64,000 nt of DNA. Source: Thiotrichaceae bacterium. GTDB taxonomy: Bacteria; Pseudomonadota; Gammaproteobacteria; Beggiatoales; Beggiatoaceae. The first letter of the stretch is position 1. Every line of letters starts with the position of its first letter. The stretch spans positions 1 to 64,000 of the forward strand of contig JAABRD010000012.1 in the NCBI GenBank assembly GCA_011391085.1. Reading direction: 5' to 3'. This document shows, piece after piece, positions 1 through 64,000 of this stretch. Under the pieces are notes generated by a model. The model saw nothing but the letters and a program-made list of their open reading frames with translations, was not told the DNA's origin and searched no databases. Made by a program: the position numbers and the translations under genes.

Positions 1-64
1 TAGCCGGCCGGCCGTAGGCATCACTTCACACTAAAATTGCGGGGTGCCTACGGCCGGCCGGCTA
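1..64. repeat. Long perfect palindrome
   Basis: Two perfect 20-bp arms (1-20 and 45-64) rich in GCCGGC flank a 24-bp loop. The left arm starts at the window edge, so the palindrome may extend further. It lies beside the TTTAGCCGG repeat family and is probably part of the same intergenic repeat landscape. No gene is visible here. Confidence 0.8.
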
Positions 65-280
65 AAGCCTCCACTCCAGCGTACCTTAACTTAATGGCAT
101 TGAGGCTTCAGCCGGCGGGGGGCACAATGATTTCAATATCTGTTCGGCACTCTCCGGCTAAAGCCTCTAGTCCACCTAGCGATTCATTTCGGGGGACCTT
201 TTTCCTTAACTTGATGGCATTGAGGCTTTAGCCGGGTGACGTGCCACTCTCACTGGCTAAAGCCTCTAGTCCTACTTGAG
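65..280. repeat. Cluster of REP-like palindromic repeats (GGCTAAAGCCTC family)
   Basis: Alternating forward and inverted copies of a 14-20 bp motif (GGCTAAAGCCTCTAGTCC and its complement) are linked by the element CCTTAACTTAATGGCATTGAGG. The same family recurs near 4743, 13015, 14695, 21690, 33933, 40455 and 62940. Short ORFs across it are repeat artefacts. From 281 to about 498 I see no recognisable gene. Confidence 0.8.
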
Positions 281-498
281 TGATTCTCATTATCCATTCA
301 TTGTCAATTGTTCAAATGTTTAGTGAATATCATCAACAAATAGTTATTCTCCTCAAACAGAAGACCGAACAGGGTCTCTACATGATGAAATAATGGCCAA
401 TATCAAAGAGTTGTTGACTCCTGCCGCCGGGGAGAATTTTTATGGGACTTGTGAGATTACCAGGCATGAAGTATATACCTATACGGGTAATAATACTT

Positions 499-636
499 AG
501 ATTTGACAACTTTCAAAAAGTTGTCAAATCTTTTAAATCATGGCACCAACACCGTATTTTCCACCTGAGATTTGACAACTTTCAAAAAGTTGTCAATTCT
601 CAAATCATGGCACCAACACCGTATTTTCCGCCACTG
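499..636. repeat. 69-bp direct repeat with internal hairpin downstream of nadB
   Basis: Two copies offset by 69 bp (499 and 568) each start with a hairpin whose arms are GATTTGACAACTTT and its near complement, followed by the shared text ATCATGGCACCAACACCG. The nadB stop codon lies inside the second copy, so the first hairpin falls just after the gene on the minus strand and may end transcription. No strong T-run follows. A third hairpin of the same family is at 6830-6860. Confidence 0.7.
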
Positions 637-2191
637 CCCCCAATTCTGGATAATCCAAGGTATAATGCAACCCTCGACTTTCTTTGCGTTGCAAGGCACA
701 CCGAATAATTAAATCGGCTACCAAGGTGAGATTGCGTAATTCAATCAAGTCATTCGTCACACGAAAATGGCTGTAATATTCAGAAATCTCTCCCTGTAAT
801 AAATCCACGCGGCGTTTAGCACGTTCTAACCGTTTCGTGGTGCGCACAATGCCCACGTAGTCCCACATAAAACGCCGTAACTCGTCCCAGTTATGGGAGA
901 CGACGACCTCTTCATCAGAATTCGTGACGCGACTCTCATCCCAAGCCGGTAAGGGTGGAGGTGGTGGTATGTCCTCCATTTGAGTGAGAATGTCAAGGCT
1001 GGTAGCATCGGCGAAGACTAGACATTCTAGCAAGGAGTTACTGGCCATGCGATTGGCCCCATGTAGGCCGGTGAATGCTACTTCACCAATGGCATATAAT
1101 CCTTCTATATCGGTTCGCCCTTGCCGGTCAGTGATCACGCCTCCACAGGTATAATGGGCCGCGGGGACGACTGGGATGGGTTGATTGACCATGTCATAGC
1201 CAAGTTGTAGGCAACTGTGATAGATATTGGGAAAATGTTCCATAATAAAATGACCCGGCTTATGGCTGAGGTCCAGAAACATGCAATCACTGCCAAGCCG
1301 TTTCATTTCATGGTCAATCGCCCGTGCTACAATATCCCGCGGGGCTAATTCCGCCCGTGGGTCGAAGCGAGTCATAAAAGGGGTGCCATCCGGTAACAAT
1401 AATCTCCCACCTTCGCCGCGCACCGCTTCACTGATTAAACAGGATTGAGATTTGGCACTGGGATGATAGAGACAGGTGGGATGAAATTGGATAAATTCCA
1501 TATTGGCCAACCGGCAACCGGCCCGCCAGGCCATGGCAATGCCATCGCCCGTGGCTATATCTGGATTACTGGTATATAAATACACTTTTCCGGCCCCACC
1601 TGTGGCCAGTATGACAAAACGCGCTGGCATGGCGATTACCGTCCCCGTCTCGCGATGGAGAACGTATGCACCTAAGCAACGCGATGTATTTAAACCTAAT
1701 TTTTTACCCGTGATTAAGTCTATCGCAATTTGTCGTTCTAACAACTGAATATTTGGATGTGCCTTGACTTTTGCAGATAAAGTAGAGACAATGGCCCGGC
1801 CCGTGGCATCTTCCGCATGAATCACGCGTCGATGACTATGCCCGCCCTCGCGGGTCAGATGATAACTCACACGGCCTTGTTGATCCATTTTCTGGGTAAA
1901 AGGCACGCCTTGGTCAATTAACCAAGCAATTTGTGTAGGTCCTTGAGAAACGGTAAAATCGACAATCTGTGGATTACACAAACCGGCGCCGGCCACTAAG
2001 GTATCTTCCACATGCGAGGCCAATGAATCGCCCTCATCCAGCACGACCGAGATACCCCCCTGGGCATATTGGGTATTACTTAAATCAAAGCCCGCCTTTG
2101 ATAAAATAGTGACTTTGGCATGGTCCGCCAATTTGAGGGCGAGACTGAGGCCGGCGGCACCACAACCAATGATTAGGACATCAGGAGACAA
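605..2191 (-). CDS. nadB: L-aspartate oxidase NadB
   Basis: This flavoprotein oxidises L-aspartate to iminoaspartate, the first step of de novo NAD synthesis in the cytoplasm. The 528-residue length is normal. The FAD-binding motif GCGAAG is at residues 9-14. Other family signatures are [10 protein letters not shown] near 113-122, the Arg-containing [11 protein letters not shown] near 285-295 and the C-terminal FAD segment [15 protein letters not shown] near 375-389. The start appears to be TTG, because an in-frame stop lies 15-18 nt upstream and the nearby ATG is out of frame. The gene is divergent from rseC, as nadB is from the rpoE operon in many gammaproteobacteria. Its partner nadA is not in the window. 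Confidence 0.97.
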
Positions 2192-2430
2192 TTTTTTATA
2201 CTCAAGTTAAGGTTAAAAATATTTAAATTTCATTTAAAATGAACTGACTTTTCTCAACAATCTGGACTTCTTAGTCTAACTCTGTCTGAAAAAAAACGCA
2301 ATCACTTTATAATTTGATTGTACGCCCTCATACTAACACTTGTTAATCAATCAATCATCCCTTATAATTTCACGCTTAGAAACTAAAAATTTTTAAGCAT
2401 AGTTTCTTTACGTGAAAGAGAACTAAACTA
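2192..2430. promoter_or_regulatory. Divergent intergenic region nadB/rseC
   Basis: This 239-bp AT-rich gap must hold the promoters of both divergent genes. A hairpin with arms AGAAACTA and TAGTTTCT is at about 2379-2410, just before the rseC start. I cannot assign -35/-10 boxes with confidence. In relatives, rpoE, rseA and rseB occupy this position, and here there is no room for them. Confidence 0.5.
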
Positions 2431-2889
2431 ATGCTTGAAGAATCTGGTATTGTGGTCGAAGTAAATGACCAAGTTGCGGTCATACAAACTCAACGTATGG
2501 CTACCTGTGGACATTGTGTTTCGAAACAACAGTGTGGTCATGGCAGTTTTGACTTTCAACCAGGGCAACTCTGCCATACTCTCAAAGTGGCCCAGACTCA
2601 TCATCCTACTTTGAAGGTGGGTGATAGGGTAGTGCTGGGATTGGAAGAACAAGCCTTATTAAATAGTTCTATCGTCCTATACCTAGTGCCATTACTCTGC
2701 CTTTTCGCAGGTGCCATTGGCTACGAAATACTGGCCATGACAATATCACTCCCTCACTCGGAGTTAATCAGTGTGTTGAGTGGTGTGTTAGGATTCAGCC
2801 TGGGGCTAATAGGAGTCAACAGACTGACTGCCAAAATGTCTGCACAAAGGTCTTACCAACCTGTCATTCTTCAAGTCATGCAACGGTAA
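2431..2889 (+). CDS. rseC: RseC/MucC family protein
   Basis: This small inner-membrane protein belongs to the RseC family, linked to the sigma-E envelope stress system and to reduction of SoxR. The N-terminal cytoplasmic part carries the typical cysteine cluster (C26, C29, C35). Two hydrophobic helices follow at about residues 76-98 and 110-130. At 152 residues the length is normal. It stands between nadB (divergent) and degP (same strand), the usual neighbourhood, but the preceding rpoE, rseA and rseB genes are absent. A hairpin with a T-run follows, so it may be transcribed separately from degP. Confidence 0.88.
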   Translation: MLEESGIVVEVNDQVAVIQTQRMATCGHCVSKQQCGHGSFDFQPGQLCHTLKVAQTHHPTLKVGDRVVLGLEEQALLNSSIVLYLVPLLCLFAGAIGYEILAMTISLPHSELISVLSGVLGFSLGLIGVNRLTAKMSAQRSYQPVILQVMQR

Positions 2890-2912
2890 AGAAATTATTT
2901 TATTTCTGAACA

Positions 2913-2947
2913 GAAACTAGGTTTCAGGAAGAAACTTAGTTTTTTTA
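2913..2947 (+). terminator. Rho-independent terminator-like hairpin after rseC
   Basis: A 12-bp stem with arms AAACTAGGTTTC and GAAACTTAGTTT (one mismatch) and a 5-nt loop is followed by a run of T. It lies between rseC and degP on the coding strand. Confidence 0.7.
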
Positions 2948-3000
2948 ACGGTAACACCATTTCTTCTTTTGCTAATTTTTTATAAAACCAAGGTTATATC

Positions 3001-4446
3001 ATGAAACATCACTTATCTTATTTATTCAGCTTTATCCTCCTTTGGGGAGGTCTAACGCTTCCTCTACAAGCCCGTGAGTTGCCAGAATTTACCAAAATGG
3101 TCGAACAATACGGTCCAGCGGTTGTCAACATCAGTACCACGGCCAAAAAACCTGCGGCTATGCCAGACGAACCGTCTGACAGACAACCGCGGGGCATTCC
3201 AGACCTTCCTGAAGACAGCCCCTTCAATGACTTTTTCCGGCACTTCTTTGATGAAGAAGGTGACTCGTTCCCAGAACAACGTCCCTCCACTTCATTAGGT
3301 TCAGGCTTCATTATCTCCGCGGATGGGTACGTGGTCACCAACAACCATGTCATTGAAGAAGCCGAAGAAGTCGTGGTGCGGCTAACTGACCGCCGATCCT
3401 TTGAAGCGAAAGTGATTGGTTCCGACAAACGCAGTGACTTAGCCCTACTGAAAGTCGAAGCCACCAACTTGCCTGCCGTCAAATTTGGTTCTGCCAATGA
3501 CCTCAAAGTTGGAGAATGGGTATTAGCCATCGGTTCCCCATTTGGCTTTGAAAACTCGGCCACGGCTGGTATCGTCAGTGCCAAAGGCCGTAGTCTCCCC
3601 AATGACAACTATATTCCGTTCATTCAAACGGATGTGGCCATCAATCCTGGCAACTCGGGGGGACCTTTGTTTAACTTGGATGGCGAGGTGGTTGGCATCA
3701 ATTCCCAAATCTATAGCCGAACAGGTGGCTTCATGGGTTTGTCCTTTGCCATTCCTGTCGAAGTGATGCAAAACGTCATTGACCAACTCAAAACCTCTGG
3801 CAAAGTCGCCCGCGGCTGGTTAGGCGTCCTCATTCAAGATGTTAACCGTGAACTGGCAGAATCCTTTGGCATGGAAAAACCCCGCGGCGCCCTCGTTGCC
3901 AAAATCCTCCATGGTAGCCCAGCGGAAGAGGCTAAATTCAAAGTGGGCGACATCATTATCAATTTTAATGGCAAAGACGTCGAACGTTCCTCTGAACTCC
4001 CCCCCATCGTGGGCAGTACCAAAATTGGCACCGCCGCCCAAACCACCATTCTGCGTAATGGTCAAGAACTCACCGTGGAAGTGACTATTGGCGAATTACC
4101 TGCTGAAGACGACATTGTGGCAACCACCAAAGGAGGCAAGGGAGGTAAATCCATCACCAGTGACCGTCTCGGTATGTCGGTGCGCGACCTCACTGACAAA
4201 GAACGCGAAACCCTAGACATTTCCGAAGGGGGCGTCGTCGTAGAACATCTCAAGAGTGGAATTGCGCGGGATGCCGGGATTCGCAAAGGTGACGTCATCC
4301 TCAAAATGGGTGACTCAGACATCCAAAATCCCAATCAGTTCAAAGAAATTCTAGCCAAACTCGAACCTGGCCAGTCCGTTCCCATCCTGGTTCACCGCGG
4401 CGACTCTCCATTGTTCTTGGCACTCAAAATTCCTGCCAAGAAATGA
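3001..4446 (+). CDS. degP: Periplasmic serine protease DegP/DegQ/MucD (Do family)
   Basis: This is an HtrA-type protease and chaperone that handles misfolded proteins in the periplasm. A Sec signal peptide covers residues 1-24, ending in LQA. The catalytic triad is visible as His116 (VTNNHVIE), Asp146 (RSDLALLK) and Ser219 (NPGNSGGP). Two PDZ domains follow, at about 270-360 and 385-475. The 481-residue length suits MucD/DegQ. It lies downstream of rseC, consistent with a role in envelope stress. The last four bases overlap the start of the glutaredoxin-like gene (ATGA), so the two are translationally coupled. Confidence 0.95.
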   Translation: MKHHLSYLFSFILLWGGLTLPLQARELPEFTKMVEQYGPAVVNISTTAKKPAAMPDEPSDRQPRGIPDLPEDSPFNDFFRHFFDEEGDSFPEQRPSTSLGSGFIISADGYVVTNNHVIEEAEEVVVRLTDRRSFEAKVIGSDKRSDLALLKVEATNLPAVKFGSANDLKVGEWVLAIGSPFGFENSATAGIVSAKGRSLPNDNYIPFIQTDVAINPGNSGGPLFNLDGEVVGINSQIYSRTGGFMGLSFAIPVEVMQNVIDQLKTSGKVARGWLGVLIQDVNRELAESFGMEKPRGALVAKILHGSPAEEAKFKVGDIIINFNGKDVERSSELPPIVGSTKIGTAAQTTILRNGQELTVEVTIGELPAEDDIVATTKGGKGGKSITSDRLGMSVRDLTDKERETLDISEGGVVVEHLKSGIARDAGIRKGDVILKMGDSDIQNPNQFKEILAKLEPGQSVPILVHRGDSPLFLALKIPAKK

Positions 4447-4697
4447 TGAGTCACACTCCCATATTGACACTCTACACCCGTGTAGGGTGTCATCTTTGTG
4501 AAGACCTGGAACGGCAACTCGCGTCGCTTCAAGCACACCATCATTTTTCCCTAAATGTGGTTGACATTGATGCCGACCACTACCTGGCCCTGCGCTATGG
4601 TGAACGAGTGCCGGTCCTAGCGGCTGGTGAACAAGAAATTTGTCACTATTACTTGAATAAAGATTTAGTGTTAGAATACTTGAAACATTCCTCTTGA
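4443..4697 (+). CDS. Glutaredoxin-like protein (DUF836 type)
   Basis: This 84-residue thioredoxin-fold protein has a CxxC active site (C16-H-L-C19, in VGCHLCED) right after the first strand, and a cis-Pro-like segment RVPVL near residue 58. It matches the short glutaredoxin-like family often found between degP/mucD and lepA in gammaproteobacteria. The start overlaps the degP stop as ATGA. A thiol-disulfide function is expected from the motif, but the substrate is unknown. Confidence 0.8.
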   Translation: MMSHTPILTLYTRVGCHLCEDLERQLASLQAHHHFSLNVVDIDADHYLALRYGERVPVLAAGEQEICHYYLNKDLVLEYLKHSS

Positions 4698-4736
4698 ATT
4701 AAATTGAAGAAACTCAAATGGAGAATGAGAGTCACC

Positions 4737-4801
4737 CAAGCGGGACTAGAGGCTTTAGCCGGGTGACGTGCCACTCTCACCGGCTAAAGCCTCTAGTCCA
4801 C
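4737..4801. repeat. REP-like palindrome between glutaredoxin gene and lepA
   Basis: Inverted arms GGACTAGAGGCTTTAGCCGG-like and its complement enclose the short core TGACGTGCCACTCTC. This is the same combination as at 216-275. Short direct repeats of CATTATCCATT follow at about 4811-4845. Confidence 0.8.
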
Positions 4802-4886
4802 TAGAACTTCTCCATTATTCATTATCCATTATCCATTATCCATTGTCCTTTAAGAGGGTCTCCACTTTGAGTTTCTTTACAACAAT

Positions 4887-6683
4887 ATGAACCATATTCG
4901 AAATTTTTCCATCATCGCCCATATTGACCATGGCAAGTCCACTCTAGCTGACCGCTTTATTCAAATTTGCGGCGGTTTGACTGACCGAGAAATGTCCGCC
5001 CAAGTTCTCGACTCCATGGACCTGGAACGCGAACGCGGCATCACCATCAAAGCCCAAAGCGTTACCCTCCACTATCGGGCCAAAGATGGACAATCCTATC
5101 AACTCAACCTCATTGACACCCCAGGTCACGTCGACTTCTCCTACGAAGTCTCCCGTTCCCTGGCTGCTTGTGAAGGTGCCCTATTGGTTGTAGACGCCGG
5201 CCAAGGTGTCGAAGCCCAAAGCGTGGCCAACTGCTACACCGCCTTGGAACAAGGACTCGAAGTTCTCCCTGTCCTTAACAAAATGGACCTCCCTACCGCA
5301 GATGCCGATCGGGTCATCCAACAAATTGAAGAAATCATTGGTATCGAAGCCAAACAGGCCGTCAAAGTCAGTGCCAAAACTGGGTTAGGGCTAGAAGAAC
5401 TCCTCGAAACCGTTCTGCAACGCATTCCCCACCCCAAGGGCGACCCTAATGCACCTTTAAAAGCCCTTATTATAGACTCATGGTACGACAGCTATTTAGG
5501 CGTCGTCTCCCTGGTTCGCGTCGTGGACGGTAGCTTCACCCAAAAACAAAAAATCATGGTCATGTCCACAGGACGCACTTTCCAAGTGGAAGACTTAGGC
5601 ATCTTCACCCCCAAACGGCAAGCATGTGAGACACTTTCTGCCGGTGAAGTGGGCTTTGTCGTTGCAGGTATCAAAGAAATCAATGGCGCCCCAGTGGGTG
5701 ACACCCTGACCGACGCGAATCATCCTACCGAGACCGCTTTACCGGGCTTCAAATCCATCAAACCTCGCGTATTTGCCGGTATCTTCACCATAGAGTCAGC
5801 CGACTACGAAAACTTACGCGAAGCCTTGTCCAAACTGCGTCTCAACGACGCCTCTTTACACTACGAACCTGAAACCTCCCAGGCCCTGGGCTTTGGCTTC
5901 CGCTGTGGCTTCTTAGGACTGTTGCACATGGAAATCGTGCAAGAACGACTCGAACGGGAATACCAACTCAACCTCATCACCACCGCACCCACCGTGGTGT
6001 ATGAAATACTCACCACCGATGGCGAAATCCTCATGGTGGACAACCCTGCGAAACTGCCTACGACCACCGCCATCGCGGAAATGAGAGAACCCATCATTGA
6101 AGCGAATATGCTACTTCCCCCCGACTACTTAGGCAACGTCATCAACCTCTGCGTAGAAAAACGTGGCGTCCAGAAAAAATTACTCTATGTCGGCGCCCAA
6201 ATCTCCCTCAGCTATGAAATACCCATGAGTGAAATGGTACTGGACTTCTTTGACCGCCTCAAATCAGTCAGCCGCGGTTACGCTTCCTTTGACTACACCT
6301 TTCTACGCTTTCAAGCTGCGGACCTGGTGAAACTTGATGTCCTCATCAATGGCGAACGAGTAGATGCCCTCTCCATGATAGTCCACCGTGCCCAAAGTCA
6401 ATATCGAGGACGCGAACTGGTTGAAAAAATGAAAGAGTTTATTCCTCGACAAATGTTTGACGTCGCCATTCAAGCGGCCGTGGGTGCCAACGTCATTGCC
6501 CGGCAAACCGTCAAAGCCCTCCGCAAAGATGTCACGGCTAAATGTTATGGCGGTGATGCCACTCGTAAGCGAAAACTTTTGGAAAAGCAAAAAGAAGGCA
6601 AAAAACGTATGAAACAACTCGGCTCTGTGACGATTCCTCAAGAAGCCTTTTTAGCAGTTTTACATGTAGGTAAAAACAAATAA
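4887..6683 (+). CDS. lepA: Elongation factor 4 (LepA)
   Basis: This ribosome-associated GTPase acts on stalled or misassembled translation complexes. The 598-residue length is standard. The G motifs are clear: AHIDHGKST at residues 11-19, DTPGH at about 77-81 and NKMD near 131. The LepA-specific C-terminal domain ends in a lysine-rich tail ([17 protein letters not shown]). It sits upstream of lepB, the classic lepA-lepB arrangement, but 262 bp of repeats separate the two genes. Confidence 0.97.
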
Positions 6684-6735
6684 ATTCAGATAATGATGAC
6701 ATGTGGGTGAGAGGAGACTTGTTGAAACCGATTTA

Positions 6736-6827
6736 GGGAGTGATGACATGTGGGTGATAGACAGGTCAGGACTGACAGTTCTTCAAGGGCTGCCAGTCCT
6801 GACTATCACCCAGATGTCATCACTGCC
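6736..6827. mobile_element. MITE-like element, short divergent copy
   Basis: Terminal inverted repeats related to GTGATGACATGTGGGTGATAG bound a 92-bp element with a central palindrome (TCAGGACTGACAG ... CTGCCAGTCCTGA). The ends fit the GGnnnTG pattern of the other copies at 9917, 10125, 11541 and 12829. The flanks CCGATTTA and CAGATTTG match at six of eight bases, suggesting a decayed 8-bp target duplication. A further end fragment is at about 6692-6712. Confidence 0.6.
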
Positions 6828-6829
6828 CA

Positions 6830-6860
6830 GATTTGACAACTTTTGAAAAGTTATCAAATC
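6830..6860. repeat. Hairpin GATTTGACAACTT family
   Basis: This is an inverted repeat of the same sequence family as the two hairpins at 500-530 and 569-597. It follows directly on the MITE-like element in the lepA-lepB gap. Confidence 0.65.
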
Positions 6861-6945
6861 TCACTCACATTGCATGACTACCTGCATTGCATGACTACCT
6901 GCAATACCACAACTTTTATTAACACTGACAACTGACAACCGAAAT

Positions 6946-7779
6946 ATGAACTGGGACCTTGCCACCATTTTAGTCATTCTAACCGCCCTTAGCGGCTTAA
7001 TTTGGCTTTACGATGCTATCTTGTTAGCACCCCACCGACGCGCTTTGGCCAAAACCGGCCAGACGACTTATACCACGGCCACAGACCGCCAAGAAGCTTT
7101 GCGGATACCATTTTGGGTGGATCTAGCGCGTTCCCTGTTTCCCATCTTCCTGGTGGTACTCCTGTTACGTTCCTTTTTGGTCGAACCTTTTCGCATTCCC
7201 TCCGGGTCCATGATGCCCACCCTCTTGGTGGGAGACTTTATCCTGGTCAACAAATTCACTTATGGTCTCCGCCTTCCCATCATCAATGCCAAAATTGTCG
7301 ACCTCAACTCCCCCCAACGTGGCGATGTGGTCGTCTTTCGCTACCCTGAAAACCCTTCCATTCCCTATATCAAACGAGTGGTTGGCTTACCAGGCGACCA
7401 CATTACCTATAACGACGCTAATAAAACATTATATGTCAACGGCGAACCTTTTAACCAAACGATCATTGGCACCTTTCAAGGCGTCGGTGCCGGTAGCAGC
7501 ATGACGGGGTCCGAAGAAAGGATTGAAAACCTCCCTAACGTCCCTCATTCTATCCTGGTCTTCCCCAAACAAATTATGCCAGGGAAATACCACGAAATGA
7601 CTATCCCAGCCAATAACTACTTTGTCTTGGGAGACAACCGAGATAACAGTCGTGACAGCCGCTTTTGGGGCACCGTTCCAGAAGCAAATCTCATCGGTAA
7701 AGCCTTCTTTATCTGGATGAACTGGGATTTACAAAATGGCGGTATCAGTTGGCAGCGCCTGGGTACCACCATTCAATAA
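6946..7779 (+). CDS. lepB: Signal peptidase I (LepB)
   Basis: This inner-membrane endopeptidase removes Sec and Tat signal peptides. Two N-terminal membrane segments are visible (about 4-22 and 61-79). The catalytic Ser88 lies in IPSGSMMPT and the general base Lys143 in YIKRVVGLPGD. The late signature GDNRDNSRDSRFWG is near 228-241. The 277-residue length is normal. It precedes the DUF4845 gene, rnc and era, a conserved gammaproteobacterial order. Confidence 0.96.
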   Translation: MNWDLATILVILTALSGLIWLYDAILLAPHRRALAKTGQTTYTTATDRQEALRIPFWVDLARSLFPIFLVVLLLRSFLVEPFRIPSGSMMPTLLVGDFILVNKFTYGLRLPIINAKIVDLNSPQRGDVVVFRYPENPSIPYIKRVVGLPGDHITYNDANKTLYVNGEPFNQTIIGTFQGVGAGSSMTGSEERIENLPNVPHSILVFPKQIMPGKYHEMTIPANNYFVLGDNRDNSRDSRFWGTVPEANLIGKAFFIWMNWDLQNGGISWQRLGTTIQ

Positions 7780-7799
7780 CCAATCAGTCAAAACCAGCA

Positions 7800-7858
7800 A
7801 AACCCAGGAATCCAAAGCGTCGCTTTGTCAGACAAAGCATCGCTTTGGCCACCTGAAA
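7800..7858. repeat. AAAGCGTCGCTTTG hairpin repeat
   Basis: The text GGAATCCAAAGCGTCGCTTTG is followed by a partial inverted copy. It belongs to a loose family also seen at 10859, 21968 and 39440. It lies in the lepB-DUF4845 gap. Confidence 0.5.
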
Positions 7859-7892
7859 TATTCTCCAACCTAACCTAATCAGGAAAACTATT

Positions 7893-8276
7893 ATGATCCA
7901 CAATCGACATCAACAACGCGGTATGGCTACTTCAAGCCTGATCTTTCTCCTCCTCACCATCATCTTTGGTCTCTGGTTGTTCTTCAACCTCTTCCCATTC
8001 TACCTGGAAAATAGCAAGGTCAGCAAAGTGTTGGGGACCATCCAGGCCAACACCGAAGCCCCACAAAAAAGCGAGAAGGAACTGCAAAAAATGGTGCTGG
8101 ACGGCCTTGCTGACAAGGGTCTCACCCGGATTAACAACGAGAATGTGAACGACTACGTTGACATTAACAAAACCGCCAATGGGTTCCAAATCACCATCCA
8201 GTATGAACAACGGGAACTCATCAGCGGCAATCTCTTTTTCCTTAACCGATTTGAAAAAACTGTAGAAGCACCCTAA
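7893..8276 (+). CDS. DUF4845 membrane-anchored protein
   Basis: This 127-residue protein has one N-terminal hydrophobic helix (about 12-30) preceded by QRG, which looks superficially like a pilin N terminus, and a small soluble domain. Both its position between lepB and rnc and its size match the DUF4845 family found there across gammaproteobacteria. The function is unknown. An SD-like AGGAAAA precedes the ATG. The gene ends 7 nt before the rnc ATG, so they are probably co-transcribed. Confidence 0.8.
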   Translation: MIHNRHQQRGMATSSLIFLLLTIIFGLWLFFNLFPFYLENSKVSKVLGTIQANTEAPQKSEKELQKMVLDGLADKGLTRINNENVNDYVDINKTANGFQITIQYEQRELISGNLFFLNRFEKTVEAP

Positions 8277-8283
8277 AGTGAGG

Positions 8284-8967
8284 ATGGACTATACTCGTTT
8301 CTACCACGCCCTGGGCTACGGTTTCAAGCAAGAAGACTTGTTAACTACCGCACTGACTCATAGCAGTGCGGGTACTCCTAATAATGAACGCTTGGAATTT
8401 TTAGGCGATGCCATTCTCAGTTGCATTATCGCCGAAGCCCTCTTTGAACGTTTCCCCTTCGCCAGCGAAGGGGAGTTGACACGCTGTCGCGCCAGTCTTG
8501 TCAAACGAGATACGCTGGCCCACATTGCCCAACACTTGGGACTTGGACAATATCTGTGTCTCGGCGGTGGTGAACTCAAAAGCGGTGGCTGGCAACGCGC
8601 TTCCATCTTAGCCGATGCACTGGAAGCCGTGATTGGCGCCCTCTATCGAGAAGCGGGGATGCCCGTGTGTAAGCACGTCGTGTTACGGCTGTGGCAGACA
8701 CAACTTGACAACCTCTCCCCCCGTGAAATTAGCAAGGATCCGAAGACGCGCTTGCAAGAATATTTACAATCGAAACAGCAACCGCTTCCAGAATACCGAG
8801 TGTTAACCGTCGCGGGTGCCCCGCACGCCCAACTGTTTCAAGTCGAATGTATCGTTCCCTGTTTGTCTAAATCGACGTATGGGAATGGTGACACGCGCCG
8901 ACGTGCAGAACAAAATGCCGCGTCTCAAGCGTTAACTTTACTGACCGCACTGTACCATGACAAATGA
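8284..8967 (+). CDS. rnc: Ribonuclease III
   Basis: This double-strand-specific endoribonuclease processes rRNA precursors and structured mRNAs. The signature NERLEFLGDAIL is near residues 37-48 and the second acidic site DALEAVIGAL is near 111-120. A double-stranded RNA-binding domain occupies about 152-224. I chose ATG at 8284 because it aligns with usual RNase III N termini; a GTG at 8278 would add two residues. The gene overlaps era by 11 bp, the conserved rnc-era coupling. Confidence 0.95.
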   Translation: MDYTRFYHALGYGFKQEDLLTTALTHSSAGTPNNERLEFLGDAILSCIIAEALFERFPFASEGELTRCRASLVKRDTLAHIAQHLGLGQYLCLGGGELKSGGWQRASILADALEAVIGALYREAGMPVCKHVVLRLWQTQLDNLSPREISKDPKTRLQEYLQSKQQPLPEYRVLTVAGAPHAQLFQVECIVPCLSKSTYGNGDTRRRAEQNAASQALTLLTALYHDK

Positions 8968-9859
8968 AAAACCCTGTGGCTACGTTGCCATTGTAGGACG
9001 ACCTAACGTCGGTAAATCGACCCTTCTCAATCATCTCCTGGGTCAAAAAATTAGTATCACCTCCCGCAAACCGCAAACCACTCGTCACCGTTTGTTGGGT
9101 ATCAAAACCACGGAGAATTATCAAATTGTCTATGTGGATACCCCCGGTCTCCACCAAGACCATCACAATGCCATGAATCGCTACTTAAATCGCACTGCGA
9201 GAAGTAGCCTAGAAGGTGTGAACGTGATTCTCTGGCTGGTGGAGGCCCCCCACTTTACCCCCGAAGATGCTTACGTTCTCACTACCCTATCGCCTCTTCA
9301 GACGCCCACCATTTTAGTGGTCAACAAGGTTGATAAATTCACAGATAAAAACCTGTTGCTGCCTTATATCCAAGAGGTTGGCAGTAAGAGAGAATTTAAA
9401 AACATTCACCCCATTTCGGCCCTCAAAGATCAGAATTTTACCGAACTGGAAATGAGTCTGGTCCAGTTATTACCTCTGGGTACTCTTTTTTATCCAGAAG
9501 ACCAACTGACAGACCGTAACGAACGGTTTCTGACGGCAGAATTTATCCGTGAAAAATTAATTCGTCATCTCGGTGCCGAACTTCCCTATCGTATCACGGT
9601 TCAGATCGACTCTTTTCAAGATGCCGAGAAACTCATTTCCATTTCCGCTACGATATGGGTCGAACGTCCCGGCCAAAAAGCCATTGTTATTGGTAAAGAC
9701 GGTGCTATGTTAAAAGCCGTCGGTCAAGAAGCCCGTCAAGACTTAGAAAAATTGTTAGGCAAACACATCTTTTTACAACTATGGGTCAAGATTAAAAAGG
9801 GGTGGTCCGATGATGAACGGGCGTTGCAACAGTTAGGGTATTTTGAAGGGAATCGTTGA
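8957..9859 (+). CDS. era: GTPase Era
   Basis: This essential GTPase binds 16S rRNA and helps 30S assembly. The P-loop GRPNVGKST is at residues 14-22, DTPG at about 61 and NKVD near 123. The C-terminal KH domain contains VIGKDGAMLKAVG. At 300 residues it is complete. recO, which often follows era, is not present; a repeat-filled gap follows instead. Confidence 0.96.
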   Translation: MTNEKPCGYVAIVGRPNVGKSTLLNHLLGQKISITSRKPQTTRHRLLGIKTTENYQIVYVDTPGLHQDHHNAMNRYLNRTARSSLEGVNVILWLVEAPHFTPEDAYVLTTLSPLQTPTILVVNKVDKFTDKNLLLPYIQEVGSKREFKNIHPISALKDQNFTELEMSLVQLLPLGTLFYPEDQLTDRNERFLTAEFIREKLIRHLGAELPYRITVQIDSFQDAEKLISISATIWVERPGQKAIVIGKDGAMLKAVGQEARQDLEKLLGKHIFLQLWVKIKKGWSDDERALQQLGYFEGNR

Positions 9860-9908
9860 GGTTGGAGTCCACATTTTCAAAATTGGAAAGTTGTCATGCG
9901 GTCTGGTC

Positions 9909-10089
9909 CAAATTTGGGTAGTGATGCAATGTGGGTTCTTTGTCTGAACTCTGATTAGAATGATTTTCAGATGGACTCTGATTAGTCATAGCCTCCTTTC
10001 ATAGCCCTCATTTAATCATCTCAATCAAAGTTCAAGACGAAGAGAAACCGCACGATATTTCACCCAGATTGCATCACTACCCAAATTTG
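9909..10089. mobile_element. MITE-like element copy 1 with 8-bp target duplication
   Basis: The element runs from 9917 to 10081 (165 bp). It starts GGTAGTGATGCAATGTGGGT and ends with the near-exact complement. The flanking 8-mers 9909-9916 and 10082-10089 are both CAAATTTG, a perfect direct repeat expected from transposition. The interior is not coding. Its interior is nearly the reverse complement of the copy at 12829-12993. The GGnnnTG ends and 8-bp duplication resemble those of IS1-type elements, which is inference. Confidence 0.85.
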
Positions 10090-10116
10090 AAAGTGTGGGT
10101 GCCTCCAATGACTGAG

Positions 10117-10295
10117 AATTTTTTGGTAGTGATGCAATGTGGGTGATATGTTTACCCTCACCCCCGGCCCCTCTCCCTACGGGCGTGGGGAGAAAACCAC
10201 TGGTGCCGCCGTTCCCCCCACGCCCGTAGGGAGAGGGGCCGGGGGTGAGGGCAACTCTATGAATATCACCCACATTGCATCACTACCAATTTTTT
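10117..10295. mobile_element. MITE-like element copy 2 carrying an internal GC-rich palindrome
   Basis: The element runs from 10125 to 10287 (163 bp) with the same terminal repeat (GGTAGTGATGCAATGTGGGT). The flanking 8-mers 10117-10124 and 10288-10295 are both AATTTTTT. The interior is unlike copy 1: it holds a long palindrome based on CCCCCGGCCCCTCTCCCTAC, itself a repeat seen again inside the copy at 11541. Confidence 0.85.
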
Positions 10296-10358
10296 GAACA
10301 AAGATAAACCCAAAACTGTGATTCACGCCACCAAATTGTCAGTGCCACACGCAATGTT

Positions 10359-10622
10359 ATGAAATACTCCATTGAACTCAAACCTCAAGCTGTCAAACAT
10401 TTGGGGAAGTTGCCACCATCAGTAAGAGAGAGAATTTTGGCAGGTCTGGACCGGCTGACCGATAATTTGGCCGGCGAGGTTAAACGTTTGACCCATTTTA
10501 CGCCAGAATATCGCCTACGAATTGGAGATTATCGAGTCTTGTTTGAAATCGTTCAACATACGGTCATTATCTATCGTATCTTACATCGTAAAGAATCTTA
10601 CAATAGGAGGAGGCTACCATGA
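10359..10622 (+). CDS. RelE/ParE family toxin
   Basis: This 87-residue basic protein has the RelE pattern: KPQAVKHLGKLP near the start, the central RLTHFTPEYRLRIGDYRVLFEI and the C-terminal segment HTVIIYRILHRKE. RelE relatives cleave mRNA at the ribosome, while ParE relatives poison gyrase; this one looks closer to RelE. Its stop codon overlaps the antitoxin start. The order toxin then antitoxin is the reverse of the commonest arrangement. Confidence 0.88.
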   Translation: MKYSIELKPQAVKHLGKLPPSVRERILAGLDRLTDNLAGEVKRLTHFTPEYRLRIGDYRVLFEIVQHTVIIYRILHRKESYNRRRLP

Positions 10623-10822
10623 TTGAATTACATCCTGAAATTTTAAGCAAACAGGGAAAAAAAGAATTTGCCGTGTTACCTTATGAGGAATACGAATCTC
10701 TGTTAGAATGGCTGGCAGATATAGAAGATTTACTGGAGTTGCGACGTGCCAAACAGAAGGAACAGGACGCACCGACAATGAGTTTGGAGGAAGTAAAGAA
10801 GTTGTTGGGGCAACTAGCGTAG
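10619..10822 (+). CDS. Antitoxin partner of the RelE-type toxin
   Basis: This acidic 67-residue protein contains KKEFAVLPYEEYESLLEWLAD, which resembles the C-terminal part of Phd/YefM-type antitoxins and their short relatives. The start lies within the last codons of the toxin gene, and a strong AGGAGG is at about 10607-10612 inside the toxin reading frame. This favours strong antitoxin translation from the shared mRNA. Confidence 0.8.
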   Translation: MIELHPEILSKQGKKEFAVLPYEEYESLLEWLADIEDLLELRRAKQKEQDAPTMSLEEVKKLLGQLA

Positions 10823-10858
10823 CCAAGTAGGTGCTTGCCATTCCTGTTGTCACATAGA

Positions 10859-10891
10859 CCAGGAGTCCAAAGCGTAACTTTGGACTCCTGG
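10859..10891. terminator. Bidirectional hairpin between convergent genes
   Basis: A perfect 14-bp stem (CCAGGAGTCCAAAG and its complement) with a 5-nt loop lies between the antitoxin gene and the convergent Cys-rich gene. Position and strength suggest a terminator for both, although no long T-run follows on either side. Confidence 0.6.
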
Positions 10892-10898
10892 ATAACCT

Positions 10899-11411
10899 CT
10901 ATTTCAACCCTATCTTCTCCACCACACACATCCTTGCATCCACTAGCCACCATTGGCAACCATACTTCCCACGTTTTTGAGGACAATAGGCGTCGCCCGA
11001 TCTAAGCGGACATAGCGGTTTGCAAGTGGAACACTCTGGTACCGGGAAATGAACCACATCCTTAGCCAATTCAAGGGGAGAAGCGTGCCACTTGCTATAA
11101 ATCGCCTTCGCACACTCGTTACAATCCTTGTAGTACACACGCCACTCCTTCACCTCATTATTTTCCCAATACTGAAGCCCCAACCCACCACTGATGATAA
11201 TGGTGGGCCAGTTATCTATACGTTTGAGTTTTTCTGCCGCAGGGGCCGCATCTTCCACTGCGAAGACGGCCTTGAACGCCTTCACGGTCCTAGTTTTATG
11301 TTCATCAAAGTCTTTGGGGTCGAGAACGCGAATGGGTTCACCGTCTTTCTCGATGACGTTAGCAGTCCCTTGTTTCAATATTTTCCCAAGATAAGATTTA
11401 AAAAATTCCAT
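10899..11411 (-). CDS. Cysteine-rich protein of unknown function
   Basis: I do not recognise this 170-residue protein. The N-terminal half is mixed alpha/beta-like without a known motif. The C-terminal 75 residues hold eight or more cysteines, in CNEC, CSTCKPLC, a lone Cys in DAYCPQKRGKYGC and a final MCVVEK. That spacing suggests metal (zinc or Fe-S) binding rather than secretion, as there is no signal peptide. A GAGG sequence about 9 nt before the ATG supports the start. It stands alone between repeats, convergent with the toxin-antitoxin pair. Confidence 0.75.
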   Translation of the reverse strand: MEFFKSYLGKILKQGTANVIEKDGEPIRVLDPKDFDEHKTRTVKAFKAVFAVEDAAPAAEKLKRIDNWPTIIISGGLGLQYWENNEVKEWRVYYKDCNECAKAIYSKWHASPLELAKDVVHFPVPECSTCKPLCPLRSGDAYCPQKRGKYGCQWWLVDARMCVVEKIGLK

Positions 11412-11540
11412 ATTGATGACCTCTACAAGTTAACAATGGTATCAAATCCAGGCGTCTAAAGCGTCGCGTTGGATTCCTGTATAAATAACGTATGACTCCA
11501 CATTTCTCGTCTGGTCTCCACCCACTTCGCCATCTGATTT

Positions 11541-11638
11541 GGGGTAGTGATGCAATGTGGGTGATATGTTTCCCCACGCCCGTAGGGAGAGGGGCCGAGG
11601 GGTGAGGGAAAACATATCACCCACATTGCATCACTACC
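11541..11638. mobile_element. MITE-like element copy 3, short form
   Basis: This 98-bp element has terminal repeats GGTAGTGATGCAATGTGGGT and its complement. The interior CACGCCCGTAGGGAGAGGGG is shared with copy 2. The flanking 8-mers (TGATTTGG and CAGGTGCG) do not match, so the target duplication is lost or the copy arose by internal deletion or recombination. Confidence 0.75.
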
Positions 11639-11678
11639 CAGGTGCGTGGGACGCACCCTACCTTAACTTAATGGCAAA

Positions 11679-12806
11679 TTACAACAATTTCTCCACAATC
11701 CGTTGATAAACCACCGCCAACTTTTCTAAATCATCAATACTCACACATTCGTTGACCTTGTGAATCGTGGCATTCAGAGGACCGATTTCAATGACTTGTG
11801 CCCCCGTCGGGGCAATAAAACGTCCATCCGAAGTGCCGCCTGACGTGGATAGTTGAGTATCATAACCACATACCTCCAAAATCGCTTGTTGAGTGGCCTC
11901 CAATAACTTCCCGCCAGCAGTTAAAAAGGGAGAACCAGAGTGTCGCCAAGTCAAGTCATATTTGAGAGAATATTCATCTAATAACGTCGTCACCCAATTT
12001 TGTAATTGAGTATGCGTCACTTCCGTGCTATAACGAAAGTTAAAGAGAACTTCCAAGTCACCTGGTATCACATTGTCAGCCCCCGTGCCAGCATGAACAT
12101 TGGAAACTTGAAAGCTGGTCGGTGGGAAGAAGGCATTACCGCGGTCCCATTCGATTTGACAGAGACGCTGTAACACGGGGGCAAAGCGGTGAATGGGGTT
12201 GTCGGCAAGATGTGGATAAGCGACATGACCTTGAACCCCATGAATGGTCAGCAACCCATTGAGGGAACCGCGCCGGCCATTTTTGACCAGGTCTCCTAAA
12301 CGCGCTTGACTAGAGGGTTCACCGACCACACACCAATCTATTTTTTGATCCGTCTGTTGCAAATAGTCAACCACTTTAACCGTTCCCTCTGTCGCCTCTC
12401 CCTCCTCATCACTGGTCAATAAAATGCCTAACCTACCTGGGTGGTCAGGATGGTCGGTGACAAAACGTTCACAAGCGGTTATCATGGCAGCGAGACTACC
12501 TTTCATATCCGCTGCCCCGCGTCCATATAACAGACCCTCTTGAAGAGTGGGCGCGAAGGGAGGGAAACGCCAGGCAGTCAAAGGGCCAGGTGGAACAACA
12601 TCGGTATGTCCTGCCAAGACCAGGAGGGGAGAAGCAGAGTGGCCATGAGTGGCCCATAAATTTTTCACTTTTCCAAACGGTAGATGTTCAATGGAGAAGC
12701 CCAGTGATTGTAAACGTTCGGCCAGAAAGGGTTGACAACCCGCATCGTCAGGCGTGACCGAAGGTCGACGGATAAGTTCAATGGCAAGGTGTAAGGTGGT
12801 GGACAT
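11679..12806 (-). CDS. dapE: Succinyl-diaminopimelate desuccinylase
   Basis: This metallo-hydrolase releases L,L-diaminopimelate from its N-succinyl form, in the lysine and peptidoglycan precursor pathway. M20-family metal ligands are visible in [21 protein letters not shown] and [12 protein letters not shown], and the C-terminal signature GGTSDGRF is present. The 375-residue length is typical. lysC, the entry enzyme of the pathway, is also in this window at 34431 but not in an operon with it. Confidence 0.96.
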
Positions 12807-12820
12807 GGTAGTTTGTGGTT

Positions 12821-13001
12821 AGAAATAGGGTAGTGATGCAATCTGGGTGAAATATCGAGAGGTTTCTCTTCGGTCTGGAACTCTGATTGAGATGATTAAA
12901 TGAGGACTCTGAACGGAGGCTTGACTGATCATAGTCCATCTGAAAATCATTCTAATCAAAGTTCAGACAGAGAACCCACATTGCATCACTACCAGAAATA
13001 G
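12821..13001. mobile_element. MITE-like element copy 4 with 8-bp target duplication
   Basis: The element runs from 12829 to 12993 (165 bp) between GGTAGTGATGCAATCTGGGT and its complement. The 8-mers 12821-12828 and 12994-13001 are both AGAAATAG. The interior is the near reverse complement of copy 1, so these two inserted in opposite orientation about 2.9 kb apart. It lies just upstream of the dapE start. Confidence 0.85.
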
Positions 13002-13012
13002 TAGCGTCTCCC

Positions 13013-13079
13013 TCCGGCTAAAGCCTCTAGTCCGATAATGGAACAACGCGGGACTAGAGGCTTTAGCCGGTGGGGGGAG
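13013..13079. repeat. REP-like palindrome (CCGGCTAAAGCCTCTAGTCC)
   Basis: A perfect inverted pair of the GGCTAAAGCCTC family brackets a 19-bp core. It lies downstream of the ppiC-type gene on the minus strand and could act as its transcript end. Confidence 0.75.
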
Positions 13080-13130
13080 AACAGGTTTCCTAAACCTTCC
13101 TGTTTAAAAAACCTAACGTGTGCCAAACGA

Positions 13131-13964
13131 TTACGGAGAAGTCTTAGGCGCCTCTAAAGCCTTTTCCTTGACAAAGGAAACCTTGGCGTCTGTTCTCAAC
13201 TCTTTGAAATAATCTTGCATCTGTTGATTCTGCAAAGCGGCCCTGATTCTCTCCTTGATCGTGTCAAAGGGAGGGAACTGCATGTCACGAATGTCGTCAA
13301 CCACAATAACATGCCAACCAAATTCAGTTTTGATCGGGGCCGGGGCAAGTTCGCCCTTCTTGAGTTTCTCCATAGCGGCCGCGAAGTTAGTAATCACTTT
13401 TTGGTGGCTGACCCAACCTAAGTCGCCTCCATTTTTGGCAGACTCAGGGTCGGTGGATTTAGCTTTGGCCAAGTCCGCGAAAGTTTTGCCATTTTTCAAG
13501 TCAGCGAGAATGGCGTTGGCCTCCTCTTCCGTGGCCACCAAAATGTGACGCACCTTGTATTCTTTAGGCGCATTCGCGGCACGTTGATCGTACTCTTTTT
13601 TCAAAGTGGCATCGTCAATTGGATGTTTGTCCAGATAGTCCTGTAATGCCAATGACATCAACAGTTCACCACGCAACTCAGCCATCTTTTGGGTAAACGC
13701 GGGGACTTTGTCGAAACCTTGACGAAGTGCTTGTTGACGAATGAGTTCACGGTTAACCAGTTCTTCTAAAACGGTTTGTTCATCGGGGGCCGATTTGCCA
13801 CTGGTTTGTTCATTGCGGGATTTTAGGTAGTTGTCATACTCTTGTTGAGTAATCGTTTGGTCATTGACCGTCGCCACTGGGTCAGTGGGACTGGCGGCCT
13901 GGGCCTGGACAAGAAATGCGCAGGACAGTAAGCAACAGGTTTGGATAACAGGTTTTAGCATCAT
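13131..13964 (-). CDS. PpiC/parvulin-type peptidyl-prolyl isomerase, exported
   Basis: This periplasmic folding factor catalyses proline cis-trans isomerisation. The hydrophobic N terminus up to VQAQA (about residue 23) is a Sec signal peptide. A SurA-N-like helical region follows (about 28-130), then one parvulin domain (about 135-235) with KVRHILVATEEEA and SAKNGGDLGWV. The 277-residue length fits the single-domain PrsA/PpiC class rather than SurA, which has two domains. It follows yciI and bolA on the same strand with a gap of about 100 bp. Confidence 0.92.
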   Translation of the reverse strand: MMLKPVIQTCCLLSCAFLVQAQAASPTDPVATVNDQTITQQEYDNYLKSRNEQTSGKSAPDEQTVLEELVNRELIRQQALRQGFDKVPAFTQKMAELRGELLMSLALQDYLDKHPIDDATLKKEYDQRAANAPKEYKVRHILVATEEEANAILADLKNGKTFADLAKAKSTDPESAKNGGDLGWVSHQKVITNFAAAMEKLKKGELAPAPIKTEFGWHVIVVDDIRDMQFPPFDTIKERIRAALQNQQMQDYFKELRTDAKVSFVKEKALEAPKTSP

Positions 13965-14067
13965 AATAGTTCCCTAGTAAGTTGGGGGTTGAGGTTGTAA
14001 AGTAAACTCCGGGAGACGACAGAAACTCAGTCAGAAACTCAGTTTCTTCGACGTTGTTACGTCAGAC

Positions 14068-14334
14068 CTATTCTGGCGTCTGTGCCTGAATACTCAAAGC
14101 ATGGATCGCAGTGTTCATTAAATCACCCAACGCATTATATACTAACCGGTGCCTTTGTACTAGAGTCAAGCCCACAAATTGAAGACTGACCACCGTGATA
14201 GAGAAATGCGCCGCCCCATCTGCGGCCCGATGTCCTGCATGTTCACGACTTTGATCCAGTATTTCTAAATGCGTCGGATTCAGTGCCGTGGTCAAGCGTG
14301 CCTTAACCAAATCAATCGTTTTCATCTCAGTCAT
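14068..14334 (-). CDS. bolA: BolA family protein
   Basis: This small alpha/beta protein works with monothiol glutaredoxins in Fe-S cluster handling and has been linked to stress morphology. The 88 residues include HAGHRAADGAAHFSI, where the conserved His residues lie, and RHRLVYNAL, the helix-turn signature. The ATG follows directly after the yciI stop, so the two are translationally coupled. The yciI-bolA-parvulin order is frequent in proteobacteria. Confidence 0.92.
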   Translation of the reverse strand: MTEMKTIDLVKARLTTALNPTHLEILDQSREHAGHRAADGAAHFSITVVSLQFVGLTLVQRHRLVYNALGDLMNTAIHALSIQAQTPE

Positions 14335-14634
14335 TTACGGTAACACCTTTTTAAAGGGTTTCACAGTGACACGGGCATAAACACCCGCTTCTTTATACGG
14401 ATCGGCATCGGCCCAAGTTTGGGCTTCTGAGAGTGAGGGAAATTCAGCAACGATGAGGCTCCCTGTGAAACCTGCGGGGCCTGGGTCGGTGGCGTCAATA
14501 GCAGGGTGAGGACCTGCTAATATCAAGCGTCCTTGGGCTTTGAGGAGGTCCAATCGCGCCACGTGGGCAGGCCGAGTTTTAAGGCGGTCTTCTAAACTAT
14601 GAGGAACGTCTTCTGCAATGATGGCGTATAACAT
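14335..14634 (-). CDS. yciI: YciI-like protein
   Basis: This 99-residue protein matches E. coli YciI over its whole length, including [24 protein letters not shown] near the middle and [13 protein letters not shown] at the end. The family has a ferredoxin-like fold with a conserved His-Asp pair; its reaction is not well established. I chose the start MLYAII because it matches the family; a longer reading frame begins 48 nt upstream. It is coupled to bolA. Confidence 0.92.
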
Positions 14635-14689
14635 ATTTATTTGGGATTTTCTGGGAGTGAACGAAATAATGAATAATGACAAAACCAGG

Positions 14690-14965
14690 GTGGATTAGAG
14701 GCGGAAGCCGGGAGTCGTGCCCCTGCCACCGGCTGAAGCCTCTAATCCACCATGATTATTTCATTAAATCTCTACGGTGGACTAGAGGCTTCAGCCGGTG
14801 GCAAGGGCACGATTTCTATTCTACCTCCGTCACCACCGCCGGATCAATAATAAGTACCCGTGCATAACAAATCTGGTATTTCATGTAGGGTGGTTTTCGT
14901 TGCGCGTATTCACCAACATAGAGAACGGCTGGTGGATACGCTACGCTTAATCCACCCTACTCCGT
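14690..14965. repeat. REP-like palindromes of two families
   Basis: An inverted pair of GAGGCTTCAGCCGGTGGC-type repeats lies at about 14694-14815, the same block as at 40455-40588. A second palindrome at 14886-14962 contains GTAGGGTGG and ACGCTTAATCCACCCTAC, a family repeated at 33990 and 35840. I see no gene between yciI and the start at 15691. Confidence 0.75.
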
Positions 14966-15018
14966 CATTTAAGCATAAATAATGGATGATAGTCATGCCG
15001 TAGGACGTGAGAAACTTT

Positions 15019-15238
15019 GACCCGTCTCGGGTCACGGGCTGACCCGTCTTGGGTCACGGGCTGACCCGTCTCGGGTCACGGGCTGACCCGTCTTGGGTCA
15101 CGGGCTGACCCGTCTTGGGTCACGGGCTGACCCGTCTCGGGTCACGGGCTGACCCGTCTCGGGTCACGGGCTGACCCGTCTCGGGTCACGGGCTGACCCG
15201 TCTCGGGTCACGGGCTGACCCGTCTCGAGTCACGGCGT
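15019..15238. repeat. Tandem array, ten 22-bp units
   Basis: Ten head-to-tail units of GACCCGTCTCGGGTCACGGG plus CT are present with no spacers. Units differ mainly by C/T at one loop position (TCTC or TCTT), and the last unit is degenerate. Each unit contains a small hairpin GACCCG-TCT-CGGGTC, so the array is a string of identical stem-loops. No gene overlaps it. Confidence 0.95.
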
Positions 15239-15339
15239 GAGTGGAACAGACTTCAATATTAATATGTATTTAATCTACTCCATTACTTTTTTAGTAGTAA
15301 TCCGACCATACCAAAAAAGTGTCCTAAATACTGAGGAAT

Positions 15340-15455
15340 AATCTCTCGTTCTCTCGTTCCCACGCGCCAGCGTGGGAATGCGGGGCTTCCGCGCCAGCGT
15401 CCCGTTCCCGCCATGCTGGCGCGTGGGAACGAGACAGCGTGGGAACGAGACATGG
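15340..15455. repeat. CGTTCCCACGC palindromic repeat
   Basis: Inverted copies of TCTCGTTCCCACGCGCCAGC surround a core of GCGCCAGCGTCCCGTTCCCGCC. The same family is at 21895-21965 and 63010-63103. Confidence 0.75.
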
Positions 15456-15690
15456 GTGGGTGATGATTGTAAAATGTAAAATGGGTGTCCAAAACCGGTT
15501 TTGGACGCCGGTGGTCAGTGGTTGCGCATAAAACATTTTATCTATAAACTATATCAACTTCTATACATGCCAAACGGTGATTGGCCTTCTCTCCATTTTT
15601 CACGCATAATTATATCCGTCCAATTGAGGTTGAGGCAGGCTATGAATCCATTTTTTAACTTGATTGAATCATTTTCAGGAAAATCCTTAT

Positions 15691-18600
15691 ATGCGTATCT
15701 TAAACAATCCATCGGATCGGCCAATCTCTTGGTCTTCCGCGATTTTCAACGTGCTACTCGCCCTCTGGATGATGGGCTTTGGTGGCCAGGCGTTGGCGCA
15801 GTTGAAAACCAATGCGCTGGCCTTTGATGGGATAGATGATAAAGTCGTTTTATCGATCTTCAATAATGCCCCCTCAGGAGGTTCTGCCCGTACCATTGAG
15901 GCGTGGATTAAGACCACAGCCTCTAGTAACACGTTGTTCGCTTATGGTACTAACCATCTCTACAAAGCGGTTAATCTTTTGGTGAACACTGGTGTTTACT
16001 TTGATAGTAGTGACTCTGCGGTATCTTGGACTGCCGGCACCCCGCTGAATGATGGGCAATGGCATCATGTTGCCTGGGTTTATCCCGGCGGGGTTGGGTT
16101 GCAAAATTCACTGGTGTATGCGGATGGTGTTTTGATGACGGTCAATAGCACTTATCACGGCACTACACCCCTAAGCACTACAACGGGAATCCAACCTCAT
16201 TTGGGTGACCTCGTGAATGGCGAAATAGACGACCTACGCCTCTGGAATGTCGCCCGCACTCAAACTGAGATTCAGGCGAATAAAGAAGTGGAGTTAACTG
16301 GCGCAGAACCTGGTTTAGTCGCTTATTACAAATTTAACCAGTGTTCAGGAACCCTGTTGCCAGACCTCACCGTGAATAATAATGACGGTACATTGACCAA
16401 TATGACTGGCACTGAATGGACTGGATGTCCCGCGCCAATGTCTGCCACCAATGTCACGACCACCGGCTTTACGGCCACTTGGAAGGCCGTTAATGGGGCT
16501 ACCAAGTATCGAATAGATGTGGGCGATGCGTCTTTCAGTACCCTCGTCGCTTCCAATATTGATGCGGGGAGTGGCACGTCATTTGATGTCACGGGTCTCA
16601 GTCTGACACCAGGGACGCCTTATTACTACCGGATGCGGGTGGAGATGGGGGCTTGGACCAGTCCCAATTCGGCGTCGTCGGTGATGTTGTCTCCTGGCAA
16701 TGTGCTGAGTCTTGGCGGGGCTAGTCAGTATGTGCAGATGAATGATGTCAATTTGGGCACTGCTGATTTTACAGTAGAAGGGTGGATCAAGCCAAATGTT
16801 CTCACTGGTTATATTTATTCTACTCGCACCACTGAAACTGGTGCCCCAGGGAATTGGTTTATTGTTCACTTAAAGACGTTTGAATTGGCCAATTGTGCCT
16901 CTTCGTATTTAGCCATATCAGGTAACTTTACTCCAACCGTTGGAGTCTGGTATCACTTTGCCATAGTGAGAAATCCAACCACCATCACACTCTATTTCAA
17001 TGGTGTTCTGGATAAACAAGTTGCCGATAATGCCTCTTTGCGGAATCTTACCACGAACAATGTGACGCGATTCGGCGGAAATCCTTCCCAAAACGTGGGA
17101 TGGTATAACGGACAGATAGATGAATTTCGTGTTTGGAATGTGGCCCGTACCCAGACGGAGATTCAAAGCAACCTGTACAAAACCCTGGCTGGCAACGAAG
17201 CGGGGTTGGTTGCTTATTACAATTTTGACCGACCTTCAGGTACTTTTTTACCTGATGTGACGGGGCATGGACATAATGGTACGTTGGTCAATGGACCCAC
17301 TTGGACTTCCACCACTTGGAATTATGGTTATCCTTATATCCTCACCGGTGTCGCTTCTGCAATAACTGACCTGAGTGCCTCTGTGGGTGGCAATGTGGTA
17401 AGCGATGGGATTCCGTCTTTGTCGGCCAGCGGTATATGTTATGGCACCGGCGCCAGTCCCACGACGCCTTGTACCACGGATGGGGCGACCTTGGGGACCT
17501 TTACCAGTGCTTTGACGGGGTTGACTCCGAATACGTTGTATCATGTACGAGAGTATGCTACCAACGCCCGTGCCACGGTCTATGGCAATGAGGTGACCTT
17601 TACCACCTTGATGGGCAATCAAGTCATCGTCTTCTCACCGCCTACCAGTGCGACTTACGGTGACGCCCCCTTAACGTTAACTGCAACAGGAGGAAATTCG
17701 GGTAATCCCGTGACGTTCACTAGCACGACCACGAGTGTTTGCACCACGGGGGGAACGAATGGGGCAATGTTGACGATTGTGGGGGCCGGAACTTGCAATG
17801 TGACGGCCAATCAGGCGGGCAATAGTGATTACAATCCAGCGACGCCAGTCAATGGTAGTCTCCTCATTAGTAAAGCTAACCAAACGATTAATTTCACCCT
17901 GCCCACCAGTGTGACTTACTCGCCCAATGGTACTGTTCCTTTGAGTTATAACAGTACCTCTGGGTTAACCGTAACACTTGCCAACCTCACTCCAGATGTT
18001 TGTACCATCAGTGGCACTACGTTGACTCTTCCGAGTGCGGGCACTTGCACCGTGATGGCTAATCAAGCGGGTAACATTAACTATAATGCGGCGCCGTCAG
18101 TGAGTCGCACTCTCACTATTAATCTGGCTAACCAGGTTATCTCCTTCACGCTTCCTACCAGTGCTACTTATGGCAACGCTTCCTTAACCTTAACTGCCGC
18201 AGGCGGAGGTTCTGGAAATCCTGTGACGTTCACTAGCACGACCACGAATGTTTGCACCACGGGAGGAACGAATAGGGCAACGTTGACGATTGTGAATGCT
18301 GGGACTTGTACGGTCACGGCTAATCAGTTGGGAAATGGGAATTACCAGGCGGCGGCGTCTGTCAGTCGGAGTCTTAGCGTCAATCCTGCTAGTCAAACTA
18401 TCTTCTTCACTCCACTGATGGCGGCGGCTATTGGGGATGGTCCTTTGACTTTGACGGCCTCTGCTACGTCAGGATTACCCGTCACGTTCACCAGTCTCAC
18501 CCCCGGCGTGTGTATGGTGAATGGCACTCAGTTGTTCATCCTCAATGCTGGTGCTTGCACTGTCACTGCGGATCAACAGGGCAATGCGAATTATCAAGCG

Positions 18601-19698
18601 GCCCCTCCAGTCTCTCAGGAGACGAATATCAGTCCTATTTTACAACACACTCTTAATTTGACTTTAGCCGGTACGGGGCAAGGGAGTGTGATGAGTGACC
18701 CTGTGGGGCTAGATTGTTCTGCGACCACGTCGGCATGTGCGTTAACCATCGAAGGCGGTCCTCGCTGGGTCTATCTGACGCCTACTCCGGCTACGGGTTC
18801 AACCTTTGTCAATTGGAGTGGTGACCCTGCTTGTACAGAAAACGCGCCTGGGAAGGTGTTCTTATCGCAGAATATGGCTTGTATTGCAACCTTTGAGTTA
18901 AAGTCTTATACTCTCACTGTGGAGAGGAATGTCCCAGGGGTGACCGTGACGGGGGATGGAATTCGTTGCCAAGAGACCGAACAAGGTTTCCTAAACCTCG
19001 AAGGGTGCAATAATTCTTCTTGCACTCCACCACCAGACAGTTTGGAAACGCTGGGGTGCCTCGCCACTTACCCGTATGGTACTACCGTCAAACTAACTGT
19101 CACGCCCCCCAGGAAGTGGGAATTTTTAGGTTGGGAAGGGTCTTGTGACAATCAAGGTCAAGTGATTCTCACTCAAGACCGCGTCTGCCGGGCGAAGTTT
19201 GGTAGTGACTCCAACATTCCCAATGCGGGCGATGGTAACGGGGATGGGATTTTAGATGCCCGTCAAGAGAATGTGATGAGTTTGCCAGATAAAGTGGCAG
19301 GTGACTACATCACCCTCGTCGTCAATCCAGACTGTGTGGTGGCTGACGGTTCCACCTTGTTGGCTTCGGAATTAGACAATTATGATCCGAATCACCCGGC
19401 ACCTCAGGGACTGATGTACTTTGAGATAGGATGTTCTCAAACCTCGGTTACGATGTATTTTCACGGTGTCCTCAGAGTACCGCGCAATGTGGAACTTCTC
19501 AAATATGGTCCCACCCTCCCAGGAGATGAGAATACCGTGGGATGGTATAAGTTACCAGGTGCCCAGTTTAGTTTGGCAACGGTGGGTGGAAAGCCGGTGG
19601 CAACCGTGACCTATACTCTCACGGATGGTCAATTGGGAGATAATACGGGAGTAGATGGGAAGATTGTGGATCCGGCGGGATTGGGGGGAATGAATTAG
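15691..19698 (+). CDS. Large secreted LamG/repeat protein with choice-of-anchor U C terminus
   Basis: This 1335-residue exported protein is probably surface-attached or released. A signal peptide ends near AQALAQ (about residues 1-37). Domains in order are a LamG/concanavalin-like domain (about 39-240), an FnIII-like module (about 246-335), a second LamG (about 337-533), an FnIII-like module (about 550-640), four MBG-like repeats of about 85 residues starting with QxIxFxxPTSATYG (about 645-985), two InlB-B-like repeats (about 988-1160), and a C-terminal choice-of-anchor U domain with DGNGDGI and YTLTDGQLGD. I prefer ATG at 15691, preceded by CAGGAAAA, over the upstream TTG. Two repeats are almost identical at DNA level, a sign of recent duplication. 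Ligand unknown. Confidence 0.85.
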   Translation: MRILNNPSDRPISWSSAIFNVLLALWMMGFGGQALAQLKTNALAFDGIDDKVVLSIFNNAPSGGSARTIEAWIKTTASSNTLFAYGTNHLYKAVNLLVNTGVYFDSSDSAVSWTAGTPLNDGQWHHVAWVYPGGVGLQNSLVYADGVLMTVNSTYHGTTPLSTTTGIQPHLGDLVNGEIDDLRLWNVARTQTEIQANKEVELTGAEPGLVAYYKFNQCSGTLLPDLTVNNNDGTLTNMTGTEWTGCPAPMSATNVTTTGFTATWKAVNGATKYRIDVGDASFSTLVASNIDAGSGTSFDVTGLSLTPGTPYYYRMRVEMGAWTSPNSASSVMLSPGNVLSLGGASQYVQMNDVNLGTADFTVEGWIKPNVLTGYIYSTRTTETGAPGNWFIVHLKTFELANCASSYLAISGNFTPTVGVWYHFAIVRNPTTITLYFNGVLDKQVADNASLRNLTTNNVTRFGGNPSQNVGWYNGQIDEFRVWNVARTQTEIQSNLYKTLAGNEAGLVAYYNFDRPSGTFLPDVTGHGHNGTLVNGPTWTSTTWNYGYPYILTGVASAITDLSASVGGNVVSDGIPSLSASGICYGTGASPTTPCTTDGATLGTFTSALTGLTPNTLYHVREYATNARATVYGNEVTFTTLMGNQVIVFSPPTSATYGDAPLTLTATGGNSGNPVTFTSTTTSVCTTGGTNGAMLTIVGAGTCNVTANQAGNSDYNPATPVNGSLLISKANQTINFTLPTSVTYSPNGTVPLSYNSTSGLTVTLANLTPDVCTISGTTLTLPSAGTCTVMANQAGNINYNAAPSVSRTLTINLANQVISFTLPTSATYGNASLTLTAAGGGSGNPVTFTSTTTNVCTTGGTNRATLTIVNAGTCTVTANQLGNGNYQAAASVSRSLSVNPASQTIFFTPLMAAAIGDGPLTLTASATSGLPVTFTSLTPGVCMVNGTQLFILNAGACTVTADQQGNANYQAAPPVSQETNISPILQHTLNLTLAGTGQGSVMSDPVGLDCSATTSACALTIEGGPRWVYLTPTPATGSTFVNWSGDPACTENAPGKVFLSQNMACIATFELKSYTLTVERNVPGVTVTGDGIRCQETEQGFLNLEGCNNSSCTPPPDSLETLGCLATYPYGTTVKLTVTPPRKWEFLGWEGSCDNQGQVILTQDRVCRAKFGSDSNIPNAGDGNGDGILDARQENVMSLPDKVAGDYITLVVNPDCVVADGSTLLASELDNYDPNHPAPQGLMYFEIGCSQTSVTMYFHGVLRVPRNVELLKYGPTLPGDENTVGWYKLPGAQFSLATVGGKPVATVTYTLTDGQLGDNTGVDGKIVDPAGLGGMN

Positions 19699-19705
19699 GA
19701 CTAAC

Positions 19706-19803
19706 GCACTCACCCCACCCCAACCCAACCCTCCCCGCACACGGGGAGGGAGTCATTCCCCCCGCGTGCGGGGGGGCTAGGGGGGGTGTCAAGGGGGGTG
19801 TCA
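19706..19803. repeat. GC-rich hairpins between convergent genes
   Basis: Two hairpins (arms CTCCCC/GGGGAG and CCCCCCGC/GCGGGGGG) with flanking C-rich and G-rich runs lie between the LamG protein gene and the convergent pilB-like gene. A terminator role for either gene is possible. Confidence 0.5.
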
Positions 19804-19839
19804 ACTCAACGAGTTACAAAAACAGTTGCGTAAGTCCTG

Positions 19840-21549
19840 TTAATAAACGACCCGATTGATTTCTTCAAGGGAAGTGAATCCATCCATCACCTTTTTTAAG
19901 CCCGACTGGCGTAAGTCAGCGATGCCTTCCAACGCGGCTTGGTTCGCAAAGGCAATGGTGTTGCCCCCGCCCATAATGAGGCGTTTCATGGCTTCTGAGA
20001 TAGGCATAACTTGATAGACGCCAACGCGGCCTTTGTAGCCTAGTTTATTGCAACGTTCGCAGCCGTTGGGATGCTTAGTATATAACTTCCATTGGCCTTT
20101 GGCACGTCTTTCTAGGTCTTCGGTTTTGAATCCTTCTCGAAGCAGAATGTCGTCAGGTATATCCTGGTGTTCGATTTTACAGGTGCAGAGTCGGCGACAG
20201 AGGCGTTGGGCCGTAATCAGATTGACCGCGTCAGCGATGGCAAATGGCGGGATTCCCATATCAAGCAGACGAGTAAGTGTGGCAGGTGCGTCATTGGTAT
20301 ACAAAGTTGACAGGACCAGATGGTCCCTCGCGGCCGCTTCAATGGCGAGGCGGCCTGTTTCTAGGTCTTTAATTTCGCCTATCAGAATAATATCTGGGTC
20401 TTGACAAAGGAACTCTTTGAGTGCTTTGGCAAAGGTCAGGCCGGTTTTTTCATTCACTTCGACTTGGTTCACGCCTGGAAGGTCGATTTCTATTTGGTCT
20501 TCGACGATGCTAATATTGACACCTTCTTGATTCAGAATATTGATGCCCGTGTATAGCGATACAGTTTTACCGCTGTTCCTGGGTCCCGTAACTATGATCA
20601 TGCCATAAGGGTTGCGTAGGGCTTCTAAGTATAACTGCTTTTGTTCTGGTTCATAGCCTAGTATCTCAATATTGAGGTTATAGGCAGAACCATCAAGAAT
20701 TCGTAGGACGACTTTTTCGCCAAAGCGGGTGGGCATGATGCTGATGCGAAAGTCAACAGAACCTCTGCCATATTCGATTTTCATGAATCCATGTTGGGGC
20801 AGGCGACGTTCGCTTACATCTAGTCTTGCCATAATTTTAAGACGGGCGGCCAGTTGTCTGGAGAGACCCACGGGCGGGTTAGCGACGACTTGTAGTATTC
20901 CATCAACGCGGAAGCGGACACGATAGAATTTTTCGTAGGGTTCAAAGTGGAGGTCTGAGGCACCCATTTTGATGGCGTCGGAGAGTATTTTGTTGACGAA
21001 TCTGACAATGGCGGCTTCTGCGGCTTCACGTTCATCGTCTGCACCTGCTTTAGCTTCGGCATCTTCATCCACTAGGACGATGTCTAAATCACCGCCTACT
21101 TCGAACACACGTTCAATAACTTTAGCCAATTTATCTTCTTCGACCACCACTGCTTCAGTGTCCATTTTAGTATGAAGCTTGATTTCATCCAGAGCGGGTT
21201 GATTGGTGGGGTCAGACATAGCGATAAAGAGGCAGTTGCCACGCTCAAAAATGGGTAGTGCCTGATGTTTTCTAGTTAGTTTTTCGTCTATCCTCTTGAG
21301 GGTGTCGGGATTGAGATCAATACTTTCAATGTCAACCACAGGTAAATCAAATTCTTCGGCTATTGCCATGGCTAGGTAGCGGCAATTGCTGACCAGTTTC
21401 TTTTCCAGAAGATAGGTGACAAAGGAGGGGACTGCCTTGAGAGATTGGTCAAAGGCGTCTTGGGCTTGTTCTGGGCTTAAGAGTTGGTATTCGACCAGTC
21501 TGCGGGCGAAGCCAGTAAGTGGAGTGATTTCAGGTGGTGGGATTGACAT
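19840..21549 (-). CDS. PilB-type type IV pilus/type II secretion ATPase, divergent
   Basis: This 569-residue cytoplasmic hexameric ATPase is of the PilB/GspE type, which power pilus extension or secretion. An MshEN-like N-terminal domain spans about 20-150. Then follow the RVRFRVDGILQ Asp-box region, Walker A GPRNSGKT near 320, Walker B with DIILIGEIKD, and a C-terminal tetracysteine region (CRRLCTC ... CERC). Two consensus positions differ: Walker A usually reads GPTGSGKT, and the His-box STLHTND reads STLYTND, so His is replaced by Tyr near 414. The start MSIPPPEIT is chosen over an upstream extension in a repeat-like region. No pilC, pilD or pilin gene is adjacent. Confidence 0.87.
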   Translation of the reverse strand: MSIPPPEITPLTGFARRLVEYQLLSPEQAQDAFDQSLKAVPSFVTYLLEKKLVSNCRYLAMAIAEEFDLPVVDIESIDLNPDTLKRIDEKLTRKHQALPIFERGNCLFIAMSDPTNQPALDEIKLHTKMDTEAVVVEEDKLAKVIERVFEVGGDLDIVLVDEDAEAKAGADDEREAAEAAIVRFVNKILSDAIKMGASDLHFEPYEKFYRVRFRVDGILQVVANPPVGLSRQLAARLKIMARLDVSERRLPQHGFMKIEYGRGSVDFRISIMPTRFGEKVVLRILDGSAYNLNIEILGYEPEQKQLYLEALRNPYGMIIVTGPRNSGKTVSLYTGINILNQEGVNISIVEDQIEIDLPGVNQVEVNEKTGLTFAKALKEFLCQDPDIILIGEIKDLETGRLAIEAAARDHLVLSTLYTNDAPATLTRLLDMGIPPFAIADAVNLITAQRLCRRLCTCKIEHQDIPDDILLREGFKTEDLERRAKGQWKLYTKHPNGCERCNKLGYKGRVGVYQVMPISEAMKRLIMGGGNTIAFANQAALEGIADLRQSGLKKVMDGFTSLEEINRVVY

Positions 21550-21579
21550 ATTTAGTGGCCGGTTATTAGTTCGCGTAGG

Positions 21580-21888
21580 GTGGGCCAGTATTTCTTTGCC
21601 CACGGTCATTAACTTCATTCGGTGAAAGGGTGGGCAACGAGAAATCGGTAGTGATGCACAGTTCAAGTTTTTCTTTAGTCAGCCCGGGCGGGACTAGAGG
21701 CTTCAGCCGGGCCGGGCGGGACTAGAGGCTTCAGCCGGGCCGGGCGGGACTAGAGGCTTCAGCCGGGCCGGGCGGGACTAGAGGCTTCAGCCGGAAAACT
21801 TCTCGCGTTCAGCCCGGCTGAAGCCTCTAGTCCCGCCCGGCTGAAGCCTCTAGTCCCGCACTTTCCGGCTGAAGCCTCTAGTCCCGCA
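21580..21888. repeat. Tandem and inverted GACTAGAGGCTTCAGCCGG repeats
   Basis: Four direct 28-bp units with GGACTAGAGGCTTCAGCCGG start at about 21686. After a short spacer, three inverted copies follow to 21888. A lone MITE-like end (GGTAGTGATGCA) is at 21647, and a fragment of the GTAGGGTGGGCC leader-type repeat is at about 21576-21605. The RNA could fold into one very long hairpin. No gene is seen. Confidence 0.8.
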
Positions 21889-21889
21889 C

Positions 21890-22035
21890 TTGGGAATGCG
21901 GTGCGGACGCGCCAGCGTCCCGTTCTCGCCACACGGCGTTCCCACGCGGGCGCGTGGGAACGAGACAAGCGTAGCTTTGTCAGGTCCCGGACAAAGCTGC
22001 GCTTTGGACTCCTGGTCTCGGTTTTGGAGTCCTGA
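21890..22035. repeat. CGTTCCCACGC palindrome and GGAGTCC repeats
   Basis: An inverted repeat with CGTTCCCACGC arms is followed by several copies of TTTGGACTCCTGG-type sequence. Both are intergenic families found elsewhere in the window. They lie immediately downstream of ppiD on the minus strand. Confidence 0.6.
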
Positions 22036-22040
22036 ACAAC

Positions 22041-23975
22041 CTAGAAAATATTTTGCGGGTAAGTCTTAATTTCCGCTTCCGATTTGAGTTGTTGCACGAA
22101 TTGTTGAAATTCGGTCTCGCCCAAGGCACGTTGTTGGTACATTTGTTCCTGCTGTTTGGGGTCTGGCGTCTTGCTATCTGTGACCGCGGGAGACGATTCT
22201 ACGCCTTCTTTGACAGCTAACACAGCCACCACTGCGTAATCGCCATTGGGGAGTTCAACGCCTTGATAAAGGGCATTTTTCTCGGCAGGTTGGCCCATTT
22301 TAAAGGCTTCGCGAACGATGTTGAAGGGGATGGCAGTTTCCTTGCGACCAATCCATTTGGCAGGTTGCCAGGTTAATTTGTAGGGGGTGACAGCCGCTTG
22401 AGGGTCGCCTTTTTGTTTTATTTCATCCAGCAACGTCTTGCCTAACGCTAGGGCTTTTTCTTTGGCTTTTTGGGTCGTGAGGGTGGAGACAATCTGGTCT
22501 TTCACTTCAGCTAACGGCTTGGGGACCGCTTCTTCATGGTCTTTGAGGCGCAAGACGACGACGTGTTGGTCGCCCAGGTCCATGACTTCGCTGTTGAAAC
22601 CTTCTTTTAACACGGGGTCGCTGAAGGCGGCTTCGACAACTTTGCGGTTGGCTAACAGGTCTTTTCCAACCGTGTTGCGGTCAAACAGTTCAGTGGTCTT
22701 TCTCTTCATGTTGAAGGCTTTTTCAATAGGTTCCAGGCTGTTGGAATTTTCAAAAGCCAGATTGGAAAATTGTTCTTGTTGTTCATAAAAAGCGGCTTCG
22801 GCTTTTTCTTTTATCAGGTCTTGTTGAAGTTGGTCGCGGACTTCTTCAAAGGGACGAATTTTTTCGGGTTTGGCTTCCAACAATTGGATAATATGGAATC
22901 CATATTGGCTTTGGAGTAGTTCGCCACGAAGTTCACCGGCTTTCATGGTTTTGATAGCGTCTTCAAAGGGTTTAACCATCAGTCCTGGGCCAAACCAGCC
23001 TAAGTCGCCGCCTTTTTTGGCACTTTCAGGGTCGTCAGAAGATTGTTTGGCAATCTCTTCAAAAGGTTGGCCGGCTTTGATTTTGGCCAACAAGTCTTGG
23101 GCTTTGGTCTTAGCGGCGGTGATTTTGTCAGCGGGGGAGGTTTGGTCCACGGCGACTAGGAGGTGCCGAACATGCCATTCTGCTGGTGTGGTGAAGGAGG
23201 CAAGATGGTCTTGGTAACTTTTCTTGAGGGTCTCTTCATCTATCTTTTCGTTGGACACCAGGTCTTTGCCAATCAGTTCTACATATTCAACGCTGACTTT
23301 TTCAGTGGTCATGTAGTCTTTTTTGTGATTGTTGTAGTAACCTTCAATTTCTGCATCTGTGGAGGTGATGGTGTCTTTAAATTGGGAGGTGGCGAGGAGG
23401 AGGTAGCTGACGGCCCGTCGCTGTTCTTCCAAACGGGTGCGCATCTGTTGGTCATGTTTAGTAAGGAGGGTGGAACGTAACACGCCTTCTCGAAATTGGT
23501 CGGTGAGGAGACTGCGGCGGATTTGCATTTCAAAGTCAGGGGGGGTCATGCCTTGACTATCGAGAAATCGTTGGTAGGAAGTTTGGGAGAAGACGCCATT
23601 GTCTTGGAAGGCGGGAAATTCGTTGATGCGTCGGGCTAGTAAAGCATCACCGATACGGAGGCCGGTGTTGAAGGAGATTTGGACTAAGACTTCTTCTTCG
23701 ATCATGCGGGTGAGGGTGCGTTCTTTGATTTCTTTTTCCATGAAGGAGAGGTCGATGTCCTGTTTCAACATGGCACGAATTTGGTTGCGTTGTTGTTGGA
23801 CGCCGTAACGAAATTCGCGATCTAAGATTTCTTTGCCATTGACGTCGGCAACAACGACTTTTCGCACGGGGTCAAAATATTCATGGACTCCCCAGAGGGC
23901 GAAAGGGACAGCGATGAGTAAGACGATTATCCAGGCGAAGATGCCTTGGGCGCGGTCATGGATGTTTTGTAGCAT
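22041..23975 (-). CDS. ppiD: Periplasmic folding chaperone PpiD
   Basis: This membrane-anchored SurA/PpiD-type factor acts on proteins leaving the Sec translocon. A single N-terminal membrane segment (about 13-31) is followed by a SurA-N-like region. A parvulin domain (about 265-362) contains WHVRHLLVAVDQ and SAKKGGDLGWFGPG, and a helical C-terminal part follows. The 644-residue length is normal. It lies beyond tRNA-Asp, tRNA-Val and hupB on the same strand, as in Pseudomonas-type genomes. It is the second parvulin in this window, after the one at 13131. Confidence 0.95.
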   Translation of the reverse strand: MLQNIHDRAQGIFAWIIVLLIAVPFALWGVHEYFDPVRKVVVADVNGKEILDREFRYGVQQQRNQIRAMLKQDIDLSFMEKEIKERTLTRMIEEEVLVQISFNTGLRIGDALLARRINEFPAFQDNGVFSQTSYQRFLDSQGMTPPDFEMQIRRSLLTDQFREGVLRSTLLTKHDQQMRTRLEEQRRAVSYLLLATSQFKDTITSTDAEIEGYYNNHKKDYMTTEKVSVEYVELIGKDLVSNEKIDEETLKKSYQDHLASFTTPAEWHVRHLLVAVDQTSPADKITAAKTKAQDLLAKIKAGQPFEEIAKQSSDDPESAKKGGDLGWFGPGLMVKPFEDAIKTMKAGELRGELLQSQYGFHIIQLLEAKPEKIRPFEEVRDQLQQDLIKEKAEAAFYEQQEQFSNLAFENSNSLEPIEKAFNMKRKTTELFDRNTVGKDLLANRKVVEAAFSDPVLKEGFNSEVMDLGDQHVVVLRLKDHEEAVPKPLAEVKDQIVSTLTTQKAKEKALALGKTLLDEIKQKGDPQAAVTPYKLTWQPAKWIGRKETAIPFNIVREAFKMGQPAEKNALYQGVELPNGDYAVVAVLAVKEGVESSPAVTDSKTPDPKQQEQMYQQRALGETEFQQFVQQLKSEAEIKTYPQNIF

Positions 23976-24130
23976 AGTGGTGTTGAGGTGATGTGAATGG
24001 TTAAGAGGTGGTTGGGGGTAGTAGAGATAATATTTTTCTCAATAACGACAAGGAGGGTTAATTAGAAAGGATAAGGCGGTACCCATTCCGCTCCAGATGA
24101 AAGAGGACGGATTAATATGAATTTTAGTAT

Positions 24131-24235
24131 ATACTGCATAGCTTCACAATCTGAACTTTGAGTAGGGATAACACCCCACGAAGGGGTGTTATCCCCTGCC
24201 GCGAACCAAACTCAAATTGTCAAGCTATGCAGTAT
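24131..24235. repeat. 105-bp element with inverted ends and central hairpin
   Basis: The ends ATACTGCATAGCTT and AAGCTATGCAGTAT are inverted repeats that continue imperfectly for about 30 bp. The centre (24165-24195) is a perfect hairpin GGGATAACACCCC ... GGGGTGTTATCCC. Similar central hairpins without these ends occur at 59955 and 60017. I find no convincing target duplication. The rest of 23976-24396 shows no gene. Confidence 0.7.
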
Positions 24236-24292
24236 AGTTATATTCGATTACTTCTGCAACATTACTTGGTTAGATTGTTGGGGTGTAAAGAT

Positions 24293-24326
24293 AAAAAAAG
24301 CGCATCGGTTGGGATACGCTTTTTTT
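24293..24326 (-). terminator. Rho-independent terminator of the tRNA transcript
   Basis: The hairpin AAAAAAAGCG ... CGCTTTTTTT has an A/T-run on both sides and can end transcripts from either strand. It lies about 70 bp downstream of tRNA-Asp on the minus strand. Confidence 0.75.
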
Positions 24327-24339
24327 GAGAAAGGCTTTC

Positions 24340-24372
24340 AGGTTTCCTAAGCTTTCGAGGCTTAGGAAACCT
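24340..24372 (-). terminator. Strong hairpin downstream of tRNA-Asp
   Basis: A perfect 13-bp stem (AGGTTTCCTAAGC and its complement) with an 8- to 7-nt loop region lies between tRNA-Asp and the T-run hairpin. It could serve as a processing or termination structure. Confidence 0.55.
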
Positions 24373-24396
24373 CATAAACTATTCATAGATTAAATT

Positions 24397-24473
24397 TGGC
24401 GGAGCGGACGGGACTCGAACCCGCGACCCTTGCCTTGACAGGGCAATATTCTAACCAGCTGAACTACCGCTCC
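24397..24473 (-). tRNA. tRNA-Asp (GUC)
   Basis: A full cloverleaf is visible on the minus strand. The acceptor is GGAGCGG/CCGCTCC, the anticodon loop CTGTCAA reads GTC, the T-arm has GGTTCGAGTCC, and CCA is encoded. It is very close to E. coli tRNA-Asp. Confidence 0.98.
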
Positions 24474-24659
24474 GTTGAATGCGGTTAATACGTTGTTGCA
24501 ATGGCATCCTTAACATGATGATAAATCCAGAAGTCATCAAGTTGTCTTTGTGCCATTTAGATTAGGGTCTAGTGACATGACTTTGTGAGTGTCTGCCATC
24601 CTATATATGGTCACTTGTGAAAAGATATTCAAGTGTTTTTGGTTAAAAAAAATAAATTA

Positions 24660-24732
24660 TGGGTGTTGAGGGACTTGAACCCACGACCTTTGCCTTGTAA
24701 GGGCAACGCTCTTCCAACTGAGCTAAACACCC
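24660..24732 (-). tRNA. tRNA-Val (UAC)
   Basis: The minus-strand cloverleaf has acceptor GGGTGTT/AACACCC and an anticodon loop with TAC. The T-arm contains GGTTCAAGTCC. The discriminator is A, and CCA is not encoded. It lies between hupB and tRNA-Asp, the same order as in Pseudomonas. Confidence 0.97.
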
Positions 24733-24902
24733 AGCTATTCTGGCAACGTGAGGTGCAACCATGCTATCAATTTTCCAAAGAGATTAAACTTTGAGAGTTT
24801 TGATAAACTTTAGTTTTATTCGAGTTTAGTCATTACTCTCTAAGTATATCAAAGAGTCATTGAAATGTAAAGTTGCACCTGGCGTTTTTTTGTCAATCAG
24901 AC

Positions 24903-25175
24903 TTAGTTCACGGCGTCTTTAAGTGCCTTGCCAGGCTTAAAGACCGGAACCTTTGCTGCCTTAATATTGATAGGGTCTCCAGTGCGCGGATTTCGTCCAG
25001 TACGTGCGGCACGTTCTCTTACGGTAAAAGTGCCAAAGCCGATTAGGGTTACTGAATCACCGTCTGAGAGACGATTTTTGATACTTTCTATGACTGCATC
25101 TACGGCCTTAGTCGCGGTCGCTTTTGGAAGCCCCGCAGTTTCTGCAACAGATTGGATTAATTCTGATTTGTTCAT
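24903..25175 (-). CDS. hupB: DNA-binding protein HU
   Basis: This 90-residue nucleoid protein bends and compacts DNA as a dimer. The [12 protein letters not shown] start and the DNA-binding arm signature [18 protein letters not shown] are exact family features. It follows lon on the same strand, so it corresponds to HU-beta. It has its own AT-rich upstream region of about 160 bp. Confidence 0.97.
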
Positions 25176-25336
25176 TTTTCCCCCGTTTTACGTGGTATTG
25201 AATTGGGTAACAAAAACGCTTTAAAACGTTAGTTTAGGATATGGTTTTGCGTTGAAAAACTCATGCACAACGTATGCCATTATTTCTGTCATTCTAACAC
25301 ATGTTGTTGAGAACAGACAACGTTAATTTTAACACA

Positions 25337-27769
25337 TCAGTGAGTTTGTATGCTTTGTTGAAGAGGTTCTACAACAATAGTTTCTACCGTTGGAACAGAG
25401 GAAACAATCACTGAATCATCAACAATTGGAATGGGTTTTTTTAAAAGTGCTAAGGAAAGCACCTCATCCATCCATCTAACTGGTCGTATTTCCAGATTAT
25501 CTTTGATATTTTCAGGTATCTCCTGTAAATCTCGGCGATTTTCTTCAGGGATTAACACGACGCGAACGCCTCCGCGGAGGGCCGCTAACAATTTCTCTTT
25601 TAACCCACCAATGGGAAGTATTTCACCGCGTAAAGTAATTTCACCAGTCATGGCAACATCGGCGCACACGGGAATATTCGTCAGTGCCGAGACCATCGCG
25701 GTACACATGCCCACGCCGGCACTTGGCCCATCTTTGGGGGTGGCGCCTTCGGGAACATGAATATGTAGATCATACTTCTGATAGAACTCTTTTTCAATCC
25801 CTAAGTGTCGGGTCCGACCGCGTACCACACTCATTGCTGCTTGTATAGATTCTTGCATGACTTCACCGAGTTGACCCGTGTACAACAATTTTCCTTTCCC
25901 TGGCATCACGGCGGCTTCTATGGTTAGCAGATCGCCACCGACTTCGGTCCAGGCCAATCCTGTCACTTGTCCAATCCGGTTTTCTTCTTCGGCACGCCCG
26001 TAGCGGTGGCGTTGTACGCCTAAATACTTGCTAAGATTTTCTGAAGTCACTGCCAAATTCGGTGATTCAGGCAGAACTAAAATTTCTTTGACTATCTTGC
26101 GACAAACTTTAGCCAGTTCTCGTTCCAAATTACGCACCCCGGCTTCTCGTGTGTAGTAGCGCACGATGTCACGGATAACCTGTTCATCAATGGTAGTTTC
26201 ACCTTGCTGGAGTCCACTTTGTTTGAGTTGCTTGGGTAGCAAATAGTGTTTAGCAATATTTATTTTCTCATCTTCAGTATATCCTGAAATGCGAATGACT
26301 TCCATACGGTCCAGCAACGGTGGTGGAATATTTAACGTGTTGGCGGTAGCCACAAACATGACTTCGGATAGATCGAAGTCAAGTTCCAGGTAATGGTCAT
26401 TAAACGTATGATTCTGTTCTGGGTCAAGCACTTCTAACAAGGCGGACGAGGGGTCACCCCGAAAGTCCATGGTCATCTTATCCACTTCATCTAGTAGAAA
26501 CAGTGGGTTACGTACTCCTACTTTGGTGAGATTATGGATAATTTTGCCTGGTAAAGCACCAATATAGGTCCGCCGGTGGCCGCGGATCTCGGCTTCGTCA
26601 CGGACTCCGCCCAAGGACATACGCACAAATTTGCGATTGGTCGCACGGGCTATCGATTGGCCTAGAGACGTTTTGCCGACGCCAGGGGGGCCTACCAGAC
26701 ACAAGATAGGTCCTTTGAGTTTTTTGACTCGCAGTTGTACGGCAAGATATTCAAGGATGCGTTCCTTAACCTTTTCTAATCCATAATGGTCGGTTTCTAA
26801 CACCTGTTCTGCTTTGGTTATATCCCGGCAAACTTTCGTGCGTTTTTTCCATGGCAACTTGACCAAGATGTCAAGATAGTTTCTCACGACGGTGGCCTCC
26901 GACGACATGGGCGACATCATTTTGAGTTTTTTGAACTCATGTTGTGCCTTGGCCTTAGCTACTTTGGGCATTCCGACCGTGTCAATTTTGCGTTTCAATT
27001 CCTCAGTGTCATTGGGAATATCTTCAAGTTCACCCAATTCCTTTTGAATCGCCTTGATTTGTTCGTTGAGATAATATTCCCGCTGATTTTTCTCCATTTG
27101 ACCTTTCACACGCTTCCGAATGCGCTTTTCCACTTGCAACAAGTCCATTTCTGATTCCATCACGGTCAACAGCAGTTCTAGCCGTTTGGTAACATCCACT
27201 TGTTCAAGGAGTTTTTGTTTATCTTCCAGTTTCACTCCCAGATGGGCCGCAATCGTGTCAGCTAAACGCCCAGGTTCACGGATGCTGGCTAATGACGTGA
27301 GGAGGTCCGGCGGGAGTTTTTTATTCAATTTAGAATATTGTTCAAAGCGGGTATTGATGGAACGTAATAAGACTTCAACTTCTTTCTCATCAAAACGTTC
27401 CGAACGCACGGGAATGGCTTGGGCAATCACCATTTGGTCAGTGGCCCAAAACTGGGTAATCCGCGCCCGGTGCCCGCCTTCTACTAACACTTTAATGGTG
27501 CCATCGGGTAATTTCAATAATTGCAAAATGCCCGAAATGGTACCGACTTTATAAACATCTTCCACGCCAGGGTCGTCTTGGGTGGCGTTTTTTTGGGCTA
27601 CTAAGAGTATTTGTTTATCTTCAGCCAACGCTTTTTCTAGGGCCGAAATCGACCGGTCACGGCCTACAAATAATGGGATAACCATGTGTGGATAAACCAC
27701 CACGTCTCTTAAAGGTAGAACCGGTAAAACGACTCGTGGGGCTTCAATGACCCTCTCTTCTCGCGCCAT
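25337..27769 (-). CDS. lon: ATP-dependent protease Lon
   Basis: This cytoplasmic AAA+ serine protease degrades misfolded and regulatory proteins, including labile antitoxins. The 810-residue protein has the LON substrate-binding domain (about 15-210), Walker [10 protein letters not shown] near 365, and a protease domain with the catalytic Ser in [11 protein letters not shown] and Lys in [10 protein letters not shown]. The C terminus is extended by about 25 residues beyond the usual end. It sits between clpX and hupB, the conserved order. Confidence 0.97.
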
Positions 27770-28076
27770 ACGGTAAAGTGTGTGAAGTGTGTAAAGTGTT
27801 AAATGAAACTGAGTTTTACATAAGAATTTTACTTCTTATGCCGTACATTTTTTGACCTGGTAATGTCTATCTTGAAGATGATGTATGTGATAGGCATGAT
27901 GATGAGAGACGTGGATTCACATCTTTTGTCATCATCAACACCCATTCACAGTGTAACGGTGATGTCTGTCATGAATTATGACAAAGAATGAGAGACTCGA
28001 ATTTCTACATTCTTTATCTCAACAGATGATTATGACATCCATCACAGTTTACCTTTTCTCATTATCATACCACCTA
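27770..28076. other. lon-clpX intergenic region
   Basis: This 307-bp gap is AT-rich. A small palindrome GTCATGAATTATGAC lies at about 27969-27983, and related GACATCAC/GTGATG words recur around it. It must carry the lon promoter and the clpX transcript end. I cannot identify a heat-shock promoter by eye. Confidence 0.4.
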
Positions 28077-29360
28077 TCACAGTTCAGACGCTATTTTTTC
28101 GTCAGGATTTTTGTAAATAATTGACGGTTTCGTTTTGCCTTCAACGGCGCTTTCATCCACGATGACTTTGGTTACGTTAGTCATGGATGGCAAGTCATAC
28201 ATGGTATCTAACAGGATATATTCCATAATGGAACGCAAACCACGCGCCCCTGTGTTCCGTTCTTGTTTTGCCTTTTTGGCAATCCGTTGCAATGCGGTCT
28301 CGCCAAACTCCAAATCTGAATTTTCCATCTCAAATAGACGTTTGTACTGTTTGGTCAAGGCATTCTTGGGTTCTGTGAGGATTTGCACTAGCTGTTCTTC
28401 AGTAAGTTCCTCTAAGGTCGACACGACTGGCAAACGTCCCACAAATTCTGGAATTAATCCATATTTGATAAGGTCTTCAGGTTCGACAATTTTAATCAAT
28501 TCGGTAATCGAACGTTCATCATCTTTGGCTTTGACATCTGCCGCAAAGCCTATACCACTTTTCTCGGTACGTGCCCGAATGACCTTTTCTAAACCGGCAA
28601 AGGCGCCCCCACAAATAAATAAGATATGGGATGTATCTACAGCCAAGTATTCCTGCTGAGGATGCTTTCTACCACCCTGAGGTGGGACCGAAGCGATGGT
28701 GCCTTCTACCAATTTTAATAGGGCTTGTTGCACCCCTTCGCCGGATACATCACGAGTGATAGAGGGGTTATCAGATTTACGGGAGATTTTATCAATCTCA
28801 TCGACATAAACGATGCCTGTCTGCGCTTTTTCTACGTCATATTCGCATTTTTGCAACAATCTCTGGATAATATTTTCAACGTCTTCACCGACATATCCAG
28901 CTTCTGTGAGAGTAGTGGCATCGGCAATGGCAAATGGCACATTTAAAAAGCGGGCTAACGTGTCCGCTAACAGTGTTTTACCAGAACCCGTAGGGCCTAT
29001 CAGTAAGACATTGCTTTTGGCAATTTCCACATCATCTTTCTTACTTTTCGAGTCTAAGCGTTTATAGTGGTTATAGACCGCCACTGACAATATCTTTTTA
29101 GCATGGTCTTGGCCGATGACATAATCATCCAGATGCTTCTTAATCTCATGGGGAGTCGGCAATCGACGTTGCGGTTGAGTAGTAGGCGTCTCAGGTTCAT
29201 CTTCACGAATGATGTCGTTACATAAATCTACACATTCTTCGCATATAAAGACCGAGGGTCCTGCAATCAGTTTGCGGACTTCATGCTGACTTTTCCCACA
29301 AAATGAACAATATAACAAGCGGTCATCCATATTACCGTCCTTTTTATCTCCTCTGGCCAT
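28077..29360 (-). CDS. clpX: ClpX ATPase subunit of ClpXP
   Basis: This AAA+ unfoldase recognises tagged substrates and feeds them to ClpP. The N-terminal zinc-binding domain has C18, C21, C40 and C43 (CSFC ... CEEC). Walker A is GPTGSGKT near 115, Walker B is VYVDEIDK, and the sensor-2 region is [10 protein letters not shown] chose ATG at 29360 (427 residues) because the longer reading begins with TTG; an internal ATG at 29330 is also possible. It is 15 bp downstream of clpP, so both are in one transcript. Confidence 0.97.
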
Positions 29361-29375
29361 CGTTTTATCCAATTT

Positions 29376-30032
29376 TTATACTAAGTGAACTTTCTCCGCG
29401 GATGGATTGGCTATGGCCTGTCGTGTGGTTAAGACGGCGTCCACCAGTCCGTATTGGACGGCCTCTTCTGCCGACATGAAATTATCCCGTTCCGTATCCT
29501 TTTGGATAGTCTCGATGGGCTGTTTGCTATGTTGGGCGAGTATGAAATTCAAACGTTCGCGCACCTTTAAAATCTCACGGGCATGAATATCAATATCCGT
29601 CGCCTGTCCTTGAAAACCACCTAACGGTTGGTGAATCATCAAGCGTGAGTGAGGCAAACAATAACGTTTCCCTTTCGCCCCACCAGCCAACAAGATGGCG
29701 CCCATGCTGGCGGCTTGGCCCACGCATAGGGTACTCACGTCTGGCGTGATAAATTGCATGGTGTCATAGACTGCCAGTCCCGCACTGACCGATCCGCCGG
29801 GGGAGTTGATATAGAGGTGAATATCCTTGTTAGGATTTTCAGATTCCAGGAACAACAGTTGGGCAACGACTAAATTTGCCATATAGTCTTCGATGGGACC
29901 CACAATAAAAATGACTCGTTCCTTGAGTAGCCTAGAATAAATATCGTAGGCCCTCTCTCCACGGGCGGATTGTTCAACGACGATGGGTACTAATCCCGTC
30001 GCACTGATTTGAGACTGCGGCTGTTCTTTCAT
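29376..30032 (-). CDS. clpP: ClpP proteolytic subunit
   Basis: This self-compartmentalising serine protease partners with ClpX. The catalytic triad is Ser109 (GQAASMGA), His134 ([10 protein letters not shown]) and Asp183 (KDTERDN). The 218-residue length includes a short propeptide of about 20 residues. It starts 9 bp after the tig stop, so tig-clpP-clpX form one operon. Confidence 0.98.
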
Positions 30033-30041
30033 CCGTTCACC

Positions 30042-31367
30042 TTATATACCAACGAGATTGGTGGCGAGTTGCGTGGTGGGTGCCATGATGGTGTAAAAAT
30101 CCGAGGGTTTCTCTGTCACTTTTGCCCGCACCAATAGCCATTCGACCACTTCATCTTCTAACACCATGGAATGGACCTCATGCAAACGTTGTTGATCGGC
30201 ATAATACCAATTGACAATAGAATCAGGATTCTCGTAGGTAGAAGCGATGCGTTCGACCATTTGACGGACTTTATCAGGGTTGACTTGGAGAGTATTTCTC
30301 TTAACCAGTTCTCCCACCAAGAGACCTAATTTCACCCGTTTTTCTGCTTCTTCTTTAAAGGAGTCAGCATTGAGAGAAGAAGCCAGTTGTTTAGGTAGGT
30401 TCTTTTGCCGACTTTTAAGTAAGCGTTCGGCTTCTTCATCTACCAAATTTTCAGGCGCGTAAATCTCATTGGCATTCAATAAACCTTCCAACAACTGCTG
30501 TTTGACTTTGACCTTAACGGCATAGTCAAGTTCCCGTTGCATATTTTCACGCGCATCGCGACGTAACGTCTCCAGGCTACCATCTTCTACTCCCAGAGAT
30601 TTGGCAAAATCAGAGTCTAAGGTGGGCAATTGGGCTTTGGCCACAGATTCTAATTGTACTTGGAAGTGCACGGTCTGGCCTGCCAGTTGGGCGTTTTTAT
30701 GGTCCGCAGAAAAAGTCAGGTCTAATTCACGGGTTTCACCCGCGCAGGCGCCGACCATGCCATCTTCAAGCCCAGGCAACATGTATTCATTCTGACCTAA
30801 TACCAGCGGTAGGTGTTTAACCTCATTACCTTGAAAAGGTTGTCCCTGAATGGTGCCTACAAAACTGATAATGACTCGGTCCGTGATGGCCGCAGGAGTA
30901 GTGACATCTTGCCAGGTTTGACGTTGTTGACGGAGTCTTTCCAACATGACGTTTATATCACTTTCCATGACTGTGGCAACCGATTTTTCCACAGGCAAGC
31001 CATCTGTATGCAGTGTTTTTATTTCAGGAGGGACTTTAAAGACAGCCGAATAGGTAAAGCCCTGGTCGAGGTCTTGAGTCTCATGGATTTCAAAGTTGGG
31101 TGTACTGACCGGCCGGAGGCTTTCTTGTTGCAGGGCATCTTGGAAACTGGTTTGAAGGAGTTCACTTAGAACTTCGCTACGCACCTGGTCACCAAATTTC
31201 TGTTCTACCACGCGCAAAGGAATTTTGCCGGGGCGAAAGCCATTCACTCTGGCAGTACGAGTCAATTTGTGGAGTCGGGTTTGGATTTCTGGTTCAAATC
31301 TGTCTTTGGGTACCCCGATAGTCATGCGACGTTCCACGGGATTGATTGTTTCTATTGACACTTGCAT
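30042..31367 (-). CDS. tig: Trigger factor
   Basis: This ribosome-bound chaperone is the first to meet nascent chains. The ribosome-docking motif GFRPGKIP is at about residues 43-50. An FKBP-type isomerase domain (about 160-245) contains GQNEYMLPGLEDGMVG. A long helical C-terminal region completes the 441-residue protein. It heads the tig-clpP-clpX gene set, with two tRNA genes upstream on the same strand. Confidence 0.97.
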   Translation of the reverse strand: MQVSIETINPVERRMTIGVPKDRFEPEIQTRLHKLTRTARVNGFRPGKIPLRVVEQKFGDQVRSEVLSELLQTSFQDALQQESLRPVSTPNFEIHETQDLDQGFTYSAVFKVPPEIKTLHTDGLPVEKSVATVMESDINVMLERLRQQRQTWQDVTTPAAITDRVIISFVGTIQGQPFQGNEVKHLPLVLGQNEYMLPGLEDGMVGACAGETRELDLTFSADHKNAQLAGQTVHFQVQLESVAKAQLPTLDSDFAKSLGVEDGSLETLRRDARENMQRELDYAVKVKVKQQLLEGLLNANEIYAPENLVDEEAERLLKSRQKNLPKQLASSLNADSFKEEAEKRVKLGLLVGELVKRNTLQVNPDKVRQMVERIASTYENPDSIVNWYYADQQRLHEVHSMVLEDEVVEWLLVRAKVTEKPSDFYTIMAPTTQLATNLVGI

Positions 31368-31417
31368 GTCTAAAACCTCTTGTGGCTGCTATATTTATAG
31401 TCTCAAAATAGTTAGGG

Positions 31418-31503
<86 letters not shown>

Positions 31504-31602
31504 CCGACGCAAACATTATTATACCGAAATAGCAGTATAGAAGGTATATATCACAGTGACGAACAACCCAACCTGACAAAGGCTGGGCAATTGATTATGG
31601 AT

Positions 31603-31678
<76 letters not shown>

Positions 31679-32073
31679 ATGATTTTAATGACGAGTGATA
31701 GTGTATTCAAAAAAATTCGAGTTGTCAACCAGTGCCCCAAAAAATTTTGACGTTTCAAGATATTCTTCAAAATATTCAATGACCTCTATCTAAATATGGA
31801 AAATACTAGCCGTTTTCCGTAAAGAATAGAAATCTCAATATTTGGATGTTGACCTCATTTATCATTTTAAGGTGACATTATAATACCTCATAATGCCTCA
31901 TAATGCCTCCACGCAAAATGAGTCTGGCTTTTATGCTGGACCTTTCTGGAGGATAGGCTTTGATTTAATTCCACCACACGACGGGTCTTTCTGACGGATA
32001 CGACGAAAGGTCTTTTCCTGTAAATCTTTCAGGGTGACATCCTAGCAGACAACCGCCCTCGTTTTCAACCCGT
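31679..32073. other. AT-rich intergenic region without gene
   Basis: I see no gene, tRNA or strong palindrome in this 395-bp stretch. A small direct repeat of AATGCCTC(ATA) lies near 31880-31910. The region should contain the promoter for the tRNA-Lys/tRNA-Leu transcript. Confidence 0.4.
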
Positions 32074-32349
<276 letters not shown>

Positions 32350-32364
32350 TCAAGATTTATCAAA

Positions 32365-32847
<483 letters not shown>

Positions 32848-32962
32848 CTAGATTATATCAAAATAAACCTGACGTGCAAACATTTTGAAAAAAAATTATG
32901 CCACAGCTTTCCTAAACCGTCAAGGCTTAGAAAAGCGACATCTAATAAAATACCACAAAAAA

Positions 32963-33033
32963 GGAGTCCAAAACACGTTTTGGACTCCCATTTATTCAGA
33001 AGTCCAAAACACGTTTTGGACTCCCATTTATTT
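32963..33033. repeat. Two tandem GGAGTCCAAAACACG hairpins
   Basis: Two copies, offset by 37 bp, of the palindrome AGTCCAAAACACGTTTTGGACT are each followed by CCCATTTATT. The second copy touches the stop codon of the sugar transferase gene, so on the minus strand the pair lies just after that gene and could act as its terminator. Confidence 0.75.
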
Positions 33034-33685
33034 AGTATGCACCATGTGCTTTCAAAACGGCAGGCACCGTTTTCACTAATAATGCCATATCATACCAAAA
33101 AGATTGATTCGCGATATACTGCAAATCCAATTCAACTTGTTTTTGAAAAGGTATTTGAGAACGCCCTGACACTTGCCAAATACAGGTAATCCCTGGAGTC
33201 ACCGCCAACCGACGACGTTGATAAGGCGTATATTGTTCCACCTCGACAGGCAAGGGTGGACGTGGCCCCACTAAAGACATGTCACCATTCAACACATTCC
33301 ACAGTTGCGGCAATTCATCAATGGAATATTTCCGAATGAGACGTCCGACACGAGTCACTCGCGGGTCATCTTTCATTTTAAACAACACTCCACCAGTCAT
33401 CTCATTTTGCATCATCAATGTAGCTTTCCGTTGTTCTGCATCCATGTACATGGAACGGAATTTATACATCTTAAATAGCCGGCCACGTTTGCCCACACGA
33501 TTTTGATAAAAACACACGGGCCCCTTGGAATCTAAGCGGATTAACAAAGCCACTAATAGAAATAGGGGACTCAACATAATGAGGATAGCCGCTGATGCCA
33601 CTATATCAAAAGCCCGTTTGGCGTTCCGATTATCGTTTTTACGAGTATTGGTGAGTATCCACCGTCTAGCTAAGATATTTTCCAT
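33032..33685 (-). CDS. Bacterial sugar transferase (undecaprenyl-phosphate sugar phosphotransferase)
   Basis: This membrane enzyme of the WbaP/WcaJ C-terminal type starts a repeating-unit glycan by moving a sugar phosphate to undecaprenyl phosphate. One hydrophobic segment at about 25-47 is followed by the family signatures YKFRSMYMDA, RKYSIDELPQLWNVL and MSLVGPRPPLP. At 217 residues it is the short form, without the large N-terminal membrane region. No other polysaccharide genes are beside it, so the glycan it serves is unknown. Confidence 0.92.
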   Translation of the reverse strand: MENILARRWILTNTRKNDNRNAKRAFDIVASAAILIMLSPLFLLVALLIRLDSKGPVCFYQNRVGKRGRLFKMYKFRSMYMDAEQRKATLMMQNEMTGGVLFKMKDDPRVTRVGRLIRKYSIDELPQLWNVLNGDMSLVGPRPPLPVEVEQYTPYQRRRLAVTPGITCIWQVSGRSQIPFQKQVELDLQYIANQSFWYDMALLVKTVPAVLKAHGAY

Positions 33686-33932
33686 AAATTCTCTCCAAAA
33701 TGGTTCAAGTAATTGTTCAGTGAATGACTTAATCTGTCACAGTTAGTTAGGAACAGTAATGCAAATCACTTGCCAAATTTTTAACTAACTGTTTATGAAG
33801 AATTTATGCCAAAACGGGGACTTCCACACGTCATCACATTGCAAAATGCAATGCAAGATGATTTTGAAAAAAGTGCGAAATGATAATGAAACATGGATTG
33901 GTGAACAATGGATAATTATAAATGCCGTATTA

Positions 33933-34083
33933 GAGGCTTTAGCCGCAATGCCATTAAGTTAAGGAATATCCATCCCCAGTAGGGTGGATTAAGCGTCAGC
34001 GTATCCACCAGTTTCGGGGATGGTGGATACGCTAACGCTTAATCCACCCTACCTTAACTTAATGGCACTGCGGCTAAAACCTC
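33933..34083. repeat. Long composite palindrome, 151 bp
   Basis: Arms of about 32 bp (GAGGCTTTAGCCGC ... TTAAGTTAAGG and complement) enclose an inner inverted pair of GTAGGGTGGATTAAGCG-type repeats. Two separate repeat families are therefore nested symmetrically. No gene is seen in 33686-34179 apart from this and the csrA terminator. Confidence 0.85.
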
Positions 34084-34116
34084 TAGTTCAACCTAGTTCT
34101 CTATTCGTTATTCACT

Positions 34117-34155
34117 AAAAAAAGAAACCCCGTTTTTCAAATGCAACGGAGTTTC
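34117..34155 (-). terminator. Rho-independent terminator of csrA
   Basis: On the minus strand a stem GAAACTCCGTT/AACGGGGTTTC (one mismatch) is followed by a T-rich run. It lies about 25 bp after the csrA stop. Confidence 0.8.
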
Positions 34156-34179
34156 TCTTGGCCACCGTATCAGTGCTTA

Positions 34180-34371
34180 CTAGCTTTCTAGACCGTTGGC
34201 TTGAAGTTTCTCTTGTTGAATCCGCTGATAAATTTCCTCACGGTGAACGGCAACCTCTTTGGGGGCATTAACCCCAATTCGCACTTGATTACCTTTCACA
34301 CCTAATACTGTTACCGTGATGTTATCACCAATCATCAGCGATTCACCAACACGCCTTGTCAAAATTAACAT
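34180..34371 (-). CDS. csrA: Carbon storage regulator CsrA
   Basis: This dimeric RNA-binding regulator of translation binds GGA motifs in mRNA leaders. The sequence [16 protein letters not shown] and the RNA-contact segment REEIYQRIQ are typical. I set the start at the internal ATG (63 residues), preceded by AAAGGAG at good spacing. It follows lysC on the same strand, the standard gammaproteobacterial order. Confidence 0.96.
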
Positions 34372-34430
34372 GGTTTTTCTCCTTTTGTCATGCTTCAAGC
34401 GGTTTTACATGTCAAGCACTCTTGACACCC

Positions 34431-35657
34431 TTATTTTTGGCCTGCTTCCTCTAAATGAAAAGCGGCATGTAAAGCCCTCACACCCAGTTCAAGATACTTT
34501 TCATCGACGACCACCGAAATCTTAATTTCAGACGTCGAAATCATCTGAATATTAATGCCTTCATTAGCCAATGCCTTGAACATCGTGCTGGCTACACCTG
34601 CATGGGAACGCATACCCAGTCCCACGACGGAAATCTTAGCGATGCGATTATCTCCGCGCACTTCCCGGACCCCCAACTTCGAGGCCCTTTCTTGTAACAA
34701 TTGCAACGCCTTCTTATAATCGTTACGATGCACAGTGAACGTAAAATCAGTCGTGCCATCCGCCCCAATGTTTTGGATAATCATATCCACCTCCACATTG
34801 GCATCTGCAACATCTGCTAAAATCTGGTAGGCAATTCCTGGCCTATCGGGAACCCCTACGAGAGTCAATTTGGCCTCATCTCGGTTAAATGCAATACCTG
34901 AAATCAGGGCTTGTTCCATTGTCTTATCCTCTGGCGCAATCAAAGTGCCTGGTCCCTCTATAAAGGAGGATAGCACTCGTAATGGTACATTGTATTTACT
35001 GGCAAATTCCACAGAACGAATTTGGAGAACTTTGGAACCCAAACTCGCCATCTCTAACATTTCTTCAAAACAGACTCTCGATAAACGACGGGCATCTGGT
35101 ACAATTCGAGGGTCTGTGGTATAGACACCATCCACATCCGTATAAATTTGACATTCATTGGCCTTCAAAGCCGCTGCCAAAGCCACTGCCGTGGTATCCG
35201 AACCGCCCCGTCCTAACGTGGTGATATTCCCTTCCACGTCCACACCCTGAAAACCGGCGACGACCACCACACGACCCAGGGCCAAATCGGCCCGTATCGG
35301 TTTATCATCAATACTCACAATACGCGCTTTCGTAAAAGCACTATCAGTCACAATGCGCACTTGCGCACCCGTATAAGAACGGGCCGGACAACCACGCGCC
35401 TCCAGGGCAATCCCCAATAAGCCAATGGTGACTTGTTCACCCGTTGTCAGCACCACATCTAATTCTCGCGAATTAGGAGGGTCAGCAAAGCTTTTGGCTA
35501 ACTTCAGTAAGCGGTCAGTTTCCCCACTCATTGCAGAGACAACCACCACCAAATCATGTCCTTGGGCGCGAGTCGCCAGAACCTTGTCAGCGACGGCACT
35601 AATCCGTTCCACTGAACCGACTGAAGTTCCTCCGTATTTTTGCACTATTAATGCCAT
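34431..35657 (-). CDS. lysC: Aspartate kinase
   Basis: This enzyme phosphorylates aspartate, the entry step to lysine, threonine, methionine and diaminopimelate. The N-terminal kinase motif VQKYGGTSVGS and the GRGGSDTTAVALA segment are clear. Two ACT domains form the C-terminal regulatory part (about 265-400), so feedback inhibition by amino acids is expected. The 408-residue length suits the monofunctional class. alaS, often upstream, is not present before the repeats at 35820. Confidence 0.96.
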   Translation of the reverse strand: MALIVQKYGGTSVGSVERISAVADKVLATRAQGHDLVVVVSAMSGETDRLLKLAKSFADPPNSRELDVVLTTGEQVTIGLLGIALEARGCPARSYTGAQVRIVTDSAFTKARIVSIDDKPIRADLALGRVVVVAGFQGVDVEGNITTLGRGGSDTTAVALAAALKANECQIYTDVDGVYTTDPRIVPDARRLSRVCFEEMLEMASLGSKVLQIRSVEFASKYNVPLRVLSSFIEGPGTLIAPEDKTMEQALISGIAFNRDEAKLTLVGVPDRPGIAYQILADVADANVEVDMIIQNIGADGTTDFTFTVHRNDYKKALQLLQERASKLGVREVRGDNRIAKISVVGLGMRSHAGVASTMFKALANEGINIQMISTSEIKISVVVDEKYLELGVRALHAAFHLEEAGQK

Positions 35658-35819
35658 GTTTTTCTCAATCCCTTATACAGTTTGGCTAAACTCTTGGGTT
35701 TGTCCTCAAAAGGCAAACCAGAAAACCTAAAACTCTATTAGATACTATTTTTGCACTGTTTGCAACCATACAAATCTACCTTACCGGTGTGCAACACCTA
35801 TTTTGGTAGTATTATATTA

Positions 35820-36081
35820 GCCGCAATGCCATTAAGTTAAGGTAGGGTGGATTAAGCGTTAGCGTATCCACCATTCCCGAAACTGGTGGATACGCTGACG
35901 CTTAATCCACCCTACATTGGCTGGATATTCCTTAACTTAATGGCATTAACTGGTGGATACGCTGACGCTTAATCCACCCTACATTGGCTGGATATTCCTT
36001 AACTTAATGGCATTAACTGGTGGATACGCTGACGCTTAATCCACCCTACATTGGCTGGATATTCCTTAACTTAATGGCATT
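35820..36081. repeat. Palindrome followed by three 67-bp tandem units
   Basis: A palindrome of the ATTAAGCGT(T/C)AGCGTATCC family runs into three identical head-to-tail 67-bp units starting at 35881, 35948 and 36015 (AACTGGTGGATACGCTGACG...). The array ends in short TATGGCAT repeats. The rest of 35658-36294 has no gene. A hairpin with arms TCAGGG/CCCTGA at about 36219-36247 precedes the next gene and may be in its leader RNA. Confidence 0.85.
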
Positions 36082-36294
36082 ATGGCATTATGGCATTGAG
36101 GCTTTAGCACTCTTAAAGAGTGCGTTGCACACTGTTATTTAAGGTCATCGTTAATTATAGCATAATTCTCTCCACACGATAAACTTACCTTATGCTATAC
36201 TTATCGATAGAAAGCACGTCAGGGACAAAATGTCAATGACGCCCTGATAACCTTTCAAACCCAATAATTACTCTTAGTATAAGGAGACATTCCT

Positions 36295-36789
36295 ATGAAA
36301 TACTCATTCCATTCCACCTGGCTACCCGTCAGCCTACTGATTTTATCGGTCGGCTTGATCACGCCTGCCATTCAGGCAGAAGACGGCAATAGCCCAACTT
36401 CAAGCACGGTCGAAGTGTTAAATAACCCCTTGACCGATGCTAAAATCAAACGTCTGGGAGACCCCCTGCGAGTTCAATATACATTCACGACTCACAAAAA
36501 ATCAGAGTCTTACGATGTCTATATTGCCTACTCTGCAACTGAAGGACTGCTATTCATCCAACCTTCAGGGGAATTTAGCGGCACCCCATTGCCCTACTAT
36601 ACCAAAATCGAGAGTAACACGGAAGAAATTATCCTGGATTTTACCTTACCCACTGACAATTTGGAACTCGTCGGCGAACACCTCTTTTATGCGGCCCTGT
36701 TAAAAACAGGCACCGACGTGTCAGGTCTAGCACCCGCCGATTGGCCCTGGGAAAAAATTTCTACTGACAGTGTGTTTGTCAGCCGATAA
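36295..36789 (+). CDS. Secreted protein of unknown function
   Basis: This 164-residue protein has a clear Sec signal peptide (about 1-28, ending in IQA). The mature part is predicted beta-rich, with alternating hydrophobic residues such as YDVYIAYSA and EEIILDFTL, and no cysteine. I do not recognise a family. An AAGGAG lies at 36281-36286 before the ATG. It is 57 bp upstream of the choice-of-anchor L protein, so the two may be co-expressed and exported together. Confidence 0.75.
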   Translation: MKYSFHSTWLPVSLLILSVGLITPAIQAEDGNSPTSSTVEVLNNPLTDAKIKRLGDPLRVQYTFTTHKKSESYDVYIAYSATEGLLFIQPSGEFSGTPLPYYTKIESNTEEIILDFTLPTDNLELVGEHLFYAALLKTGTDVSGLAPADWPWEKISTDSVFVSR

Positions 36790-36846
36790 CCCCCCACTCT
36801 AACTTCGAAAACATTCTCCTCACTCAATATAACAGAGGTAAGAACT

Positions 36847-38826
36847 ATGTATCGCTTCATTATCACCCAGTTGACCGTCGCTGTGGTTCTCACTACCAAC
36901 AGCTTCGCGGTCACGACTACCGACCTCACCACAGGTCTCACCCCTGCCAACTTGGTGGCTGAACTCATTGACACCAGTTCCAGCGGTATCACCTACTCAA
37001 ATATCAGCTACAAAGGCGCCAACAGTGCCGCTGGTATTTTCACCCAAGCCCAAACCGACGGCTTAGGACTAGACCGCGGTTTAATCCTCAGCACAGGACG
37101 CATTACCGATGCGGTAGGACCCAACAAGTGTTACAAGACCACTTATGTAAACAGACAACTTGGCGACTCTCAACTCGGCACCAGCTATGATGCGGCCGTG
37201 TTGGAATTTGACTTTGTACCCAACGGCGACAAATTAGAATTTCAATACGTCTTCGCTTCCGAAGAATACAACGAGTTTGTAGGCACCCCATATAACGATG
37301 TCTTTGCCTTCTTCTTAGACGGCAACAACATTGCCCTTCTCCCCGAAACCGCTACCGAAGTGGCCATTAACACGGTCAATCTCAAGACCAATACCCAATA
37401 CTTTCATGACAACGCCTATCCAGCACCGACCAACTGGAATGACTATTTCAAAAATCCCTGTGTAGCAGGTCAACCAACCCCCTTTCAAACGGAATTTGAC
37501 GGCTTCACCGTAGTGTTAAAGGCCAGTGCCAATGTCACGCCAGGCCAAACTTATCACATGAAACTGGTCATAGCCGACCGCGGTGACTACAGTCTGGATT
37601 CTGCCGTCTTTATCCAAGGCAAAAGTTTCCGAAATCCCAAGCCTCCTGTCGCCACGACCCTGATGACGCCACAAGACCAAATGGAGAATCGAACCCCCTC
37701 CTACTTCTGGAATGTCATTGCCAACGCCACTCGCTATCATCTCAAGATAGAAGATACCACAGGCACCTTGCTTGACCAATGGTACACTGCCACAGAAGCA
37801 AATTGTGCCAGTGACACAGACCGTTGCACCTTCACACCCGCTTTAGAATTGACCGAGGGTAGCTATCAATGGTCCGTACAAACCGCCAATGAAGATGGTG
37901 AAGGACCTTGGAGTGAACTGAAAACCTTTGAAATCGTTCTACCACCACCGCCACCACCGGTGACAGAAGAACCAATAGTGACGGAGGAGGAACCGGTAGT
38001 GACAGAGGAACCGGTAGTGACAACGGCAGAGGAACCCGTAGTGACCGAAGCAGAAGTCATTTCGCCACCACCTGTCACCGAGGGGGATGGTACCATTTCA
38101 CCCCCCCCAGAACCCGTACTCACCTGCAAACTCTACTCAGTAGATGACGAAGAACTCAGCGACTCTCAACTGACTGTGTTTGATCTTGCTACCCTCACCA
38201 TGACCGGTATCGGACAAAAACGTCCCGGCTATGATATAGAAGCCCTGGATGCCCACCCTGTTACCAAACAACTCTATGCTGCCGCAGGCAAAGACGCGCT
38301 ATCGGGTGCCGAAAAACTTTACCAAGTGAACCCCGACACCGGCACACTCACCGCACTGGGCCGTCTCAAACTCGCCGATGGTAGCCCCATTGACGACATC
38401 AGCGGCCTCTCCTTTAACCCCGACACCAACCAACTGTGGGGCTGGGCACAAGGCAACGGACTGTTCAAAATCAATGACCTCCCAGAGACAACTGCGGAAC
38501 TCAGATGGTCATCCTCCCAAGCCATTGAAGACCTCACCTGGAATCCAGATGGCACCGCACTTTATCTGGCCCAAGCCAACAAGGTGACACGTTACGATGG
38601 TACCGACCACACCCCCGTTTGCACCTTGCCTAAAGACCAGCGGATTGAAGCCCTCGAAATGACCCCCCAGGGCCTCCTCATGATTGGTCTCCATGACGAC
38701 ACCATCATGTACCACGTTGACACCACCACGTTGGGAGAAAACGCGAAATGTCAACTGACCCCTGTGGTCCTCCCCATGCAAATGGACCTGGAAGGAATGG
38801 CGTGGGTATGTCAGTCATCCCAGTAA
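36847..38826 (+). CDS. Secreted choice-of-anchor L domain and beta-propeller-like protein
   Basis: This 659-residue exported protein has a signal peptide at 1-20 (NSFA). A choice-of-anchor L domain (about 22-265) shows the hallmark FVFASEEYNEFV-like text (YVFASEEYNEFVGTPYNDVF region) and LDSAVFI. An FnIII-like module (about 270-360) follows. A Pro/Glu/Val/Thr-rich linker with repeated TEEPVVT (about 363-420) leads to a C-terminal propeller-like region with repeats such as YQVNPDTGTLTALGRL and LTWNPDGTALYLAQ. It is likely surface-displayed or released; ligand unknown. Confidence 0.82.
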   Translation: MYRFIITQLTVAVVLTTNSFAVTTTDLTTGLTPANLVAELIDTSSSGITYSNISYKGANSAAGIFTQAQTDGLGLDRGLILSTGRITDAVGPNKCYKTTYVNRQLGDSQLGTSYDAAVLEFDFVPNGDKLEFQYVFASEEYNEFVGTPYNDVFAFFLDGNNIALLPETATEVAINTVNLKTNTQYFHDNAYPAPTNWNDYFKNPCVAGQPTPFQTEFDGFTVVLKASANVTPGQTYHMKLVIADRGDYSLDSAVFIQGKSFRNPKPPVATTLMTPQDQMENRTPSYFWNVIANATRYHLKIEDTTGTLLDQWYTATEANCASDTDRCTFTPALELTEGSYQWSVQTANEDGEGPWSELKTFEIVLPPPPPPVTEEPIVTEEEPVVTEEPVVTTAEEPVVTEAEVISPPPVTEGDGTISPPPEPVLTCKLYSVDDEELSDSQLTVFDLATLTMTGIGQKRPGYDIEALDAHPVTKQLYAAAGKDALSGAEKLYQVNPDTGTLTALGRLKLADGSPIDDISGLSFNPDTNQLWGWAQGNGLFKINDLPETTAELRWSSSQAIEDLTWNPDGTALYLAQANKVTRYDGTDHTPVCTLPKDQRIEALEMTPQGLLMIGLHDDTIMYHVDTTTLGENAKCQLTPVVLPMQMDLEGMAWVCQSSQ

Positions 38827-38836
38827 TTAACTGAAA

Positions 38837-38870
38837 AAACCTGACAGGTCGCAAAAGACTTGTCAGGTTT
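38837..38870 (+). terminator. Terminator-like hairpin after the anchor L gene
   Basis: A 14-bp stem (AAACCTGACAGGTC with GACTTGTCAGGTTT, one G-U pair) and a 6-nt loop lie 10 bp after the stop codon. Only a short T-run follows. Confidence 0.65.
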
Positions 38871-38893
38871 AATCACAAAATACCCATCTGGAA

Positions 38894-38960
38894 CGCAATA
38901 AGAATTTAAGAATTATTGCGCCGTGCGCCCGCTATGCTACGGCGCAATAATCCTTATTGC
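38894..38960. repeat. GCAATAAG palindrome
   Basis: Nested arms GCAATAAG/CTTATTGC and TTATTGCGCCGT/ACGGCGCAATAA form a 67-bp palindrome before the CoA-binding protein gene. Confidence 0.7.
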
Positions 38961-39021
38961 ACTCCAGAAAATTACAAATATTACTCCAAATTTGATTTCC
39001 ATTTTCCACCAACCCAACCAA

Positions 39022-39390
39022 ATGACTCCCCAACACGTAGCCGTACTAGGCGCCTCCCCCAAAGAAGACCGCTATTCCAACCAAGCCGTCCGTCAACTTC
39101 TTGACCAAGGTCACCACGTCTATCCCGTCCACCCCACCTGTGCCGAAATACACGGACAACCCTGTTATAAAAGGCTAGACGCCATTGCCAGAGACATTGA
39201 TACGTTAACCCTGTATGTCGGAGAAGCACACTCTACCCAAATGCTAGACCACATCCTGGCACTCAAACCCAAACGAATTATTATGAACCCAGGCGCCGAA
39301 AATGATACACTAGAAGCCAACGCCAAGGCCCAAGGAATCGACGTCATTCGTGGCTGCACATTGATAATGCTACAAATAGGACAATTTTAA
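39022..39390 (+). CDS. CoA-binding domain protein (YccU type)
   Basis: This 122-residue Rossmann-fold protein belongs to the small CoA-binding family. It begins with HVAVLGASPKEDRYSNQAV and later has YPVHPTCAEIHGQPCY, VYVGEAH-like LYVGEAHST and RIIMNPGAEND, in family order. The start at 39022 matches the family N terminus; the open frame extends upstream into a palindrome. The physiological role of this family is unclear. Confidence 0.88.
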   Translation: MTPQHVAVLGASPKEDRYSNQAVRQLLDQGHHVYPVHPTCAEIHGQPCYKRLDAIARDIDTLTLYVGEAHSTQMLDHILALKPKRIIMNPGAENDTLEANAKAQGIDVIRGCTLIMLQIGQF

Positions 39391-39424
39391 TAAATAAACC
39401 AAACACCAACAGGAATCCAAACAA

Positions 39425-39505
39425 ACAAGCGTCCAAAGTGCATGGCTTTGTCAGACTAACAGAACCCTAATAAAGCTACGCTTTGGACGCCTGAATTGCC
39501 CCCCT
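39425..39505. repeat. GCGTCCAAAG inverted repeat
   Basis: Imperfect arms GCGTCCAAAG and CTTTGGACGC bracket GGCTTTGTCAGAC. This is a member of the GGAGTCCAAAGCG intergenic family, upstream of the lipoprotein gene. Confidence 0.5.
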
Positions 39506-39530
39506 AACCTTAACAGACAACACCACACCT

Positions 39531-40364
39531 ATGAAAACGACCCAAAAATTCATTTCCCTCCCCACTTACCTCCTCCTCTTGTCGGCCTGCACCACCCAGC
39601 CCCCAGAAGTCCCCGTCCCCCTGCCTCCCAAACCAGAGTACATCCAAGTCGCCCAACGCGATGCCGAACAAATTGGCCAAAAAATCTGGATGAACGAAGG
39701 TTCTCTAAAGATCGAAAACCTCACCGTCTGGAATAAAAACGAAGAGTTTGCCTCCCTTGGCATCGGCCACTTTATTTGGTACCCACAAGGCATCGAAAAA
39801 CGTTACACAGAACAATTCCCAGCCCTGTTAGACTTTCTCCAAGAACAAAATGTCACCCTGCCGGCTTGGCTATCAACCACCCGCGTTTGTCTCTGGCAAA
39901 CCCGTGATGAGTTTTTACAAGCCAAAGACAGTCTCGAAATGAAAGAACTGCGCAACTTCTTGGTTACCACCATTCCTTACCAAGTCCAATTCATCATCCA
40001 ACGCCTAGAAAAAGCGTTGCCCAGCATGTTGGAAAACTTACCGGACGGGGCCCAACGGGAGAAGGTCAAAGCCCTCTTTTACCAAATTGTCAAGCAACCC
40101 ATCGGGGTCTATGCCATGTTAGATTACATCAATTTCAAAGGCGAGGGCATCTCCCCCAAGGAACGTTACAATAATCAAGGCTGGGGACTCCTCCAAGTCT
40201 TTGAAAACATGGACGCCAACGCCCCCAACCTCTTAACCGAGTTTGCCAAATCTGCGGAATTTGTCCTCACCCGCCGCGTCGAAAACTCTCCTCCAGAACC
40301 GGATGAACGGCGTTGGTTGCCAGGGTGGAAGAATCGGTTGAAGACGTATACTGGGGCTCTCTGA
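39531..40364 (+). CDS. Putative lysozyme-like lipoprotein
   Basis: This 277-residue protein has a lipobox LLSAC with the lipidated Cys at residue 20. A Pro-rich spacer follows, then a helical domain. The pairing of an N-terminal IWMNEGSLKIENL and FASLGIGHFIWYP with a late ERYNNQGWGLLQVFENM resembles lysozyme-like folds, where an early Glu is catalytic. That assignment is tentative. It probably sits in the outer membrane facing the periplasm. No operon partner is evident. Confidence 0.75.
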   Translation: MKTTQKFISLPTYLLLLSACTTQPPEVPVPLPPKPEYIQVAQRDAEQIGQKIWMNEGSLKIENLTVWNKNEEFASLGIGHFIWYPQGIEKRYTEQFPALLDFLQEQNVTLPAWLSTTRVCLWQTRDEFLQAKDSLEMKELRNFLVTTIPYQVQFIIQRLEKALPSMLENLPDGAQREKVKALFYQIVKQPIGVYAMLDYINFKGEGISPKERYNNQGWGLLQVFENMDANAPNLLTEFAKSAEFVLTRRVENSPPEPDERRWLPGWKNRLKTYTGAL

Positions 40365-40369
40365 AACCA

Positions 40370-40600
40370 CGTTTCTAGGGTTAAACAGTCGGTCTTCCAA
40401 AACTCGTTTTCAAACCACGCGGAAGTCCCAAAACTGGTTTTGGGACCACGCTGGAGCCTCTTGGATTAGGGGCTTTAGTCGGGAATCGTGCCCCTGCCAC
40501 CGGCTGAAGCCTCTAGTCCACCGTAGAGATTTAATGAAATAAACAGGGTGGACTAGAGGCTTCAGCCGGTGGCAGGGGCACAATTTTTAAACTGTCTCCC
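40370..40600. repeat. GTCCCAAAACTGG hairpin and REP-like palindrome
   Basis: A hairpin GTCCCAAAACTGGTTTTGGGAC is at about 40427-40448. A long inverted pair of GAGGCTTCAGCCGGTGGCAG repeats follows at 40455-40588, the same block as at 14694-14815. Confidence 0.75.
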
Positions 40601-40613
40601 TCACCACCGCCAG

Positions 40614-40680
40614 GTCAGCCAGGTAGGGTGGGCAAACGTCCTTTTGTTTGCCAACCGTTCACTACGGTTTCTACATGGCT
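40614..40680. repeat. Rhs leader repeat, copy upstream of the full-length rhs
   Basis: This copy begins CAGGTAGGGTGGGCAAACG and continues CCTTTTGTTTGCCAACCGTTCACTACGG-like. Similar text lies in front of Rhs cassettes at 48030, 54637, 56030 and 58577. Here it lies about 245 bp before the start codon and diverges after GGTTTC. Confidence 0.7.
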
Positions 40681-40924
40681 AACCTGACAAAAAGTCATCC
40701 CCCAATTTCTCCAAACAATCAACCCATTAGTTCCACCACACCCCTGTTCACCTGCCATTTTGTCAGGTTTGTTCTCCACCGCCGCCTCGGTCGGCCCCCC
40801 TTCCAAGGGCGCCACCTGACGAGATTGCTGGACCCGCCAGACATTGGCACGAAGATTGAATGCCCCTCTGTCAACCCGTGGTCCCCGTCGCCACCTCTCT
40901 AACCCCCAAAGGAGATTTCTAACC

Positions 40925-43900
40925 ATGAACCCGTTCCCCTCCCCACGTTGGCTATGGGGTCTGGCCATCCTCCTCACCACGCTGGGCGTCCATTCCCAAC
41001 CCACGTCCACCAGTGACCCCCCGACCGTGGTCCAACTCACCCTTCAAGGTGACGGTGATATAACCAATCAAGACGGCACCGACCTCTTCACGAACTGCGG
41101 CCTGGTGCAACCGGAGAGTTGGATCGGCACCGGCCGCGACTCGCAACAATCCTATCTAGCCCTGCGTTTTCACGGCACCCCCTTACCTCCCCCCCCCCGT
41201 CTGCAACTGGTCTCCGCCACGTTGCAATTGACCAATAACCGCAATACGCAATGGACTACCACCGCGTTTGAGATACGTGCCGAACTCTCTCCCACCCCCG
41301 CCCCCTTTCTCTGCACCGCGGCCACCACGCCCGCCCTGCGAGTCACCACCGCGGAGTTTGCCAGTTATCAAGGGAAAGAGAAATGGTTCAATCACGACCC
41401 TTGGCAACTCGATGTCACCGCGCCCGTGGCCGCCTGGTTGGCCCAAGGTTATCAGACGGAAACGTTGGGATTAATCCTCAAAGGAACTGGTACGACCGAC
41501 GGTCGCAAGTTCTTCTACAACCACCAACGCAAGAAAATCGCCCCCCAAACGTTGCCAGTGTTGACCCTGGCCTACCGTCTTCTCCCTCTCCCCACCAATC
41601 CCGAGGCCCTCCAACAATTTCTGGAAAGTGTGGACGGCTTTGAAGAGTACCAGTTGGACCCCGATGGCAAGATCGTCCTGACCCTCAACGGTCAAATCCA
41701 TCGTGGCCAATTCGACTCCCAAGTCACCGCCGGCGCCCCACCTGCCGACGGTTTGTTGCACCTCATTCCCATTGACGATAGAAACGGTGATGGAATTGCC
41801 GATTATGAATTTGTCTATCCCAGTGGTGACCGCCAACTGGCTTATTATTTTGGGATAGATTCCCCGCCTCCCACGCTGCCGCCGGACCCAGCGACGGTCG
41901 CCCCTCCTCTGGACCTGACGGTGGCCAGTTTGTTCGACACTCAAGTGGCATTTCTGTATCAGGGTGAACACCCCATTCAAACGGGTGTGGCAGAGGAGAC
42001 CTTTGACCCCTTACGAATCGCCGTGATCCGCGGTCAAGTCACCACCCGTGAGGGGAGTGCTTTACCTGGGGTGACTCTGTTGATTCTTCACCATCCTGAC
42101 TGGGGTCAGACACTCAGTCGGGCCGACGGTCACTTTGACCTCGCCGTGAATGGTGGTGGCAATGTCACCGTGCAATACCAGAAGGACGGTTATCTCCCCG
42201 TCCAACGCACCCTGCTTACCCCCTGGAATGAATTTACCGTCTTGGATCCGGTGGTGATGACCCCCTTGGATCCTCAAGTCAGTCGCATTGACCTGACTGC
42301 TAACCTCCCCATACAAGTGGCGGCTGGCAGTGTCGTGACCGATGCCGATGGAACTCGTCAAGCGGTCCTCCTGTTCCCTCAAGGAGTTCAGGCGACCATG
42401 ACGTTACCAGATGGGAGTACCCAGCCGTTGTCCCAGTTAGACGTGCGGGCGACGGAATACACGGTGGGTTCCGCAGGTCCTGCGGCGATGCCGGCCGACT
42501 TACCTCCTCCGACAGGTTATACTTACGCGGTGGAATACACCGTGGACCAAGCGGTGGCCGCCGGGGCGACGCGGGTGTCGTGGAGTTCCCCAGTGTTTGC
42601 CTATCTCGACAACTTCCTTCAGGTTCCAGTCGGCCTCCCAGTGCCCGCCGGCTGGTATGACTTCCAAACCGCGGCCTGGATACCGTCCGACCCTGGACGA
42701 GTGGTGAAAGTGTTAAGCGTGTCCAACGGTCTGGCGGAGTTAGACGTGACCGGCCGCGGGGTTCCCGCGACGGCAACCGAACTAGCGACTCTAGGGGTCA
42801 CCGACGCCGAACGACAGACCTTAGCCCAACGATACGTAGCAGGTCAAAGTCTGTGGCGAGTGCCGGTGACTCACTTCACTCCATGGGATTATAACTGGAC
42901 GGTGGCGTCCCCGCCCGGCGCGACCACCCCGACACTGTCGGTCTCGACACCCTCTCCGTCCCCAGATGACCAAGATTGTCAACCGGGTTCCGTGATTGAG
43001 TGTCAAAGTCAAGTCTTGGGCGAAATTCTCCCCGTGGCAGGCACCCCATGGACCTTAAATTATCACAGTGACCGGGTGAGAGGCCAGACCGTCGCCAGCA
43101 CCCTCCGAATTCCTCTGCGGGGTGGTGACGGAGTGATGGGTTATTTAGGAGTGATCTTGGAAGTTCAAGTGGCAGGCCGCCGGTTTCGTCAGTTCTTTCC
43201 ACCTGGAACTCCGAATCAAGACTATTCGTTTACCTGGGATGGTTACGATGCCTACGGCAGACTGTTACAGGGAGTCCAACCGGCACGAGTGCGACTTGGG
43301 TATCAATATCGTGGCCGGCCGGTCGTGGGAAGTGGTTTTGCCCAGCGTGGTGACACACTGTTGGACCAGGCCGGGCGGCCGGCCTCCCCAGTGGTTCGTT
43401 GGAGTCCGTGGCAAACCACCACGATAGGCACCGTGTGGGACGCCCGTGGGCAAGGGTTGGGAGGGTGGACGCTTTCCCTTCATCACACCTACTCACCGGC
43501 AGGTCGTACACTGTTACTCGGAAACGGTGCGCAACGTCAACGCGCCCCCCTGTTGGGTGGCGTCCTCCAAACCCTGTCGCCCCAGAATGACAGTTACGGG
43601 AACGTGGTGGCCGTCGATAGCAAAGGCCGCGTCTATTTCAAAAGTGGCCCCTACCAGGTGAGTCGCTTCTCTCCCAACACCGGCACCGTTGAACTCGTCG
43701 CGGGCAATGGTCAAAGTGGTGTCATGCAACCCGTCGTCTCGGACGTGCCGGCGACGTCGGTCCGGTTAAGGCCCGTGACAGACCTTCACATAGGCCCTGA
43801 CGACCGGTTGTATTTCCTCGAGAATACTCTCGTCAATGAAGCCGGCCTCCTTCGCGAAGTGTCGCTGGCAGGACGGATTCGCACGGTCGTCGGTTCCGGC

Positions 43901-46900
43901 ACACAACCCTTAACACCCACTTATCAGGGCCCCGCTACGGCCGTCGGATTGTCGGTTTACTCGGTATTCACGGTGGCGCCCACGGGGATTCTGTACGTTG
44001 CCCAAGGCACGGTCATCTTTTCGGTGACGCCAGAAGGGCGCCTGCGTCACGAAGCGACGCTTCCCTCCCCATATCCTGGAGGCACCCACATTGGCAGTTT
44101 GGTGGTGCAACCTGACGGGCGTTTGTACGTTACTCTCGTCGCCAGTAACTGGGGTTATTCGGCGGTGTATCAAGTCACGAACACCGGGACTAGCCACGCG
44201 ATCGCCACCCTGGCTTTGAGTGACCTCGCTAAAGCTGATAAGATAGCCGCGGGAGTGATAAATTCGTGTATGACGGCACCCCGCCAACTCGCGCAAGCCC
44301 CCACGGGGGTTCTCTATCTTCTCTATGATACCTTATGTGACGCAAGTTCTGGCTTGGCCGCGGTCGATAACAAACACCTGTTGCGCCTAGACGGTTTGGA
44401 AGCCGACGCCCGCTTGATGCCGGTGGCAGGAGGAGGTCAACCACCAGACCATTTAGGAGATCATTGGGCTGCCACCGCGGCCAAATTGGATGCCAACACC
44501 AGGGACTTAGCGATTGCCCCTGACGGTCAGATTTATTTGGCCCAAACTCAGGGACGCACCGCGGCCCGTCTGCGCCGCCTGCAACCCGCGTTGCCGACGA
44601 CGAGTTTGACCGACGTTGCCATCGCTTCCGAAGACGGTACGGAGATTTATCACTTCACCCGTGACGGTCGTCACCTTCGCACGGTCGATGCCGTGACCGG
44701 TCAAAACCTCTTCCAATTTGAATACGATGCCAATGGCTACCTAATTCGACTCACCGATTTGGATGGTGACGTGACCCTTATCGACCGGGATGAGAAGGGG
44801 ATTCCCATGGCGATAATTGCCCCCGATGGCCAGCGTACCACCTTGACTCTCAATGCCCAAGGCTATTTGGAAACCGTGACCAATCCTGCGGGTGAGAGTT
44901 ATCAGCTGGGATATACCGAAGACGGTTTGTTGACGCGCTTCACGACTCCTCGTGGTCATGCGACTACGATGCAATATGACTTGCTAGGACGCTTACTGAC
45001 GGAAGCGAATCCCGTCGGCGGTGGCTGGACGTTAGCCACTTCTCAAACTGGGAAGTTATCCGAAGCCAGTTTAACCAGTGGCGAAGGTCGAACCAGTCGT
45101 TATCTCATTGAGAGGTTCAATGACCGAGACTGGAAACGAGTGAATACGTCTCCCGACGGGACCCAGCAGGTCGAAATGTCGTGGAGTAATGGCACGACGA
45201 CTCGCACGCAACCGGACGGGACGGTGATTACCCAGAAGCAAGGGCCTGACCCGCGGTTTGGGATGTTATCGCCGGTCACGACAGAATTGACGATAACGTT
45301 GCCCAGTGGGTTAACGGGCACGGTGAGGACCCAACGGGAAGCGACGCCGGGGGTGGACCTGGATTTAAGTCAGCCAGCGCGGTTAAAGACCACGGTGACG
45401 GTCAATGGGAAGAGTCATTGGAGTGAGTACACGGCGGTGGATCGGAAGGTGGTGACCACCAGTGCGATGGGACGAGTGATGACCGAGTTCTTGGATGAAA
45501 AAGGACGAATCATTCAAGCCCGTGTCCCCACTTTGGAACCGGTGCATTACACCTATGACCCTCGTGGCCGCTTGACCCAAGCCGGTCAAGGTCAAGGAGG
45601 AGAGTTGAGAACGGTGACTATCACCTACGATCATGCTGGCGAAGTGAGTACCCTGACGGACGCCTTGGGCCGTGACGTGAGTTTCGCTTACGACGCGGCA
45701 GGTCGCCTGACCACTCAAACGCTACCCGACGGGCGAGAGATTCGCTATACTTATGACGCCAATGGCAATGTGACGTCCATTACACCACCGAGTCGACCAG
45801 TCCATCAGTTTGACTACACGGCCGTGGACCTCCAGAATCTCTATCTGCCACCGGTCTTGCCCAGTGTGCCACAACCTCAAACCGTCTATGCTTACAATTT
45901 AGATAAGCAACTGACCCAAATCACTCGTCCTGATGGGCAACAGGTGACCTTTAATTATGGTGCCAGCACGGGTCGGTTGGAAAGTGTGACCACGCCGTTG
46001 GGAACTCAAACTCTCAGTTATGATGAGAAGGGGCGGTTGGTGGCCACGACGACACCTTCGAACCAAACCTTGAGTTATACTTATGACGGGTCGTTGCCAT
46101 TATCGGAAACTTGGAATGGGACGATAGCAGGTTCGTTGAGTCTGGAGTATAATAATGATTTGCGAGTGACCTCGGCGAGTGTCAATGGCGGTTCGACGGT
46201 GACTTACCAATATGATGCCGACGGTTTGCTAGTGGGCGCGGGGGAGATGAACTTGACCAGGGATTCTTCCACGGGTCTCCTCCTGGGCACCCAACTGGGT
46301 TCGGTGACCACTCAACGGACTTACAATGCCTTTGGCGAACTGGCGACTGAGACCGCGAGTTACCAAGGAAATATTCTTTCCCAAGTGCAGTATTCGCGTG
46401 ACCAATTGGGACGGATAGTCAGCAAAGTGGAGACGGTTGACGGTGTTACCACGACCTTTGAATATGGCTATGACTTAACGGGTCGCTTAGTGGAAGTGAA
46501 GCAAGAGGGCGTGGTCACGGAGAGTTATGAGTATGATGCCAATGGCAATCGAGTGCAAGCCCTCACCTCCTCTCAAGGAATGGTTATGGGGAGTTATGAT
46601 GACCAGGATAGATTGGTTGAGTATGGTGGAACTCGTTACACCTATACGGCCAATGGAGAGCTTCTCACCAAGACCCGTCATGGGCAAACGACTACCTATC
46701 ACTATGATGTGTTTGGCAATTTGAGACAAGTTCAGTTGCCTGGGAAAACCATCGAATATGTCATTGATGGGCGGAATCGGCGCGTTGGGAAGAAGGTCAA
46801 TGGGACCTTGGTTCAAGGATTTTTGTATCAAGGGAGTTTGAAACCGATTGCCGAGTTGGATGGGGATGGCAATGTGGTGGCCCGGTTTGTCTATGGAAGT

Positions 46901-47632
46901 AAGGGGAATGTGCCAGATTATTTGGTCAAGGAGGGGAAGACTTATCGGATCATCAGTGACCACTTGGGGAGTCCAAGGATGGTGGTGGACCTCGGGAGTG
47001 GGGACGTGGCGCAGAAGATGGAGTATGATGCGTTTGGAAACGTGGTCTTGGATACCCAGCCGGGATTCCAGCCGTTTGGGTTTGCGGGGGGAACGTATGA
47101 TGCGGAGACGGGGTTGGTGCGGTTTGGGGCGCGGGATTATGATGCGGAAGTGGGACGGTGGACGAGTAAGGACCCGATTGGGTTTGCAGGGCAAGACAGT
47201 AATTTGTTTAGTTATGTGTTTGGTGACCCTCTCAACTGGATAGATCCGGAAGGTCGGGAAGTAGCCACAGCGACTCTGGGAGTGAGTTCAGGTCTTTGGG
47301 ATACCATGGTTGCCGCTACTCAAGGAATGACGGTGGGGATTTCTGCAACAGGAACTGCGGTAGTGGCAGGTGTTGGATTAGCCATTTGGCCGACTCCTGT
47401 TGGTGAAGGGTCGGATATTATTCCTGCAATGCCTTCTCCTGTAGAAATGGCCAAAGGTGGGAAACAAAATGTTAAGGATGAAGGTCTGGTTGGGGTTCCC
47501 ACGGAAGAACTTGAAGAGAAATACTATGATCCGAATACTCCCGCAAAAGAGAAAAAAAGGATTGAAAAAGAGTTAAAAGGACGGGGCGAACGAAATAAGA
47601 GAAAACGTCAAGATCTGAAAAGGTGTCCTTAA
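40925..47632 (+). CDS. Full-length secreted Rhs/YD-repeat polymorphic toxin
   Basis: This 2235-residue exported protein starts at ATG 40925, preceded by AAAGGAG; the open frame upstream begins with TTG. Domains in order are a signal peptide (1-25), a DNRLRE/CBM96-like domain (about 33-215), a carboxypeptidase-regulatory-like module (about 362-428), a linker region (to about 885), an NHL-like propeller (about 888-1223), Rhs/YD repeats (about 1265-2060), and the Rhs core ending in [19 protein letters not shown] and DPEG (to about 2110). A variable tip of about 125 residues contains a hydrophobic stretch and a Lys/Arg/Glu-rich end (KGGKQNV ... RNKRKRQDLK). It has no PAAR domain, and no VgrG is nearby, so Sec export is likelier than type VI. 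The tip may act on nucleic acid; its class is not assigned. Confidence 0.9.
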   Translation: MNPFPSPRWLWGLAILLTTLGVHSQPTSTSDPPTVVQLTLQGDGDITNQDGTDLFTNCGLVQPESWIGTGRDSQQSYLALRFHGTPLPPPPRLQLVSATLQLTNNRNTQWTTTAFEIRAELSPTPAPFLCTAATTPALRVTTAEFASYQGKEKWFNHDPWQLDVTAPVAAWLAQGYQTETLGLILKGTGTTDGRKFFYNHQRKKIAPQTLPVLTLAYRLLPLPTNPEALQQFLESVDGFEEYQLDPDGKIVLTLNGQIHRGQFDSQVTAGAPPADGLLHLIPIDDRNGDGIADYEFVYPSGDRQLAYYFGIDSPPPTLPPDPATVAPPLDLTVASLFDTQVAFLYQGEHPIQTGVAEETFDPLRIAVIRGQVTTREGSALPGVTLLILHHPDWGQTLSRADGHFDLAVNGGGNVTVQYQKDGYLPVQRTLLTPWNEFTVLDPVVMTPLDPQVSRIDLTANLPIQVAAGSVVTDADGTRQAVLLFPQGVQATMTLPDGSTQPLSQLDVRATEYTVGSAGPAAMPADLPPPTGYTYAVEYTVDQAVAAGATRVSWSSPVFAYLDNFLQVPVGLPVPAGWYDFQTAAWIPSDPGRVVKVLSVSNGLAELDVTGRGVPATATELATLGVTDAERQTLAQRYVAGQSLWRVPVTHFTPWDYNWTVASPPGATTPTLSVSTPSPSPDDQDCQPGSVIECQSQVLGEILPVAGTPWTLNYHSDRVRGQTVASTLRIPLRGGDGVMGYLGVILEVQVAGRRFRQFFPPGTPNQDYSFTWDGYDAYGRLLQGVQPARVRLGYQYRGRPVVGSGFAQRGDTLLDQAGRPASPVVRWSPWQTTTIGTVWDARGQGLGGWTLSLHHTYSPAGRTLLLGNGAQRQRAPLLGGVLQTLSPQNDSYGNVVAVDSKGRVYFKSGPYQVSRFSPNTGTVELVAGNGQSGVMQPVVSDVPATSVRLRPVTDLHIGPDDRLYFLENTLVNEAGLLREVSLAGRIRTVVGSGTQPLTPTYQGPATAVGLSVYSVFTVAPTGILYVAQGTVIFSVTPEGRLRHEATLPSPYPGGTHIGSLVVQPDGRLYVTLVASNWGYSAVYQVTNTGTSHAIATLALSDLAKADKIAAGVINSCMTAPRQLAQAPTGVLYLLYDTLCDASSGLAAVDNKHLLRLDGLEADARLMPVAGGGQPPDHLGDHWAATAAKLDANTRDLAIAPDGQIYLAQTQGRTAARLRRLQPALPTTSLTDVAIASEDGTEIYHFTRDGRHLRTVDAVTGQNLFQFEYDANGYLIRLTDLDGDVTLIDRDEKGIPMAIIAPDGQRTTLTLNAQGYLETVTNPAGESYQLGYTEDGLLTRFTTPRGHATTMQYDLLGRLLTEANPVGGGWTLATSQTGKLSEASLTSGEGRTSRYLIERFNDRDWKRVNTSPDGTQQVEMSWSNGTTTRTQPDGTVITQKQGPDPRFGMLSPVTTELTITLPSGLTGTVRTQREATPGVDLDLSQPARLKTTVTVNGKSHWSEYTAVDRKVVTTSAMGRVMTEFLDEKGRIIQARVPTLEPVHYTYDPRGRLTQAGQGQGGELRTVTITYDHAGEVSTLTDALGRDVSFAYDAAGRLTTQTLPDGREIRYTYDANGNVTSITPPSRPVHQFDYTAVDLQNLYLPPVLPSVPQPQTVYAYNLDKQLTQITRPDGQQVTFNYGASTGRLESVTTPLGTQTLSYDEKGRLVATTTPSNQTLSYTYDGSLPLSETWNGTIAGSLSLEYNNDLRVTSASVNGGSTVTYQYDADGLLVGAGEMNLTRDSSTGLLLGTQLGSVTTQRTYNAFGELATETASYQGNILSQVQYSRDQLGRIVSKVETVDGVTTTFEYGYDLTGRLVEVKQEGVVTESYEYDANGNRVQALTSSQGMVMGSYDDQDRLVEYGGTRYTYTANGELLTKTRHGQTTTYHYDVFGNLRQVQLPGKTIEYVIDGRNRRVGKKVNGTLVQGFLYQGSLKPIAELDGDGNVVARFVYGSKGNVPDYLVKEGKTYRIISDHLGSPRMVVDLGSGDVAQKMEYDAFGNVVLDTQPGFQPFGFAGGTYDAETGLVRFGARDYDAEVGRWTSKDPIGFAGQDSNLFSYVFGDPLNWIDPEGREVATATLGVSSGLWDTMVAATQGMTVGISATGTAVVAGVGLAIWPTPVGEGSDIIPAMPSPVEMAKGGKQNVKDEGLVGVPTEELEEKYYDPNTPAKEKKRIEKELKGRGERNKRKRQDLKRCP

Positions 47633-47633
47633 A

Positions 47634-47999
47634 ATGTGGTATTGTGCCCATGGAATTTTTTACTTTGCCCTTAAGTATAGGGAACAAGATTCGTGCTTCA
47701 TACACGAAAATGTCTATCTCATTGAAGCCAACAATGCTGATGAAGCAATGGAAAAAGCGGTTAATTGTGCAAAGTCACATGAAGACGATAATGAGGGAGA
47801 TACACTAACTCTCAACGGTGAACCAGTACGTTACCTCTTTGTTGGGATAAGGAAGTTGATAACCGTGCAGACTGACGAGAACGGTGCTGAACCTACAAAT
47901 GGTTGTGAAGTGACCTATTCTGAACTGGAAGTTGATACTTTGGAGGAAGTTGAGAAGTTGGCAAATGGTGATTTTGTTGAAATTCTCTACAGGATGTAA
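47634..47999 (+). CDS. Candidate immunity protein for the full-length Rhs tip (DUF4288-like)
   Basis: This acidic 121-residue protein starts one base after the rhs stop codon, the classic toxin-immunity spacing. The N terminus WYCAHGIFYFALKYRE and later HENVYLIEANNADEAMEKA and LFVGIRKLI resemble DUF4288 proteins, a family often seen beside polymorphic toxins. No signal peptide is present, so it should act in the cytoplasm. The immunity role is inferred from position. Confidence 0.72.
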   Translation: MWYCAHGIFYFALKYREQDSCFIHENVYLIEANNADEAMEKAVNCAKSHEDDNEGDTLTLNGEPVRYLFVGIRKLITVQTDENGAEPTNGCEVTYSELEVDTLEEVEKLANGDFVEILYRM

Positions 48000-48024
48000 T
48001 CATCACCTTTGATTATATTCCGAA

Positions 48025-48095
48025 ATATCGAAATGTCCTTTTGTTTGTTCACCGTTTCCCACGATGGTCGGTGGTTGTGGAGGATCACGAGAAAT
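48025..48095. repeat. Rhs leader repeat, degenerate copy
   Basis: Diverged leader text (GTCCTTTTGTTTGTTCACCG, then ACGATGGTCGGTGG) lies between the first immunity gene and the second Rhs cassette. Confidence 0.6.
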
Positions 48096-49182
48096 CTGTG
48101 GTCCACCCAATATGGCTTATACTGCCAATGGCGAACTTCTCACCAAGACTAGCCATGGGCAAACGACTACTTATCGCTATGATGTGTTTGGGAATTTGAG
48201 ACAAGTCCAGTTGCCTGAGAAGACCATTGAGTATGTCATTGATGGGCGAAATCGGCGCGTTGGGAAGACGGTGAATGGGACCTTGGTTCAAGGATTTTTG
48301 TATCAAGGGAGTTTGAAACCGATTGCCGAGTTGGATGGGAATGGCAATGTCGTGGCGCGGTTTGTCTATGGCAGTAAAGGGAATGTGCCAGATTATTTGG
48401 TCAAGGAGGGGAAGACTTATCGGATCATCAGTGACCACTTGGGGAGTCCACGGAGGGTGGTGGACCTGAGTAATGGGGACGTGGCGCAAAAAATGGAGTA
48501 TGATGCGTTTGGAAACGTGGTCTTGGATACCCAGCCGGGGTTCCAGCCGTTTGGGTTTGCGGGAGGATTGTTTGACTCAGAGACTAAACTGGTGAGGTTT
48601 GGGGCGAGGGATTATGACGCGGAAATAGGAAGGTGGACTAGCAAGGATCCGATTGGGTTTGCTGGCAGGGATGCAAATCTGTATGGGTATGTGTTTGGCG
48701 AACCAATTAATTTAATCGACTCCAAGGGGTTAAAATATGCGGAAGAATATGCCACGGTTGGCGCCGCCATGGGCGGTGCTGTTGCCATAGGGGGTTCGGT
48801 CGTGGTCGATGCCGCTACAGGTGGTGTTAACATCCTGATCACTCCTGCTGAAGTGGCAGGTGGTGCGGCAATCGGTGGCGCCATCGGTTATGGAATGGGT
48901 TCCGTTATCGATATTCTGATGAATGAAGAGGGTAGTGATAGTGCAAATGATGACGTTGGTTCTGGCAAAAAAGCTGATGGTACAGATGCCCAGGACAAAA
49001 AATTGTCCAATGGAGAGATCAAGAAATTACAAGAAGCGGGTTTTGACATTCATGACCTCAAGGGTGGCAAACATGCCTCTCGATATGATCTATACAAGAA
49101 GCCTAATGGAGACATCTGTGTAAAACCTAAAGGTGGCAAAGGTCCGGGGGACCCATTGGGCATTAATATAAATGGCTTTTAG
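48064..49182 (+). CDS. Orphan Rhs cassette 2, toxin type 33-like tip
   Basis: This truncated Rhs protein matches the full-length protein only from about 48117 ([11 protein letters not shown]) to the core end [13 protein letters not shown] tip of about 150 residues follows: a Gly/Ala-rich hydrophobic segment ([11 protein letters not shown]...) and a basic C terminus with [20 protein letters not shown] and [10 protein letters not shown]. The end resembles the polymorphic toxin type 33 family, a proposed RNase class; this is from memory of the motif. The start codon is uncertain, no SD or signal peptide is seen, and it may be silent unless recombined into the full-length gene. Confidence 0.7.
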
Positions 49183-49280
49183 AACCACTGGAGGTACGGC
49201 CTTACGGGTCAAATTGATAGCCTTGACAATCATGACTAACCAAACAATTTTAAGGAAAGAAAGTTGGTTTCGATTTGACC

Positions 49281-50264
49281 ATGGTTGTACCTCGTGTTAG
49301 ATTGGAATGTATGAAAAACGCGAATACCGAATGCCAAAATGAAGTCACGGTCAGTTTAACTATTACCGACTTTGAAGAACATCCATCGGAAATAACCAGA
49401 ATCTTGGAAATTTCACCGTCCAGAGTTTGGTGCAAAGGTGAATTGATTGATGCAAGAACTTCAATACGTTACAAACAAAACGGTTGGAAACTGTTCTCTT
49501 CCCTATCTAAGAACCAAACATTTAGGGAACATATAGACAATTTGTTGGAAATACTAATTCCCCTCAGCAACAGATTTAGAAATTTACCTCTAATTTGTCA
49601 GATTGAGTTGACCTGTTGTTTCTATATCTACCATGAAATGCCCGAAATATTTTTAGATGGGCTTACTCTTAAGAGACTATCAAAATTGGATGCCGGAATA
49701 GATATTGATCTTTATTACTTTGGTCCCCCTCGTTTTCCACAACTGCTTCACCGGTACCAAGAAGCCTTCATGTGCCACCATCGTGAGGAGGATTCTGCTA
49801 TGAAAATACCCATTTCCTGGAGTATCGACCAGTTTGGGAGAATTATGGGACCACGTTTGCGCGATGGCTATCTGACGGGAGTTTGGTATTCAGAGGGACA
49901 GAGGTTGAAATTGCAGATTCAAAACCTCGCGAACGAGAGGATTGAGATAGAGTTTTTGGAGATAATCGAGATGAATATCACCCAACTTTGTAACGGGGCC
50001 ATTATTTCCGATGTCTCTCTCTGGAAAGTCAATAGTACTCCTGTCGCTTGGAATGTTCCCGATAGTGCTTGGAATATACTTTTCTCGGAACGATATGGTC
50101 TGGCTGGCGCCCAAGAAAAAGCCCGTAAACTGGCTAGAGAACACCCGTACTTCTGGTTGGCACAGGTGGAATGTTCGTATGGTGGGGCAATGGCAGCGAT
50201 TTGTAACCGGGTGGAGATTTTTTCGTCACGACCACTCGACGTTCAAGCGTGTCGATTGGACTGA
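49281..50264 (+). CDS. Chimeric immunity ORF: DUF4279-like N-half plus unknown C-half
   Basis: The first 150 residues look like DUF4279 (VTVSLTITDF ... SEITRILEISPSRVWCKGE ... GWKLFSSL). The frame then continues through a short odd segment into a second module starting MKIPISWSIDQFGRIMG. A strong GAGGAGG at about 49785 precedes an ATG at 49801, so the second module is probably translated separately. The last 30 or so residues read into leader-like repeat DNA (near 50176) and are unlikely to be original. The true start may be ATG 49311. It lies behind the type 33-like cassette and is a likely immunity array. Confidence 0.6.
   Translation: MVVPRVRLECMKNANTECQNEVTVSLTITDFEEHPSEITRILEISPSRVWCKGELIDARTSIRYKQNGWKLFSSLSKNQTFREHIDNLLEILIPLSNRFRNLPLICQIELTCCFYIYHEMPEIFLDGLTLKRLSKLDAGIDIDLYYFGPPRFPQLLHRYQEAFMCHHREEDSAMKIPISWSIDQFGRIMGPRLRDGYLTGVWYSEGQRLKLQIQNLANERIEIEFLEIIEMNITQLCNGAIISDVSLWKVNSTPVAWNVPDSAWNILFSERYGLAGAQEKARKLAREHPYFWLAQVECSYGGAMAAICNRVEIFSSRPLDVQACRLD
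49801..50264 (+). CDS. Probable second immunity gene nested in the chimeric ORF
   Basis: This 154-residue reading starts at ATG 49801 behind GAGGAGG. I do not recognise the family. The sequence is rich in aromatic and acidic residues (SIDQFGRIMGPRLRDGYLTGVWYSEG), without signal peptide or membrane segment. It is in the same frame as the longer ORF because no stop codon separates the modules. Confidence 0.5.
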
Positions 50265-51900
50265 CAAGAGGAAGTCCAATTCGACCTCAGACCATCAGAC
50301 GTTGAATTATACTTATGATGGATCGTTACCTCTCTCCGAAACTTGGAATGGGACGATAGCAGGTTCGTTGAGTCTGGAGTATAATAATGATTTGCGAGTG
50401 ACCTCGGCGAGTGTCAATGGCGGTTCGACGGTGACTTACCAATATGATGCCGACGGTTTGCTAGTGGGCGCGGGGGAGATGAACTTGACCAGGGATTCTT
50501 CCACGGGTCTCCTCCTGGGCACCCAACTGGGTTCGGTGACCACTCAACGGACTTACAATGCCTTTGGGGAACTGGCAAGTGAGACGGCGAGTTATCAAGG
50601 AAATATCCTTTCCCAAGTGCAGTATTCACGGGACAAATTGGGACGGATAGTCAGCAAAGTGGAGACGCTTGACGGTGTCACCACGACCTTTGAATATAGC
50701 TATGACTTAGCGGGTCGCTTGGTGGAAGTGAAGCAAGATGGGGTGGTTACCGAGAGTTACGAGTATGATGCCAATGGCAATCGGGTGCAGGCCCTCACCT
50801 CTGTTCAAGGAATGGTGTTGGGGAGTTATGATGACCAGGATAGATTGATTGAGTATGGTGAGAATCGTTACACGTATACGGCCAATGGGGAACTTCTTAC
50901 CAAGACCCGCCTTGGGCAAACGACCACTTATCACTATGATGTCTTTGGCAATTTGAGACAAGTCCAGTTGCCAGGGAAGACCATCGAGTATGTCATTGAT
51001 GGGCGAACTCGGCGCGTTGGCAAGACGGTGAATGGGAATCTGGTTCAGGGATTTTTGTATCAAGGGAGTTTGAAACCCATTGCCGAGTTGGATGGGGAAG
51101 GGAATGTGGTGGCCCGGTTTGTCTATGGGAGTAAGGGGAATGTGCCGGATTATTTGGTCAAGGAGGGGAAGACTTATCGGATAATCAGTGACCACTTGGG
51201 GAGTCCACGGTTGGTGGTGGACCTGAGTAATGGGGACGTGGCGCAGAAAATGGATTATGATGCGTTTGGGAACGTGGTCTTGGATACTCAGCCGGGATTC
51301 CAGCCGTTTGGGTTTGCGGGGGGGATGTATGATGCAGAGACGGGGTTGGTGCGGTTTGGGGCGCGGGATTATGACGCGGAGAGTGGGAGGTGGACGAGTA
51401 AGGACCCGATTGGGTTTGAGGGTGGGGATAGTAATTTGTTTGGGTATGTCGTAAGCAGTCCGGTTAACTTTATTGATCCACCTGGTCTTGATGTTACTGT
51501 TATCGTAAATAACAACACCCTAATTATTGGTACCCACGTTGGTGTATATGATAGTAGTTCTGCTGGCAATGTCTTATATGATCCAGGTGGATCTTATAAA
51601 ACCCCGCAAAAAGGTTCTGGAGATGCACTCTATGGAGAAGATGCCAATCTTCCAGACTATATAGAATTCCAAAAGGGAGATGGACCAAAAGTTCAGTTGT
51701 TTCATTTCGAAACTACTGCCGCGGAAGATGCGGAAATACGAAAACGAATAGAAGAACAAGGGGGTTGCGATCCAGGTTTTTGTTCAATTTGTTCTGGAAC
51801 GGTATTGCGGGGAATTGGGCCGTTTAAAAATCTCGGGTCGACTCGTACGCCGGCTGGCATGGCTAGCGAATTGCGTAAGTTGGGAGGTGGAACCCCATGA
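50179..51900 (+). CDS. Orphan Rhs cassette 3 with papain-like tip
   Basis: Homology to the full-length Rhs begins near 50297 (LNYTYDGSLPLSETWNG) and runs through the whole core to [16 protein letters not shown]. The 135-residue tip begins after FIDPPG. It has a His in IIGTHVGVYDSS, the segment LYDPGGSYK, and a Cys-rich CDPGFCSICSGTVLRGIG followed by STRTPAGMASEL. An ordered His and Cys with this context suggests a papain-like (NlpC/DUF-type) hydrolase, though the family is not certain. The start is uncertain: the open frame extends to 50011 but overlaps the preceding gene. The stop overlaps the next gene as ATGA. Confidence 0.72.
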   Translation: MVGQWQRFVTGWRFFRHDHSTFKRVDWTDKRKSNSTSDHQTLNYTYDGSLPLSETWNGTIAGSLSLEYNNDLRVTSASVNGGSTVTYQYDADGLLVGAGEMNLTRDSSTGLLLGTQLGSVTTQRTYNAFGELASETASYQGNILSQVQYSRDKLGRIVSKVETLDGVTTTFEYSYDLAGRLVEVKQDGVVTESYEYDANGNRVQALTSVQGMVLGSYDDQDRLIEYGENRYTYTANGELLTKTRLGQTTTYHYDVFGNLRQVQLPGKTIEYVIDGRTRRVGKTVNGNLVQGFLYQGSLKPIAELDGEGNVVARFVYGSKGNVPDYLVKEGKTYRIISDHLGSPRLVVDLSNGDVAQKMDYDAFGNVVLDTQPGFQPFGFAGGMYDAETGLVRFGARDYDAESGRWTSKDPIGFEGGDSNLFGYVVSSPVNFIDPPGLDVTVIVNNNTLIIGTHVGVYDSSSAGNVLYDPGGSYKTPQKGSGDALYGEDANLPDYIEFQKGDGPKVQLFHFETTAAEDAEIRKRIEEQGGCDPGFCSICSGTVLRGIGPFKNLGSTRTPAGMASELRKLGGGTP

Positions 51901-52310
51901 AAACAACTTTATCGCAATATCGTTTCCTGATTGCCTGTTTGATGGTCATGTTTTGCCATTTTATCATTTTTCAGGGTGGTTTAGAACGGTTTTTTGGCAA
52001 ATATCTTTATACTTATTTGTCAGGTGTAGTAGGAGTGATCCTATTATCTGGGCTGTTTTTGAAACCCGATCGATTTGCTATCTGTATACTCTGGTTATTG
52101 GTCGCGCCAGTGGCTGGTTCTATAGTTGGATATCTAGCCCTATCAATACAGTTTCGATTTGAACATGAACGTGTTGTTAGAGTGTCTTTCACAGATTGGT
52201 TATTCGTTAGCACTGTTTTAGTCTACTTGATTGCCAGACTTTGGGCGATTTCTCTAGGTCTGTTGGCCTGTTGCGGAATCGACTATTTGGTATTTCGTCG
52301 CGATAATTAG
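51897..52310 (+). CDS. Membrane protein, candidate immunity for cassette 3
   Basis: This 137-residue protein has about four hydrophobic segments (FLIACLMVMFCHFIIF, YLSGVVGVILLSGLFL, AICILWLLVAPVAGSIVGYL, and a C-terminal one). Its ATG overlaps the toxin stop codon (ATGA). A membrane immunity protein would fit a tip that acts in the periplasm, such as a peptidoglycan hydrolase. No family is recognised. Confidence 0.65.
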   Translation: MKTTLSQYRFLIACLMVMFCHFIIFQGGLERFFGKYLYTYLSGVVGVILLSGLFLKPDRFAICILWLLVAPVAGSIVGYLALSIQFRFEHERVVRVSFTDWLFVSTVLVYLIARLWAISLGLLACCGIDYLVFRRDN

Positions 52311-52638
52311 ACCGCCTTGGGGCACATTAAACGTATCTGTTTGGTGTGCGGCTATTGGAGTGGGAATTGGTATCTACCTGAATGAAGGTAAGCAACATTC
52401 AGATGAAGAAAAAGCTTTGACGGATATGATTGACACGGATACTAACGGCGGAAGAAAGCCTCTCAATCCTGAAGATGCTGAGGCCGCTATGGATTTGGGA
52501 AAAGGACTTGGATTAGACCCAATCAAGGATCATAGATATGGTCAGGATGCAATGCATTGGGTTGGAGGACCACACCTCCATATTGGAAATTGTAACCTTC
52601 AAAAAAGCGGTGATCATATACCAGCATTACCGCGTTAA
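52311..52638 (+). pseudogene. Displaced Rhs tip fragment
   Basis: An open frame without a proper start runs from just after the membrane protein to 52638. It reads RPPWGTLNVSVWCAAIGVGI, then acidic text and a His-rich end (HRYGQDAMHWVGGPHLHIG). The Gly/Ala-rich hydrophobic start is like the segment just after the core in other Rhs tips, so this looks like a tip severed from its core. The His-rich end may be a nuclease-like site; the family is unassigned. Confidence 0.6.
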
Positions 52639-52652
52639 ACTTTGGAGAGAAT

Positions 52653-53252
52653 ATGGAAAGAATCTGCGGATTTGCAGTCGTTAGACGTGCGAAGTGTAAT
52701 TTTCTTGATGATCTAACTCCACCGCGGATAGGTGGAGTTTATTATCACGGGGTTAAAAGGCAAAGTTGGAGTGAACTTAGAGAACCATATTACGAAGAAA
52801 CGCTACCGGTTCACTATAGCAAGTTATTTCGGTCATTGGAACTTACCAACGTAATTACATTGACCCAAGAACTAGAGATTGCACAAGATTTATTGTTTTT
52901 TTCCAATAAAGATGAACCGTTAAATGAACTCATTACGATTTACTCGAAAGGATTGGAAAGAACTAGAGGCAGTTTGAGAACGGCTCTAAAAATCAAATGG
53001 CTTGGAGAAGATGTGGTATGCGGCGGAATTGGTTCTATGCTCATGGAGGGAATCTTTACGAAACCTTATTTATTTTCTGACTTCACGAACTATCTTAATC
53101 AATATGGATTATTTGACATAAACAGTTCCGCGACAGATTTGTATGTGGTTCACTACAATGAATTAAATAAGCAAGGACATAATTTGGAAATATTTTCAGA
53201 CCGCATACATTCACTGGATAAAGTCTGGATTGGTGTCCCTGAGGCCACGTAG
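52653..53252 (+). CDS. Candidate immunity protein for the displaced tip
   Basis: I do not recognise this 199-residue protein. It has no signal peptide, and GGAGAG lies just before the ATG. The sequence is mixed alpha/beta with aromatic-rich stretches (RIGGVYYHGVKRQSWSEL). It begins 14 bp after the displaced tip stop codon, which suggests it is the matching immunity gene. Confidence 0.6.
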   Translation: MERICGFAVVRRAKCNFLDDLTPPRIGGVYYHGVKRQSWSELREPYYEETLPVHYSKLFRSLELTNVITLTQELEIAQDLLFFSNKDEPLNELITIYSKGLERTRGSLRTALKIKWLGEDVVCGGIGSMLMEGIFTKPYLFSDFTNYLNQYGLFDINSSATDLYVVHYNELNKQGHNLEIFSDRIHSLDKVWIGVPEAT

Positions 53253-53310
53253 CTAGGTCGGGTGGGCCAGTGTTTCTTGGTCCACTCATCCAATAGATTG
53301 GGAGAGTTAA

Positions 53311-53745
53311 ATGGAAACCACAAGAACCTATTTTCATGATTACCCAAGTTGTTCAAGAACCTACGCTACGTTATGTATTTATCATCAGGACCTGGTGCCC
53401 AGCCAAATTACCCAGTTGCTGGGCGTCAAACCCAGCTGTTCACAAATCAAGGGAGAGGTCCTGAGAAAAGGACAAGTGGCACCCATCGGTGGTTGGTTCT
53501 TAAAGACACGAGATGTCATAGACTCTCGAGATTTAAGATACCATATAGACGCCTTACTCCAGAAACTCGGCCCACAGCGAGAAATCTTGAAATTATTACG
53601 GGAACGCGGATATGATATTCGCATTTCCTGCTTTTGGGAATCCGCGACGGGAAACGGCGGACCACTTCTGGATTACCAGATGATGTCGGAATTAGGAGAG
53701 TTGTCGATTGATATACACTTTGATATCTGGTTTGATACCAGATAA
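53311..53745 (+). CDS. DUF4279 family protein, candidate immunity
   Basis: This 144-residue protein shows DUF4279 features: LCIYHQDLVPSQITQLLGVKPS near the start, GWFLKTRDVIDSRDLRYHID in the middle, and a C-terminal beta segment SIDIHFDIWF. A second DUF4279-like domain is at 49281. The stop codon is 11 bp before the group II intron, and the gene immediately precedes the interrupted leader repeat. Confidence 0.7.
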   Translation: METTRTYFHDYPSCSRTYATLCIYHQDLVPSQITQLLGVKPSCSQIKGEVLRKGQVAPIGGWFLKTRDVIDSRDLRYHIDALLQKLGPQREILKLLRERGYDIRISCFWESATGNGGPLLDYQMMSELGELSIDIHFDIWFDTR

Positions 53746-53756
53746 GGTAGGGTGGG

Positions 53757-54587
53757 GTGTGCCTAGTTAGGCGTTAAGAAATGGGGTGAGATTCCCCCTT
53801 CATTGAGTGAAAACCAGAAACTTCTTTAATCTGGGTAGTTTATGAAGTCCTTACTCTCAGACCTCGGAGATTCTAACAAATCATTTGGGTGTACAGCGAG
53901 AGGAAAACTGCGGAATGGTGAACTTAGGAGACTCTGTTTAATGTCACCACCGCTTGGAGAGACCGCTATGGTTAGCGAAAGCAAAGTCTTGGTTGAAGCC
54001 TCAAAAAACCTACAGGGTCAAAGACACCTATACAATGACGTCCCACCACCATTGTAACACTCTAAAGGTGTCTGGGGTAGAGAGACAACCTAATGCGGTC
54101 AATAAATTCTTAACGACTGAAACTAGGGATAAGGTGATTAAGTGTCCAATGGACTAGGTGTTAGCCAATTCTTAATCATCTTACAGAGGCGTAATAGTAT
54201 GTAAGTCAAGGAATGGACTAATTTATCGTGGTTGATAGAAACACACGAATCCCAGGGACGAATGGAACAAAAGTACGCTAGGAGGTTTCTTAATCCATTG
54301 AGTTCTTTGGATTTTTAACCAGCTTCAAGGTAGTAGATTGAGAGCCTACTAAGTCATCGTAGGAGAATCAACTTGAGGATTAGCGTCGCTACTAAAACGG
54401 GTTACTCATCTACAAAGACCGTGAGTTAAGGCCAGCCGTTTTTTTTTGAAATGGCTGGTGGTCATTGGGGAAGCCAAGCCCTGACCAAAATCTTTGAAAG
54501 CCGTGTGAAGCGAAAGTTTCCCGCACGGTTTGGGGTGGGGGGAAGTCCTAATCTCTAGTAAGAGAAGATGTCCTTCTCTATCACCAT
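53757..54587 (+). mobile_element. ORF-less group II intron (831 nt)
   Basis: The 5' end GTGTGCC followed by TAGTTAGGCGTTAAG fits the GUGYG intron start. A canonical 34-nt domain V is at 54498-54531, and domain VI at 54534-54585 carries a bulged A at 54580, 7 nt from the 3' end (AT). EBS1 CCCACC (54042-54047), in the loop of an ACAATG/CATTGT stem, pairs perfectly with the last six exon bases GGTGGG (53751-53756). Removing 53757-54587 rejoins GTAGGGTGGG to CAAACG, exactly as in the empty repeat at 54641-54663. No reverse transcriptase/maturase is encoded, so any splicing or mobility would need self-splicing or a maturase in trans. Confidence 0.93.
54498..54587 (+). ncRNA. Group II intron domains V and VI
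   Basis: Domain V has a 9-bp lower stem (AAGCCGTGT with GCACGGTTT), a 2-nt bulge CC, a 5-bp upper stem and a GAAA tetraloop, with the catalytic AGC at 54499-54501. Domain VI pairs GGTGGGGGGAAG (54534-54545) with CTTCTCTATCACC (54573-54585), leaving A54580 unpaired as branch point. Both match the expected geometry exactly. Confidence 0.93.
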
Positions 54588-54745
54588 CAAACGTTTTGTG
54601 GTTTGCCCCCCACTTCTGTACCATGACGGCAACTTGAGTAGCCAGGTAGGGTGGGCAAACGTCCTTTTGTTTGCCCACCGTTCACCACGACGGTCGGTGG
54701 ATATGGTGGGTCAACCTGCCTCTGACACCCCTTCACTTCCGCAAC
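54588..54745. repeat. Rhs leader repeats: intron-split copy and intact copy
   Basis: Immediately after the intron, CAAACGTTTTGTGGTTTGCC is the right half of a diverged leader repeat whose left half is at 53745-53756. An intact copy begins near 54637 (AGCCAGGTAGGGTGGGCAAA) and continues through CACCGTTCACCACGACGGTC and GGTGGGTCAACCTGCCTCTG to the start of the next Rhs fragment. Confidence 0.8.
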
Positions 54746-54749
54746 TGGG

Positions 54750-55781
54750 ATGCTTCTCACCAAGACCCGTCAAGGGCAAACGACCACTTATCACTACGAT
54801 GTCTTTGGCAATTTGAGACAAGTGGAGTTGCCTGGAAAGACCATTGAGTATGTCATTGATGGGCGGAATCGGCGCGTTGGCAAGAAGGTCAATGGGACGT
54901 TGGTTCAAGGATTCTTGTATCAAGGGAGTTTGAAACCGATTGCCGAGTTGGATGGGGAAGGGAATGTCGTGGCCCGGTTTGTCTATGGGAGTAAGGGGAA
55001 TGTGCCAGATTATTTGGTCAAGGAGGGGAAGACTTATCGGATAATCAGTGACCATTTGGGGAGTCCAAGGTTGGTGGTGGACCTCGGGAGTGGGGACGTG
55101 GCGCAGAAGATGGAGTATGATGCGTTTGGAAACGTGGTCTTGGATACTCAGCCGGGATTCCAGCCGTTTGGGTTTGCGGGGGGAATTTATGATTTGGATA
55201 CCCAATTGGTGAGGTTTGGGGCCAGGGATTATGACGCGGAGAGTGGACGGTGGACGAGTAAAGACCCGATTGGGTTTGAGGGTGGGGATAGTAATTTGTT
55301 TGGGTATGTGTTGGACGCGCCCGTTAATTTGATGGATATAAACGGTTTCATTCCTATAGATACTGCGTGGGATTTAGCCAATATTGTGGTTGATATTGCC
55401 ACAGGTGATAATGTTGCCTTAGCAGCCGATACGGTTGCACTTGCGGTCCCGTATCTTCCTGCCGGTATAACCAAGATTAATAAAGTCGACACCGTCATAG
55501 CTGAGACTCTTTCTGGAAAAGGAAATATTACAAGTAGTGTAACAGTGAGTGCCGATGAGCTTCTTGAGGCTGGAGAGCGGTTTCTTGGAAGTGAATATAG
55601 GGAAATTGGCAAATCTGGAAGTGGTGTGTTTCGTAGCGCGGATGGTTCACGACAATTTAGAATAGATGACAATTCTCTTTTAGGGCAGCATAAACCGTAT
55701 GTACCGCATGGACACTTAGAAACCTACGCGCCCAAAGCACGGACACCAACAACCAATAATCACATTCCATTTTGCGACTAA
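54750..55781 (+). CDS. Orphan Rhs cassette 4 with DGSRQFR-type tip
   Basis: Homology to the full-length Rhs starts abruptly at [11 protein letters not shown] and ends with [14 protein letters not shown]. The tip (about 145 residues, after LMDINGF) has a hydrophobic segment followed by [31 protein letters not shown] and a late His-rich [16 protein letters not shown] recall this layout from other Rhs/Cdi tips but cannot name the activity. No signal peptide or SD is seen. It lies directly after the intron-bearing leader. Confidence 0.72.
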
Positions 55782-55792
55782 GGTGTATGATT

Positions 55793-56011
55793 ATGAATAT
55801 CAAAATCAATGTAGTAGGTCAAATTGTAGCAGGTAATAGAGAAGTTGGTTCATTCGTCAAGGTTTTAGATGATGCTGAAAGTACCGGTGGATTTCTGATT
55901 CTCATGGCAAGTACTTCTGAAATGGAAGACTGTTTTGATGATTGGGTTGAAAATGAAGGTTCTCTTCGACAGTATTTTCTGGAGTCGGGCTGGACTGTTT
56001 TGTGGTTGTGA
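55793..56011 (+). CDS. Small candidate immunity protein for cassette 4
   Basis: This 72-residue acidic protein starts at ATG 55793, preceded by AAGGTG; an upstream TTG overlapping the toxin end is less likely. The text GGFLILMASTSEMEDCFDDW and YFLESGWTVLWL is compact and aromatic. It begins 11 bp after the toxin stop. The role is inferred from position. Confidence 0.65.
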   Translation: MNIKINVVGQIVAGNREVGSFVKVLDDAESTGGFLILMASTSEMEDCFDDWVENEGSLRQYFLESGWTVLWL

Positions 56012-56027
56012 TTCGTTGATAACGGCG

Positions 56028-56115
56028 TTTAGCCAGGTAGCCAGGTAGTTCACTACGACAGTCTGCGGGTATGGTGGGGCAACCTGCCTCTGACACCTCT
56101 TCACTCCCGCAACCC
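56028..56115. repeat. Rhs leader repeat, copy before the HINT cassette
   Basis: The copy reads AGCCAGGTAGCCAGGTAG, then TTCACTACGACAGTCTGCGG and ATGGTGGGGCAACCTGCCTC. The central GGGTGGGCAAACG segment is deleted. It ends 30 bp before the ATG of the next gene. Confidence 0.7.
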
Positions 56116-56144
56116 ATTTTGGAATCGAAAACCAATTAACTACT

Positions 56145-58262
56145 ATGAAACACACTCTCTTACTCATCACTCTGAGTCTATTTCTCACTGGTGTTTCCAG
56201 TTCCGCCACCCTCCGCACTCACACGGCTGGTAGCACTCTGAGTTACACTTATGACGGTGCGCTACTCCGTGCCGAAACCTGGACGGGCAACCTCCTCCAG
56301 GGCCAGGTTCAGCAAGATTATAATAATGTCCTCCGAATCGCGAGTCTCAAGGTCAACGACGCCAATCCGATTCAATATGGCTACGACGCGGAAGGCTTGC
56401 TAACAGGCGCCGGGGAATTGACCTTGACTCGGAGTCCTCAAACGGGTCTGTTAACGGGTACGACGTTACGACAAGTCACGACCCAGTTGACTCACAATCC
56501 CTTTGGCGAATTGGCGAGTGAGACGGTTAAGTTTGGCGAGAGTCTGCTGTATCAAGCTACCTACACTCGTGATAAGTTGGGACGGATTCTGGGGAAAGTG
56601 GAGACCGTTGCGGGAGAGACCCACACTGACGAGTATCGTTATGACTCGCGGGGTCGTCTCGTGGAGGTCAAACAGGACGGGCAGGTGACTCAGACGTTGA
56701 GTTATGATGCCAATGGCAATCGTCTCCTCGCGAACCAGGTTACCGCCAGTTACGATAATCAAGACCGTCTCCTCCAACAGGGTGAGGTGACTTATTCTTA
56801 CACCCTTACGGGCGACTTACAGACTCAAACGCAAGGGGGTCAAACCACTCGTTACACCTCCGACACGTTGGGTAATTTGACCAAAGTGGAGTTGCCCAAT
56901 GGCACGGTGGTGGAATATGTGATAGATGGAAATGACCGCCGCGTGGGTCGGAAAGTGGATGGCAACCTCACTCACCAGTGGTTATATCATGGCCCCTTGA
57001 CCCCCATTGCCCAATTGGATAGTCAAGGTCAAGTGGTCGCCCGCTATGTGTATGGCAGTCAAGACCACGTTCCTGATTACCTCCTCCTGGGGGAGACCCT
57101 GTATCGCTTGGTGACCGACCAGTTAGGAAGTGTGCGACTGGTGGTCAACGTGATGACAGGGGAGGTGGTGCAACGGTTGGATTATGACGTTTGGGGGAAC
57201 GTCCTCCAAGACACGAATCCTGGGTTTCAACCATTTGGGTTTGCGGGCGGCATGTACGACTCGTTGACGGGTTTGGTACACTTTGGTGCGAGAGAGTATG
57301 ACCCACTGGTGGGAAGATGGACGACGAAAGACCCGATTGGGTTTGCCAGTGAAGATACCAATCTGTATGCCTACGTGTATAATGACCCGGTGAATCAAGT
57401 GGACCCGTCGGGACTCTTTTGGAATGTCGTGGCCGGTTGCTTACTCGGTGGTGGGATTGAACTAGCCTCCCAAGTGTTCCTCGAGGGCAAGAGTTTAGGT
57501 TGTGTGGACTGGGGAAGTGTGGCCTGGGAAACCGCGATGGGATGCAATCCATTTTCCAAAGCCACCAAGGCGAGTAAAGCGGCGAAGGGATTAGGTTGTC
57601 TGGGTGGAAATAGCTTCGTGGCAGGGACGTTAGTACACACCGACCAAGGGTTAACACCGATTGAGGAAGTCAAGGTTGGGGACCAGGTGAAGTCCTACAA
57701 TGAGAGAACGGGGCAGACCAGTTTTGAACCCGTGCTGGAACTCATGCAACATGACGGGACGGTTCCGTTGGTGAAAGTGACGTTGGACTCTGGTGAGAGT
57801 TTGGAGGCGACGGCGGGTCATCCGTTTTATGTTCAGGGGAAAGGGTGGAATGTTGCCGCCAGCTTGAAGGTTGGGGAGGCGCTGCGGTTGCATAATGGGG
57901 TGACTCTGGTCATCAAGACGGTTGAGACTGGTAGTCGTTTGGCCCGCGTGTACAATTTCTCGGTGGCGCGGAATGCCAATTACTTCGTCGGGGAGGACGG
58001 GGTGTTGGTGCATAATTGTAAAACTCCAAAATTAAAAGGAATTCATTCCAAAGAAACATTAACGTCAGGCTCCAACAAATATAGTTATGATTATTGGAGT
58101 AAACAATCAACAGATAACATTGTGAAATCTCTAAAATCCGGACAAGAAGAAGCTCTTCGAGTCAAACCGGACGGCAGAATCTGGAATGGGAACACACGTA
58201 CAACGATTCTTCAGGAAAGAGGGTTCGATATAAATACGTTACCTTATGAGGCACTAGAATGA
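56145..58262 (+). CDS. Short secreted Rhs with HINT domain and ParB-like tip
   Basis: This 705-residue protein has its own Sec signal peptide (MKHTLLLITLSLFLTGVSS). Rhs repeats and core follow directly (about 30-420), diverged from the other cassettes at sequence level. After DPSG come a hydrophobic linker and a HINT (intein-like) domain, from the Cys in GCLGGNSFVAGTLVHT (about 485) through TAGHPFYV to the terminal VHNC, which would cleave off the tip. The final 80 residues contain VKPDGRIWNGNTRTTILQERG, which resembles a ParB/sulfiredoxin-type nucleotide-binding motif. The gene ends exactly one base before the next ATG. Confidence 0.85.
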   Translation: MKHTLLLITLSLFLTGVSSSATLRTHTAGSTLSYTYDGALLRAETWTGNLLQGQVQQDYNNVLRIASLKVNDANPIQYGYDAEGLLTGAGELTLTRSPQTGLLTGTTLRQVTTQLTHNPFGELASETVKFGESLLYQATYTRDKLGRILGKVETVAGETHTDEYRYDSRGRLVEVKQDGQVTQTLSYDANGNRLLANQVTASYDNQDRLLQQGEVTYSYTLTGDLQTQTQGGQTTRYTSDTLGNLTKVELPNGTVVEYVIDGNDRRVGRKVDGNLTHQWLYHGPLTPIAQLDSQGQVVARYVYGSQDHVPDYLLLGETLYRLVTDQLGSVRLVVNVMTGEVVQRLDYDVWGNVLQDTNPGFQPFGFAGGMYDSLTGLVHFGAREYDPLVGRWTTKDPIGFASEDTNLYAYVYNDPVNQVDPSGLFWNVVAGCLLGGGIELASQVFLEGKSLGCVDWGSVAWETAMGCNPFSKATKASKAAKGLGCLGGNSFVAGTLVHTDQGLTPIEEVKVGDQVKSYNERTGQTSFEPVLELMQHDGTVPLVKVTLDSGESLEATAGHPFYVQGKGWNVAASLKVGEALRLHNGVTLVIKTVETGSRLARVYNFSVARNANYFVGEDGVLVHNCKTPKLKGIHSKETLTSGSNKYSYDYWSKQSTDNIVKSLKSGQEEALRVKPDGRIWNGNTRTTILQERGFDINTLPYEALE

Positions 58263-58610
58263 ATGGATGAACAATGGGAAGAAGAGTTGGCAAAGTTCTC
58301 GAAAATGGTTCCATCGCAAAAAATTATATGGCTAAGTAGGCTTTTATTCTTTGTCTCAATGTTTGCTAGGGATACCTATCAAGTCGGTACAGACTATGTT
58401 GAAAAGCCTGAAAAGCTTAGAAAGTATAACGAACTGTTACATAGGATTGCCAGCTTTCAACTGGAAATAGCTATCAATAAAGAAGTGAGAAAACCAGATA
58501 AGCAGTTTTTCTTAATGTTAGCCGCAGCAATAGATGAGATAGGAATAAATGTTTCTACGTTAGTAGGTGTGATGAAAAGTAGCCAGGTAGGGTGGGCCAA
58601 CGTCCTTTAG
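58263..58610 (+). CDS. Candidate immunity protein for the ParB-like tip
   Basis: This 115-residue, mostly helical protein starts directly at the rhs stop codon (TGAATG). The body (KIIWLSRLLFFVSMFARDTY, later QFFLMLAAAIDEIG) has no recognised family. The last ten residues (SSQVGWANVL) and the stop codon are encoded by the leader repeat, so the original C terminus was probably replaced when the next cassette joined. Confidence 0.65.
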   Translation: MDEQWEEELAKFSKMVPSQKIIWLSRLLFFVSMFARDTYQVGTDYVEKPEKLRKYNELLHRIASFQLEIAINKEVRKPDKQFFLMLAAAIDEIGINVSTLVGVMKSSQVGWANVL

Positions 58611-58685
58611 TTTGCCCATCGTTCACTACGACGGTCTGTGGGTATAGTGGGTCAACCTGCCTCTAACGCCCCTTCATCATTTTTA
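58577..58685. repeat. Rhs leader repeat, copy before the truncated secreted rhs
   Basis: This near-complete copy reads AGCCAGGTAGGGTGGGCCAA, then GTTCACTACGACGGTCTGTG and GTGGGTCAACCTGCCTCTAA. Its first 33 bp code for the C terminus of the preceding immunity ORF. It ends about 25 bp before the next start codon. Confidence 0.8.
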
Positions 58686-58708
58686 ATTTTAAAGCCAGAT
58701 TAACTATT

Positions 58709-59842
58709 ATGAAACACACATTCTTACTCATCACCCTGAGTCTGTTTCTCACCGGCGTTTCCAGTGAGGCCACTCCTCGCGGCCCCCCGACCACGATGCA
58801 ATATGACTTGCTGGGACGGCTGGTGAAGGAGGAAAATCCTGTCGGCGGTGGCTGGACGTTAGCCACTTCTCGAACCGGGAAGTTATCCGAAGCCAGTTTA
58901 ACCAGTGGCGAAGGTCGAACCAGTCGTTATCTCATTGAAATGTTCAATGACCGCGATTTGAGACGAGTGAATACCTCTCCCGACGGGACGCAACAGGTCG
59001 ACATGTCGTGGAGTAACGGCACGACGACTCGCACGCAACCAGACGGGACGGTGATAACCCAGAAGCAAGGACCTGACCCACGGTTTGGGATGTTATCGCC
59101 GGTCACGACAGAATTGACGATAACGTTGCCCAGTGGGTTGACGGGCACGGTGAGGACCCAACGGGAAGCGACGCCGGGGGTGGATTTGGATTTAAGTAAG
59201 CCGGCGCGGTTAAAGACGACGGTGACGGTCAATGGGAAGAGTCATTGGAGTGAGTACACGGCCGTGGATCGGAAGGTGGTGACCACCAGTGCGATGGGGC
59301 GAGTCACGACCGAGTTACTGGATGAGAAGGGACGAGTCATTCAAGCCCGTGTCCCCACCTTGGAACCGGTGCATTACACCTATGACCCTCGTGGCCGCTT
59401 GACTCAAGCTAGTCAAGGTCAAGGAGAAGAGTTACGAACGGTGACTCTCGCCTACGATAACGCTGGTGAAGTGAATCGAGTCACCGACGCCCTGAGTCGT
59501 GACGTGAATTTCGCTTACGACGCGGCAGGTCGCCTGACCACTCAAACGCTACCCGACGGGCGGGAGATTCGCTATACTTATGACGCCAATGGCAATGTCA
59601 CGTCCATTACGCCACCCAGTCGACCAGTCCATCAGTTTGACTACACGGCCGTGGACCTCCAGAATCTCTATCTGCCACCGGTCTTGCCCAGTGTGCCACA
59701 ACCACAAACCGTCTATGCTTACAATTTAGATAAGCAACTGACCCAAATCAGATGTGCTGTTGGGGAAGGTGGGGGAGGGGCAGACGAAGCCTCCACACCA
59801 ACGGGAGAAACCGTGTTTCTTGAAGAAACTCGGTTTCTTTAA
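58709..59842 (+). CDS. Truncated secreted Rhs lacking core and tip
   Basis: The signal peptide (MKHTFLLITLSLFLTGVSS) is almost identical to that at 56145. The body then matches the middle of the full-length Rhs (from TTMQYDLLGRL to YNLDKQLTQI, corresponding to about 44970-45925). Homology stops abruptly, and 30 unrelated residues (RCAVGEGGGGADE...) follow up to a terminator-like hairpin. With no core or toxin tip it is likely a decayed cassette or a repeat donor. Confidence 0.75.
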   Translation: MKHTFLLITLSLFLTGVSSEATPRGPPTTMQYDLLGRLVKEENPVGGGWTLATSRTGKLSEASLTSGEGRTSRYLIEMFNDRDLRRVNTSPDGTQQVDMSWSNGTTTRTQPDGTVITQKQGPDPRFGMLSPVTTELTITLPSGLTGTVRTQREATPGVDLDLSKPARLKTTVTVNGKSHWSEYTAVDRKVVTTSAMGRVTTELLDEKGRVIQARVPTLEPVHYTYDPRGRLTQASQGQGEELRTVTLAYDNAGEVNRVTDALSRDVNFAYDAAGRLTTQTLPDGREIRYTYDANGNVTSITPPSRPVHQFDYTAVDLQNLYLPPVLPSVPQPQTVYAYNLDKQLTQIRCAVGEGGGGADEASTPTGETVFLEETRFL

Positions 59843-59845
59843 AAC
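59805..59845 (+). terminator. Hairpin at the end of the Rhs locus
   Basis: Imperfect arms GAAACCGTGTTTCTT and AAGAAACTCGGTTTC are followed by TTTAAAA. The structure overlaps the last codons of the truncated rhs and could end transcription of the whole array. Confidence 0.6.
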
Positions 59846-59949
59846 GGTTACGTTAAGAAACTCAGTTTGTTACAACGCTTTCAAGACGTGACAACTCTTT
59901 GACCTTTATCAAGGTCTAAAGGACAGCGACTTCTTTAAGATAGGGATTG

Positions 59950-60048
59950 AGAGATAATACCCCTGACAGGGGTGTTATAGTAATACTCGTTCGTTCCGTT
60001 TTGTACCTATGTTCGAGGGATAACACTCCTTGATGGGGTGTTATCCCT
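59950..60048. repeat. Two GATAACACCCC-type hairpins
   Basis: Hairpins of the form ATAACACCCC/GGGGTGTTAT occur at about 59954-59979 and 60017-60047. The same stem forms the centre of the element at 24131-24235. No gene is seen in 59843-60138. Confidence 0.65.
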
Positions 60049-60138
60049 ATTCCTGCTGATTGAAAAATATATCACACAAGGTACACAAGTTTCTTAATAC
60101 TTAGTTTGTAATTGATGATGAAGGAGACCACCATAAAA

Positions 60139-61575
60139 ATGAAAAACAGACCAGATTTTCAAAAAACAGCGTCCATCTTCTGTATGGCGGGCCTCAGCGG
60201 TCTGCTACTCCAGGGATGCAATGATTCTGACAGTGAAGGGGGAACGGCTTCCAGCGCCGCGTCAACGCCTACAGCTACGACGTCAACGCCTGCAACGTCA
60301 GAAAGTACGACCACCCTCAAAGTGGCGGGCAGTCGGATGGGAAGTTCAGGAGACTTCATCCCCAAACACAACGCTTACGACCTGGCGGTCGGGGCCCCCG
60401 ATGCCAGCGGTGGCAAAGGTGCAGTGTTGTTTATCAAAAGCACTGAATCGGATTTTTCCTCCTATCTGCTAGGTGACGTCGAAGGAGATAATTTCGGTAG
60501 CCAAGTCACCTACCTGGGCGACCTCGTGGGCGATGGTGGTCAATACCTTGCCGTCGGCGCCAAATATGCCACGGGTGAAACGCCCTTGAGTGGGGCCGTA
60601 TATATCTACCGGTTGACGGCTACCACCCCTGAACGAATTGCCACACTACGCGGACAACTGCCCTTGGATAAATTCGGCAGTGCGATGACCACCGGTGACT
60701 TTAACCATGATGGCATTCGTGACCTCGCGGTCTCCGCCATTCACACCTACACTGCGGAAGCCGGTTTTCAAGCCGGTGCGGTATCTGTTTGGTTCGGCGG
60801 CACTTCGCTGAACAGGGTTGCCGACGTGGTCATTTCAGGAAGTAAGGTCAATGATGGCATTGGGGCCGCCCTCGCCGCGGGTGATATCAACGGTGATGGA
60901 AAGAGTGACCTTTTCGTGTCTGCCAGTAGCAAAGTTTTAGTCTTTTACGGAGGTAGTCAGTTTGACCACGTCCCAGACTTGACCATTCGTAGCGATATTG
61001 GCGGCAAAGGAGGTTCTGGTTTCGGTAGCACCCTCGCCTTTGCAGGGGACGTGAATGGAGATGGAATCGGTGACATCGTCATTGGTAATCCTAACCGAAG
61101 CGTACCTGCGAATTATGACAATCAAGGAAGCGTTTATATCTTCCGCGGCTTTAACACTCAACCCGAAAATAACGAGATTTGGGAAGACCAGAGTAACTAT
61201 CGTCTGACTAAAATCGTCGGTGCGGCGCCGATGGACCGGTTTGGGTCCTCTGTAGCCGTCACTGACAATGGTAGCCTGCTGGTGGGCGCACGTTGGGCCA
61301 GCGGTGGAACGCCGTCAGCGCCACTGGCGGTTACCGGGAATGTTTATCGCTTCGAGTTGACGACGCAGGTTGCAAACCCAGCAACCCTCCATACGGCGAA
61401 CCAGGCGGTGCAAACTTATCCCATCGTGTATCAGAGTGGCGAATTTGGACACCATTTGGCATTGGGGGGTGCCCATTTCTTTTCAGGGACACCCTCTCTA
61501 CATGAAAACCAGGGGCGCGTCTATCGTAAACTGATTAACGGCAACGAATCTGACGATGGTAGCTGTTGCGGCTAA
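60139..61575 (+). CDS. FG-GAP repeat lipoprotein (integrin-alpha-like propeller)
   Basis: This 478-residue protein has a lipobox LLQGC with the lipidated Cys at 27. A Ser/Thr/Ala-rich linker leads to a beta-propeller of FG-GAP repeats. Ca-binding loops are clear: DFNHDGIRDLAVS, DINGDGKSDLFVS and DVNGDGIGDIVIG, with FGS/GA repeats between them. I prefer ATG 60139; an upstream TTG/ATG cluster at 60112-60118 would lengthen the signal, and AAGGAG lies at about 60120. It ends SCCG. A surface-displayed binding role is inferred. It may be co-transcribed with the cytochrome 69 bp downstream. Confidence 0.85.
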   Translation: MKNRPDFQKTASIFCMAGLSGLLLQGCNDSDSEGGTASSAASTPTATTSTPATSESTTTLKVAGSRMGSSGDFIPKHNAYDLAVGAPDASGGKGAVLFIKSTESDFSSYLLGDVEGDNFGSQVTYLGDLVGDGGQYLAVGAKYATGETPLSGAVYIYRLTATTPERIATLRGQLPLDKFGSAMTTGDFNHDGIRDLAVSAIHTYTAEAGFQAGAVSVWFGGTSLNRVADVVISGSKVNDGIGAALAAGDINGDGKSDLFVSASSKVLVFYGGSQFDHVPDLTIRSDIGGKGGSGFGSTLAFAGDVNGDGIGDIVIGNPNRSVPANYDNQGSVYIFRGFNTQPENNEIWEDQSNYRLTKIVGAAPMDRFGSSVAVTDNGSLLVGARWASGGTPSAPLAVTGNVYRFELTTQVANPATLHTANQAVQTYPIVYQSGEFGHHLALGGAHFFSGTPSLHENQGRVYRKLINGNESDDGSCCG

Positions 61576-61644
61576 ACAGGAGGACAACGTATCACTATGC
61601 CAGTTTTTTCCATGAACACTAGCTTCAAATCAAGGATAAGCAAA

Positions 61645-62583
61645 ATGCACAACAAGACCCTTATGACTGCTATCTTGGCCACCTTTTTGGTGGCAGCTAC
61701 CAATGCCGACGATTTTACCCCACGCGGTCAAGCCCACGCCCCCGTCCCCACGGGACATGCGGTCGGCCAAGATAATCTTCCAGTGGAACGTCTTACCAAA
61801 CCGGAGAACCGTTACCACTTTGCAGGTGAGGACTGCGGGATTTGCCACCAGCCCTCTGGCAAAGGACGTGAATTCAGCATGGCAGGCACGATTTATACTG
61901 ACCGTACCGGTCGCACCCCCCTCGAAGGTGCTGAAATCATCCTCAAAGATGCCAGCGGAAAGGTCATCAGTATGACTAGCAACGCGGCGGGTAATTTCTT
62001 TACGGAGACCCCCTTCGCCTCGGATCCGCAAGCCGATGCCAGCAGTATTACGAACCCAGGGGCATGGCGTTACAAAGCTTGGGTAAAGAAAGGTGACTAC
62101 ATCTCACCCATGATAACTATCGCCCCAGTGGGCGGTATGTCCGTAGCACGAATGAGTTGTAACATGCACCACGGTCCCGGCGGTAGTCGTGGTGCGCTTA
62201 ATGTTGGTGGCACCAGTACCTTGCCTAGTTATCCCACCGCGGGACTTAGCTTTAAGTCTCACGTTCTACCCATTCTCAAGAACCGTTGCAAGTCCTGTCA
62301 TGTCCCCGGTTCGGCGGGCGGTTCGATCATCTATCCCACCGGTGCCCAGCCGTATTTCCATAGCGGCAAACTCGACTTGTCAGCCTACCACAAGGATAAC
62401 CATCCAGATACGGAAACAGGGATTACTGAAGTGGTGAACACGGGCAGTCCCGATTTGAGTCCACTACTGACTAAGGTGGTGTTCGGTGGCGGTCCCCACG
62501 CGGGAGGTGCTGTTTGGCGGACTACTGACCTGGATTACAAAGCTATTCGGCAGTGGATTGCCGAAGGCGCGAAAGATAATTGA
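61645..62583 (+). CDS. Secreted di-haem c-type cytochrome-like protein
   Basis: A Sec signal peptide (MHNKTLMTAILATFLVAATNA) precedes a 290-residue mature protein. Two haem c motifs are present: CGICH at 64-68 and CKSCH at 215-219. A CNMHH lies between them. A carboxypeptidase-regulatory-like beta segment (GTIYTDRTGRTPLEGAEIIL) sits between the haem sites. The C-terminal part (SHVLPILKNRCKSCH ... WIAEGAKDN) resembles planctomycete-type cytochrome c modules. The start at 61645 has AAGGA at 8 nt; 61597 behind AGGAGG is the alternative. It should be periplasmic or outer-surface; the redox partner is unknown. Confidence 0.83.
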   Translation: MHNKTLMTAILATFLVAATNADDFTPRGQAHAPVPTGHAVGQDNLPVERLTKPENRYHFAGEDCGICHQPSGKGREFSMAGTIYTDRTGRTPLEGAEIILKDASGKVISMTSNAAGNFFTETPFASDPQADASSITNPGAWRYKAWVKKGDYISPMITIAPVGGMSVARMSCNMHHGPGGSRGALNVGGTSTLPSYPTAGLSFKSHVLPILKNRCKSCHVPGSAGGSIIYPTGAQPYFHSGKLDLSAYHKDNHPDTETGITEVVNTGSPDLSPLLTKVVFGGGPHAGGAVWRTTDLDYKAIRQWIAEGAKDN

Positions 62584-62603
62584 GGGTTCCAAAATGAAGT
62601 AGT

Positions 62604-62915
62604 GATGCAAAATGAGTTTTGGAGTCCGGAATAAATTCCGTTGCCGTTGGAGTACGGAATTGATTCCGTTGCCCGTAGCGGAATAAATTCCGTACTCCAA
62701 CATCAACATCAAAACCACGGAATAAATTCCGTACTCCAACATCAACATCAAAACCACGGAATAAATTCCGTACTCCAACATCAACATCAAAACCACGGAA
62801 TAAATTCCGTACTCCAACATCAACTGCCGTTGGAGTACGGAATTTATTCCGTTGCCGTTGGAGTACGGAATTGATTCCGTTGCCGTTGGAGTACGGAATT
62901 GATTCCGTTGCCGTT
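62604..62915. repeat. Palindromic CGGAATAAATTCCG array with 39-bp period
   Basis: Four copies of CGGAATAAATTCCGTACTCC start at 62679, 62718, 62757 and 62796, separated by identical text AACATCAACATCAAAACCA. They are flanked by inverted relatives (GGAGTACGGAATTGATTCCG) on both sides, giving a large overall palindrome. A MITE-like end (GTAGTGATGCAAAATG) is at about 62602. The periodic ORFs here are artefacts. Confidence 0.9.
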
Positions 62916-62934
62916 GGGACTACATTGGAGTTTC

Positions 62935-63110
62935 CTGGATTAGGGGTTTTGGTTGGGAGTCGTGCCCCTGCCACCGGCTGAAGCCTCTAATCCACCGTAG
63001 TGAATTATCTCGTTGCCGTAGGGACGCGCCAGCGTTCCGTTCCCGCAACGCTTTTGCGTTGCCCACGGCATTCCCACGCCGACGCTGGGAACGAGATAAT
63101 TCAGTTGCCT
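62935..63110. repeat. REP-like and CGTTCCCACG repeats
   Basis: A half copy of the GCCACCGGCTGAAGCCTCTA block is followed by an inverted pair based on CTCGTTGCCGTAGGGACGCG and CCCACGCCGACGCTGGGAAC. No gene lies between the cytochrome and 63221. Confidence 0.65.
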
Positions 63111-63220
63111 TTTTTCACGTACTAACAGAGGTGTTGCACACAAGGTTAGATTTGTTATGCACGGGTTCTGAGTTAAAATAGCGGTGGACTAAAAATTTAT
63201 AACTACAAAAGGAGGACACG

Positions 63221-64000
63221 ATGCCCTATCAACTCGACCAAGCCAACCGACTAAATCAAAATTTGCACCCACTGACCAAACCGTGCCTTCTCCTTACTGG
63301 GGCAACCCTCCTCATCCCAACCTCCGTCCTCGCCGGCGTTAGCCAACTTTGGAACAGTTCTCAATCTCATCACAGTTGTGTCGTCACTGACACCGGCGGA
63401 GTCAAATGCTGGGGGTACAACTACTATGGTCAACTGGGTGATAACACCGTCACTTACCGCACAGGCCCTGTGGATGTCAAGGATAGCGCGGGTACTGGCC
63501 TCTTGACTAATGTAACTGCCTTGGCCCTGGGACGTTATCACTCGTGCGCGTTATTGGCCGATGGGACCGTTAAATGTTGGGGCAATAACTATGAGGATCA
63601 ACTGGGCGAGGGGGGCACCGCTTCCTACCATTACCTACCAGTGGCGGTCAAGGATAGCACCGGGACGGCGCCTTTAACTGGTGTGAACGCCCTGGCCGCG
63701 GGACACCTTTACACTTGCGCATTGATGACCAATACCCAAGTCAAATGCTGGGGCGACAACCCTTATGGTCAGTTGGGCGATGGCACCAATACCCGGCGTC
63801 AATTGCCAGTGGACGTCAAAGACAGTGCTGGTACGGGCCTCTTAACTGGTGTGATGGCAATCTCGGGGGGAACGTGGCACGTCTGCGCATTGATGAATGA
63901 TAGCGGGGTCAAATGCTGGGGTGACAATTTAGAGAGTCAACTGGGTGACAACAACGCGCCCATTGACAGTTGGATACCTGTGGATGTCAAAGATAGCACT
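63221..64000 (+). CDS. RCC1-repeat secreted protein, cut by the window end
   Basis: The frame opens at ATG 63221 behind AAAGGAGGACACG and stays open to the window end (260 codons). A hydrophobic signal segment covers about 20-39 (CLLLTGATLLIPTSVLAG). RCC1/BLIP-II-type repeats of about 60 residues follow, each with VKCWGxNxxGQLGD, a PVDVKDSAGTGLLT linker and HSCAL. At least four repeats are visible. Such proteins form seven-bladed propellers; bacterial secreted forms have varied or unknown ligands. The C terminus and length are unknown. Confidence 0.85.
   Translation, partial: MPYQLDQANRLNQNLHPLTKPCLLLTGATLLIPTSVLAGVSQLWNSSQSHHSCVVTDTGGVKCWGYNYYGQLGDNTVTYRTGPVDVKDSAGTGLLTNVTALALGRYHSCALLADGTVKCWGNNYEDQLGEGGTASYHYLPVAVKDSTGTAPLTGVNALAAGHLYTCALMTNTQVKCWGDNPYGQLGDGTNTRRQLPVDVKDSAGTGLLTGVMAISGGTWHVCALMNDSGVKCWGDNLESQLGDNNAPIDSWIPVDVKDST

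Follow-up and report, generated by a model that had tools for sequence, protein, structure and literature searches.

ORF-less group II introns placed mainly in a palindromic repeat of a Beggiatoaceae-like bacterium

Positions 53757–54587 of the window, the 64,000-nt stretch of DNA analysed in this study, are an ORF-less group II intron of 831 nt whose core looks intact in sequence. The intron belongs to a family of ORF-less copies found mainly in one palindromic repeat, and we consider it probable (about 0.8) that this family is spliced and moved in trans by a related reverse transcriptase (RT)/maturase and sited by EBS1 and EBS2. The RNA would splice out of its transcript, an RT/maturase from a related intron elsewhere in the genome would bind the ORF-less RNA in trans, and this trans-acting protein would carry the intron to new sites, which EBS1 together with EBS2 would pick. 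The features of the intron and its target are as follows.

53745–53749, + strand: IBS2 (AGGTA), part of the 5′ exon; forms 4 of 5 pairs with the intron's EBS2
53746–53756, + strand: 5′ half of the palindromic repeat that the intron interrupts, lying in the 5′ exon; with the flanks joined, the repeat folds at -25.1 kcal/mol
53751–53756, + strand: IBS1 (GGTGGG), the final six bases of the 5′ exon; 6 of 6 pairs with EBS1
53757–54587, + strand: ORF-less group II intron, 831 nt, GTGTG...AT; ends common to five full-length copies
53763–54126, + strand: domain I, basal helix to basal helix; folds, with two-sided changes in 56 of 86 pairs over nine copies
54007–54011, + strand: EBS2 (AACCT); top z when EBS windows and exons were scanned without a filter, at offset 7
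54042–54047, + strand: EBS1 (CCCACC) in a hairpin loop; top raw score of the six-base scan, offset 0; its stem, helix 14, covaries
54431–54486, + strand: short domain IV of two hairpins; layout common to all five full-length copies
54498–54531, + strand: domain V, 34 nt, with AGC triad and GAAA loop; RF00029 match and sequence
54534–54585, + strand: domain VI, in which A54580 is unpaired; RF00029 match and fold
54588–54613, + strand: 3′ half (3′ exon) of the interrupted palindromic repeat; joined-flank fold and comparison of family ends
54646–54679, + strand: uninterrupted copy of the same palindromic repeat, downstream; folds at -25.3 kcal/mol

Group II introns begin with GUGYG, end with AY, and carry a bulged A in domain VI 7–8 nt from the 3′ end. 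The intron of the window begins with GTGTG (53757–53761) and ends with AT, and A54580 is unpaired seven nt ahead of 54587, the final base; the five-copy fold leaves the neighbouring 3′ base unpaired as well. The Rfam model RF00029 matches 54496–54587 over model positions 1–77 of 77, scoring 59 bits against a gathering score of 40, with an E-value of 4.8e-09 when the whole window is searched and of 8.6e-11 for a stretch of 1151 bases. Within this match, domain V has its AGC triad at 54499–54501, its GAAA loop at 54512–54515 and a two-base bulge. Rfam support concerns domains V–VI only: at E up to 1 the search listed no model for domains I–IV, and the other match listed, to a plastid domain-V family, fell under its gathering score. 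The RF00029 model is silent on subclass and mobility.

An earlier note, made from the letters of the sequence, had described the GTGTG and AT ends, a 34-nt domain V with a GAAA tetraloop and AGC triad, and a domain VI with an A bulged 7 nt from the 3′ end. All of these were borne out, the ends being common to five full-length copies, and the covariance-model check that it proposed for domains V and VI gave the match above its gathering score. The perfect 6-bp EBS1–IBS1 pairing, with EBS1 in a stem-loop, was likewise recovered. EBS2–IBS2, which the note does not mention, has 4 of 5 pairs in the window copy. The note's argument that the intron leaves no room for a protein also stands: only two ORFs of at least 60 aa lie fully within it, of 71 and 67 aa, and domain IV is reduced to two short hairpins at the usual position of the maturase ORF.

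Domain I is well conserved as a structure. Over nine copies, 95.2% of cells are paired, with two-sided changes in 56 of 86 pairs and a covariation score of 0.584, whereas shuffles gave means of 76.8%, 30.9 pairs and 0.217, with none of 500 reaching the observed values. When partners were slid by 1–3 columns, 40.6–46.3% of cells were paired, a comparison biased towards the structure, since this was derived from the same sequences. The EBS1 stem (helix 14) has two-sided changes in 7 of 9 pairs, which is the compensated domain I structure around EBS1 that the earlier note had suggested looking for. The whole-intron fold of five copies, uncurated and unreliable in its long-range parts, has two-sided changes in 27 of 254 pairs. 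Taken together, the covariance model, the shared ends, the compensation in domain I and the EBS/IBS pairing agree with the description of a compact and apparently intact ribozyme, as far as this can be read from sequence.

The intron and its neighbouring genes share a strand. Its position is intergenic, with 11 bases between it and the stop of a DUF4279 ORF (53311–53745), and an RHS C-terminal copy (54750–55781) comes after it. The intron interrupts a palindromic repeat with a 13-nt core, GTAGGGTGGGCAA. The genome contains 142 occurrences of this core, divided 84 to 58 between the two strands; as a control, the core with its letters reversed occurs 0 times. A second arm, TTGCCCACC, was found no more than 45 bases from the core with at most one mismatch at 26 of 30 inspected sites and with two mismatches at one; it was missing from the other three. 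The bases upstream of the core vary among sites. Ten of the 13 family A ends with readable exons lie inside the repeat, although the copy in C58 retains little of the second arm, and three (C129a, C140 and C34) lie outside it. The main target is the 5′ arm of the repeat, GTAGGGTGG^GCAA; the window copy and C58 are shifted by one base, the target for the window-type EBS1 (CCCACC) being GTAGGGTGGG^CAA. We assume that the repeats lie outside genes and are for that reason tolerated as landing pads.

The surrounding region (50011–58262) contains several RHS/YD-repeat genes whose C-terminal stretches are closely similar and whose tails vary; one of the genes has a pretoxin HINT domain. Small ORFs such as the DUF4279 ORF lie between these genes, and cores of the palindromic repeat occur near them at 54646 and 58587.

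The genome that harbors the window is Beggiatoaceae-like and comprises 5,771,164 bases in 140 contigs (99.92% complete), the window being contig 33 (C33). Intron DNA matches 47 places in this genome by BLAST. Besides fragments, the matches include full-length ORF-less copies in C58, C53 and C74, with 91%, 81% and 80% identity to the window copy, respectively. A fifth full-length copy, L081 (SulCav), is found in DZAL01000035.1, a Thiomargarita sp. MAG. This was the one named record returned by a 42-base degenerate 5′-end pattern among 84,980 species genomes, a set from which close relatives of our genome may be absent. The earlier note had treated the intron as a single element; the intron itself stands, but not its isolation, since other members of its family exist, and the family is mostly inserted in one repeat.

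The five full-length copies are 77.8–90.4% identical in pairs, 30-nt flanks included. All five have GTGTG...AT ends and the short domain IV layout, and because these are shared, the simplest reading is that the ORF was lost once, before the family spread. A 29-column indel, EBS1 and the insertion site split the copies in the same way, with the window and C58 on one side and C53, C74 and SulCav on the other. Four of the five have a 34-nt domain V complete with AGC triad, GNRA loop and two-nt bulge; C74 is the exception, and its domain V tip folds at -7.2 kcal/mol compared with -15.8 in the other four. The changed tip, TTTCGCTACCG, is common to three copies (L004 in C74, L007 in C73 and L044 in C50).

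Beyond the close copies, the family was not found in viral contigs (searched with the exact 5′ pattern) or in plasmids (blastn). Across 94 related genomes, with up to five candidates scored per genome, intron DNA gave only short matches in the domain V region, in five genomes. Twenty stretches were taken at domain-V loci of other genomes of the bacterial family, and RT homology was found in three of them (L183, L184 weakly, and L195). This count cannot give the number truly ORF-less because several stretches are misplaced, short or poor in upstream sequence: L187 (G007) is not a domain-V place, L196 is short, and L180, L181, L186 and L194 have little upstream sequence.

To examine guide pairing, nine copies with a 5′ exon and domain I were aligned, and all gap-free windows of five or six bases were scored against exon offsets, with G-U pairs counted as half and re-dealt exons as the control. 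The scan was unfiltered and covered 10,235 window-offset combinations; C129e, which has the same EBS as C129s, and C87, whose sequence stops before EBS1, were excluded. EBS2 (columns 297–301, offset 7) scored 39.5 of 45 against a re-dealt mean of 19.1 (z 5.3), and EBS1 (columns 332–337, offset 0) scored 50 of 54 against 28.5 (z 4.8). These two and their overlapping windows rank at the top of the scan, the best z elsewhere being 3.3. The nine copies are not independent, since C33 and C58 share one EBS1 and C53, C74 and SulCav share another. When each distinct EBS1 was represented by a single copy, the six copies scored 33.5 of 36 against a mean of 17.1, and only the true order of 720 reaches this score. 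EBS2 differs in all nine copies, and two of 362,880 orders, the true one included, reach the observed score.

Each of the nine copies pairs its EBS1 with the exon at 5–6 of 6 positions, while EBS2 pairs at 5 of 5 in five copies and at 3.5–4 in four, the window copy having 4. Copies with EBS1 CCCACC (the window and C58) are inserted at GGTGGG^CAA, and those with CCATCC (C53 and SulCav) one base upstream, at GGGTGG^GCAA; C74 is placed likewise, at a variant site. The pairing extends to sites outside the repeat, where the copies C129a, C51 and C50 inner pair at 5–6 of 6 positions through EBS1; the truncated copy at C129:113375, away from the repeat, has EBS1 GAATCC and sits after the exon sequence GGATTC. 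Because EBS1 and EBS2 match their own exons and the site shifts with EBS1, the guides account for the choice of site both inside and outside the repeat.

In subclass IIA introns, the first base of the 3′ exon pairs with delta, the base just 5′ of EBS1. IIA was rejected here, as delta is T in all nine copies but among the full-length copies the 3′ exon starts with C in two cases and with G in three. Subclass IIC introns are without EBS2 and insert after a terminator hairpin; IIC was likewise rejected, since EBS2 is present and the insertion lies inside the 5′ arm of the hairpin. For the EBS3–IBS3 pairing of subclass IIB, eight alignment columns fit, all of which split the five copies identically.

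A candidate source of the RT/maturase (IEP) was sought in the same genome. The earlier note had proposed a search for a related intron with a maturase gene. Related ORF-less copies were found, as described above, but a group II maturase above the cut-off was not, in an assembly that is broken at many introns: the TIGR04416 model of group II RT/maturases gave six matches in the genome, none over the cut-off. Only the IEP of C50 is clearly a group II protein; it matches Pfam RVT_N, RVT_1 and HNH on two pieces, and is frameshifted. Its catalytic motif is YTDN, the usual motif of group II RTs being YADD. The RTs of C67 and C52 were considered as drivers, and at 132 and 78 bits both fall far short of the 300-bit group II cut-off; C47 has two short RT matches, one with a stop. 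An unusual RT fusion was also seen at L080:2357-6016 (G000:C52), where an ORF of 1220 aa combines RVT_1 (39 bits, cut-off 29.6) with divergent InlB B-repeats (Flg_new_2).

The lack of an intact IEP may be an artefact, with the driver perhaps unassembled: of the 22 RF00029 domain-V matches in the genome (20 of the 22 above the gathering score), 13 are situated no more than 10 nt from the end of a contig, and the assembly probably broke there because of repeated introns. IEPs do exist in nearby genomes: among 42 genomes of the bacterial family, our own included, 34 have a match to the IEP model, and in 10 it is over the cut-off. An IEP-bearing relative, frameshifted and with the same 3′ end, is present in G026, which belongs to another genus. 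The C50 locus itself (L044, G000:C50:4196-6788, minus strand) consists of a family A 5′ end and, after about 182 bases, a family C-like intron with the frameshifted RT-HNH gene. The EBS1 of this inner intron pairs at 5 of 6 positions and its EBS2 at 3.5 of 5 with outer intron sequence. As BLAST finds a single domain V region and RF00029 listed none there, the nested locus may be either a rearranged twintron or a fusion.

The proposal of splicing and movement in trans has to be set against several other readings. That chance hairpins merely resemble a group II intron is practically excluded by the RF00029 match, the covariation in domain I and the identical ends of the full-length copies, and the idea was rejected; recurrence in the genome at 91, 81 and 80% identity with the same ends places the feature beyond chance. 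Since 10 of 13 family A ends fall within the same repeat, homologous recombination between palindromic repeats, with the intron as a passenger, was considered as the route of spreading. It was discarded as very improbable: guide pairing is better than with re-dealt exons, the bases upstream of the repeat core vary by site and EBS2 tracks them, the copies C129a, C51 and C50 inner pair through EBS1 although they are not in the repeat, and the insertion site moves one base with EBS1. An absent IEP and a complete-looking ribozyme would both be expected of a protein-free intron that self-splices well enough in the cell and whose mobility is long past. We find this improbable, as so many RF00029 matches end at contig ends that IEP-bearing introns may be unassembled, and as the G026 relative with the same 3′ end carries an IEP gene, if a frameshifted one. 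It is more doubtful still that a protein-less lineage multiplies by means of a foreign RT and a genome-wide repeat, EBS1 and EBS2 drifting with the repeat variants; in the boldest form of this idea there would be no cognate maturase, and a non-group-II RT or the ribozyme alone would serve.

Movement in trans has evidence against it as well. The copies differ by up to 22%, which does not point to recent movement; the assembly holds no intact group II IEP, that of C50 being frameshifted with YTDN; EBS2–IBS2 pairing is incomplete in four of nine copies; the domain V tip of C74 is disrupted; and 3 of 13 ends lie outside the repeat. The least supported step is the action in trans of an unassembled IEP, which we infer. 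A decaying, splicing-only relic that no longer moves and is kept through its intergenic position is an alternative that we think unlikely. Full-length copies that are 80–91% identical to the window copy rather than near-identical, the broken state of the one clear group II IEP of the assembly and a full-length copy (C74) with a disrupted domain V tip all point in this direction, and a 2015 review, in its available text, terms introns lacking an IEP splicing-only (PMC4424553). A relic is harder to reconcile with the full-length copies, all five of which have retained their ends and four their domain V. It also sits less well with guides that track the exon over nine copies and with domain I pairing preserved by two-sided changes, although either could stem from past movement. 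Movement in trans, guided by EBS1 and EBS2, is the reading that we prefer.

The closest precedent is Thermosynechococcus elongatus, where the main features described here have a counterpart (Mohr 2010, PMC2882425). That genome has 17 ORF-less introns derived from one deletion, in four EBS families, alongside two IEP-bearing families, and trans mobility of the ORF-less introns was tested and reported; introns are also nested, and the ORF-less family F4 occupies a fixed site in an insertion element (PMC2882425). Like the TeI3 introns of T. elongatus, the introns described here would form an ORF-less lineage with a shared domain IV deletion, EBS families with different targets, IEP-bearing relatives, and nesting (PMC2882425). 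In contrast to that account, no intact driver IEP is assembled here and trans mobility is something we only infer. Also different are the main target, a palindromic repeat of which 142 exact cores exist, and the identity of the copies with their flanks (77.8–90.4%).

Two other cases are comparable in part. Ca. Thiomargarita nelsonii Bud S10, a related bacterium with many group II introns, was described as having 57 IIB2 introns, with RT, maturase and HNH, and non-protein-encoding versions were inferred (Flood 2016, PMC4853749). The likeness drawn here is one of description, and in the available portions the account of these ORF-less versions comes without structure, boundaries, EBS/IBS or target (PMC4853749). 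The same 2015 review describes ORF-less group II introns as rare among bacteria and mentions C.te.I1 of Clostridium tetani, for which self-splicing in the cell was speculated (PMC4424553). C.te.I1 resembles the intron of the window as an ORF-less bacterial group II intron with no cognate IEP detected in the genome. Unlike C.te.I1, as presented there, the introns studied here have several copies, mostly in one repeat, and the absence of an IEP may be an assembly gap (PMC4424553).

Within the literature covered, a search for group II introns together with palindromes or MITEs brought up a paper on IS elements in REP sequences and a genome-editing paper. An abundant palindromic repeat as main target, with EBS1 and EBS2 tracking it, seems to be new in this bacterial group, a claim that is weak because subscription papers were mostly outside the coverage. 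If an ORF-less intron has spread in a second bacterial lineage and come to aim at new targets through changes in EBS, the T. elongatus route would look general. That route, in which one shared splicing and mobility protein serves many small introns, is a model for the origin of the spliceosome. The repeat target also makes the choice of site testable, as it provides many natural uninterrupted sites.

Other group II introns were seen along the way. The 'family B' sequences are near-identical group II 3′ ends of 89–97 bases, mostly located at contig ends. Twelve contig ends carry the 89–97-nt 3′ end (C5, C31, C36, C58, C61, C69, C70, C71, C82, C84, C97 and C137), followed by TAAAATTCTG in eight contigs and by a variant in four; they probably represent a high-copy intron family collapsed in the assembly. 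Copies of 'family C', also mostly at contig ends, seem to split a PIN-like gene and a Uma2-like gene, the contig ends having been paired and the genes named by eye. The IEP-bearing, frameshifted relative with the same 3′ end, L195 (G026:C16:12331-14619), lies by eye in another palindromic repeat (GTAGGTTGGGC...), and palindrome targeting may be wider than this family.

L177 (G017:C395) and L189 (G037:C13), from one genus, are 69% identical over about 600 nt before their 3′ ends and differ in their flanks. No RT homology was found near either, and they are possibly a second ORF-less lineage in the family. L189 (G037:C13:7173-7804, minus strand), about 630 nt long and scoring 71.6 bits with RF00029, is an ORF-less group II intron that, by eye, interrupts a tRNA-Thr(GGT) gene on the 3′ side of the anticodon stem. 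The IEP-bearing TeI4h of T. elongatus, which the available text places in a tRNA-Ile gene, is a precedent for this location (PMC2882425). The 14-base pattern occurs once in G037, a genome 80% complete, and the site is uninterrupted in the homologues of G017 (L197) and G032 (L199).
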